DNA of 37,706 bases, from contig NZ_BBYK01000085.1 of assembly GCF_001570365.1 (NCBI RefSeq), positions 5,967 to 43,672 on the forward strand, read 5' to 3'. Positions within the stretch are counted from its first letter, which is position 1; the number at the start of each line of letters is the position of its first letter. The stretch comes from Microtetraspora fusca. Its GTDB lineage: Bacteria; Actinomycetota; Actinomycetes; Streptosporangiales; Streptosporangiaceae. Of the stretch, positions 1 to 37,706 are shown piece by piece. The notes under the pieces were generated by a model. The model was given only the letters and a program-made list of their open reading frames with translations, searched no databases and had not been told where the DNA came from. The position numbers and the translations under genes were made by a program.

Positions 1-459
1 GTACGTCGCGGTCAGCGGCCCGGTCACCGCCGTGGCGAGGGCGGCGGCGTCGCCCGCGACGGGCAGGATCCCGGTCACGGCGGAGGCGGCCGCGGCCGCC
101 GACAGGCCGCCCTGGGCGGCGAGGATCCACGACCCGACGCTCATCGGCGAGGAGGGCTTGAACATGCGGAGCATGTTGAGGAACCGGGCGGGCCGGCCCA
201 GCTCGGCGATCAGGAGGACGGTGCCCCCGGCCGCCCCGGCCGCGGCGGCGATCCGGGCGGTGCGGGTTAGGCGGGGCCGCCCGGTGGCCCGGGCCAGGAC
301 CGCCGTGAGCGAGGACGCCCCGGACAGCCCGCCCAGGTACAGGTAGGCCGGCATGTGCGGTACGTGCCAGACCGGCCGTTTGATCACCGGCCGCCCGTAG
401 TACGACCGGAACTCCGCGTCGTCCGTCCGCGGCTCCCGCTCGCGCGTGCTGCTGGTCAT
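1..459 (-). CDS. nrfD: NrfD/PsrC-type membrane anchor of formate dehydrogenase (3' end outside window)
   Basis: This is the N-terminal 153 residues of a polysulfide-reductase/NrfD-family integral membrane subunit, which anchors an oxidoreductase complex and passes electrons to or from quinone. A charged N-terminus is followed by a short tract containing HVPHMPAYLYLGG, then hydrophobic helices and the family-typical stretch LGRPARFLNMLRMFKP before MSVGSWIL. ATG is preceded by GGGAGAGG at good distance. It lies 52 bases after the Fe-S subunit on the same strand, so it is the third gene of the fdh operon. About half of a normal NrfD (300 or more residues) is missing because the gene runs off the left edge. 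Confidence 0.85.
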   Translation of the reverse strand, partial: MTSSTREREPRTDDAEFRSYYGRPVIKRPVWHVPHMPAYLYLGGLSGASSLTAVLARATGRPRLTRTARIAAAAGAAGGTVLLIAELGRPARFLNMLRMFKPSSPMSVGSWILAAQGGLSAAAAASAVTGILPVAGDAAALATAVTGPLTATY

Positions 460-511
460 CGGCACCTCTCCCGCATCCGCGTCATCGAGGACGCTCCTCT
501 CCGGTCCCGCC

Positions 512-1360
512 TCATCGCGGCCCGCCCCGTCCGAGGAGCCGGTCGGAGGATCCGAGGAAGGACAGGGCGACGGCGCCCGCCATCGCGAGCGCGGCCGCCC
601 CGGCCCACCGCCACATCGCGGGCAGGTCCCGCGTGGGCACCACCGGGTCGGGCGGCAGGCCGTACACCTCGGGCTCGTCGAGGAGCAGGAAGAACGCGCC
701 CATCCCGCCGACGCCGTCGTCCGGGCTCTCGCCGTACAGACGGGCCTCGGTGCGGCCGAGCGCGTGCAGCTCGGCCACGCGGGCGGCGGCGCGCTCACGC
801 AGCTCGTCGAGCGGGCCGAACTGGATGGAGTCGGTCGGGCACGCCTTGGCGCAGGCGGGTTCGAGCCCGCCGCGCAGCCGGTCGTAGCACATCGTGCACT
901 TCCACGCCCGGCCGTCGTCCTCCCTGCGGGCGATCACCCCGAACGGGCAGGCGGGCACGCAGTAGCCGCAGCCGTTGCAGATGTCGGCCTGCACGACCAC
1001 CGTGTCGAACTCGGTGCGGAACAGCGCGCCCGTCGGGCAGACGTCGAGGCAGCCGGCGTGCGTGCAGTGCTTGCAGACGTCCGACGACATCAGCCAGCGG
1101 CCGTCCGGCCCGATCTGGAACGGCTTCCCGCTCCCGTCGCCGTCGCCGGTCGTGCCGCCGGCCGTCCAGACGGGCTGCTGCTCGATGAAGGCGACGTGCC
1201 GCCAGGTGCTCGCCCCGAGCGCGCCGGTGTTGTCGTAGGAGGTCGCCTCGAACACGAACCCGTCGTCGGGGAGCAGGTTCCACTCCTTGCAGGCCACCTC
1301 GCACGCCTTGCAGCCGATGCAGATGCTCGTGTCGGTGAAGAAGCCCATCCGCTCAGCCAT
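512..1360 (-). CDS. fdhB: Formate dehydrogenase iron-sulfur (beta) subunit
   Basis: A 282-residue ferredoxin-like electron-transfer subunit that carries electrons from the molybdopterin subunit to the membrane anchor. Four cysteine clusters are visible: C14/C17/C20/C24, C96/C99/C104/C108, C128/C131/C134/C138 and C155/C158/C170/C174, which fits four [4Fe-4S] centres as in FdnH-type subunits. A single hydrophobic segment near residues 251-270 is a likely C-terminal membrane helix. Its ATG overlaps the end of the alpha gene (ATGGCTGA, 8 bases), implying translational coupling. It therefore depends on read-through of the upstream UGA codon for its own coupled translation. Confidence 0.93.
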   Translation of the reverse strand: MAERMGFFTDTSICIGCKACEVACKEWNLLPDDGFVFEATSYDNTGALGASTWRHVAFIEQQPVWTAGGTTGDGDGSGKPFQIGPDGRWLMSSDVCKHCTHAGCLDVCPTGALFRTEFDTVVVQADICNGCGYCVPACPFGVIARREDDGRAWKCTMCYDRLRGGLEPACAKACPTDSIQFGPLDELRERAAARVAELHALGRTEARLYGESPDDGVGGMGAFFLLLDEPEVYGLPPDPVVPTRDLPAMWRWAGAAALAMAGAVALSFLGSSDRLLGRGGPR

Positions 1361-4300
1361 GCCGGTACTCCTCGACCAGGCGGAGCAGCTCCGCGCCGCG
1401 CGGCCGGCGGCCGGGCAGTACGTCGCAGGTGGTCGCCTTGCTCTCCTGGATGTAGACGTTCGGGTCGACCGCGATCGGCAGCAGGTCGTTGACGATGTCG
1501 CCGGTGACCAGGCCGCCGCTCCCCCATCCCCAGTGGTACGGCAGGCCGATCTGGTGGACGATCCGGCCCTGGATCCGCAGCGGCCGCACGCGCTCGGTGA
1601 CCAGCACGCGGGCCTCGATCGCGGTCCGGCTGGTCACGATCGTGGCCCAGTCGCCGTTCTCCAGGCCCAGCTCGGCGGCGAGCGCCGGCGACATCTCGCA
1701 GAACAGCTCCGGCTGCAGTTCGGCCAGGTAGGCCAGCGGCCGGCTCATGCCGCCCGCCGTGTGGTGCTCGGTCAGCCGGTACGTGGTGAGCACGTACGGG
1801 AAGCGCGGCGACCGCTCGGGGTTGTACGGCGACTCGGGGCGCGGGTAGGTCCGCAGCGCCGGGTTGGACTGCGTGCCGTACAGGCTGTTGCGCACCGGCG
1901 ATTCCAGGGGCTCGTAGTGCGCGGGCAGCGGCCCGTCGGCCAGGCCCGCAGGGGCGAACAGCCAGCCCTTGCCGTCCGTCTGCATGATGAACGGGTCGGT
2001 GCCGGACAGCGCGTCCTCGGCGGCGGCGCCGTCGGGCGGCAGGTAGCTGGGATGCTTTCCCTTCTCGAAGTCGGGCACGTCCGGCCCGGCCCACTCGCCC
2101 CGCTCCTCGTCCCAGCGGAGGTACGCCTTGCGCTCGCTCCAGGGACGGCCCGCGGGGTCCGCGGAGGCGCGGTTGTAGAGGATGCGCCGGTTGGCCGGCC
2201 AGGCCCAGCCCCATTCGAGGGCCTCCAGGTTCTGCTCGCGTCCCGGCCGGCGCCGGGCCGCCTGGTTGACCTCGTCGGCGTAGACGCCGCAGTAGATCCA
2301 GCAGCCGCAGCGGGTGGAGCCGTCCGGTCGCAGCTCCGTGTACGCGCTGAGGGCCCGGCCGTCGGGGCCGACCCCGCCGATCTCGCGCAGCACGGCCGAG
2401 GCCGACGGGTCGCGGTGCTCGCCCTCCTCGGGGTAGTCCCAGGTGAGCTCGCGCAGCGGCCGGTCCCTGTCGTCGGACGACGCCCGCTCCTTGAGCAGCT
2501 TGCCGAGGTGGTAGTAGAACCACAGGTCGCTACGGCAGTCACCGGGCGGGTCGAGTGCCTTCTCCCGCCACTGGAGCAGCCGCTGCGTGTTGGTGAAGGT
2601 GCCCTCCTTCTCCACGTGGCTGGCCGCGGGCAGGAAGAACACCTCGGTGCCGATGTCCTCCGTGCGCATCTCCCCGGTCTCCAGCTCGGGGCCGTCCTTC
2701 CAGAAGGTCGCCGTCTCGACCTGGGTCAGGTCGCGTACGACGAGCCAGTCGAGGTTGGCCAGCCCGAACCGCTGCGCGCGCCCGCCGGAGGAACCGACGG
2801 CCGGGTTCTCCCCCACGACGAAGTAGCCCTTGACCGTCCCCTCGATCATGCCCATGACGGTCCTGTAGTGGCCGTGGTCGCCGGTGAGGAGCGGCAGGTT
2901 GTCGAAGCGGAAGCCGTTCTCCTCGGTGGCCGCGTCGCCCCACCAGGCCTTGAGCAGGCTCACCATGTAGGCGCGCTTCCTGCCCCAGAAGCCGGTGTCC
3001 CCGCCCGCCCGCGTCAGGTAGGCGTCCAGGTTCTCGTCCGCGTGCGAGTACGGCATGGGCAGGTAGCCCGGCAGGATGTTGAACAGCGTCGGGATGTCGG
3101 TCGAGCCCTGGATGCTCGCGTGGCCGCGCAGCGCCATGATGCCGCCGCCCGGCCGCCCGATGTTGCCGAGCAGGAGCTGCAGGATGGACGCCGTCCTGAT
3201 GTACTGCACGCCCACGGTGTGCTGGGTCCAGCCGACGGAGTAGACCCAGGCGGTGGTGCGCTCCCTGCCGGAGTTGGCGATGATCGCGTCGGCGAGCTCG
3301 GCGAAGTCCGCGCGGGACAGGCCGCACAGCTCCTCGACCATCTCCGGCGTGTAGCGGGCGAAGTGCCGCTTGAGTACCTGGTAGACGCAGCGCGGGTGGC
3401 GCAGCGTCGGGTCCGTCGTCGGGTGGGGGTGCGCCGCCGCGCCGCCCGCGCCGTACTGGTCGGGCCCGGCGGCCAGGGCGTGGGCCTGGCCGGCTTCGAG
3501 CTGCTCGGCGCGCAGCCCGGCCGCCGGCTCCTCGGCCACCCCCTCGTACCTCCAGGTGGACGGGTCGTACGCGCGGGTCTCCGGATCGAAGCCGGAGAAC
3601 AGGCCGTCGAGGTCCTCGGTGTCGCGGTACGCCTCGGACACGATCATCGGCGCGTTCGTGTAGGCCAGCACGTACTCGCGGAAGTCCAGCTCGTTCGACA
3701 GGACGTGGTTGATCAGCGCGCCGAGCAGCACGATGTCGCTGCCCGCCCGGATGTTCAGGTACCGGTCGGAGAGCGCGCTGGTCCGCGTGTAGCGGGGGTC
3801 CACGTGGAACACCTTCGCCCCCCGGGCCCTGGCCTCGACCACCCACTGGAAGCCCACGGGGTGGCACTCGGCCATGTTGGACCCCTGGATGACGATGCAG
3901 TCGGCGCGCATCAGGTCCTGCTGGAACGTGGTGGCGCCGCCGCGCCCGAAGCTGGCCCCCAGACCGGGGACGGTGGAGGAGTGTCAAATGCGGGCCTGGT
4001 TCTCCACCTGGATCGCGCCGAGGGCGGTGTAGAGCTTCTTCATCAGGTAGTTCTCTTCGTTGTCGAGCGTCGCCCCGCCCAGGCCGGCGATGCCCATGGT
4101 GCGGCGCACGACCTTGCCCTCGTGCTCCTGCTGCCAGGTGTCCCTCCGGGTCCGCATGACCCGGTCGGCGATCATCTCCATCGCGGTGCCGAGGTCGAGC
4201 GGCTCCCACTCCATGCCGTACGGCCGCCGGTAGAGCACCGTGGTCTGGCGTCCGGCGTGGGTGACGAGCTGCTTGCTGGCCGACCCCTTCGGGCACAACC

Positions 4301-4544
4301 GGCCCCGCGAGATGGGCGAGTCGGGGTCGCCCTCGATCTGGCTGACCTTGCCGTCCTTGACGTAGACGAGCTGGCCGCAGCCGACCGCGCAGTAGGGGCA
4401 GACGGAGCGGGCGACGCTGTCGGCCTCCTCGACCCGGGGCCGCAGCGCGTCGGTTCGTGCCGACCGCGCGGCCTGGCCTCTGCCGTCCTGTCCCCGGAGC
4501 TGCCGGATCACCGGCCACCGGGCGAACAATCCCCCACCTGCCAT
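1353..4544 (-). CDS. fdhA: Selenocysteine-containing formate dehydrogenase alpha subunit (UGA at 3984-3986 read as Sec)
   Basis: Molybdopterin-dependent formate dehydrogenase catalytic subunit oxidising formate to CO2, 1063 residues when UGA codon 187 is read as selenocysteine. The N-terminal [4Fe-4S] domain shows CPYCAVGC then a fourth Cys in GRLCPKG. The conserved segment reads NQARI-(UGA)-HSSTVPGLG, which puts Sec exactly at the catalytic Sec/Cys position of the family. Downstream, GSNMAECHPVGFQW and the C-terminal MGD-binding region (LPYHWGWGSGG) are intact. No frameshift is needed. I chose ATG at 4544 (MAGGGLFARWPVIRQL) because it matches the family N-terminus; longer starts to 4634 exist. 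First gene of the fdh operon, divergent from the LLM gene. Confidence 0.92.
3955..3986 (-). promoter_or_regulatory. Selenocysteine UGA codon with adjacent bacterial SECIS-like hairpin
   Basis: On the minus strand the UGA (3984-3986) is followed by 12 bases, then arm GTCCCC (3971-3966), loop GGTCT (3965-3961) and arm GGGGGC (3960-3955). This is a 6-bp stem with one G-U pair. From memory, the E. coli fdhF SECIS also carries GGUCU in its apical region, 18 bases after the UGA; here the distance is also 18. It should recruit SelB with Sec-tRNA to decode the UGA. The pairing is seen in the sequence; the function is inference from the family. Confidence 0.8.
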
Positions 4545-4642
4545 GATGCGTGTCTTGCCCGGCTCGGCCCGGTCTAACCGCCCGTCCGCGCGAGCCGCGG
4601 CGGGCAGCGAGTGTCGTCCGCGGGCGGGACACACCCCCGGCT

Positions 4643-4648
4643 TACGCT
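4643..4648 (+). promoter_or_regulatory. -10 element of a leaderless promoter
   Basis: TACGCT lies 6 bases before the ATG at 4655, and there is no Shine-Dalgarno sequence in front of that ATG. This spacing fits the common actinobacterial leaderless arrangement, where transcription begins at the start codon. No clear -35 box is seen. Confidence 0.5.
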
Positions 4649-4654
4649 GGCTCG

Positions 4655-5494
4655 ATGGACTCCGGATTCGGCTACTTCGCCACGCATGACGCCGTCGATC
4701 CCGCCACGCTCGCCCGCATGGTCGAGGAGCGGGGCCACGTCGCGCTGATGTTCAGCGAGCACACCCACATCCCGGTGACCGGCGCCGCGCCGCTGGGCCC
4801 GGACGGCGGGCCGCTTCCCCGCAAGTACTGGCACACGTACGACCCGCTGGTGGCGTGCATGGCCGCCGGCGCCGCCACGACCCGGCTGCGGGTGGGCACC
4901 GCCATCTGCCTGGTCCCGCAGCACGAGCCGATCGCCCTCGCCAAGGCGGTGGCCAGCGTCGACGCGCTGACCGGGGGCCGGTTCGAGTTCGGGGTCGGCG
5001 CGGGCTGGAACGACCCCGAGATCCGCAACCACGGCGTCGATCCCGCCCGCCGCTTCGCCGTGTTGAAGGAGCACATCGAGGCGATGCGGCAGATCTGGAC
5101 GCACGCCGACGCCGAGTACCACGGCGAGTTCGTGTCGTTCGGCCCGATGTGGTCGTGGCCGAAGCCGGCGCAGATCCCGTACCCGCCGATCCTCGTCGGC
5201 GGGACCGGCCCGCGCGTCTTCGACCGCGTCCTGGCGTACGGCGACGCCTGGCTGCCGAACTACGGCCCGGGCGTCCTGGAGCGGGTGCCCGAGCTGCTCA
5301 GCCGCGCGGACGACGCGGGCCGGCTCATCAGGGTGGTGCTGCTGTCGGCCCCGGCCGACCCCGCCGTCCTGGAGCAGTGCGAGAAGGCGGGGGTGTCGCG
5401 CGTGATGGCGTGGCTGCCGTCCGTCGGGCCGGCCCGCATCGAACGCGAGATGGACGCCTTCGAGGCGGCGCTCGCCGACATGCGGGGCGAGTGA
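4655..5494 (+). CDS. LLM-class (luciferase-like) F420-dependent oxidoreductase
   Basis: A 279-residue TIM-barrel flavin/F420 oxidoreductase of the bacterial luciferase superfamily. The family signatures seen are FSEHTHIP near the N-terminus, LRVGTAICLVPQHEP, LTGGRFEFGVGAGWN and PPILVGGTGPRVFDR. The substrate is unknown. The start at 4655 is supported by the leaderless -10 element and by the good fit of its N-terminus to the family; an upstream ATG at 4550 would add 35 unrelated residues. It is divergent from fdhA and convergent with the next gene, 9 bases away, leaving no room for a separate terminator. Confidence 0.88.
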   Translation: MDSGFGYFATHDAVDPATLARMVEERGHVALMFSEHTHIPVTGAAPLGPDGGPLPRKYWHTYDPLVACMAAGAATTRLRVGTAICLVPQHEPIALAKAVASVDALTGGRFEFGVGAGWNDPEIRNHGVDPARRFAVLKEHIEAMRQIWTHADAEYHGEFVSFGPMWSWPKPAQIPYPPILVGGTGPRVFDRVLAYGDAWLPNYGPGVLERVPELLSRADDAGRLIRVVLLSAPADPAVLEQCEKAGVSRVMAWLPSVGPARIEREMDAFEAALADMRGE

Positions 5495-5503
5495 CGGGCC
5501 CGG

Positions 5504-6439
5504 CTACGCCGCGAGCTCGTCGAGCTCGGCCAGCGCCGCCGCGTCCGGGCGCCACGCGCCGGCGGCGGCGTTGGCCCGTACCTGCTCCGGCCGGGTGGCT
5601 CCGGCGATGACCGAGGCCACGGCCGGCTGGGCGAGCAGGCCGCCGATGGCGACGTCGAGCAGGCCCACCCCCTGCCGCTCCGCGAACCCGGCCAGCCGCT
5701 CCACGGTGTCGAAGCGGGCGTCGGTGAGGTAGTCGGTCCGGGCGGCGAGCCTGGTCCCCTCGGGAGGGGTCGCGCCGCGCCGGTACTTGCCGGTGAGCAG
5801 GCCGTTCGCCAGCGGGAAGTAGGGCAGCACGCCGACGCCGTAGTGCTCGGCGGCGGGGAGGAGCTCCTGCTCGACCCGCCGGTTGAGCAGGCTGTACTCG
5901 TTCTGCGCCGACACGAAGCGCTCGTACCCGGCGGCGCGGGCGATGTGGTCGGCGTCGGCGACCTGCCAGGCGGCGAGGTTGGACGAGCCGATGTAGCGGA
6001 CCTTGCCCTCGCGCACCAGCTCCGTCAGCGCGGCGAGGGTCTCCTCCATCGGGGTCGCCGGGTCGGGGAAGTGCAGCTGGTAGAGGTCGATCCAGTCGGT
6101 GCGCAGGCGGCGCAGCGACCGCTCGACGGCCTTGCGGATGTACCGGCGGGAGGCGCGGGCGCCCCAGTCGGGCCCGTTCGCGCCCTGCGTGTCCCCGCCG
6201 AACTTGGTGGCCAGGACCACCTCGTCGCGCCTACCCTGCAGGACCTCGCCGAGGAACGCCTCGGACTCGCCGTAGATGTCGGCGGTGTCGATGAGGGTGA
6301 TCCCCACGTCCAGTGCGGCGTCCACCACCGCGCGGGTCGCGTCGATGTCGATCCGGCGGCCGAAGTTGTTCGCTCCCAGGCCGACCTCGGAGACGACCAG
6401 GCCGGAGTCGCCGAGGCGGCGGTAGGACATGTCAGACAC
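5504..6439 (-). CDS. Aldo/keto reductase (canonical tetrad)
   Basis: A 311-residue NADPH-dependent aldo/keto reductase reducing an unknown carbonyl. The tetrad is complete: D51, Y56 (IDTADIYG), K79 (ATKFGG) and H123 (LYQLHFPDP), with the cofactor-side motif [12 protein letters not shown] at 6439 is preceded by GGGGAG at 7 bases, which favours it over the internal ATG three codons later. It follows the 6PGDH-type dehydrogenase gene by 43 bases on the same strand and probably shares its transcript. It serves here as the ordinary family member against which the two odd reductases at 19055 and 27615 stand out. Confidence 0.9.
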
Positions 6440-6482
6440 GGAAAAACTCCCCTATTTCGTCATCTGTGCTCATCGCGTCCGG

Positions 6483-7355
6483 CTAGCGTCCCTCGTCGCG
6501 TACGGCGTGGCGACGCGAGCGGAGCAGCTCCACGACGGCGCCGATGTCGGCGTCGGCCCAGCCCAGCTCGGCCGCCTCCTCGTAGCGCCGTTCGACCAGC
6601 CGGGCGATCGGCGGGTCCACCCCGGCCGCCCGGGCCACCTCCACGGCGAGCCGTACGTCCTTGGCGCCGAGCGTGGTGGTGAACCAGCCGCGATGATCAC
6701 CGCTGAGGATATCGTCGATCCGGTTGTGCGCCGCGGGCGGCACCGTGGGCCATCCGAGGAGGAAGTCCCGCAGCAGGAGGTCGTCCACCCCGGCCGCGAG
6801 CCCGGTGGCGACCACCTCGCCGAGCACGGCGACGCTCGACATGAGCAGGTAGTTGTTCAGCAGCTTGAAGACGACCGCGTCGCCCGGGTCGGTCCCGCAG
6901 TAGCGGTAGGCGGCGAACGCCTCGGTCCAGATCGGCCGCAGGTCGTCGACCAGCTCGCGGTCGCCCCCGACCAGCGTGAACGCGTTCCCCTCGACGACGG
7001 CCGCCGGGCCACCGATGATCGGCGCGGCGACGAACCTGCCTCCCGGCGCCGCCTCGCCGAGCGCCCGCGACGTGTCCGGGGAGACCGTGCTCATGTCGGC
7101 GAAGATCGGCCCCTCGATCCCGGCGAGCCGGGTCATGACCTCGCGCACCGCCGCGTCGTCCGCGAGCGAGATCAGCACGGCCTCGGTGTCGCGCGCGGCC
7201 TCCGCCGGGTCCGCCGCCTCGGTGGCACCGAGCGCGGTCACCTCGCCGGCCCGGCCCGGCGTCCGGTTCCACACCGTGACGGTGAAGTCCCGCGCGAGCA
7301 GCCGTTCGGCCAGCGCCCGCCCCATCCTGCCCATCCCGAGCACCGCGACGTGCAT
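6483..7355 (-). CDS. NAD(P)-dependent 6-phosphogluconate/3-hydroxyisobutyrate dehydrogenase-family protein
   Basis: A 290-residue beta-hydroxyacid dehydrogenase or imine-reductase-like protein. It has the N-terminal Rossmann motif GMGRMG (residues 7-12), the NRTPGRA segment that binds the cofactor phosphate, and the C-terminal helical domain carrying the conserved Lys (K164, FKLLNNYLL). In hydroxyacid dehydrogenases this Lys is catalytic. The substrate cannot be told. ATG at 7355 has an AAGGGGG Shine-Dalgarno. It is divergent from the FAD monooxygenase at 7543 and leads a two-gene operon with the aldo/keto reductase downstream. Confidence 0.88.
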   Translation of the reverse strand: MHVAVLGMGRMGRALAERLLARDFTVTVWNRTPGRAGEVTALGATEAADPAEAARDTEAVLISLADDAAVREVMTRLAGIEGPIFADMSTVSPDTSRALGEAAPGGRFVAAPIIGGPAAVVEGNAFTLVGGDRELVDDLRPIWTEAFAAYRYCGTDPGDAVVFKLLNNYLLMSSVAVLGEVVATGLAAGVDDLLLRDFLLGWPTVPPAAHNRIDDILSGDHRGWFTTTLGAKDVRLAVEVARAAGVDPPIARLVERRYEEAAELGWADADIGAVVELLRSRRHAVRDEGR

Positions 7356-7542
7356 GCCGCATCCCCCCTTGTCCCCCTTGCGGCCATTGTCCCCGGGCCC
7401 GCCGTACGGGAACGTGCCGGGTCGCGCCGCTCCAAGGGAGGGGTGGAACCCGGAAATATCTGTCTTTGCAGCGGAATGCCGTGATTTACGTCGGGAACGG
7501 TCATGTACTGCCAGAAGGAAACCCACCGGGAGGAGCCGGGCG

Positions 7543-8826
7543 ATGCCGGACCCCGAGAGCACGACCTGCGCCATCTCCGGCGGCGGCCCGGCGGGGGTGA
7601 TGCTGGGCCTGCTGCTGGCCCGCGCCGGCGTCCAGGTGACGGTGCTGGAGAAGCACGGGGACTTCCTGCGCGACTTCCGCGGGGACACGGTGCACCCCTC
7701 GACGCTGCAGCTCCTGGACGAGCTGGGGCTGGTGGAGGAGCTGGAGCGGATCCCCCACCGCGACCTGACGACGCTCCGCATGCTGACGCGCGAGGGTCCG
7801 CTGATCGACGCCGACCTGCGGCGGTTCCCGTCCACGCGGAAGTACCGGCACATCGCGATGATCCCGCAGTGGGACTTCCTCACCCTGCTGGTGGAGCACG
7901 CCCGCCGCTACCCCTCGTTCCGCCTGCTGATGAACGCCGAGACCCTCGGGCCGATCGAGTACGGCGGCGCGATCCGCGGGCTGCGCTACCGGGACGCGGG
8001 CGGCGAGCACGAGCTGCGCGCCGTGCTGACGGTGGCCGCCGACGGCCGCCGTTCCGACCTGCGGCGGGCCGCGGGCATGATCCCCCTCGACTTCGGCGCG
8101 CCCATGGACGTGCTGTGGCTGCGTGTCTCCCGCCGCCCGGACGGCGACGAAGGCGGCGGCCTCACCGCCCACATCGGCAGGGGGGAGATGGCGGCCGCGA
8201 TCGACCGGGGCGCGTACTGGCAGATCGCGTTCCTCATCCCCAAGGGCTCGTTCCGGCGGATCAGGGAGCAGGGGCTGGAGGGGCTCCGGACCCGGCTGGC
8301 CCGGCTGCTGCCGTTCCTCGGCGAGCGGGTCGACGAGGTCGACGACTGGGACAAGGTGGCGTTCCTCGAGGTCGGCGTGAACCGGCTCAGGCGCTGGGAC
8401 CGGCCCGGCCTGCTGGCGATCGGCGACGCCGCGCACACCATGTCGCCGATCGGCGGCGTGGGCATCAACCTCGCCGTTCAGGACGCGGTCGCGACGGCCA
8501 ACCTGCTGGCCGAGCCGCTCCTGCGCGCCCAGGCGGACCCGGCGAGGTTCGACAAGACGTTGAACCCCGGGCTGGTCCAGCGGGTCCAGCGGCGCCGGAC
8601 GCTCCCGACGGTCGGCACCCAGTTCGTCCAGTTGCTGGCCCAGCGCCGGCTCGTCGGCCGGGTCCTCGACGGCGAGGTGCCACGGCCGCCCGCGATCCTG
8701 CGCGGCGCGTACGCCCGCCGCCTCATCTCCCAGCTCCTCGCGCAGATCATGCTGTACGGCTTCCGCCCCGAGCACGTGCGCACGCCGGAGCGGGGCCGCG
8801 CCACTCAGCCGCCCGGGCCGACGTGA
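7543..8826 (+). CDS. FAD-dependent aromatic-ring monooxygenase (PHBH/UbiH type)
   Basis: A 427-residue flavoprotein monooxygenase. It shows the FAD Rossmann motif GGGPAG (residues 13-18), FRGDTVHPSTLQ, and the second FAD motif GLLAIGDAAHTMSPIGG with GVGINLAVQDA. Such enzymes hydroxylate aromatic or polyketide substrates with NAD(P)H and O2. ATG at 7543 is preceded by GGAGGAG. Its last 22 bases overlap, tail to tail, the end of the lipoprotein gene on the other strand. The neighbours do not identify the substrate. Confidence 0.9.
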   Translation: MPDPESTTCAISGGGPAGVMLGLLLARAGVQVTVLEKHGDFLRDFRGDTVHPSTLQLLDELGLVEELERIPHRDLTTLRMLTREGPLIDADLRRFPSTRKYRHIAMIPQWDFLTLLVEHARRYPSFRLLMNAETLGPIEYGGAIRGLRYRDAGGEHELRAVLTVAADGRRSDLRRAAGMIPLDFGAPMDVLWLRVSRRPDGDEGGGLTAHIGRGEMAAAIDRGAYWQIAFLIPKGSFRRIREQGLEGLRTRLARLLPFLGERVDEVDDWDKVAFLEVGVNRLRRWDRPGLLAIGDAAHTMSPIGGVGINLAVQDAVATANLLAEPLLRAQADPARFDKTLNPGLVQRVQRRRTLPTVGTQFVQLLAQRRLVGRVLDGEVPRPPAILRGAYARRLISQLLAQIMLYGFRPEHVRTPERGRATQPPGPT

Positions 8827-9419
8827 TTGTCCGGGGCCATGTCGCCGTGCGTCGGCAGGTCGCCGCGCTGGACGGGGCTCGGCGGCGGGGAGCCGTCCCC
8901 CGTGGCCGTCCCGTCGCCGACCGCGTTCCGCGCCCCCGCCACGGCCGACTTCAGCGCGTCGCGCGCCACTTCCTCGATCTGGCCGACGAGCCGGATCAGG
9001 TGGTCGCCCCTGACCGCGACGTACTCGTGCCGCCCGCCGCCGGAGCGGTACCAGCCGACCTCGTCGCGATCGCACGTCACCGCCGAGCCCGGCTCGGCGT
9101 CGAAGATCGGCGTCTCGGTGCAGAGGGCGTCTCCGAACGCGCCCCGATCGACGCGCAGCTCCACTCGCGCGCCGGAGGGGGAGGCGTAGACGGCGCCGAA
9201 CCCCTCCTCCCCGATGACGCCGACGGACTGCTCGGCCAGCTCGAAGCCGGGGACCTCGACCCCGTAGATCAGGTCCGGGGCCGAGCCCTGGGCCCGGGCG
9301 CGGTCGATCAGCGCCTGGCTGTACGGCGCGCCGGTCCCGCAGGCGGCGACCGTGAGGAGCCCGACGGAGAGGACGACCGCCGCGACGCCTCGTGAACCGC
9401 CCGCTTTGCGATGAATCAC
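8805..9419 (-). CDS. Putative secreted lipoprotein of unknown function
   Basis: A protein of about 204 residues that I do not recognise. After a basic n-region (HRKAGGS) comes a hydrophobic segment ending in the lipobox VAAC, so it is probably anchored to the outer face of the membrane. The mature part is polar, with Cys residues in DALCTET and VTCDRD that could pair, and a Pro/Gly-rich tail. GTG at 9419 is favoured by GGAGAG 7 bases upstream; ATG 9437 and GTG 9455 are possible. It lies 40 bases after the multicopper oxidase on the same strand, so co-transcription is likely. Confidence 0.68.
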   Translation of the reverse strand: MIHRKAGGSRGVAAVVLSVGLLTVAACGTGAPYSQALIDRARAQGSAPDLIYGVEVPGFELAEQSVGVIGEEGFGAVYASPSGARVELRVDRGAFGDALCTETPIFDAEPGSAVTCDRDEVGWYRSGGGRHEYVAVRGDHLIRLVGQIEEVARDALKSAVAGARNAVGDGTATGDGSPPPSPVQRGDLPTHGDMAPDNHVGPGG

Positions 9420-9459
9420 CCGATCACTCTCCCGCATGACGGCCGCGTCCGCCACCGGG

Positions 9460-11007
9460 TCAGACCACGTCGATGTCGGCCATCATCGCCATGTCCTCGT
9501 GTTCGAGGTTGTGGCAGTGCATCATGTAGCGCCCGCGGTAGCCCTCGAACCGGACCAGGACCTCGACCACCTCGTACGGGCGCAGGTCCACGGTGTCCTT
9601 CCAGCCCCCGTCGGTGGCCGCGGGCGCCTTGCCGTTGCGGGTCAGCACCTGGAAGTGCGCCAGATGGACGTGCACCGGATGGTGGAAGTCACTGGCGAGG
9701 CGCCACAGCTCGACGGTCCCGAGGCGGGGCCGCGCCAGCGGGGTGCCCGGCGTGAAGGGCCGTCCGTTGATCGTCCACGCGCCGGCCCACTCCCCCGACT
9801 TGCGGAAGTCGAAGACCCGCGTGGTGACGGCGTCGGAGCGGTGGAGCCGCCCGGGGCGGGAGAGCCGCGCCGGGATCGCGCTGTCGTCGGCGGCCTTCCT
9901 CGCGACGCGAAAGGCCATCACGTTGCGCGCCGTACCGCCGTCCAGCGTGTTGACCAGCGTCACCCGGGTGCCGACGGGATAGGCGGAGAAGTCGACCACG
10001 ACGTCGAACCGCTCGGCGGGGGCAATCGTCACGGCGTCGTGCTCCACCGGCGCGGCCAGCAGCCCCGCGTCGCTGCCCACCTGGACGAACCGGCCGCCCG
10101 GCCGCAGCTCCAGGCGGTACCGCCGGGCGTTGGAGGCGTTCAGCAGCCGCAGCCGGTACCGGACCGCGGCCACCTCCAGCTCCGGCCACGGGGCGCCGTT
10201 GACGAGGACGACGTCCCCCTGGACACCCTCCATGTACGCGTCGTCCACGCCCGCCCGCACCAGCAGGCTCGGGTCGCGCGAGGGGTAGCGGAACGCGCCG
10301 TCCTCGTCGAAGGCGCGGTCGCAGATCATCAGAGGAATGTCGCGGTCGCCCTTCGGGAGCGGCAGCGCGTCGTCCTCGTCGTCGCGTACCAGCAGGAACC
10401 CCGCGAGCCCGCGCCACACCTGCGGGCCGGTGAAGTCCATCCGATGGTCGTGGTACCAGAGGGTGGCCGCTCGCTGATCCAGCGGGTAGACGTAGTCCCT
10501 GGCCCCGGGGTGGAACTTCCACAAATCCGGATCGATCCGCATGCCGCCGTGGGAGTGCCCGCCGACCGGCCGGAACCCGCGCCCGGCGGCGACCACGAGA
10601 TCGGTGGGGTAGCCGTCGGAGTCCGCCGGGGTCACCCCGCCGTGGAGGTGGGTGGACGTGGGGACGGACAGCTCGTTGCGGACCCGGACGACCGCCTGGC
10701 TCCCGCGCCGCAGGTCGAGGGTCGGCCCGGGGAAGACGCCGTCGAACCCCCACACCTCCGTCCTCGTGCCCGGGATGATCTCCACCTTGGCCGCGCGCTG
10801 CGCCAGCTCGTAGTGGCCGGGCCGTACCGGGCGGGCGACCGGGGGGACGGGCAGCGGCACGGTGAACGGCGCGGGAAGCCGCAGCGCGCTGGTGAGCGTG
10901 CGTCCGGAGGTCTCCCCGCCGAGCCGGCCGCACCCGGCCAGGGCGAGCGCGCCGCCGCCGAGGGCGCCGATGAAGCCGCGCCGCGACAGCCGGTACGGAC
11001 GCGTCAT
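9460..11007 (-). CDS. Tat-exported multicopper oxidase (CueO/bilirubin-oxidase-like lipoprotein)
   Basis: A 515-residue three-domain multicopper oxidase. All copper-ligand clusters are present: HLHG, WYHDH, HPVHVHL and the C-terminal HCHNLEHEDMAM, whose HCH and Met supply the type 1 site. The N-terminus has a twin-arginine motif (SRRGFIG, R9-R10) and then a lipobox ending at C26 (LAGC), so it is likely folded in the cytoplasm, exported by Tat and lipidated. Roles in the family are cuprous-ion or phenol oxidation. Its ATG overlaps the stop of the membrane-protein gene before it by ATGA, indicating coupling. It sits beside a two-component system. Confidence 0.92.
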   Translation of the reverse strand: MTRPYRLSRRGFIGALGGGALALAGCGRLGGETSGRTLTSALRLPAPFTVPLPVPPVARPVRPGHYELAQRAAKVEIIPGTRTEVWGFDGVFPGPTLDLRRGSQAVVRVRNELSVPTSTHLHGGVTPADSDGYPTDLVVAAGRGFRPVGGHSHGGMRIDPDLWKFHPGARDYVYPLDQRAATLWYHDHRMDFTGPQVWRGLAGFLLVRDDEDDALPLPKGDRDIPLMICDRAFDEDGAFRYPSRDPSLLVRAGVDDAYMEGVQGDVVLVNGAPWPELEVAAVRYRLRLLNASNARRYRLELRPGGRFVQVGSDAGLLAAPVEHDAVTIAPAERFDVVVDFSAYPVGTRVTLVNTLDGGTARNVMAFRVARKAADDSAIPARLSRPGRLHRSDAVTTRVFDFRKSGEWAGAWTINGRPFTPGTPLARPRLGTVELWRLASDFHHPVHVHLAHFQVLTRNGKAPAATDGGWKDTVDLRPYEVVEVLVRFEGYRGRYMMHCHNLEHEDMAMMADIDVV

Positions 11008-11477
11008 GCCGCGGCCTCCCGCGCGCGGGGCCGCAGGCTCCGCCAGGTCCAGACGGCCAGTACGGCGGAGCCGCCGAAGATCGTCATGCCGAGCGGGAAG
11101 TGTCCCGCCAGCACGCGGCTCTGACCGAGACCGATCTGCGCCGTCTCCAGGACGACCAGCGCCGCGCTCGCCCAGGCGGGGCCGCGCGGCCCCCGACCCG
11201 GACGCCACAGCAGGATCGCGGCGACGAGCTGGAGGTACAGCAGGGCGTGCGTGAATCCGCCGTTGTCGCGGTGCAGGGTCAGCATGTCCACGTCGCCGGT
11301 GACGAACAGCCCGGCCAGCGCGGCCTGGCCGAGCACCCCGGCCAGATGCGCGGTGGCGGCGATCCGCAGCCACCAGACGATCCAGCCGGGAGCGCCGGCC
11401 CGGACGGCGCGCGCCGGTCGATCGGCCACGAAGGAGGGAACGTTCATGCCGGTCATGCTTCCGCCGTCGCAGTGCAA
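11004..11477 (-). CDS. Small integral membrane protein, function unknown
   Basis: A 157-residue protein with about four hydrophobic segments (IVWWLRIAATAHLAG, ALAGLFVTG, LLYLQLVAAILLW and AALVVLETAQIGLG to TIFGGSAVLAVW). TTG at 11477 has a strong GGGAGGACGATC leader and is my preferred start; ATG codons at 11456 and 11447 are alternatives. It ends in a 4-base overlap with the multicopper oxidase, so the two are made together; a membrane partner or electron donor for the oxidase is possible but unproven. It is the first gene of an operon divergent from the histidine kinase. Confidence 0.75.
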   Translation of the reverse strand: MHCDGGSMTGMNVPSFVADRPARAVRAGAPGWIVWWLRIAATAHLAGVLGQAALAGLFVTGDVDMLTLHRDNGGFTHALLYLQLVAAILLWRPGRGPRGPAWASAALVVLETAQIGLGQSRVLAGHFPLGMTIFGGSAVLAVWTWRSLRPRAREAAA

Positions 11478-11506
11478 GATCGTCCTCCCTGGGACGACTG
11501 TTCGCC

Positions 11507-11564
11507 GTACATCGCAGGCGGTAGGCCGCGCCCTCCCGCGCGCGGCGTACCACCGGGGATGTAC
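11507..11564. promoter_or_regulatory. 58-bp imperfect palindrome in the divergent oxidase/kinase promoter region
   Basis: Two nested inverted repeats share one centre (11535/11536). The outer arms are GTACATC (11507-11513) and GATGTAC (11558-11564). The inner arms are GGTAGGCCGCG (11520-11530) and CGCGGCGTACC (11541-11551), with one mismatch. Over the half-length of 29 bases, 22 positions pair. The size and the common dyad fit a regulator binding as two dimers; the NarL-type response regulator encoded next door is the obvious candidate, which is inference. Confidence 0.6.
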
Positions 11565-11610
11565 GCGCGATCTCCGTCCCGGGAAGGGCGGCGCGCCGGA
11601 GCCGAGGGCC

Positions 11611-11616
11611 TAGGGT
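11611..11616 (+). promoter_or_regulatory. -10 element, leaderless promoter of the two-component operon
   Basis: TAGGGT is followed by 7 bases and then the GTG at 11624. There is no Shine-Dalgarno sequence. This is the leaderless geometry and it decides the start of the kinase. The 58-bp palindrome ends 46 bases upstream. Confidence 0.45.
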
Positions 11617-11623
11617 GGCGCGG

Positions 11624-12757
11624 GTGGACGCCCGCAAGACCGACGCGCTGATCGCCATCGCCGCCCTGGCGGGCATCGTCGCGGGCACGTACGGCGAGCT
11701 GTCGAGCTCCGGCCCGTTCGAACGCCCGCTGGATACGTTCGGCCTCGCACTGATCGCGGTCGCCGCGCCCGCGCTCGCCTTCCGCCGGAGCGCTCCGCTG
11801 CCGGTCGGCGTGATCACGGTGGCCTGCGCGGTGATCTACTACGCCTGCCGCTACCCCGGCGTGTTCGCCGCCGCCCCCGCGCTGACCGCGATCTACACGG
11901 CCGCGTCCCTCGGCCGGCGGCGCCTGGCGATCTGCCTCGCCGTCGTGATGGACGCGGGCATCTACGGCCTGATCGCGCTCGCCGACACCGACCCCGGGCC
12001 GGGCGACGGCTTCAACCTGCTCGGCGGGTGGCTGGTGGCGATGGTCGTCCTCGGCGAGGTGACGCGGAACCGCCGCGCCTACCTGCGCGAGGTGGAGCAG
12101 CGGGCGATCGAGGCGGAACGCACCCGTGAGGAGGCCGCGCTGCGCCGGGCGGGCGAGGAGCGCCTGTGGATCGCGCAGGAGCTGCACGACTCGCTCACCC
12201 ACAGCATCTCGGTGATCAACGTCCAGGTGTCGGTCGCGATGGAGCTCCTCGACCGGCGCCCGGAACTGGCCCGGGACGCGCTGGCCGCGATCAAGGAGTC
12301 CGGGCGCGACGCGATGCGCGAGCTGCGCGGGACCCTCGGCGTGCTCAGGCAGGCCGACCCGGACGCCGCGCCCGCGGGTCTCGCGGCGCTGCCCCGGCTC
12401 GTGTCGCGGGCCGAGGCCGCCGGGCTGCCCGTACGGACCGTCGTCGCCGGCGACCGGCGGGAGCTGCCCGAGGAGGTGGACCGGACGGCGTACCGCATCG
12501 TGCAGGAGGCGTTCACGAACGTGCTGCGCCACGCGGGCCCGGCGTCGATCACCCTGACGACCGAATACCATCCGGAGAAGATCGTCGTCCGGGTGGCGGA
12601 CGACGGGCGATCGTCCGGCGGCGCCGCCGGTCACGGGATGGGACTGATCGGGATGCGGGAGCGCGTCGTCGCGCTGGGCGGTTCGCTGTCGGCCGGGCCG
12701 GCCCCGGAGGGCGGCTTCCTCGTTCACGCCGAGCTTCCTCTCACTGAGTCGTCATGA
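11624..12757 (+). CDS. Two-component sensor histidine kinase (DesK/NarX-like, HisKA_3)
   Basis: A 377-residue membrane sensor kinase. The N-terminal 135 or so residues hold several hydrophobic segments with almost no extracytoplasmic domain, suggesting a membrane-state or small-molecule signal. A coiled linker rich in Glu/Arg precedes the HisKA_3 phosphoacceptor (ELHDSLTHS, His188). The ATPase domain shows RIVQEAFTNVLRHAG (N box), DDGRSSGG and GMGLIGMRERV (G boxes). GTG 11624 is chosen for the leaderless promoter; GTG 11615 is the alternative. The stop overlaps the response regulator start by ATGA. Confidence 0.92.
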   Translation: MDARKTDALIAIAALAGIVAGTYGELSSSGPFERPLDTFGLALIAVAAPALAFRRSAPLPVGVITVACAVIYYACRYPGVFAAAPALTAIYTAASLGRRRLAICLAVVMDAGIYGLIALADTDPGPGDGFNLLGGWLVAMVVLGEVTRNRRAYLREVEQRAIEAERTREEAALRRAGEERLWIAQELHDSLTHSISVINVQVSVAMELLDRRPELARDALAAIKESGRDAMRELRGTLGVLRQADPDAAPAGLAALPRLVSRAEAAGLPVRTVVAGDRRELPEEVDRTAYRIVQEAFTNVLRHAGPASITLTTEYHPEKIVVRVADDGRSSGGAAGHGMGLIGMRERVVALGGSLSAGPAPEGGFLVHAELPLTESS

Positions 12758-13431
12758 TCCGGGTGCTGCTCGCCGACGACCAGCCGCTGATCAGGGCGGG
12801 CTTCCGCGCGCTGCTCGAAATGGCGGGGGACATCGCGGTGGCGGGCGAGGCGGGCGACGGCGCCGCGGCGGTCGAGCTGGCCCGCGCGCTGCGGCCGGAC
12901 GTGGCCCTGCTCGACGTCCGGATGCCGCTGCTCGACGGCATCCAGGCGACGCGGAGCATCGGCGCGGATCCCGACCTCGACGGGGTGCGGGTCGTGATCC
13001 TGACCAACTACGCCCTCGACGAGTACGTCTTCGCCGCGCTGCGGGCGGGCGCCAGCGGGTTCCTGCTCAAGGACATCGAACCCGCCGAGCTGCTGCGCTC
13101 GGTGCGGGTGGCCGCCCGGGGAGAGGCGCTGCTGTCGCCGTCGGTGACCCGCCGACTGATCGAGGAGTACGTCGCCACGCCGCCCCGGCCGGTGGCCGCA
13201 CCCGGGCTGGAGCGGCTGACCGACCGCGAGCGCGAGGTGGTGGCCCTGGCCGCGTCCGGGCTGTCCAACGAGGAGATCGCCGCGCACCTGGTCATCAGCC
13301 ACGCCACCGCGAAGACGCACGTCAGCCGGTCGATGACCAAGCTGGGGGCGCGCGACCGGGCCCAGCTCGTCGTTTTCGCGTACGAGTCGGGGCTGGTCAC
13401 CCCAGGTGCGGGCCGGCCGCCGCGTCCCTGA
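12754..13431 (+). CDS. Two-component response regulator, NarL/LuxR family
   Basis: A 225-residue DNA-binding regulator paired with the kinase upstream. The receiver domain has acidic residues D8-D9, phosphoacceptor D54 (LLDVRMP) and K106 (LLKDIEP). The C-terminal LuxR-type helix-turn-helix runs from LTDREREVVALAASG through SNEEIAAHLVIS to TAKTHVSR. Start ATG overlaps the kinase stop by 4 bases. Likely targets are its own operon and the divergent multicopper oxidase operon through the 58-bp palindrome; nothing in the sequence proves this. Confidence 0.93.
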   Translation: MIRVLLADDQPLIRAGFRALLEMAGDIAVAGEAGDGAAAVELARALRPDVALLDVRMPLLDGIQATRSIGADPDLDGVRVVILTNYALDEYVFAALRAGASGFLLKDIEPAELLRSVRVAARGEALLSPSVTRRLIEEYVATPPRPVAAPGLERLTDREREVVALAASGLSNEEIAAHLVISHATAKTHVSRSMTKLGARDRAQLVVFAYESGLVTPGAGRPPRP

Positions 13432-13634
13432 GGGGTCACCCCGGCGCGGCCGGGTCGCGGGCGGGCCCAGACCGACGGCGCCGGTCAGCAGGAGGGCCAC
13501 GGCCGCCGGGTCGGCCGTCAGCGCGAACAACATCGAGGCTCCTTATGGTCGCGCGCGATGCCCGGCCCCTGGCCGTCCTCCGCGCGGTGACCCAGTCAAC
13601 CGCTGCGGAGTGAGACGGAACATAGGCGAGATGC

Positions 13635-13650
13635 TCAAATACATGTTTGA
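13635..13650. promoter_or_regulatory. Candidate operator, imperfect palindrome
   Basis: TCAAATACATGTTTGA has perfect 5-base outer arms (TCAAA/TTTGA). It lies directly before the possible -10 box TACGCT (13656-13661), where it would cover the -35 region. A regulator is not identified. Confidence 0.35.
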
Positions 13651-13699
13651 TCGTCTACGCTGCGCGGACGCCCTTGTGCCCAGCGACGCCGGTCGCGGC

Positions 13700-13724
13700 C
13701 CCGGGAGCGCGCCGAACTCCCGGG
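13700..13724. promoter_or_regulatory. Perfect 8-bp inverted repeat upstream of the MetX-like hydrolase
   Basis: CCCGGGAG (13700-13707) and CTCCCGGG (13717-13724) are separated by 9 bases and followed at once by TAACGT (13726-13731), a fair -10 box. It could be an operator. It could also be the terminator of the response regulator, although there is no T run. Confidence 0.35.
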
Positions 13725-13786
13725 TTAACGTGGACATCAGGGACGGATCAGGCGGACGGCACCGCCTGGCCGGCGAGGAGGCCCCG

Positions 13787-14803
13787 ATGGACTATGAGAT
13801 CTTCGACCTGGGCGACGTCCGGCTCCAGTCCGGCATCACCCTGCCCGACGCCAAGCTGGCGTACAAGACGTACGGCGAGCTGAACGAGGCCAGGAGCAAC
13901 GCGATCGTCTACCCGACGTGGTACTCCGGGCAGCACTACGAGAACGAGTGGCTCATCGGTCCCGGCATGGCGCTCGACCCGGCGAGGTACTTCATCATCG
14001 TCCCGAACATGCTCGGCAACGGGCTCTCCTCCTCGCCCAGCAACACACCGCCCCCGTTCGACCGGGCACGGTTCCCGCACGTCACCATGTACGACAACGT
14101 GGAGATCCAGCACCGCCTGGTCACCGAGCGCTTCGGCATCGAGAGCCTGGAACTGGTCACGGGCTGGTCGATGGGCGCCGGGCAGACCTACCAGTGGGCG
14201 GTCAGCCATCCGGAGATGGTCCGGCGGATCCTCCCCTTCTGCGGCTCCGCGCGGACCAGCCTGCACAACTTCGTCTTCCTCGAAGGCGTGAAGGCCGCGC
14301 TGACCGCCGACGCCGCCTGGAACGGCGGCTGGTACCGCGAGCAGCCGTGGACGGGGCTCCGGGCGCTGGCCCGCGTGTACGCGGGATGGGGATTCAGCCA
14401 GCAGTTCTACCGGGAGCGGGTCTACGAACGGGAGCCGCTGGGCTACGCGTCCCTGGAGGACTTCCTCGTCGGCTTCTGGGAGGGACTGTTCATCAAACGG
14501 GACGCGAACAACCTGCTCGCCATGCTGTGGACCTGGCAGAACGCCGACGTGGGCCGAACCCCCGGCGTCGGCGGCACGGAGGAGGCGCTGGCCCGGATCC
14601 GCATGCCGTCGATCATCATGCCGGCCAGACAGGACCTCTACTTCCCGCCCGAGGACAACGAGTGGGAGATCACCCACATCCCCGGGGCGGAGCTGCGCGT
14701 CATCCCCGGCTCGTGGGGGCACTTCGCCGGAGGCGGCGCCAACCCCGAGGACACGCGCTTCATCGACGACGCGCTCAAGGAACTGCTCGCCCGGGAGGCG
14801 TGA
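13787..14803 (+). CDS. Alpha/beta-fold hydrolase, homoserine O-acetyltransferase (MetX)-like
   Basis: A 338-residue alpha/beta-hydrolase of the MetX-like group. The nucleophile elbow is GWSMGAG (Ser128), the acid lies in PARQDLYFPPED and the His in GSWGHFAGG. The N-terminal LAYKTYGELN and PNMLGNGLSSSPSN segments are typical of MetX relatives acting as hydrolases. True MetX function is doubtful because no methionine gene is nearby. ATG at 13787 is preceded by GAGGAG. It is monocistronic with its own upstream regulatory region. Confidence 0.85.
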   Translation: MDYEIFDLGDVRLQSGITLPDAKLAYKTYGELNEARSNAIVYPTWYSGQHYENEWLIGPGMALDPARYFIIVPNMLGNGLSSSPSNTPPPFDRARFPHVTMYDNVEIQHRLVTERFGIESLELVTGWSMGAGQTYQWAVSHPEMVRRILPFCGSARTSLHNFVFLEGVKAALTADAAWNGGWYREQPWTGLRALARVYAGWGFSQQFYRERVYEREPLGYASLEDFLVGFWEGLFIKRDANNLLAMLWTWQNADVGRTPGVGGTEEALARIRMPSIIMPARQDLYFPPEDNEWEITHIPGAELRVIPGSWGHFAGGGANPEDTRFIDDALKELLAREA

Positions 14804-14941
14804 CGCGCTCCCCGGCCTGGGGTACGACGTCGCGCCCCGCCGGACCGGCAGAGCGCGACGGGCGAGAGCGTACGCCTGCGGAGATTGTCGGGGGCGGTCG
14901 CTACGATCACGCCGACCGCTTCCCGACACCGGAGGATCGAC

Positions 14942-15349
14942 ATGGGCGCGTGGGACCTGGGGCCGTTCGACAACGACGGGGCGCTCGACGCGCTCGGGCA
15001 TCTGGACGCCGGCGAGGACGTGCCCGGCGGCCTCGCCCAGGTCATGCGGGAGACCCTCGACGAGGGCGAGTACCTCGACGCGCACGACCTGTCGGGCGCG
15101 GTGGCCGCGGCGTGCCTGGTCGGCGCCCGGCTGATCGGTGCCGAGCCGGACGTGATCGCCGCCAAGTGGCTCGAGCGGCATCCGTTCGCCGTGACCGACG
15201 CGCTGCGCGACCTCGCCCGGGCCACGCTCGACCGCGCGGCCCTCCCCGACGACAACGAGCTGTACGACCTGTGGGACGACGCGGACGCGCTGGCGTCGTG
15301 GCTGGACCGGCTCGCGCCGTACCGGGAGGCGCTCGGGGCCGGGTCGTAG
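14942..15349 (+). CDS. DUF4259 domain protein
   Basis: A 135-residue acidic protein beginning MGAWDLGPFDNDGALD, the hallmark start of DUF4259 proteins. The function is unknown. ATG at 14942 has a GGAGGATCGAC leader, which rules out a longer reading from 14885. TACGAT at 14902-14907 is a possible -10 box. It stands alone between the hydrolase and the DUF1697 gene on the same strand. Confidence 0.85.
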   Translation: MGAWDLGPFDNDGALDALGHLDAGEDVPGGLAQVMRETLDEGEYLDAHDLSGAVAAACLVGARLIGAEPDVIAAKWLERHPFAVTDALRDLARATLDRAALPDDNELYDLWDDADALASWLDRLAPYREALGAGS

Positions 15350-15370
15350 CGCGCCCGACGCGCTCGCCTG

Positions 15371-15393
15371 TACCTGACATCGGTCGTCAGGTA
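15371..15393. promoter_or_regulatory. Perfect 8-bp inverted repeat, TetR-like operator
   Basis: TACCTGAC (15371-15378) and GTCAGGTA (15386-15393) are separated by 7 bases. A -10 box TAGCGT follows at 15401-15406, so the site would cover the -35 region of the DUF1697 promoter. The symmetry resembles TetR-family operators, but no TetR gene is encoded in the window. Confidence 0.6.
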
Positions 15394-15414
15394 ACCCCGG
15401 TAGCGTCTCCCCCG

Positions 15415-15436
15415 ACTTCGGGAGAACTTCGGGAGA
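15415..15436 (+). repeat. 11-bp tandem duplication in the leader of the DUF1697 gene
   Basis: ACTTCGGGAGA occurs twice head to tail (15415-15425 and 15426-15436) just before the start at 15449. The second copy contributes to the purine-rich Shine-Dalgarno region GGGAGAAGGG. Confidence 0.75.
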
Positions 15437-15448
15437 AGGGAACGGACC

Positions 15449-15976
15449 ATGCGGTACGCGGCCCTGCTGCGCGGCATCAACGTCAACTCGGGCACCGCGA
15501 TCGCCATGCCCGACCTGCGGGCGGTGGTGGAGCGGCTCGGGCACTCCGAGGTGCGCACCCACCTGCGGAGCGGCAACGTCGTGTTCACCTCGGCCGACGA
15601 ACGGCCCGAGCGGGTCGCGTCGCTCATCGAACGCGGGATCGCCGAGGATCTCGGCCGCACCGTTTCCGTCATCGTGCGGACGGCCGCGGAGCTGCGCCGG
15701 GTCGTCGAGGACAACCCGCTGGAGGTGCCGGACCCGACCAGGTTCGCGGTGCTGTTCCTGTCCGGTCCGCCGGACAGGGCGGCGTTGGAGGGCATCGACC
15801 CGGCCGCCTATGCGCCCGAGGAGATGCGGATCGGCGCGCGCGAGCTGTACCTGTACTTCCCGGAGGGCATGCGGCGCACCCGGCTGGACCCGCTGCTGGC
15901 GAAGCGGCTCAGCGGGACGTGGACGACCCGGAACTGGAACACGGTCACCCGGCTGCTGGCCCTGGCGGAGGGGTGA
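15449..15976 (+). CDS. DUF1697 family protein
   Basis: A 175-residue protein with the family-typical opening MRYAALLRGINV and the conserved THLRSGNVVF segment, the C-terminal LYFPEGM and TWTTRNWNTV. Members are common stand-alone cytoplasmic proteins of unknown biochemical role. It is preceded by a purine-rich leader with an 11-bp duplication, a -10 box and a perfect inverted repeat, so it is probably a repressible single-gene unit. A hairpin follows the stop. Confidence 0.92.
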   Translation: MRYAALLRGINVNSGTAIAMPDLRAVVERLGHSEVRTHLRSGNVVFTSADERPERVASLIERGIAEDLGRTVSVIVRTAAELRRVVEDNPLEVPDPTRFAVLFLSGPPDRAALEGIDPAAYAPEEMRIGARELYLYFPEGMRRTRLDPLLAKRLSGTWTTRNWNTVTRLLALAEG

Positions 15977-15977
15977 G

Positions 15978-16007
15978 CGCCGCCCCCTGACGGTCAGGGC
16001 AGCGGCG
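15978..16007 (+). terminator. Hairpin after the DUF1697 gene
   Basis: The outer arms CGCCGC (15978-15983) and GCGGCG (16002-16007) flank an inner palindrome CCCTGAC-G-GTCAGGG (15985-15999). It overlaps or adjoins the stop at 15976 and could end transcription. The inner part repeats the CCTGAC/GTCAGG theme of the upstream operator. Confidence 0.45.
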
Positions 16008-16381
16008 TGTCAGTCAAGGCACCGGGCGGTGAGCGATCGTTAGGTGCCGTACGACATCCTCGGCGGCGGTGACACACACGTGCGCCCAGCCCCTTGCCGC
16101 CTCCCGTTCCGCCGACTCCGAGAAACGGGGATCACGCTTCCCTCCCGACTTGGGCCGCATGTCCTGTGTGGGCGCGTCGGCAGCACCGAACCGCGCGACA
16201 ACACACCGGGAGCGTTGACCACAGGCCGATCACGAAGGGCTTGCCCGCAGCTCATTTGCAGCCATACGATCGCCTGCAATCAGCGAATGTTCGGTTCCGC
16301 ACGAGCGACGACCGCAGCGAAGGGCCGGATCGCTGCGTACGTCCGGCAACCCCCCGAGCGGGCCTACCTGGGAAGCGGTTC
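16008..16381. other. Intergenic region upstream of amidohydrolase 1
   Basis: I see no real gene here. The open frames over this stretch lack a Shine-Dalgarno sequence and have no recognisable protein. It includes GGCACC...GGTGCC arms near 16018-16047 and the candidate operator at 16256-16279. Its composition is less GC-rich than that of the flanking genes. Confidence 0.5.
16256..16279. promoter_or_regulatory. Candidate GntR-regulon site upstream of amidohydrolase 1
   Basis: TTGCAG (16256-16261) and CTGCAA (16274-16279) form an inverted repeat around CATACGAT (16263-16270). This is one of five occurrences of the ATACGAT/ATCGTAT element in promoter regions of the island. It lies about 100 bases before the start of the amidohydrolase. 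Confidence 0.4.
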
Positions 16382-18010
16382 ATGACACACGCGGATCTGG
16401 TGTTCGTCAACGGCACCGTACTGACCATGGACGACGACCTCCCGGTGGCGGGCGCGGTCGCCGTACGGGACGGTGTCATCGTCCACGCCGGCGCAGACGC
16501 CGGGGACTGGATCGGGCCGCGCACCGAGGTCGTCGACCTGGGCGGCCGGGTCCTGCTGCCCGGGATCAACGACTCGCACCTGCACGCGTGCGGCTTCGGG
16601 CTGAACCGGCCGCCCTTCTCCCTCGACGTGGCGCTCGGCTCGATCGCCGCCGTACGCGCCGCGGTAGCCGACGCCGTACGGGAGACTCCGCGCGGGGAGT
16701 GGATCCGCGGCACCGGATGGGACACCAGCACGCTGGCCGAATGCGTCGCGGACCCCCGGCGGCAGCCGACCGCGGCCGACCTGGACATGGTCGCGCCCGA
16801 CCATCCGGTGCTGCTGCAGGACTTCTCCGGCCACGTGACGTGGGTGAACTCGCGGGCGATGGAGCTGGCCGGCATCTCCGGCGGACACGGCCACGGCGGG
16901 CTGCTGCACGACGGCGACCAGGCCGCCGTCCAGCGCGTGCTGCCCTCCCCGACGCCGCGCGAGCGCGCCCAGGTGCTGCGCGACGTGCTCGCCACGCTGA
17001 ACCGGGAGGGCATCACCAGCTTCACCGAGCCCGGCCTCGGCCCCGGAGGGCAGCACTCGTTCTTCGGCGGGATGAGCGCGGGCGTGCTCGACACGTTCGC
17101 CGAGCTGGCCGTCGCGGGCGAGCTGACCGCGCGGGTGAGCGTGCTCGGGCTGCCCAGCCCGATGTCGGGCGCGTCGGTCGCCGAGACGGCCGCGTACCTG
17201 GCGTCCCCGCCCGACCTGACCGGCGTGGACCCCCGCCTGGTGCGGCTGCTCGGCGTGAAGGTGTTCGCCGACGGCATCCCGCCGTCCGGGACGGCCTGGA
17301 TGCATGAGGAGTACCCCTCCGGCGGGCACGGCGCCCTGTGCGTCCACGGGCACACCGAGGCCGCGCGCGGCGAGGAGCTGGCCGATATCCTGCGGCTGGT
17401 CCACACGGCCGGGCTGCAGCTCGGGATCCACGTGATCGGCAGCAGGGGCATCGACGCGGTGGTGGACGCGCTCGCGACCGTCGCCCGCGAGCACCCCCGG
17501 CCGGACGCCCGGCACTACCTCATCCACGGGCAGTTCGCGTCCAAGCAGGCGCTCGCCAAGCTCGGCGAGCTGGGGTACGGCATCAACATGCAGCCCGCGA
17601 TCCAAGGTCTGCTGTCGGACCAGATGCGCGAGATGTTCGGCGACGCGACGGCCGACAACGAGTGGCCGGCCCGCTCCGCCCTCGACCTCGGCGTGGCGAC
17701 CGCGTGCAGCTCCGACGCGCCGGTCACCTTCCCCGACTGGCGCGCGGGCGTCGCCTCGCTGCTGTCCCGGGCGTCCGGGGCGAGCGGCCGGGTCAGCGGC
17801 GCGTGGGAGCGGATCGGCCTGGAGGAGGCGCTGCGCTGCTACACCGCCAACGGCGCCCGGCAGGACTTCGCGGAGAGCTGGAAGGGGTCGATCACCCCCG
17901 GCAAGGTCGCCGACCTGTGCGTGAGCGGCGCGCGGGCTCCCGAGGAGATCCCGTCCGCGCCCGTCAAGATGACGGTCTTCGACGGCGCCGTGGTCTTCGC
18001 GGCCGACTGA
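16382..18010 (+). CDS. YtcJ-type amidohydrolase, full length (amidohydrolase 1)
   Basis: A 542-residue metal-dependent amidohydrolase hydrolysing an unknown amide or cyclic amide in the cytoplasm. The metal-site motifs are H66xH68 (NDSHLHA), K293 (GVKVFADG), H350, H382 (HYLIHG) and D445 (SDAPVTFPDW). The domain between the first strand and TEPGLG (residues 69-214) includes the family motif SGHVTWVNSRAM. The C-terminal WKGSITPGKVADL closes the beta-sandwich part. ATG follows GGAAGCGG. The gene at 26126 is its shortened paralogue. No signal peptide is seen. A strong hairpin follows the stop. Confidence 0.9.
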   Translation: MTHADLVFVNGTVLTMDDDLPVAGAVAVRDGVIVHAGADAGDWIGPRTEVVDLGGRVLLPGINDSHLHACGFGLNRPPFSLDVALGSIAAVRAAVADAVRETPRGEWIRGTGWDTSTLAECVADPRRQPTAADLDMVAPDHPVLLQDFSGHVTWVNSRAMELAGISGGHGHGGLLHDGDQAAVQRVLPSPTPRERAQVLRDVLATLNREGITSFTEPGLGPGGQHSFFGGMSAGVLDTFAELAVAGELTARVSVLGLPSPMSGASVAETAAYLASPPDLTGVDPRLVRLLGVKVFADGIPPSGTAWMHEEYPSGGHGALCVHGHTEAARGEELADILRLVHTAGLQLGIHVIGSRGIDAVVDALATVAREHPRPDARHYLIHGQFASKQALAKLGELGYGINMQPAIQGLLSDQMREMFGDATADNEWPARSALDLGVATACSSDAPVTFPDWRAGVASLLSRASGASGRVSGAWERIGLEEALRCYTANGARQDFAESWKGSITPGKVADLCVSGARAPEEIPSAPVKMTVFDGAVVFAAD

Positions 18011-18028
18011 TTCGGGGCCGCTTCGTCA

Positions 18029-18060
18029 CTGAGAGCCGGCCCGAACGGGCCGGTTCTCAG
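18029..18060 (+). terminator. Strong hairpin after amidohydrolase 1
   Basis: CTGAGAGCCGGCCCG (18029-18043) pairs with CGGGCCGGTTCTCAG (18046-18060) with a single G-U pair. It begins 18 bases after the stop. There is no U run, as is usual for actinomycete terminators. Confidence 0.7.
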
Positions 18061-18160
18061 CCCGTTCCGGAGCCGTTTCCGGCCGATCTCACATGGACGC
18101 CGGACGCCCGGCGAGCGCTTGTTCGGGACCGAATATTTCGACGAACGCGCCGAGCGGCCC

Positions 18161-18166
18161 TAACGT
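18161..18166 (+). promoter_or_regulatory. -10 element of the MarR gene (leaderless type)
   Basis: TAACGT lies 8 bases before the ATG at 18175, with no Shine-Dalgarno sequence between them. The upstream AT-rich stretch GAATATTTCG (about 18131-18140) may hold an operator. Confidence 0.45.
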
Positions 18167-18174
18167 GGCTAATC

Positions 18175-18678
18175 ATGACCGGACACCACACTCTGCGCCA
18201 GACCGAGGACGCCATCGGCGATCGGCTCGGTGGACTCAATGTCGATTTCGAGGCGATGTGGGCGGTGTCGAACATCTATCGGGCCTCGTCCGCGATCCGC
18301 AACCATCTGGAGCAGACCGTGCTCCGCGACACCGGGCTCACCTGGACCGGGTTCGTCGTCATGTGGGTGGTGTGGATCTGGGGCGAGAGCGAGACCCGGC
18401 ACGTCGCGGCGGAGGCGGGCATCTCCAAGAGCACGCTCACCGGCGTGCTGAAGACCCTGGAGTCCTACCGGCACCTACGCCGCTTCCCCCACCCGACGGA
18501 CCGGCGCCGCGTCATGCTGGAGCTGACCGCGTCCGGGGAGCGCCTGATGCGCTCGCTGTTCCCCGACTTCAACCGCCAGGAGGCCTTCGTGGTCAAGGAG
18601 CTGGACAGCGAGCAGCGCCGCGGGCTGGCCGACTCGCTCAGGAAGATCGTCCAGCATCTGGAGAGCACGGAGCGGTGA
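18175..18678 (+). CDS. MarR-family transcriptional regulator
   Basis: A 167-residue winged-helix regulator. The recognition region runs through HVAAEAGISKSTLTGVLKTLE, and the wing has the typical HPTDRRRVMLELTASG. The MarR family usually senses phenolic or aromatic ligands and represses nearby catabolic or efflux genes. It follows amidohydrolase 1 but is separated from it by a terminator and has its own promoter, so the adjacent amidohydrolase and its own gene are the likely targets. Start by leaderless geometry. Confidence 0.9.
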   Translation: MTGHHTLRQTEDAIGDRLGGLNVDFEAMWAVSNIYRASSAIRNHLEQTVLRDTGLTWTGFVVMWVVWIWGESETRHVAAEAGISKSTLTGVLKTLESYRHLRRFPHPTDRRRVMLELTASGERLMRSLFPDFNRQEAFVVKELDSEQRRGLADSLRKIVQHLESTER

Positions 18679-18712
18679 CCTGCGGCGCCCCCGATGATCC
18701 CGAGATCACCGA

Positions 18713-19030
18713 GGGCGCCCCGAGCCCGCCGAACACAGCGAACGCCCTCAATCAATCACTACGGCCCCGAACCATCACGCTCGGGGCGCGGCGGTGTCTG
18801 GACTGAGGAACGAGTGGGCTGAGGTACGAAGCCCCGAGTGACGAGGGAAGACATCGCCTGTGGGCGCCCCGAACCCGCCGAATACAGCGAACGCCCTCAA
18901 CCAATCACTACGGCCCCGAACCATCACGCGAGGGGCGCGGCGGTGTCTGGACTGAGGAACGAGTGGGCTGAGGTACGAAGCCCCGAGTGACGAGGGAAGA
19001 CATCGCCTGTGGGCGCCCCGAGCCCGCCGA
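18713..19030. repeat. 149-bp tandem repeat, two full copies and a partial third
   Basis: Units start with GGGCGCCCCGA at 18713, 18862 and 19011. Copies 1 (18713-18861) and 2 (18862-19010) differ at only a handful of positions; copy 3 holds for about 20 bases and then decays. In copy 1 GCCCCGA (18764-18770) and TCGGGGC (18781-18787) form a hairpin with a 10-base loop; in copy 2 the two inner pairs are lost (TC to GA). It lies between convergent genes. Together with 18679-18712 and 19031-19054 it fills the 376-bp gap, in which I see no real gene. Confidence 0.9.
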
Positions 19031-19054
19031 GCGAAGCGAGGCCAATAGGCACTG

Positions 19055-20023
19055 TCAGGGCCCTTCGGGGTCCACGGCGTCGCGGTCCACCCAGAACGGG
19101 TCGAGCAGGGAGCGCAGCCGCTCCGCTCCGACGCGTTCCACCAGCTCAAGAGCACCGACGTTGCCGACGAGCTGCTCCATGCGGCTCGCGCCGAACAGCA
19201 CGGTGCTCACCGACGGATGGGTGAGCGTGAAGGCGACGCAGAGCTGGGCCGGGGTGGCGCCGAGGTCGGCCGCGACCTCGGCGATGCCCGCCGCGGCCTC
19301 GATGATCCACTCACGCACGCCGCCCGGGTCCCGCCCGATCTCCCGGGACGGCGCGGTCTTGCCCGCGAGGATGCCCCCCTCCATGACGTCCGACGCCTGC
19401 ATGCTGACGCCTTCGGCGAAGACGGCGGCGAAGGGAGCGCCGTCCGGGATCGAGCGGCGGCACGGGCTGTACTTGAGCTGGGCCATCTGCGGCCCGGGCG
19501 ACCCGGCGGCGAGCGCGTGCTCCCGGATCGTCCGGATCGCGGTGGCCGACCAGTTGTTCACGCCCCAGCAGCCGATGACGCCGTCGGCCTCCAGCTCGGC
19601 GAGGTCGGCGGCGAGTCGCCGCAGGTCGAGGTCGCCCCTGCGGATGTCGCCGAGCACGACGATGTCGGCCCGGTTGGTGCCGGCCCGGAAGAGGGCGTTG
19701 TCGAGCTGCGCGCGCAGCGACAGCTCGGGGTAGGGCTCCAGCCACAGCTTGGCGGACAGCAGGTACTCATCACGGGCGATGCCGGCGGCGCGGACGATCG
19801 CGGAGAACAACACGTCGGTGAAGACCGGCGGGTGCCCCGGGAATCCGTACACGCCGACGTCGAACAGGTTGATGCCGAGATCGACGGCGTGCCGGACCAT
19901 GTCGACGGCGTCGCGGAAGTCCATCCGGTCGTAGGTGTGCCACGAGCCGAGGGACAGGACGGACGCCTCCGGCCCGTGCGTGCCGATGCGGCGACGCGGG
20001 ACGACGGTGGTGGATGCGGTCAT
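19055..20023 (-). CDS. Aldo/keto reductase-like protein lacking the tetrad His (reductase A)
   Basis: A 322-residue AKR-fold protein. Asp55, Tyr59 and Lys92 are present (LFDVGVYG, SAKLWLEP), but the strand that normally ends in the catalytic His reads VVLGD, placing Gly125 there. The Asp-Tyr spacing is one residue shorter than in the canonical AKR at 5504. GVNNWSA stands for the usual G-SN motif. Its clear paralogue lies at 27615. ATG has an ideal AAGGAGACCC leader. It is the last gene of the liv-adh operon, 30 bases after the dehydrogenase. Confidence 0.87.
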   Translation of the reverse strand: MTASTTVVPRRRIGTHGPEASVLSLGSWHTYDRMDFRDAVDMVRHAVDLGINLFDVGVYGFPGHPPVFTDVLFSAIVRAAGIARDEYLLSAKLWLEPYPELSLRAQLDNALFRAGTNRADIVVLGDIRRGDLDLRRLAADLAELEADGVIGCWGVNNWSATAIRTIREHALAAGSPGPQMAQLKYSPCRRSIPDGAPFAAVFAEGVSMQASDVMEGGILAGKTAPSREIGRDPGGVREWIIEAAAGIAEVAADLGATPAQLCVAFTLTHPSVSTVLFGASRMEQLVGNVGALELVERVGAERLRSLLDPFWVDRDAVDPEGP

Positions 20024-20053
20024 GGGTCTCCTTGGAAGCCGGTGGGAGGGACG

Positions 20054-21163
20054 TCAGGGAAGCCAGGGGTGGATCACGGGCTTGACCTGCTCGAGCCGGG
20101 ACATCGACGCGAGCGCCTCGGAGGCCCCGGCCAGGCCGACCGGCTCGCTGAACAGCTCGTCCCAGGCGAACCGCGACTGGAAGACCCGGAGGAACTCGAC
20201 GGCCCGGTAGTAGTCGCCGACGTCGCCGTTCAGCGAGCCGACCACGGCCATCTCCTTGCCCATGACGGTCCCCAGGGGGATGGGCTCGGGCACGGGGCCG
20301 GTGCTCCCGACGACGACGAACGTGCCGCCCTGGGCGGCCATCTCCACCGCTTCGGCGCCGACGCCGGGCGCGCCCGCGAGGTCGAGCACCAAATCGGCGC
20401 CGCGTCCGCCGGTGGCGTCCATGACGGCGGCGACCCGGCTCGCGGCGTCGCCGTCCAGGCCGATCGTGACGTCGGCGCCGAACCGGCGGGCCAGCTCCAG
20501 GCGGCTGTCGGGGGCGCCGACGGTGACGACCGTGCCCGCGCCGGACGTCCTGGCCACGGCGGTGGCGACGATGCCGAGCGCTCCGGCGCCCTGGACCACG
20601 ACGCTCGCGCCGGGGCGCACTCCCCCGGCCCGGTCGAAGGCGCGCAGCACGGTCTTGACCGCGCATCCGGCGCCGGCCGCCCAGGTGTCGTCGACGTCGT
20701 CGGGCAGGACGACCTTCAGCGCGCCCGGCCCGACGTAGTTGTACTCGGCCAGGCCCGCGGTGGCGTACGGCCAGCGGTCCGAGCGCTGGCGGAAGCCGTA
20801 TCCGCGGTCGGAGCAGGCGACCGGGCTGCGCAGCACGGTGCAGCCGTGGCAGTGGCCGCACACGGACTCCGACCAGCCGATCCGGTCGCCTTCCTTGATC
20901 TCGCGGCCGAGGGCGTCCACGGTGCCGGGGCCGACGGCCTCCACCGTGCCGACCATCTCGTGCCCGAGCACCATCGGGAGCATCCCGGGGAACGACATCG
21001 CGCCGCTCCACAGGTGGACGTCGGTGGCGCACAGCGTGGCGCAGCGGACCCGCACGATCGCCGCGCCCGGCGCGCACTCGCCGGGCAGCGGGATCTCCTC
21101 GATGGTCAGCGGCTCCCCGTGCGCGCGCAGGACCGCGGCGCGGGTCGAGGACGGAACTGGCAT
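20054..21163 (-). CDS. Zinc-dependent alcohol dehydrogenase (MDR family)
   Basis: A 369-residue medium-chain dehydrogenase oxidising an alcohol with NAD(P). Catalytic zinc ligands are C45 and H68-E69 (GHEM). The structural zinc loop has C102, C105, C108 and C117. The Rossmann motif is GAGALG. The substrate is probably an intermediate from the imported compound, since the gene sits 19 bases after livH and before reductase A. ATG is preceded by GGAGA. The overall length is normal. Confidence 0.92.
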   Translation of the reverse strand: MPVPSSTRAAVLRAHGEPLTIEEIPLPGECAPGAAIVRVRCATLCATDVHLWSGAMSFPGMLPMVLGHEMVGTVEAVGPGTVDALGREIKEGDRIGWSESVCGHCHGCTVLRSPVACSDRGYGFRQRSDRWPYATAGLAEYNYVGPGALKVVLPDDVDDTWAAGAGCAVKTVLRAFDRAGGVRPGASVVVQGAGALGIVATAVARTSGAGTVVTVGAPDSRLELARRFGADVTIGLDGDAASRVAAVMDATGGRGADLVLDLAGAPGVGAEAVEMAAQGGTFVVVGSTGPVPEPIPLGTVMGKEMAVVGSLNGDVGDYYRAVEFLRVFQSRFAWDELFSEPVGLAGASEALASMSRLEQVKPVIHPWLP

Positions 21164-21182
21164 GTGATGATCTCCGATTTCG

Positions 21183-22055
21183 CTATCTACTGTGCGCGGT
21201 GTCCCAGATCTCGCCCCGGCTGCGCCACCACAGCAGCACCAGGATCACGAGGAAGGGGACGATGCCGCGGTACTGCTGGATCGCCTCCAGCGAGGCGGAC
21301 AGGCCCTCGAGCAGGCCGAGGACGACGCCTCCGGCGAGCGTCAGCGGCAGGCTGCGGAAGGCGCCGAGCATGGCGACGGCCAGCGCGGTGTTGATGAGCT
21401 TGCCGAGGGTGGAGAAGTCGCCGCCGAGGCGCGGGGCGACCAGGACGATCACCAGCGTGCTGATCGCGCCGATGGCGGCCCAGACAGCGACGGCGAGCCG
21501 GGGCGCGGGGATGCCGACCACCTGGGCGGTGGACGGGCGCTCGGAGAGCGCCTGCAGCCGGAGCCCGACCCGCGTCCTGGAGAGCAGCAGGCCGACGCCG
21601 ACGGTGATCAGGACCGCGAACGCGAGCGACACCAGCACCGACTGCGGCACGACGACGCTGCCGACGGTGAACGCGGGCGCGTCGAACGGCGCGGGGAAGC
21701 GGCGCGCGCCGGACGTCGTGTTGCCGAAGAGCCGCAGGCCGACGGCCATGAGCGCGACGTAGACGCCGACGGTCACCGCGGCCTTGGTGCGCTCGTCGTG
21801 CTCGCCGAACCACCGCACCAGGACGGCGCCGAGCAGCGCGGCGAGCACGGCGCCCGCGACCGCTCCCACGACGAGCGCGAGCCACGCGTTGAGGCCGGTG
21901 TCCGTGAGGGTCACCATCACGAAGGCCCCCATGGAGCCGACCGCCGCCATGGAGAAGTTGACCACCGCCACGAGGCGGTAGGTCAGCACGACGCACAGGC
22001 CGAGCAGCGCGTACACTCCGCCGCTGGTCAGCCCGGCGATCACAGAGTTCAACAT
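21183..22055 (-). CDS. livH: Branched-chain amino acid-type ABC transporter permease LivH
   Basis: A 290-residue polytopic permease with about eight hydrophobic segments. The family-typical starts GLTSGGVYALLGLCVVLTYR and RLVAVVNFSMAAVGSMGAF are present, and the EAA-like loop region ALSERPSTAQVVGIP. It would form the membrane channel with the LivM half of the fused protein at 23324. It is placed after the binding-protein gene, with a strong hairpin between the two genes. The substrate need not be an amino acid; this family also imports aromatic acids and amides. Confidence 0.93.
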   Translation of the reverse strand: MLNSVIAGLTSGGVYALLGLCVVLTYRLVAVVNFSMAAVGSMGAFVMVTLTDTGLNAWLALVVGAVAGAVLAALLGAVLVRWFGEHDERTKAAVTVGVYVALMAVGLRLFGNTTSGARRFPAPFDAPAFTVGSVVVPQSVLVSLAFAVLITVGVGLLLSRTRVGLRLQALSERPSTAQVVGIPAPRLAVAVWAAIGAISTLVIVLVAPRLGGDFSTLGKLINTALAVAMLGAFRSLPLTLAGGVVLGLLEGLSASLEAIQQYRGIVPFLVILVLLWWRSRGEIWDTAHSR

Positions 22056-22076
22056 CGGACACCTCCCGATGGGCTG

Positions 22077-22108
22077 GCGCGGGCGCGGCGCAGTGGCCGC
22101 GCCCGCGC
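22077..22108 (-). terminator. Intercistronic hairpin between the binding protein and livH
   Basis: GCGCGGGCGCGGC (22077-22089) and GCCGCGCCCGCGC (22096-22108) form a perfect 13-bp stem with a 6-base loop. It starts 20 bases after the binding-protein stop on the minus strand. Such hairpins act as partial terminators or protect the upstream mRNA, so more binding protein than permease is made. That role is inferred. Confidence 0.65.
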
Positions 22109-22127
22109 GGTGGGCAGGGTCGTGCGG

Positions 22128-23288
22128 CTAGTTCTTGCCGGGGACGATGAAGCCCTCGGGCAGGACCTTCCACGCGCGGTTCTCGACCTTGACGAACCGG
22201 CTGCCCTCGATGGGGTTGTGGGCGTCGCCGGAGCCGAAGACCCAGGGGGTGCCGACCATCGGGTACGCGATCGGCTGCATCTCCTTGAACGCCTTGGTCA
22301 CCGACTCGCGGGTGATGTCACCCTTGATCGTCTTGAGCACCTCGACGAAGACGTCGGCGGCCATCACCGCGCCCTGGCTGAACGCGGTCTTCTGGATCTT
22401 GTTCCCGCCGACGATCTTGGCCCACCGCTCGTTGCCGGGCAGCGTCTCGTCGGTGTACGGCTGCCACTCCGTGCCGGAGTACGCGTTCATGCCCTCGGGG
22501 ATGACCTCGGCGTTGGCGTCGGTGTAGCTGTTGGCGCCCATGATGATGTCCACGTCCTGCATGCCCTGCGTCTTGGCCTGGGCGAACCACGGCCCGACCT
22601 GGGCGTTGTACAGGATGGCCTGGCAGCCCGCGGCCTTGGCCTTGACGAGGTACGGCGTCGGGTCGCCCTCGCCGACGGAGGTGTCCTTGACGGCGAGCTG
22701 CTTGCCGGTGAGGTCCGACCACTCCTTGATGGCGGTGTCGATGCCGCCGCCGCTGCCCGGCAGCACGGTGTAGAACATGCACACCTTGTCGTGCTTGAGC
22801 GTCTCGGAGGCGTAGTAGAGCATCGCCGTGAGCAGCTTGAACGGTCCCGGGTTCACCGGCGCGATGTTCGGGCTGGTGAAGCAGGCCGGGTCCACGCCGA
22901 CGGCGGGGATGGAGACGATGCCGCTCTTGCTGTAGGTCGCCCGGTTGAGGCCGCAGTCCACGGCGCTGGACGAGCCGACCAGGGCCACGACGTCCTCGGA
23001 GTCGATCAGCTCCTTGGCGGCCTCGGTCGAGCGCTGCGGGTTCATCGCGTCGTCCTTGCTGATGAACTCGATCTTCCGGCCGTTGATGCCGCCGGCCGCG
23101 TTGACCTCGTCGAAGACCGCCTTGACGGCCTGCGGCACCTCGGGCGTCTGGAAGAGGCCGGTGACGCCGTTGATCGCGCCGACCTTGATCGGGCCGTCGG
23201 CGGAGCCGCCGCCGTCGCCGGAACAGGCCGTCGCGGCGAGGGCCAGGGCGGCCACCGCCGTGACGGCGGCGAACTGCGAACGCTTCAT
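22128..23288 (-). CDS. ABC transporter substrate-binding lipoprotein (Leu/Ile/Val-binding family)
   Basis: A 386-residue periplasmic-binding-protein type I lipoprotein. The signal sequence is MKRSQFAAVT to ATAC with lipid-attachment C22, followed by a Gly/Ser linker. The mature domain shows GAINGVTGLFQTPE, GGINGRKIEFISKDD and LVGSSSAVDCG, typical of LivK-like receptors. It would capture the substrate outside the membrane and deliver it to the LivH/LivMG/LivF importer. ATG has an AGGAAG leader. It is followed by an intercistronic hairpin. Confidence 0.93.
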   Translation of the reverse strand: MKRSQFAAVTAVAALALAATACSGDGGGSADGPIKVGAINGVTGLFQTPEVPQAVKAVFDEVNAAGGINGRKIEFISKDDAMNPQRSTEAAKELIDSEDVVALVGSSSAVDCGLNRATYSKSGIVSIPAVGVDPACFTSPNIAPVNPGPFKLLTAMLYYASETLKHDKVCMFYTVLPGSGGGIDTAIKEWSDLTGKQLAVKDTSVGEGDPTPYLVKAKAAGCQAILYNAQVGPWFAQAKTQGMQDVDIIMGANSYTDANAEVIPEGMNAYSGTEWQPYTDETLPGNERWAKIVGGNKIQKTAFSQGAVMAADVFVEVLKTIKGDITRESVTKAFKEMQPIAYPMVGTPWVFGSGDAHNPIEGSRFVKVENRAWKVLPEGFIVPGKN

Positions 23289-23323
23289 AGCACACTTCCT
23301 TCGGGGGTGAAAGGAGGGGGATG

Positions 23324-25078
23324 TCAGGAAAGGGGGACCTCGGCGGTGCCGAGGTAGGCCGCCATGACGGCGGGGTCCTCCAGCACCTCCTCGGTGGGGC
23401 CGGAGGCGATGACGTGGCCGAAGTCGAGGACGGTGACCTGCGCGCAGGCGGCCCGGACCAGCTCCATGTCGTGCTCGACCAGCAGGACCGACACGCCGAA
23501 CCGCTCGGGCACCTGGGCGAGGGTCCGGCCGAGCCGCAGCGACTCCGCGGCCGACTGGCCCGCGGCGGGCTCGTCGAGCAGGGCGACCTTGGGCCGGGCG
23601 GCGACGGCGGCGGCAACGTCGAGGAGGCGGCGGGTGCCGACGTCCACGATCGAGACCGGCACGTCGCCGGGCGGGCAGCCGAAGAACTCCAGCAGTTCGT
23701 CGGCCTCCTTCTTCGGCAGCCGCCGTCCCGCCCCGATCGCGAGGTACTCGTACTGCGTGAGCTCGGGGGCGATCACCGTGGTCTGGAAGGTCCGGCGCAG
23801 GCCCCGCTGGGCGCGGGCGCTGGGGCTCAGGCCGTCGATGGACCGGCCGTCCAACTCGATCGCGCCCTCGTAGCCCGGGACGAAGCCGGTGACCGCGGCG
23901 ATGAAGGTGGACTTGCCGGCGCCGTTGGGACCGATCAGGCCGACGACGGCGCCCTCGGGCACGGTCAGGTCGACCGCGTCCAGCGCCACCACCTCGCCAT
24001 AGCGCACGCCCAGGCCGCGTACGGCGAGGGCGGCCGTGCCGGCGCGGCCCACGGGCGGCGGGACGGCGGCCGGGACCTCGACGGGGGCCGAGGCCGCGTC
24101 CTCCCGCCGGTCGCCCGCGTCGGCGCTCTCCAGGAACTTGCGCGCCTGCCGCTCGCGCTTGCGGGCGCGGGTGAAGTCGGTCTGGCTGACGCCGCTGCGC
24201 AGCGCGAAGATCGCGAAGACGCCGAACAGCATGCCGCCGAGGTCCTGGGGCAGCTTCAGCTTCTCCAGGATCGTCGCCATCACCGCGCCGAAGACGCCGC
24301 CCATGACCGCGCCCTCGGGGTTGTGCGGGCCGATCAGGATGGCGACCGCGAACAGTGCGAGCGACTGCATCATGGCGAAGTTTCCGGCGACGACGAGACC
24401 GAGCTGCCCCGCCATCAGCCCGCCGCCGACGCCCGCGATGAACGCGCTGATCGCGAACGCGGCGAGCTTGCTGCGCGCCACGGAGATGCCGTGGGAGGCG
24501 GCGGCCCGCTCGGAGTGGCGCAGCTCCAGCCAGGACATGCCGAGCCTGGTGCGGTTGAGCAGCGCCAGCCCGCCCGCGATCAGCAGGAAGACGACCACGG
24601 CGAGGATGAAGTAGCCGCCGTCGTCGTCGAACGGCTCGGGCCGTACCAGCGTCTTCAGCTCGGTGGTGCCGGGGAACTGGTTGGCGTTCAGCACGATGTC
24701 GGTGGACACGGCGAAGCCGAAGGTGACCACGGCCAGGTTCACGCCGCGGATGCGCAGGGCGGGCAGCCCGATCGCCACGCCGACGGGGACGGCGGCGAGG
24801 CCGCCGAGCAGCAGCCAGAGCAGGAAGCCGCCGGGCGCGTCGGACAGGTTGAGCCGCAGCACCACCCACGCGCCGATCGCGGCGAACGACATCTGGCACA
24901 GGGACATGACGCCGACCCGGCCGACGATCACGCCGTAGCTCTGCATGATGACCGCGCTGACGACCGCGCTGATCGCCAGATAGATCCAGTACGGCGAGAG
25001 CACGTTCGGCACGACGACGCAGGCGGCCACGGCGACGCCGAGCGCGGTGAGGGTGGCCCGTCTGTCGATGAAATTCAT
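23324..25078 (-). CDS. Fused ABC permease-ATPase (LivM-LivG fusion)
   Basis: A 584-residue protein. Residues 1-300 form a LivM-type permease with multiple membrane segments. Then comes a charged, Pro/Ala-rich linker (about 303-348) and a LivG-type ATPase (about 350-584). The ATPase has Walker A GPNGAGKST (383-391), Q-loop Gln432, Walker B ending LLDEP (about 500-504) and switch His536. The ABC signature, usually LSxGQ, reads VDVGTRR (478-484). Fusion fixes permease and ATPase one to one, while LivF supplies the second ATPase. The start overlaps the livF stop by ATGA. Confidence 0.93.
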   Translation of the reverse strand: MNFIDRRATLTALGVAVAACVVVPNVLSPYWIYLAISAVVSAVIMQSYGVIVGRVGVMSLCQMSFAAIGAWVVLRLNLSDAPGGFLLWLLLGGLAAVPVGVAIGLPALRIRGVNLAVVTFGFAVSTDIVLNANQFPGTTELKTLVRPEPFDDDGGYFILAVVVFLLIAGGLALLNRTRLGMSWLELRHSERAAASHGISVARSKLAAFAISAFIAGVGGGLMAGQLGLVVAGNFAMMQSLALFAVAILIGPHNPEGAVMGGVFGAVMATILEKLKLPQDLGGMLFGVFAIFALRSGVSQTDFTRARKRERQARKFLESADAGDRREDAASAPVEVPAAVPPPVGRAGTAALAVRGLGVRYGEVVALDAVDLTVPEGAVVGLIGPNGAGKSTFIAAVTGFVPGYEGAIELDGRSIDGLSPSARAQRGLRRTFQTTVIAPELTQYEYLAIGAGRRLPKKEADELLEFFGCPPGDVPVSIVDVGTRRLLDVAAAVAARPKVALLDEPAAGQSAAESLRLGRTLAQVPERFGVSVLLVEHDMELVRAACAQVTVLDFGHVIASGPTEEVLEDPAVMAAYLGTAEVPLS

Positions 25079-25890
25079 CGTGTCCCGCCTTCCGGCTCGG
25101 GGCCGTCCGAGGGGACGGCGGGCGTTCCGGCGGCCACAGGTTGAGCCACGGGTCGAGCGACAGGTGCGGCCGTATCGGCGGCCGTGGCGGGCGCCGCGCC
25201 GAAGTACAGCTCGTGCAGCCGCTGGTCGGCGCCGCGCAGTTCCTCGCAGGGGCCGGAGAAGATGACCCGCCCCTTGCGCAGCACGTACGCGTTGGTGCCG
25301 ACCTCCAGGGCCAGGTGGGCGAACTGCTCGATGAGCAGGACCGCGATCCCCAGCCCGACCAGGTCGCCCACCGCCTTCATCAGGCGGCTCACGATGACCG
25401 GGGCCAGGCCCAGGGACATCTCGTCGATGAGCACGACCTTCGGGTCGGAGATCAGGGCCCGGCCGAGCACGACCATCTGCTGCTCGCCGCCGGACAGGTG
25501 CCCGGCCTGCAGGTTGCGGCGCTTCTCCAGCTCCGGGAAGAGCCGGTAGACCATGTCGAGGTCGCCCTTGCCCGCCTGGGAGACGAGGAGGTTCTGCTCC
25601 ACGGTCAGCGTGCGGAACACGGTGCGGGACTGCTCGACGTAGCCGAGACCGGCCTGGGCGCGGCGGTAGGTCGGGAATCTCTCGATGGCGACGCCGTCGA
25701 GATGGATCGTTCCGGAGGTGTTCCTGACGAGCCCGGCGATGCCGTCCATCAGGGTCGTCTTGCCGGCGCCGTTCGCGCCGAGGATGAGGGTGACCGCGCC
25801 CGGGACGACGTCGAGCGAGACGTCGTGGACGATCGGCACCTCGCCGCGGCTGATGCTGACGTCCCGCAGGCGCAGGATCTCGCCGGACAT
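25075..25890 (-). CDS. livF: ABC transporter ATP-binding protein LivF
   Basis: A 271-residue ATPase with Walker A GANGAGKTT (38-46), canonical signature LSGGEQQ, Walker B VVLIDEMSLGLAP and the LivF-typical EQ in place of the switch His (LLIEQFAHLA). Beyond the usual end of LivF it carries about 35 residues rich in Ala, Pro and Val, likely disordered. ATG at 25890 follows GGAGACTCCTG; the stop of a 40-codon upstream frame overlaps it by one base. It is the first recognisable gene of the six-gene import and oxidation operon. Confidence 0.93.
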   Translation of the reverse strand: MSGEILRLRDVSISRGEVPIVHDVSLDVVPGAVTLILGANGAGKTTLMDGIAGLVRNTSGTIHLDGVAIERFPTYRRAQAGLGYVEQSRTVFRTLTVEQNLLVSQAGKGDLDMVYRLFPELEKRRNLQAGHLSGGEQQMVVLGRALISDPKVVLIDEMSLGLAPVIVSRLMKAVGDLVGLGIAVLLIEQFAHLALEVGTNAYVLRKGRVIFSGPCEELRGADQRLHELYFGAAPATAADTAAPVARPVAQPVAAGTPAVPSDGPEPEGGTR

Positions 25891-26012
25891 CAGGAGTCTC
25901 CGTGCCAGGCGGCCCACGGCGCCGCCGCCGGTGCGCCGCCCCGTATGGCCTGACCCGGGTGCTCGAGACGTCTACGGTCGATGATCTCCCGCGCGTCGGG
26001 ATGCAGCGGCAT
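25890..26012 (-). CDS. Short upstream ORF (40 aa) coupled to livF
   Basis: ATG at 26012 follows a near-perfect GGAGG with 6-base spacing. The frame runs 40 codons and ends TGATG, sharing one base with the livF start. The opening MPLHPDAREIIDRR resembles, from memory, the N-termini of actinobacterial alpha/beta-hydrolase esterases, so it may be the stub of a deleted esterase gene. It may also be a leader whose translation controls livF. The good ribosome site and exact junction argue that it is translated. The family likeness is tentative. Confidence 0.5.
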   Translation of the reverse strand: MPLHPDAREIIDRRRLEHPGQAIRGGAPAAAPWAAWHGDS

Positions 26013-26035
26013 CGTTAACCTCCGGGTTGCCCGGG

Positions 26036-26055
26036 TGCCTGGACACGTCCAGACA
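26036..26055. promoter_or_regulatory. 20-bp palindrome in the livF/amidohydrolase 2 divergent region
   Basis: CTGGAC-AC-GTCCAG (26039-26052) is perfect, and it extends to 26036-26055 with one mismatch. It lies between the divergent starts, next to the AATCGTATCCGATT site, so it may serve a second regulator. The MarR protein is one candidate, without evidence. Confidence 0.45.
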
Positions 26056-26061
26056 CTCGCA

Positions 26062-26075
26062 AATCGTATCCGATT
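26062..26075. promoter_or_regulatory. Candidate GntR-regulon site, livF/amidohydrolase 2
   Basis: AATCG-TATC-CGATT is a perfect 5-base inverted repeat containing ATCGTAT. A -10-like TACGTT follows at 26081-26086 for the rightward gene. Its place between two divergent operons would let one regulator control both. Confidence 0.5.
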
Positions 26076-26125
26076 CCATGTACGTTAAGCGGGTCCAAAC
26101 GATGCTGTCTAGAGCGAAGAAGAAG

Positions 26126-27547
26126 ATGATGCGCATCGAGCACGGAGACGACTCCGCCCCGGCCGACCTGGTCCTGACAGGAGGGCGGGTCCACACCCTC
26201 GACGCCCGCGACGGTCTCGCCGAGGCTATCGCGATCAGGAACGGACGAATCACCCGAGTAGGCGATAACGAGGACATCGCCCCGCTGATCGGCCGGGAGA
26301 CCCGGGTCATCGGCCTCCGCGGGCGTTCGGTGCTCCCGGGCATCAACGACTCCCACCTGCACGGCGTCTGGCTCGGCACCATGTGGCCCCACCTGCTCAT
26401 GGACCAGCTCACGGCCCCGCCCGCGGAAATGACCGCCGAGGCCGGGCACGGTCACGGACACGGCGGCCCCGGCCCCCGGCTGGAGAGGTCCGCCGACCGG
26501 CGGGCGGCCATCCTCCGCACCGGAGAGCTGCTCGCGTCGCTCGGAGTCACCAGCTACACCGAGCCGGGCCTCGGCCCCGGCGAGGACGGCGGGCCGACCG
26601 GCTGCTTCGGCTCGGAGGCGCTGCGCGACTACGCCGACCTGGCCGCCGAGGGCCGGCTCACCGCGCGCGTCACCGCGCTCATGCTGTTCGGCGAGCTCGA
26701 CGGCGCCAGCTCGCTGGAGGGGTTCACCCGGGGCCTGCGCGAGTTCGCGCCGCCCGCCGACGTGCCCCGCTGGTTCCGCGTCGCCGGCGTGAAGATCTTC
26801 GCCGACGGCATCCCGCCCATGCGCAACGCCTGGACCGACGAGCCGTACGTGGACGGCACGTACGGCGGCCTGCTGGTCGAGGGTGCGACCGCCGAGCGGC
26901 GGGAGGCCGACCTGGTCGCGATGATCGAGGCGGCGCACGCCGCGGGCCACCAGATCGGCGTCCACGCGACCGGCAGCCGGACCACCAGGAGGGTCGCCGA
27001 GGCGTTCCGCGACGCCGGAGCGCGCGACGGGCGGGACGCCCGGCACTACATCATCCACGGCGACCTGCTCCACCCCGCGACGCTGGCGGAGATGGCGGCT
27101 GCCGGGATCGGGCTGAACACGCAGGCCGGCATCGCCGTGGCGACGGAGGAGATGGTGGCCGCCGCGCTCGGCCGCGACGCGCTGCGGCACGCCTGGCCCG
27201 TCCGCGACGCCCTCACCGCGGGCGTGCCGCTCTGCCTCAGCTCCGACGCCCCGGTGCTGTCGCCGGACTGGCGCAAGGGGGTGGCGGCCGCGGTGACCCG
27301 CGCCGGGCTGGACGGTACGGTGCGCGGCCCGGAGCAGCGGATCGCGCTGGCGCAGGCGCTGCGCGCCTACACGGCCACCCCCGCCTGGCAGGACCGCGCG
27401 GAGGCGTGGAAGGGCACGCTGGAGCCCGGCAAGGCGGCGGACCTGTGCGCCCTGGACGCCGACCTGTTCGACGTCGAGGCGGCCGCGCTCCCCGAGGTGC
27501 CGGTGGCGCTGACCGTGGTGGACGGCCGGATCGTCCACGAGCTCTGA
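26126..27547 (+). CDS. YtcJ-type amidohydrolase with an internal deletion (amidohydrolase 2)
   Basis: A 473-residue paralogue of amidohydrolase 1. Metal-site motifs are kept: H77xH79 (NDSHLHG), K223 (GVKIFADG), H280, H311 (HYIIHG) and D374 (SDAPVLSPDW). Between HLH and TEPGLG it has 66 residues where amidohydrolase 1 has 147. The missing 81 include the motif GHVTWVNS; instead a His-rich GHGHGHGG occurs. The frame is open, so this is a designed or fixed shortening and not a frameshift. Start: ATG 26126 after AGAAGAAG; ATGs at 26102 and 26078 lack ribosome sites. Divergent from the liv operon. Confidence 0.87.
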   Translation: MMRIEHGDDSAPADLVLTGGRVHTLDARDGLAEAIAIRNGRITRVGDNEDIAPLIGRETRVIGLRGRSVLPGINDSHLHGVWLGTMWPHLLMDQLTAPPAEMTAEAGHGHGHGGPGPRLERSADRRAAILRTGELLASLGVTSYTEPGLGPGEDGGPTGCFGSEALRDYADLAAEGRLTARVTALMLFGELDGASSLEGFTRGLREFAPPADVPRWFRVAGVKIFADGIPPMRNAWTDEPYVDGTYGGLLVEGATAERREADLVAMIEAAHAAGHQIGVHATGSRTTRRVAEAFRDAGARDGRDARHYIIHGDLLHPATLAEMAAAGIGLNTQAGIAVATEEMVAAALGRDALRHAWPVRDALTAGVPLCLSSDAPVLSPDWRKGVAAAVTRAGLDGTVRGPEQRIALAQALRAYTATPAWQDRAEAWKGTLEPGKAADLCALDADLFDVEAAALPEVPVALTVVDGRIVHEL

Positions 27548-27566
27548 TCTCAGCGGGGGAGACGCC

Positions 27567-27601
27567 GCGGCGGCCGCGGGCGGGTCGCCCGCGGCCGCCG
27601 C
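27567..27601. terminator. Bidirectional terminator hairpin
   Basis: A perfect 16-bp stem (27567-27582 with 27586-27601) closes a 3-base loop. It sits between the convergent ends of amidohydrolase 2 and reductase B, where a shared terminator is expected. Confidence 0.8.
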
Positions 27602-27614
27602 ACACGCGTCCAGG

Positions 27615-28604
27615 TCACTCCTCGCCGGGCGCGTCGGTCCCCCAGGACGCCTCCGGCCGCACCACGTCGCGGTCGAGCCACAGCTCGGCGACCTCCCGGC
27701 GCAGCTCGTCGCCGTGCCGTTCGAGGAGGACCAGCGCGCCGAGGTTGTCCTCGAGCTGGGAGAGCCGGCTCGCGCCGAACAGCACGTTCCCCGCCGACGG
27801 GTGGGTCAGGCAGAACGCGACGGCGAGCTGGGCCGGGGTGGCCTCGAACTTCCGGGCAACCCGCTCGACCAGCGGGTACGCCTCGCGGATCCGCTCCCGG
27901 ATGCCGCCCGGGTCGGCCCCGATCTTGCGCTGCGGGTGCAGCTTGCCGACCAGGATGCCGCCCTCGAAGACGTCCGACGCCTGCAACCCGAGCCCGTCGG
28001 CGAACAGCTCCCCGTACGGCTCGCCCTCGGGGACGGAGCGCCGGGCCAGGCTGTACTTGAGCTGGGCGAAGCAGGGCGGGGTCATGCCCTCGGCGGCGGC
28101 GAACTCGCGGGCGATCCGCAGGTCCCTGGCCGACCAGTTGTTGACGCCCCAGGCGGTGAACCAGCCGGCGCGCACCAGCTCGGACACGTCGGTCACCACC
28201 TGGCGGACGTCCACGTCCCCGACGAAGTCGCCGGCGACGACGAAGTCGGCATGGTCGGTGCCGACCCGCTCCAGCGACACGTCGATCTGGTCGGCGAACG
28301 AACTGCCGGGGTAGTCCCACAGCCAGAGCTTGCCGCACAGGAGGTAGTCGTCGCGGGAGAGCCCGGCCTCCCGCACGACCTCGCCGAAGATCACGTCGGT
28401 GACCGCGTTCTCCGCGTGCGGCCCGAAGTTGTAGTGGGCGACGTCGAAGAGGTTGACGCCGTGCCCGACCGCCCGCCGGACCAGCTCGACCGCGTCGTCG
28501 GTCTCCATGCGGTCCCACGTGTTCCACGAGCCGAGGCCGAAGACCGGCACCTGCGGGCCCTGTGCGCCGAGCCGGCGCCGGGGCACCTGACCTGAGAACT
28601 CCAT
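27615..28604 (-). CDS. Aldo/keto reductase-like protein lacking the tetrad His (reductase B)
   Basis: A 329-residue paralogue of reductase A. Asp54, Tyr58 and Lys92 are kept (LFDVAHYNF, CGKLWLWDYPG), and the His position is again Gly (VVAGD, G125), with the same shortened Asp-Tyr spacing. Shared blocks include QLKYSLARRSVP, LQASDVFEGGILVGK, ATPAQLAVAFCLTHPS and VLFGASRLSQLEDN. ATG is preceded by GGAGG at 6 bases. It is divergent from the methyltransferase-fold gene and convergent with amidohydrolase 2, repeating the amidohydrolase-plus-reductase pairing seen elsewhere in the island. Confidence 0.88.
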   Translation of the reverse strand: MEFSGQVPRRRLGAQGPQVPVFGLGSWNTWDRMETDDAVELVRRAVGHGVNLFDVAHYNFGPHAENAVTDVIFGEVVREAGLSRDDYLLCGKLWLWDYPGSSFADQIDVSLERVGTDHADFVVAGDFVGDVDVRQVVTDVSELVRAGWFTAWGVNNWSARDLRIAREFAAAEGMTPPCFAQLKYSLARRSVPEGEPYGELFADGLGLQASDVFEGGILVGKLHPQRKIGADPGGIRERIREAYPLVERVARKFEATPAQLAVAFCLTHPSAGNVLFGASRLSQLEDNLGALVLLERHGDELRREVAELWLDRDVVRPEASWGTDAPGEE

Positions 28605-28651
28605 CGCGAACCTCCGAAGACGTTGGGCGACCCCTGGTCGCAAGCGGGTAG

Positions 28652-28673
28652 ATCGTATAGTATCTCGCATACT
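28652..28673. promoter_or_regulatory. Divergent promoter/operator of reductase B and the methyltransferase-fold gene
   Basis: ATCGTAT (28652-28658) overlaps a good -10 box TATAGT (28656-28661) and adjoins a perfect inverted repeat AGTAT-CTCGC-ATACT (28659-28673). The region is sharply AT-rich compared with its surroundings. A repressor here would block both directions. Confidence 0.5.
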
Positions 28674-28698
28674 GTTTTGGTATGTAAGGAGTGCATCC

Positions 28699-29697
28699 AT
28701 GTCGTCTCACCCCGACGCCGAGGCCGCGAGCCCGGCGAGGATCGTGGACGTGGCCATCGGTTACATGGCCGCCAAGCAGCTCTTCGCCGCCTCCGAGGCC
28801 GGCCTGTTCGCGGCGCTCGCCGAGGGCCCGGCCGGAGCGGCCGAGATCGCGGCCCGCGCCGGCATCCCGGAGCGCACCGCCCGCATCCTCGCCGACGCCA
28901 TGGCGGGCCTCGGCCTGCTCTCCCGCGCGGACGGCCTGTACGCGAACTCCCCCACGACCGCGCGCTACCTGTCGGGGGCCGGGGACGACGTCGACCTGCG
29001 GCCGTTCCTCACCTTCCTGGACACGATCAGCTACGGTCACTGGCTCGGCTTCGGCGAGACGACGCGTACGGCCAAGCCGGCCGACCTCGACCTCGGCGGC
29101 GACCGGATGACCACGTTCCTCTCCGGCGTGATGACCTACAACGCGCTGCACGCCCGGATGCTCGCCGAGAACTACGACTTCTCCCGGCACGAGCGGGTCC
29201 TCGACCTCGGCGGGCTCTCCGGTTCCTTCCTCGCCGAGGCCCTGCGCGGGGTCCCGGGGCTGCGCGGCACCTTCTTCTCCGGCGGCGGCCTCGTCGAGCA
29301 CGCCCGTACGGTCCTCGCCGAGGCCGGCGTCGCCGACCGGGTCGAGATCGTCGACGGCGACCCGCTGGAGGGCGGCGTCCCCACCGGCTTCGACCTGGTG
29401 CTGCTCGAGCACGTCGCGCACCGCTTCGACGCCGAGCAGAACCTGCGCATCGCGAAGGCGGCGCGCGAGGCCGCCGCGCCGGGCGCGACCCTGCTGCTGC
29501 TCGACTTCTTCCTCGACTCCGACCCCGAGCAGCGCGCCATCGACGCCCTGCACGCGGGCGAGTACCTCGTGATCGATGGCACGATCGTCTACCCCGAGGA
29601 CGAGGTGCGCGGCTGGCTGCGGGCCGCGGGGTGGGAGCCGGTCGAGACCCGCGCGCTGCCGGGCAGCCCGCGCGTCATCGTCGCGGAGGCACGATGA
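28699..29697 (+). CDS. O-methyltransferase-fold protein (methyltransferase_2 family) with altered active site
   Basis: A 332-residue protein: N-terminal winged-helix dimerisation domain (AAEIAARAGIPERTARILADAMAG region, then LYANSPTTARYL) and a C-terminal SAM-binding fold starting LDLGGLSGSFL. Several functional positions differ from the family: the usual FDLP after strand 2 is FSGGG, GDFF is GDPL, and the catalytic LHDWDD-like motif reads AHRFDAE, keeping only the His. SAM may still bind through motif I. It could be a methyltransferase with an unusual substrate, or a repurposed fold such as RdmB-type hydroxylases. ATG follows AAGGAG. The stop overlaps the SDR start by ATGA. Confidence 0.83.
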   Translation: MSSHPDAEAASPARIVDVAIGYMAAKQLFAASEAGLFAALAEGPAGAAEIAARAGIPERTARILADAMAGLGLLSRADGLYANSPTTARYLSGAGDDVDLRPFLTFLDTISYGHWLGFGETTRTAKPADLDLGGDRMTTFLSGVMTYNALHARMLAENYDFSRHERVLDLGGLSGSFLAEALRGVPGLRGTFFSGGGLVEHARTVLAEAGVADRVEIVDGDPLEGGVPTGFDLVLLEHVAHRFDAEQNLRIAKAAREAAAPGATLLLLDFFLDSDPEQRAIDALHAGEYLVIDGTIVYPEDEVRGWLRAAGWEPVETRALPGSPRVIVAEAR

Positions 29698-30440
29698 GCG
29701 GGCGGGTCGTCCTGGTCACGGGCGGCGCGAGCGGGATCGGCCGGGCCGTCGCCGAGGCGTTCGCCGCGGCCGGTGACCGGGTCGCCGTCGCGGACGTGGA
29801 CGGCGCCGCCGCCGAGCGCGTCGCCGCCGGGCTGGGCGGCGAGGGAGCCGGCGTCGCGGTCACCATGGACGTGACCGACCAGGCGTCCGTCGCCGCCGGC
29901 GTGGCCGAGGTCGCCGACCGGCTCGGCCTGGTCGAGGTCCTGGTGAACAACGCGGGCATCGTCGCGGGCGGCGGCCTGCTCGTCGACCTGCCCATCGAGA
30001 TCCTCGACAAGGTGGTGGCGGTCAACGTGCGCGGGACCTTCGCGGTCACGCAGGCGGTCGCCGCCCAGATGATCGGGGCCGGGCGGGGCGGCTGCGTCGT
30101 CAACATCAGCTCGATCGGCGCCCGCCAGCCGACCGCCGGGATGGGCCACTACGAGGCCACCAAGGCGGCGGTGGACGCGCTCACCCGCACCGCGGCGCTG
30201 GAGCTGGCCGAGCACGGCATCCGGGTGAACGGCGTGGCCCCCGGTCCCGTGCACACCCCGATGACCGCCGGTCTGATGGAGAATCCGCAGGCGCGGGGGG
30301 CGTGGGAGGCCCGTATCCCGCTCCGCAAGATCGCGCAGACCGGGGACATCACGCCCCTGGTGCTCTTCCTGGCCTCGCCGTCCGCCGGGCACGTCACCGG
30401 CGCGGTGGTCCAGGTCGACGGCGGCCAGCTCCTCGTCTGA
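29694..30440 (+). CDS. Short-chain dehydrogenase/reductase
   Basis: A 248-residue classical SDR. The cofactor motif is TGGASGIG, followed by D60-V (MDVTD), NNAG at 86-89, catalytic S140 (NISS), Y153 and K157 (YEATK). The C-terminal PSAGHVTGAVVQVDGG is typical. An acidic residue ending strand 2 (VADVDG) suggests NAD rather than NADP. It is translationally coupled to the methyltransferase-fold gene, so the two probably act on the same compound. Two hairpins follow the stop. Confidence 0.93.
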   Translation: MSGRVVLVTGGASGIGRAVAEAFAAAGDRVAVADVDGAAAERVAAGLGGEGAGVAVTMDVTDQASVAAGVAEVADRLGLVEVLVNNAGIVAGGGLLVDLPIEILDKVVAVNVRGTFAVTQAVAAQMIGAGRGGCVVNISSIGARQPTAGMGHYEATKAAVDALTRTAALELAEHGIRVNGVAPGPVHTPMTAGLMENPQARGAWEARIPLRKIAQTGDITPLVLFLASPSAGHVTGAVVQVDGGQLLV

Positions 30441-30450
30441 GCCGCACCCC

Positions 30451-30490
30451 GGTGCCGCCGACGGCCTTCCCCCCTCCCGTCGGCGGCACC
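30451..30490 (+). terminator. Terminator of the methyltransferase-fold/SDR operon
   Basis: GGTGCCGCCGACGG (30451-30464) and CCGTCGGCGGCACC (30477-30490) form a perfect 14-bp stem with a 12-base loop, 11 bases after the SDR stop. Confidence 0.75.
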
Positions 30491-30505
30491 GGACCTACAT
30501 GGGAA

Positions 30506-30533
30506 AGCCCGCCGGGATGTCTCCCGGCGGGCT
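30506..30533 (-). terminator. Terminator of the gntR gene
   Basis: AGCCCGCCGGGA (30506-30517) and TCCCGGCGGGCT (30522-30533) form a perfect 12-bp stem with a 4-base loop. Read on the minus strand the stem is followed by TTTCCC, giving a short U run. It lies 31 bases after the gntR stop. Confidence 0.75.
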
Positions 30534-30564
30534 CTCTCGTGTCGGCGGTGCGGAGCGTTCCGCG

Positions 30565-31242
30565 TCAGACGGCGCGGGGCGGGACGTTGGCGTTGTGCAG
30601 CGCCGCGGCCGTGGCGATCTTGTGGGCACAGGCGACCCGCTCGATCTCCTGCGCGTCGGCTCCCTGCTCGATGAGGTCGAGCATGTGCTCGTGCTCCTCC
30701 ACCGAACGCCGCGCCCGCCCGGGCACGTACGTGAAGCTGGACCGCCGCATGTGGTCCAGCCGCGCCCACTCGGACTCCAGCAGGGCGTTGAGGTGCTCGT
30801 CCGGGCAGTGCTCGTAGATGGAGAAGTGGAACTCGCGGTTGAGCGCCGTGAACGACGCGGGGTCGAACGCCTCCAGCGCCTCCATCATCCGGCTGTTGAT
30901 CTTGCGGGAGGCCTCGAGCTTCTCAGGCGTCATGTGCGGGGCGGAGATCGCGGTCGCGTACCCCTCGAGGCGGGCCAGTATCTGCAGGGAGTGCTCCACC
31001 TGCGTGGCGTCGAACACCGCGACCCTGGCCCCGATGTTGCGCACCACCTCGACCAGCCCGTCGGACTGCAGCCGACGCACCGCCTCGCGCAGCGGGATCG
31101 TGCTGACCCCCGTCTCCCGGGCGAGCTGATCCATCACCAGCCGGTACCCGGGGCCGTAGGTGCCGTCGAGAATGCGCGAACGCAGCAACTCGTAGCTGCG
31201 CTCCGCCTTCGACTCCTTGGCGGGCTTCTTCGCGGTACTCAC
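30565..31242 (-). CDS. GntR-family transcriptional regulator, FadR/FCD subfamily
   Basis: A 225-residue regulator. The N-terminal winged helix (ERSYELLRSRILDGTYGPG, then TGVSTIPLREAVRRLQSDG) is typical GntR, including the REA-RL motif. The C-terminal all-helical FCD domain retains the metal/ligand His set (EFHFSIYEH, EHEHM, ACAHK). FCD regulators sense small carboxylic acids. GTG 31242 is preferred because of GAGGGG upstream; GTG 31281 would add 13 residues. It is the only GntR protein in the window, and the palindrome TCGTATACGA upstream of the meta-cleavage operon fits GntR half-sites. Confidence 0.93.
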   Translation of the reverse strand: MSTAKKPAKESKAERSYELLRSRILDGTYGPGYRLVMDQLARETGVSTIPLREAVRRLQSDGLVEVVRNIGARVAVFDATQVEHSLQILARLEGYATAISAPHMTPEKLEASRKINSRMMEALEAFDPASFTALNREFHFSIYEHCPDEHLNALLESEWARLDHMRRSSFTYVPGRARRSVEEHEHMLDLIEQGADAQEIERVACAHKIATAAALHNANVPPRAV

Positions 31243-31269
31243 CAACGCCCCCTCACACTTGACCGGACT

Positions 31270-31310
31270 GCCGTCCGCCACGCCCCGGCTGCGCCCGCCC
31301 GGCGGACGGC
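31270..31310 (-). terminator. Hairpin between the alpha/beta hydrolase and gntR
   Basis: GCCGTCCGCC (31270-31279) and GGCGGACGGC (31301-31310) are perfect 10-base arms with a 21-base loop, starting 14 bases after the hydrolase stop on the minus strand. It may terminate or attenuate transcription before gntR. Confidence 0.5.
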
Positions 31311-31324
31311 CGACCTCTCAATGA

Positions 31325-32083
31325 TCACTGTTCGAGGGCGGTCAGGACAGTCCTTTGGAACAGCCCGCCGCCGAGAACCTCGAAGTGACCGCCGGGGACC
31401 GTTTCGAGCCGCGCCCCGTCGACGACTTCGACGATACGCTCGATGCCCTTCGTCATCACGTCGTCGGCTCCGACCACGAACAGCGGCGGCACCGTGCCGC
31501 TCCACTCCCCTCCCGCGAACGGCGTGGCCCGCAGGCCCTCGACGCAGGTGGCGAGCCCGGCGGCACGCTCACCCTGGGAGCGGACCATGCCCGCGATCAT
31601 CGCCGTGAGCGGGTCGCCCGGCTCGGCGCCGTCGGCGACCGCGCGGTGCAGCGCCTCGATGTCCAGGGCCACGAACGGCTCGCCGGGGTTGAGCCCGCCG
31701 AGCACCGTCCTGCGCACCCGGCCCGGGGCCGCGGCGGGCAGCTCCCAGGCGATCCTGGCCCCCAGCGAGTAGCCGACCACGTCGAACTCGCCTCCGGCGG
31801 CGCCCGCGTCGCCGAGGGCGGCGTCCAGCGCGGCCACCAGGCTCTTGGCGATCTCCGGCGCCCCGGCCTCGGCCGCCGTGCGCGGAGCGGGGCTCGCGCC
31901 GTGACCGGGCAGGTCGGGAACGACGACCGTGCGCCCCGCGGCCTTCAGCGCGCCGGCCACGCCGGTGGCGACCCAGTCGGACTCGCCGTCGGAGCCGAAG
32001 CTGTGCACGAGGAGCACGGGCGGCGCGCCCGAGGGACGGTCCGGGACGAAGGTGCGGACGGCCAGGCCGGTCGGGTCCTGCAT
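31325..32083 (-). CDS. Alpha/beta-fold hydrolase
   Basis: A 252-residue hydrolase. The oxyanion region is LLVHSFGSDGESDW, the nucleophile elbow GYSLGA (Ser106), the acid in VGADDVM and the His in VPGGHFEV. It could hydrolyse an ester or a meta-cleavage product. AGGGGAG lies 11 bases before ATG 32083; GTG 32092 is only 2 bases from it, so I prefer the ATG. It lies between gntR and the extradiol dioxygenase on the same strand, 40 bases from the dioxygenase stop, with an ATCGTAT site in that gap. Confidence 0.87.
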   Translation of the reverse strand: MQDPTGLAVRTFVPDRPSGAPPVLLVHSFGSDGESDWVATGVAGALKAAGRTVVVPDLPGHGASPAPRTAAEAGAPEIAKSLVAALDAALGDAGAAGGEFDVVGYSLGARIAWELPAAAPGRVRRTVLGGLNPGEPFVALDIEALHRAVADGAEPGDPLTAMIAGMVRSQGERAAGLATCVEGLRATPFAGGEWSGTVPPLFVVGADDVMTKGIERIVEVVDGARLETVPGGHFEVLGGGLFQRTVLTALEQ

Positions 32084-32107
32084 GTGTGTCACAACTCCCC
32101 TATTTCA

Positions 32108-32115
32108 CATACGAT
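32108..32115 (-). promoter_or_regulatory. Candidate GntR-regulon site before the alpha/beta hydrolase
   Basis: ATCGTATG on the minus strand (CATACGAT on plus), between the dioxygenase stop and the hydrolase start. It is a half-match only, without a perfect second arm. Confidence 0.3.
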
Positions 32116-32123
32116 TTCAGATC

Positions 32124-32987
32124 CTAATGCACGGCGCCGGACACCTCGACCGGGAAGTCCACGACCACCTGGCCGGTGCCACTGCTGCCGAAGTACGGGC
32201 AGAGCTGCTCGCCTTTCCCCTGATAGGAGTCCCACCCCAGCAGGCCGAACAGCATGGCGGTGTCCGCCATCGCGCCCTCGCCCGTACACCGCCGGTTGTA
32301 GTCGGGAAGCATCTCCACGAACTCGGAGATCCGCCCCTCGCACCACATGTCCAGCACCTTCAGGTCCACCTGTCGGTTGATCTCGCTGCTCACGTCGTTC
32401 AGCAGCGACTCGGCGATCTCGTTGGGCGGGAAGGCGTGGGACAGCGAGCCGCTGGCGAGGAAGGCCACCTTGCGGTCGCTGCGCCGTACGGCGCGCAGCA
32501 GGGCCTCCCCGATCCGCCGGTTCTCCTCGATCGAGGAGTAGATGTTGCACCCGATCGGCAGCACCCGGATCGAGGAGTCGCCGTTCATGAAGTACATCGG
32601 GACGAGCGTGGCGTACTCCAGGCCCAGGTCCTTGTACGTGTGCACCATCGCCTTCTGGCCGCCGGCCGCGATCTCCTCGCGGATCAGCTCGGCCAGCTCG
32701 GGGTCGCCCGCGTAGTCGTAGGCCAGGTCGTGGATGAAGTGCGGCAGCTCGTGGCTGGCGTACGACGCCCGGTGCCGCTCCTTGCCGTTCAGGTGGAAGC
32801 CGATGCTGTTCATCCAGTGCGTGTCGGCGACCAGGAAGGTGTCCGCTCCGCGCTCGCGGGCGCGTTGCCCGATTTCGGTCAGCGCCACCTCGGCCGGGCG
32901 GCGGATGCCGTAGTGCTTGCCCGGCTGGATGGACAGCCAGATCGACGGCACGTGCGTGATCTTGGCCGCCAGGACGACCTCTCCCAT
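32124..32987 (-). CDS. Class III extradiol ring-cleavage dioxygenase (LigB superfamily, HpaD-like)
   Basis: A 287-residue non-heme Fe(II) dioxygenase opening a catechol ring by meta cleavage. Candidate iron ligands are H12 (ITHVPS) and H57 (ADTHWMN) with a C-terminal Glu. H184 in SGSLSHAF matches the catalytic acid/base position of the superfamily. The best guess for substrate is 3,4-dihydroxyphenylacetate (homoprotocatechuate), because the divergent operon holds FAH and HpaE-like genes; related catechols are possible. ATG at 32987 has a GGGGAGGG leader; the upstream ATG at 33071 has none. Confidence 0.88.
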   Translation of the reverse strand: MGEVVLAAKITHVPSIWLSIQPGKHYGIRRPAEVALTEIGQRARERGADTFLVADTHWMNSIGFHLNGKERHRASYASHELPHFIHDLAYDYAGDPELAELIREEIAAGGQKAMVHTYKDLGLEYATLVPMYFMNGDSSIRVLPIGCNIYSSIEENRRIGEALLRAVRRSDRKVAFLASGSLSHAFPPNEIAESLLNDVSSEINRQVDLKVLDMWCEGRISEFVEMLPDYNRRCTGEGAMADTAMLFGLLGWDSYQGKGEQLCPYFGSSGTGQVVVDFPVEVSGAVH

Positions 32988-33073
32988 TACGCCCTCCCCT
33001 GTCTCACCCCGGGCGCCGCTGCGGCCCGGTCCCGGGCGACCTGAGTGTGGTCGCCCAATTCGGACAGACAAGA

Positions 33074-33103
33074 ATCATGTAGGAACTCAAATATCTTTGT
33101 CTA
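33074..33103 (-). promoter_or_regulatory. Candidate promoter of the extradiol dioxygenase gene
   Basis: On the minus strand TAGACA (33103-33098, five of six to TTGACA) and CATGAT (33079-33074) are 18 bases apart. They lie in an AT-rich island upstream of the dioxygenase. Confidence 0.4.
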
Positions 33104-33126
33104 TAGCCGTCCTTAATCCGATCGAG

Positions 33127-33150
33127 TATCATCAACGATGTCGTATACGA
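33127..33150 (+). promoter_or_regulatory. -10 box and palindromic GntR-type operator of the meta-cleavage operon
   Basis: TATCAT (33127-33132) is a good -10 box. The perfect 10-base palindrome TCGTATACGA (33141-33150) follows at the expected transcription start and lies just before the Shine-Dalgarno GGAGAGGG. It fits the GT...AC core shared by GntR/FadR operators. A repressor here would block initiation or elongation. Confidence 0.6.
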
Positions 33151-33162
33151 TTAGGAGAGGGT

Positions 33163-34620
33163 ATGGAACACCCGCTCGGCCTCTCGCCGGGGAAGATCGT
33201 CGCGGTCCATCTCAACTACCGCAGCCGCGCGGCCGAGCGCGGGCGCGTCCCGGCGGTGCCGTCGTACTTCCTCAAACCGTCGTCGTCCCTGTCCTGGTCG
33301 GGCCGTCCCGTCGTCCGGCCCGCCGGGTGCGAGCTGCTCGCCTTCGAGGGAGAGATCGCGATCGTCATCGGCGAGCGCGCGCACCGCGTCCCGCCCGAGA
33401 CGGCGCTCGACCACGTCGCGGGCTACACGGCGGCCAACGACTTCGGCGTCTACGACTTCAAGCACGCCGACCTCGGCTCCAACCTGCGGGCCAAGGGCCA
33501 GGACGGTTTCACGCCCGTCGGCCCGTCGATCCTGCGGGACGCCGACCCGGCGAAGCTGTGGCTGCGCACGTACGTCAACGGGGAGCTCGCCCAGGAGGCG
33601 TGCACCGACGAGCTGCTGTTCGGCTTCGACCTGCTCATCGCCGACCTGTCCCGCGTCATGACGCTGGAGCCCGGCGACCTCGTCCTCGCCGGGACCCCGG
33701 CCGGGTCCACCGTCGTCCAGCCGGGCGACGTGGTCGAGGTCGAGCTGGAGGGGGCCGGGCGGCTGCGCAACGAGGTCGTGGCCGACACGCGGGAGCTCGC
33801 CGCGTGGGGCGTCCAGCCCAAGGTCACCGACGAGGCCCGGGCGGCGGCCTACGGCTCGGCCCGTCCCGCGGAGCGCGAGACGGTCACTCTGACCGGGAAG
33901 GCGGCGTCGCCGCAGGGGGCGTCCCCCATCGCCCCGGACACCGACGCGGCCCTCCGGTCGGTCTCCACCGCCACTCTGTCGTCCCAGCTCCGCAAGCGCG
34001 GCATCGACCACCACTTCATCGAGGGCGTACGGCCGGCCCGGCCGGACCTGCGCATGGTGGGGGTGGCGCGGACCCTGCGCTACCTCCCGCTGCGCGAGGA
34101 CGTCTTCGCCGAGATCGGCGGCGGGATGAACGCCCAGAAGCGCACGGTCGAGGAGATCCGGCCGGGCGAGGTCCTCGTCATCGAGGCGCGCGGCGAGCAC
34201 GGCGCCGGGACCCTGGGCGACATCCTCGCGCTGCGCGCCCTGCGCAGGGGCGCGGCCGGAGTGGTCACCGACGGCGGCCTGCGCGACAGCCCCTCGTTCG
34301 CCTCCCTCGACCTGCCGTCGTACTACGGCGTGCCGCACGCGGCGGTCCTCGGGCGGCGGCACGTCCCGATGGACTCGCAGGTGCCCGTCTCCTGCGGCGG
34401 CGTGCTGGTCATGCCCGGCGACGTGCTGGTCGGCGACGCGGAGGGCGTGGTCGTCATCCCGCCGGCCCTGGTCGACGAGATCGCCAGGGACGCCGCCCGG
34501 CAGGAGGACGAGGAGCGCTTCATCTACGAGCGGGTCGCCGAAGGCGAGTCGGTGGACGGCCTCTACCCCATGAACGCCCGGTGGCGGGAGACCTACGAGC
34601 AGACCAGGCGCGAGAAGTGA
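33163..34620 (+). CDS. Fumarylacetoacetate hydrolase-RraA/HMG-aldolase fusion protein
   Basis: A 485-residue fusion. Residues about 1-225 are an FAH-family hydrolase, isomerase or decarboxylase (FEGEIAIVIG with E62 and E64, D93 in AANDFG, GFDLLIADLSR, LAGTPAGS). After a short linker, residues about 255-470 are an RraA-like domain as in 4-hydroxy-4-methyl-2-oxoglutarate aldolases (GAGTLGDILA at 347-356, GGLRDS with R374-D375). In a homoprotocatechuate route the first part would act like HpaG and the second could cleave the final 2-oxo acid. ATG has a GGAGAGGG leader. First gene of the operon. Confidence 0.92.
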   Translation: MEHPLGLSPGKIVAVHLNYRSRAAERGRVPAVPSYFLKPSSSLSWSGRPVVRPAGCELLAFEGEIAIVIGERAHRVPPETALDHVAGYTAANDFGVYDFKHADLGSNLRAKGQDGFTPVGPSILRDADPAKLWLRTYVNGELAQEACTDELLFGFDLLIADLSRVMTLEPGDLVLAGTPAGSTVVQPGDVVEVELEGAGRLRNEVVADTRELAAWGVQPKVTDEARAAAYGSARPAERETVTLTGKAASPQGASPIAPDTDAALRSVSTATLSSQLRKRGIDHHFIEGVRPARPDLRMVGVARTLRYLPLREDVFAEIGGGMNAQKRTVEEIRPGEVLVIEARGEHGAGTLGDILALRALRRGAAGVVTDGGLRDSPSFASLDLPSYYGVPHAAVLGRRHVPMDSQVPVSCGGVLVMPGDVLVGDAEGVVVIPPALVDEIARDAARQEDEERFIYERVAEGESVDGLYPMNARWRETYEQTRREK

Positions 34621-34651
34621 CTCGCGACCGGCAGAGCAAGGAGTTGAACAC

Positions 34652-35563
34652 GTGAAGTTCCGTTCGGATCCCGCGACCATACGCGGCTCCATCGCCCCCG
34701 TGGTGACGCCGTTCACCGCCGAGGGCGCGCTCGACCTCCACTCGCTGCGGGCGCTCGTGCGCTGGCAGCTCGCCCAGGGCTCGCACGGCATCTCCACCGG
34801 CGGCTCCACCGGCGAGCCGGGCGCGCAGAGCGTCGAGGAGCGCGTCGCCGCGATGACCGTCGTCGCCGAGGAGACCGCCGACCGGGTGCCGTTCCTGCCC
34901 GGCACCGGCTCGGCCAAGCTGGACGAGACGCTCCGGCTGACCGCCGAGGCCGAGCGGCTCGGCGCCGACGCCGCGCTCGTCATCACGCCCTACTACGCCC
35001 GGCCGACGCAGGAGGCGCTGTTCCGCTGGTACTCGACGGTCGCCGCCGAGTTCCCGTCGCTGCCGATCGTCATCTACAACGTGCCCTCGCGGACCGCGGT
35101 GGACATCGCGCCCGAGACCGTCGCCCGGCTTCGGCGGGCCCACGACAACATCGTGGGCATCAAGGAGACCACCAAGGACTTCGAACACTTCTCCCAGGTG
35201 CTGCACCGCTGCGGCCGCGACTTCCTGATGTGGTCGGGCATCGAGCTGCTGTGCCTGCCGCTGCTCGCCATCGGCGGCGTCGGCTTCGTCAGCGCGGTGG
35301 CCAACCTCGCGCCGGCGGCCGTCGCCCGCATGTACACCGCGTACACCCAGGGCGACCACCGGACCGCGCTCGACCTGCACTACGCCCTGCACCCGCTGGT
35401 CGAGCTGCTCTTCGTGGAGACGAACCCGGCCCCGGCCAAGTGGGTGCTGGAGCAGCGCGGGCTGCTCGCCTCCGGGCACGTCCGCCCGCCGCTGGTCAGC
35501 CCCACCGAGGCGGGGATCGCGCGCATCAACGAACTGCTGGCCCAGAGCGAGGGAGTCGCCTGA
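34652..35563 (+). CDS. Dihydrodipicolinate synthase/N-acetylneuraminate lyase (DapA) family aldolase
   Basis: A 303-residue class I aldolase. The Schiff-base Lys is K171 (GIKETTKD), the catalytic Tyr Y142 (IYNVPSRT), and the pyruvate-binding loop reads GGSTGEPGAQ. Its operon position suggests aldol cleavage of a 4-hydroxy-2-oxo acid to pyruvate plus an aldehyde, rather than lysine synthesis. GTG at 34652 has an AAGGAG leader, 31 bases after the fusion gene. The next gene starts on the last base of its stop codon (TGATG), implying coupling. Confidence 0.9.
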   Translation: MKFRSDPATIRGSIAPVVTPFTAEGALDLHSLRALVRWQLAQGSHGISTGGSTGEPGAQSVEERVAAMTVVAEETADRVPFLPGTGSAKLDETLRLTAEAERLGADAALVITPYYARPTQEALFRWYSTVAAEFPSLPIVIYNVPSRTAVDIAPETVARLRRAHDNIVGIKETTKDFEHFSQVLHRCGRDFLMWSGIELLCLPLLAIGGVGFVSAVANLAPAAVARMYTAYTQGDHRTALDLHYALHPLVELLFVETNPAPAKWVLEQRGLLASGHVRPPLVSPTEAGIARINELLAQSEGVA

Positions 35564-37029
35564 TGAAGCTGGAGCACTACATCGGCGGGGCGCACGTCCC
35601 CAGCGTCTCGGGCGCGACCTTCGCCACGCTCGAACCCGCGACCAACACCGAGTACGCCACGGTCGCGGCGGGCGACGCGCAGGACGTCGAGGCGGCCGTC
35701 GCCGCCGCTCGCACGGCGTTCACCGAGGGGCCGTGGCCGCGGATGCCGGCCGCCGAGCGGGCCGCGGTGCTGCGCCGGATCGGGGCCGCGATCGAGTCGC
35801 GCGACGACCGGATCGCGGCGATCGAGTGCCGCGACACCGGCCTGCCGATCACCCAGGCCCGTGGCCAGGCCCACCGGGCGGCGCAGAACTTCCGGTTCTT
35901 CGCCGACGTGATCACCACACTTGGCGAGGATGTCTACCGGGTGGCCTCCGCGCAGCTCAACTATGTCGTGCGCAAGCCCGTCGGCGTGGCCGGACTGATC
36001 ACGCCGTGGAACACGCCGTTCATGCTGGAGACGTGGAAGCTGGCGCCGGCGCTCGCCGCCGGATGCCCGGTCGTCCTGAAGCCCGCGGAGTGGTCTCCTT
36101 TGTCGGCCGGCCTGCTGCCGGAGATCATGGAAGAGGCGGGGCTGCCCACCGGCGTGTTCAACATCGTGCACGGCATCGGCGAGGAGGCCGGGGCGGCGCT
36201 GGTCGCGCACCCCGACGTGCCGGTGATCTCCTTCACCGGTGAGACCGGCACCGGACAGATCATCATGCGTTCGGCCGCGGCCCACCTGAAGACCCTGTCC
36301 ATGGAGCTCGGCGGCAAGTCCCCCTTGGTGGTCTTCGACGACGCCGACCTGGAGCGGGCGCTGGACGCCGCCGTCTTCGGCGTCTTCTCGCTGAACGGCG
36401 AGCGCTGCACGGCCAGCTCGCGGGTCCTGGTCCAGGACACGATCTACGACACGTTCGTGGCGCGGCTTGCCGAGCGGGCCGCGCGGGTCAGGGTCGGCTC
36501 CCCCGACGACCCGGCGACCGAGCTGGGCGCGCTCATCCACCCCGAGCACTACGCGCGGGTCATGGACTACGTGCGCGTCGGCATGGAGGAGGGGGCCCGC
36601 CTGGTCGCGGGCGGCGAGCCCCCCACCGGCCTGCCCGGGGGCAACTTCCTGTCGGCCACCGTCTTCGCGGACGTCACGCCGGAGATGCGGATCTTCCAGG
36701 AGGAGATCTTCGGCCCGGTCGTGTGCGTCACGCCGTTCTCGACCGAGGAGGAGGCGGTCCGGCTGGCCAACGCCACCCGGTACGGCCTCGCGGCCTACCT
36801 CTGGACGAACGACCTGCGCCGCACCCACCGGATGACGCAGGTGATCGAGGCGGGCATGCTGTGGGTCAACTCGCAGAACGTCCGTGACCTGCGCACGCCG
36901 TTCGGCGGCGTCAAGGCCAGCGGCCTGGGACGCGAGGGCGGCCACCACAGCATCGACGTCTACACCGAGTCGCACATCGTCCACGTGGCGACGGAGGACC
37001 TGCCCATCCCCCGCTTCGGCGTGGCCTGA
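35563..37029 (+). CDS. hpaE: Aldehyde dehydrogenase, 5-carboxymethyl-2-hydroxymuconate semialdehyde dehydrogenase-like
   Basis: A 488-residue NAD-dependent aldehyde dehydrogenase with N150 (PWNTPF), E248 (MELGGKSP), nucleophile C282 (GERCTASS) and the C-terminal PFGGVKASGLGREGG. The length and the HHSIDVYTE tail fit HpaE/AldA-type semialdehyde dehydrogenases. It would oxidise the ring-fission semialdehyde made by the extradiol enzyme. The specific assignment rests on context; a different aromatic semialdehyde is possible. The start is coupled to the aldolase stop. A terminator follows. Confidence 0.88.
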   Translation: MKLEHYIGGAHVPSVSGATFATLEPATNTEYATVAAGDAQDVEAAVAAARTAFTEGPWPRMPAAERAAVLRRIGAAIESRDDRIAAIECRDTGLPITQARGQAHRAAQNFRFFADVITTLGEDVYRVASAQLNYVVRKPVGVAGLITPWNTPFMLETWKLAPALAAGCPVVLKPAEWSPLSAGLLPEIMEEAGLPTGVFNIVHGIGEEAGAALVAHPDVPVISFTGETGTGQIIMRSAAAHLKTLSMELGGKSPLVVFDDADLERALDAAVFGVFSLNGERCTASSRVLVQDTIYDTFVARLAERAARVRVGSPDDPATELGALIHPEHYARVMDYVRVGMEEGARLVAGGEPPTGLPGGNFLSATVFADVTPEMRIFQEEIFGPVVCVTPFSTEEEAVRLANATRYGLAAYLWTNDLRRTHRMTQVIEAGMLWVNSQNVRDLRTPFGGVKASGLGREGGHHSIDVYTESHIVHVATEDLPIPRFGVA

Positions 37030-37050
37030 TCCCCCTGCAGCGGTGCCGTA

Positions 37051-37077
37051 CGGCCCGGGCCCCCACGGCCCGGGCCG
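37051..37077 (+). terminator. Terminator of the meta-cleavage operon
   Basis: CGGCCCGGGCC (37051-37061) and GGCCCGGGCCG (37067-37077) form a perfect 11-bp stem with a 5-base loop, 22 bases after the aldehyde dehydrogenase stop. Confidence 0.75.
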
Positions 37078-37179
37078 ACGCGCTTCCGATAAGACCACTT
37101 CTGGTTAGGTTGCGGCAATCTTGGCGTCGTTTGCGGCGTAGATCCTTCTTCCGCAGTGAAGACGACCAAGGATGTGCGA

Positions 37180-37706
37180 ATGCCGCGTTTTGTCTCCCTG
37201 ACCGCCGCTCTGCTGGCCGCCCTGGCGCTGCCCGCCCTCCCGGCTCACGCCGGTGCGACCGACGGCACGCTCACCGTGCGTACGCCGAGCGTGAAGGCCG
37301 GCGAGCAGGTGGAGTTCTCCTATTCCACGCCGCGCCCGGACGCCAAGAACTGGATCGGCCTCTACAACGACCCCGGCAACGGGCCGGTGGACCAGAAGTA
37401 CGTGGGCCCCTCGCTGAAGTGGGTCTACATCCCCTCCAGCTCAGGCACGGCCACGCTGCCCACCGACGGGCTCGAACCGGGCAACTACGTCGCCTACGCC
37501 CTGGCGAAGGACGGCTACGAGTGGCTCGCGCCGCCCGCCAAGCTGAAGATCGTGAGCAGCGAGCCGTTGCACTTCGTCACCGGCGACTTCACCCTGCGCA
37601 ACGCCCGCGCGAAGTCCCCGTACGCGGCCACGGTCAAGGGCACGGTCCGCGGCGAGGCGACCTTCCGGAAGGTGGACGGCCCGGAGTGGGTGCGGATCGG
37701 CGAGGG
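37180..37706 (+). CDS. Secreted protein with N-terminal beta-sandwich domain (3' end outside window)
   Basis: The first 175 residues of an exported protein. It has a signal peptide with R3 and a hydrophobic core rich in Ala/Leu ending PAHAGA. A domain follows with NWIGLYNDPGNGP, KWVYIPSSSG, LEPGNYVAYALAKDGYEWLA, resembling the N-terminal domains found before some actinomycete metallophosphoesterases. I cannot see a catalytic part, so the function stays open. ATG 37180 has an AAGGA leader. A possible promoter is TTCCGA (37084-37089) with TAGGTT (37106-37111). It is separate from the operon upstream. Confidence 0.78.
   Translation, partial: MPRFVSLTAALLAALALPALPAHAGATDGTLTVRTPSVKAGEQVEFSYSTPRPDAKNWIGLYNDPGNGPVDQKYVGPSLKWVYIPSSSGTATLPTDGLEPGNYVAYALAKDGYEWLAPPAKLKIVSSEPLHFVTGDFTLRNARAKSPYAATVKGTVRGEATFRKVDGPEWVRIGE

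Follow-up and report, generated by a model that had tools for sequence, protein, structure and literature searches.

A UGA codon in a formate dehydrogenase gene of Microtetraspora fusca is very probably read as selenocysteine

The product of the fdhA gene described here is very probably the catalytic subunit of a formate dehydrogenase (FDH) that depends on molybdenum or tungsten, and in which selenocysteine (Sec) would serve as a ligand of the metal and an in-frame UGA would be read through by means of a SECIS hairpin. We base this assignment on the presence of the UGA at the ligand codon, followed by a SECIS at the distance seen in E. coli, and of a tRNA-Sec with anticodon UCA, selA, selD and a gapped selB in the same genome. 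The window, that is, the whole stretch of 37,706 nucleotides analysed, comprises bases 5967-43672 of contig C84 from a draft genome of 9.02 Mb (108 contigs, 99% complete). The features discussed are located in Table 1.

Table 1. Features of the fdhA locus, in window coordinates except where contig C84 is named.
Feature	Position	Strand	Basis
fdhA, formate dehydrogenase alpha subunit	1353..4544	(-)	UGA read through (predicted)
In-frame UGA, predicted Sec codon	3984..3986	(-)	codon alignment with family genes
Putative bacterial SECIS hairpin, six pairs	3955..3971, loop GGUCU 3965-3961	(-)	comparison and genome pattern search
fdhB, iron-sulphur subunit	512..1360	(-)	TIGR01582 FDH-beta 171 bits (below cut-off 335); Fer4_11 78 bits (cut-off 26)
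nrfD, membrane subunit, 5' part	1..459	(-)	Pfam NrfD 41.9 bits (cut-off 25.8), frame including the 5' part
tRNA-Sec, anticodon UCA	C84:3342-3433		73.4 bits (cut-off 47)
selD	C84:3527-4573		390 bits (cut-off 125)

Translation of the window shows that the minus-strand frame 4634-1353 is open throughout except for the UGA at 3986-3984. Translation probably begins with the ATG at 4544, giving a product of 1063 residues with the UGA as residue 187, and a GTG at 4634 offers an alternative start, from which the read-through frame comprises 1094 codons. The peptide around the UGA reads NQARI-U-HSSTVPGLGASFGRGG, the residue at this codon being presumably the Mo/W ligand. When the UGA is read through, the product matches the NCBIfam model NF041513 (formate_DH_Act) with 1908 bits (cut-off 1400), spanning 37-1092 of the 1094 codons, and TIGR01553 (formate dehydrogenase-N alpha) with 913 bits (cut-off 814), and it carries the Pfam domains Molybdop_Fe4S4, Molybdopterin and Molydop_binding above their cut-offs. 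Its best PDB relatives are FDH alpha subunits labelled as selenocysteine-containing (top score 697 bits), and the alignment with PDB 9qm0 covers the UGA codon. The first-pass annotation had located a UGA exactly at the Sec/Cys position of the alpha subunit, and this is what the single frame shows, on a strand that the annotation did not give. It had also described the enzyme as hidden in two open frames, which standard annotation would report as a pseudogene or a truncated protein; this holds for plain ORF calling, which breaks fdhA into pieces of 216 and 852 aa, but not for annotation with NF041513, a curated model that covers the full-length enzyme.

The same model was searched (E <= 1e-100) in 394 class-level genomes, an even sample of a larger group, and the family was present in 109 of them. 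Among 112 family genes read at this site in these 109 genomes, the Sec codon position holds UGA in 88, UAG in one and a Cys codon in 23; the base-pair table and the trees comprise 111 genes, as one Cys gene (G074) is counted among the 112 but stands outside both, and three copies of the window's gene (L008, L013, L014) and a different molybdopterin enzyme from the window's genome (L009) were dropped. The tRNA-Sec was sought (E <= 1e-9) in 49 hand-picked genomes, of which 38 belong to the 109 that have the family, ten are listed as lacking it and one is unlisted. It was found in 17 of the 18 genomes with a stop-codon FDH, the sole miss being a genome (G370) that is 63% complete, in two (G206, G315) of the 20 that have the Cys form alone, and in one of the 11 with neither form (G151). 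The genome with UAG at the Sec codon (G390; L107, L158) retains an intact SECIS, and its tRNA matching the tRNA-Sec model bears the anticodon CUA and is labelled tRNA-Pyl by ARAGORN. Sec read from UAG in formate dehydrogenases of Geodermatophilaceae has been reported before (PMC5330540, in excerpt). Sec and Cys copies occur together in two genomes, G323 (L034, L086) and G131 (L059, L108). The Cys-type gene L045 (G283) may be broken or wrongly assembled, because it holds an internal TGA elsewhere in its frame.

Downstream of the fdhA UGA, 12 bases are followed by GUCCCC-GGUCU-GGGGGC, the stem thus beginning 12 bases and the loop 18 bases past the UGA. A 6-bp hairpin with loop GGUCU had been noticed from the bare sequence and is present as described; the 18 bases given for its start, the spacing of E. 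coli fdhF, are instead the distance to the loop. In isolation the hairpin folds with all six pairs (-9.7 kcal/mol). The 49-nt stretch after the UGA is no more stable than its shuffled versions (z = 0.36; 121 of 200 equal or better), and its lowest-energy fold is another structure and not the SECIS hairpin. Since energy folding of these 49 bases failed to single out the hairpin, the case for a SECIS was built on comparison: its grounds are a loop and core that never vary and the difference from the Cys genes, which themselves form one clade. A search of the 9.02-Mb genome for the exact signature gave a single hit, against none for a reversed-pattern control.

The motif CCC-RGU-YUG-GG is present in all 89 stop-codon fdhA genes, with three inner C-G stem pairs and the loop RGUYU in every case (GGUCU in 72 genes, AGUCU in 11 and AGUUU in 6), so that the SECIS anticipated in the bases after the UGA is borne out by conservation, though its energy alone is unremarkable. 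All six stem pairs form in 83 of the 89 genes, the other six having a single mismatch each (U-U in four, at pair two counted from the base, and G-G in two, at pair three), whereas they form in none of the 22 Cys genes, and in a 23rd Cys gene, inspected by eye, two G residues face each other in the core. The comparison of Sec and Cys forms is a natural control for the SECIS bases that matter. The Gly codon of the loop is GGU in 72 of 72 genes, while GGU elsewhere makes up 10% of the Gly codons in these genes and 2% in the window's own fdhA; the 17 stop-codon genes with Ser at this place all use AGU; and all 89 use CCC for the Pro of the hairpin, even though CCG, at 65%, is the more frequent Pro codon. 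Counting from the base of the stem, the third pair is formed by bases 15 and 27 past the UGA. Both are third codon positions; they are seen as C-G, U-A, U-G, G-U and G-C and are paired in 87 of the 89 stop-codon genes. Counted over distinct stretches, 51 of 53 are paired against 33 expected, and none of 20000 column shuffles was as good, in a test that ignores kinship. The pair changes at least 18 times on the tree; a kinship-corrected test was not significant because it had too few independent comparisons, only seven in all, about two of them with pairing and none against it.

The reading of the bare sequence had further predicted that the organism makes Sec, and the genome contains a tRNA-Sec(UCA), selD and selA, together with a selB that is interrupted by a gap. 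The suggestion that these genes lie just beyond the left edge of the window, next to nrfD, proved right for tRNA-Sec and selD, which sit 1.4-2.6 kb left of the window, past nrfD, and wrong for selA and selB, which are neighbours on contig C66. The 47-bit threshold for tRNA-Sec lacks full specificity, as a second site in the genome also passes it with 48.4 bits and is called tRNA-Ser by ARAGORN. Inspected by eye, the tRNA-Sec of the locus (L008:3342-3433) lacks standard pairs at the final two acceptor positions of the Rfam model, and seven acceptor pairs with a six-pair T stem would still total 13. On C66, selA scores 431 bits (cut-off 268) and the ATG of selB overlaps its stop. An assembly gap of 17 N interrupts selB and leaves a few codons unread, the frames on either side being open; the two pieces score 112 and 90 bits against the TIGR00475 cut-off of 242, and no site in the genome attains this SelB cut-off. 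A frame shift in selB was considered and rejected as apparent only, being explained by the 17 N letters. The C-terminal winged-helix domain, which is the SECIS-binding part in known SelB proteins, is found (PF09107, 60.7 bits). Two repeats were seen in these genes: a 48-bp tandem repeat within selB (2.5 copies, 95% matches; L028:3320-3437), which would give a repeated stretch of SelB, and a 47-bp tandem array (3.2 copies; L008:4553-4698, on C84) that starts at the end of selD. The case illustrates that inspection of sequence alone can anticipate a recoded codon as well as its decoding machinery, with which the genome then agreed.

As in the established bacterial route, SelA and SelD would convert Ser-tRNA-Sec to Sec-tRNA-Sec, and SelB would bring the latter to the ribosome while binding the hairpin loop, so that the UGA would be decoded as Sec and not as a stop. 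We propose that the resulting FDH oxidises formate to CO2, and the electrons would then pass from FdhA through FdhB and the NrfD-type membrane subunit to the quinone pool.

Three other explanations of the interrupted frame deserve consideration. Being one base away from UGC, the UGA might be a sequencing error in what is truly a Cys codon, as found at this site in 23 of the 112 family genes, and the assembly, in 108 contigs, has draft status; yet UGA also stands in G323 and G131, the two closest on the tree, the genome has a tRNA-Sec, and the window's fdhA keeps intact a six-pair hairpin that none of the 23 Cys genes has, which makes an error exceedingly improbable, the least credible of the three. 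That fdhA is a pseudogene inactivated by a nonsense mutation would fit the two pieces delivered by plain ORF calling, but the frame of 1063 residues has no further stop and matches the family model nearly end to end, the SECIS is intact, fdhB is open and starts within an overlap with fdhA, and 88 homologues carry a stop at the same codon; we regard inactivation as highly improbable.

The remaining explanation leaves fdhA intact and places the defect in selB, whose breakage would impair Sec decoding so that the truncated product alone is made. The 17 N within the gene, the scores of its pieces below the family cut-off and the tandem repeat that it contains speak for such a defect. However, the gap is unread sequence in which no stop is seen and whose flanking frames are both open, the winged-helix domain at the C terminus of SelB is present, and selA, selD, tRNA-Sec and the SECIS have all been retained; we regard impaired decoding of this kind as very unlikely, if slightly less so than the other two. 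Decoding of the UGA as Sec in a functional fdhA remains by far the preferred reading.

A protein tree of the 111 genes (FastTree, midpoint root, two runs), computed with the columns of the site omitted, separates Sec from Cys enzymes by one change, with support of 98 and 99 in the two runs, and places the window's fdhA in a group with seven further Sec genes from the same bacterial family. The midpoint root places the Cys clade inside the Sec enzymes, and a change from Sec to Cys with loss of the hairpin would for this reason be the simpler reading of these sequences, the root itself being unproven. This agrees with a 2006 survey in which, according to an excerpt, Sec-to-Cys changes were found mostly in formate dehydrogenase and SelD (PMC1794560).

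The gene order gives some indication of the type of enzyme. The ATG of fdhB overlaps the final UGA of fdhA, both lying within ATGGCTGA, and nrfD runs on leftward outside the window, beyond an N gap; FdhB and NrfD fall short of the NCBIfam equivalog cut-offs. Among 80 loci whose flanks were surveyed (L059-L138), 64 have full flanks of about 4 kb (61 stop-codon, 3 Cys), and homologues of fdhB and nrfD lie near fdhA in all 61 stop-codon and all 3 Cys loci of this set. In the same set, selD is near fdhA in 34 of 61 stop-codon loci, selA in 30 and selB in 19, as against 0 of 3 Cys loci for each of them. Of the loci given to ARAGORN, 30 of 57 with a stop codon and 0 of 3 Cys loci have a tRNA-Sec (UCA). 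No twin-arginine signal was seen by eye in the N-termini of the alpha subunits of the window's gene and nine relatives, which have a WPVxRQ-like stretch and no RRxFxK, and the catalytic subunit would on this account face the cytoplasm. As fdhB and nrfD follow fdhA, the enzyme is probably attached to the membrane and linked to quinone, both its orientation and its acceptor being inferred. Elsewhere in the window, genes resembling those for homoprotocatechuate breakdown lie at 32124-37029. The (-) strand carries an HpaD-type dioxygenase; the (+) strand then carries a member of the fumarylacetoacetate hydrolase family whose second half is RraA-like, as well as an HpaI/DapA-like aldolase and HpaE.

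Within the bacterial family to which the window belongs, G206 (L161), G315 (L162) and G151 (L163) are three genomes that have a tRNA-Sec and a nearby selB homologue and no Sec FDH at E <= 1e-100; the first two have only a Cys FDH, G151 has no FDH of the NF041513 family at this threshold, and in two of the three SelA lies beside SelB. Another selenoprotein may exist in these genomes. Read-through frames of TGA with high GC3 near their tRNA-Sec were indistinguishable from noise. A broader idea, which we find possible though rather doubtful, is that this bacterial family has a distinct type of SECIS (a bulge-free six-pair stem, a CCC/GG clamp and an RGUYU loop) that a diverged SelB recognises, plus at least one unrecognised selenoprotein, the latter suggested by the three relatives that keep tRNA-Sec and SelB without a Sec FDH.

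The membrane subunit of E. coli FDH-N is of the cytochrome b type, whereas the one found here is of the NrfD type and fdhA, by eye, has no visible twin-arginine signal. The alpha subunits of E. coli FDH-N and related PDB entries (1kqf, 6sdv, 9qm0) align with the fdhA product through the Sec site at 682-697 bits. With E. coli fdhF (NC_000913.3) the gene shares a UGA followed by CAC and a loop GGUCU that starts 18 bases after the UGA, but its six-pair stem is free of bulges, while the E. coli stem as folded by RNAfold contains an unpaired U. NF041513 matches fdhA nearly end to end, no defining difference having been found, and it matches the Cys version too. The closest precedent is that of Corynebacterium aurimucosum, for which the excerpted 2010 report (PMC2830990) describes an fdnG with an internal UGA and fdxH, clustered with selA, selB, selD and selC; compared with the arrangement in that excerpt, selA-selB here lie on another contig, and just selD and tRNA-Sec are near fdhA-fdhB-nrfD. 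Given the dedicated NF041513 model and the UGA-containing actinobacterial fdnG with selABD and selC already described in that excerpt, the selenoprotein FDH belongs to a known type that is common among related actinobacteria, and is not new. In the excerpted table of bacterial selenoproteins (PMC5029168), formate dehydrogenase alpha holds the top place (822 organisms), and the present gene adds one more selenoenzyme of this known kind.
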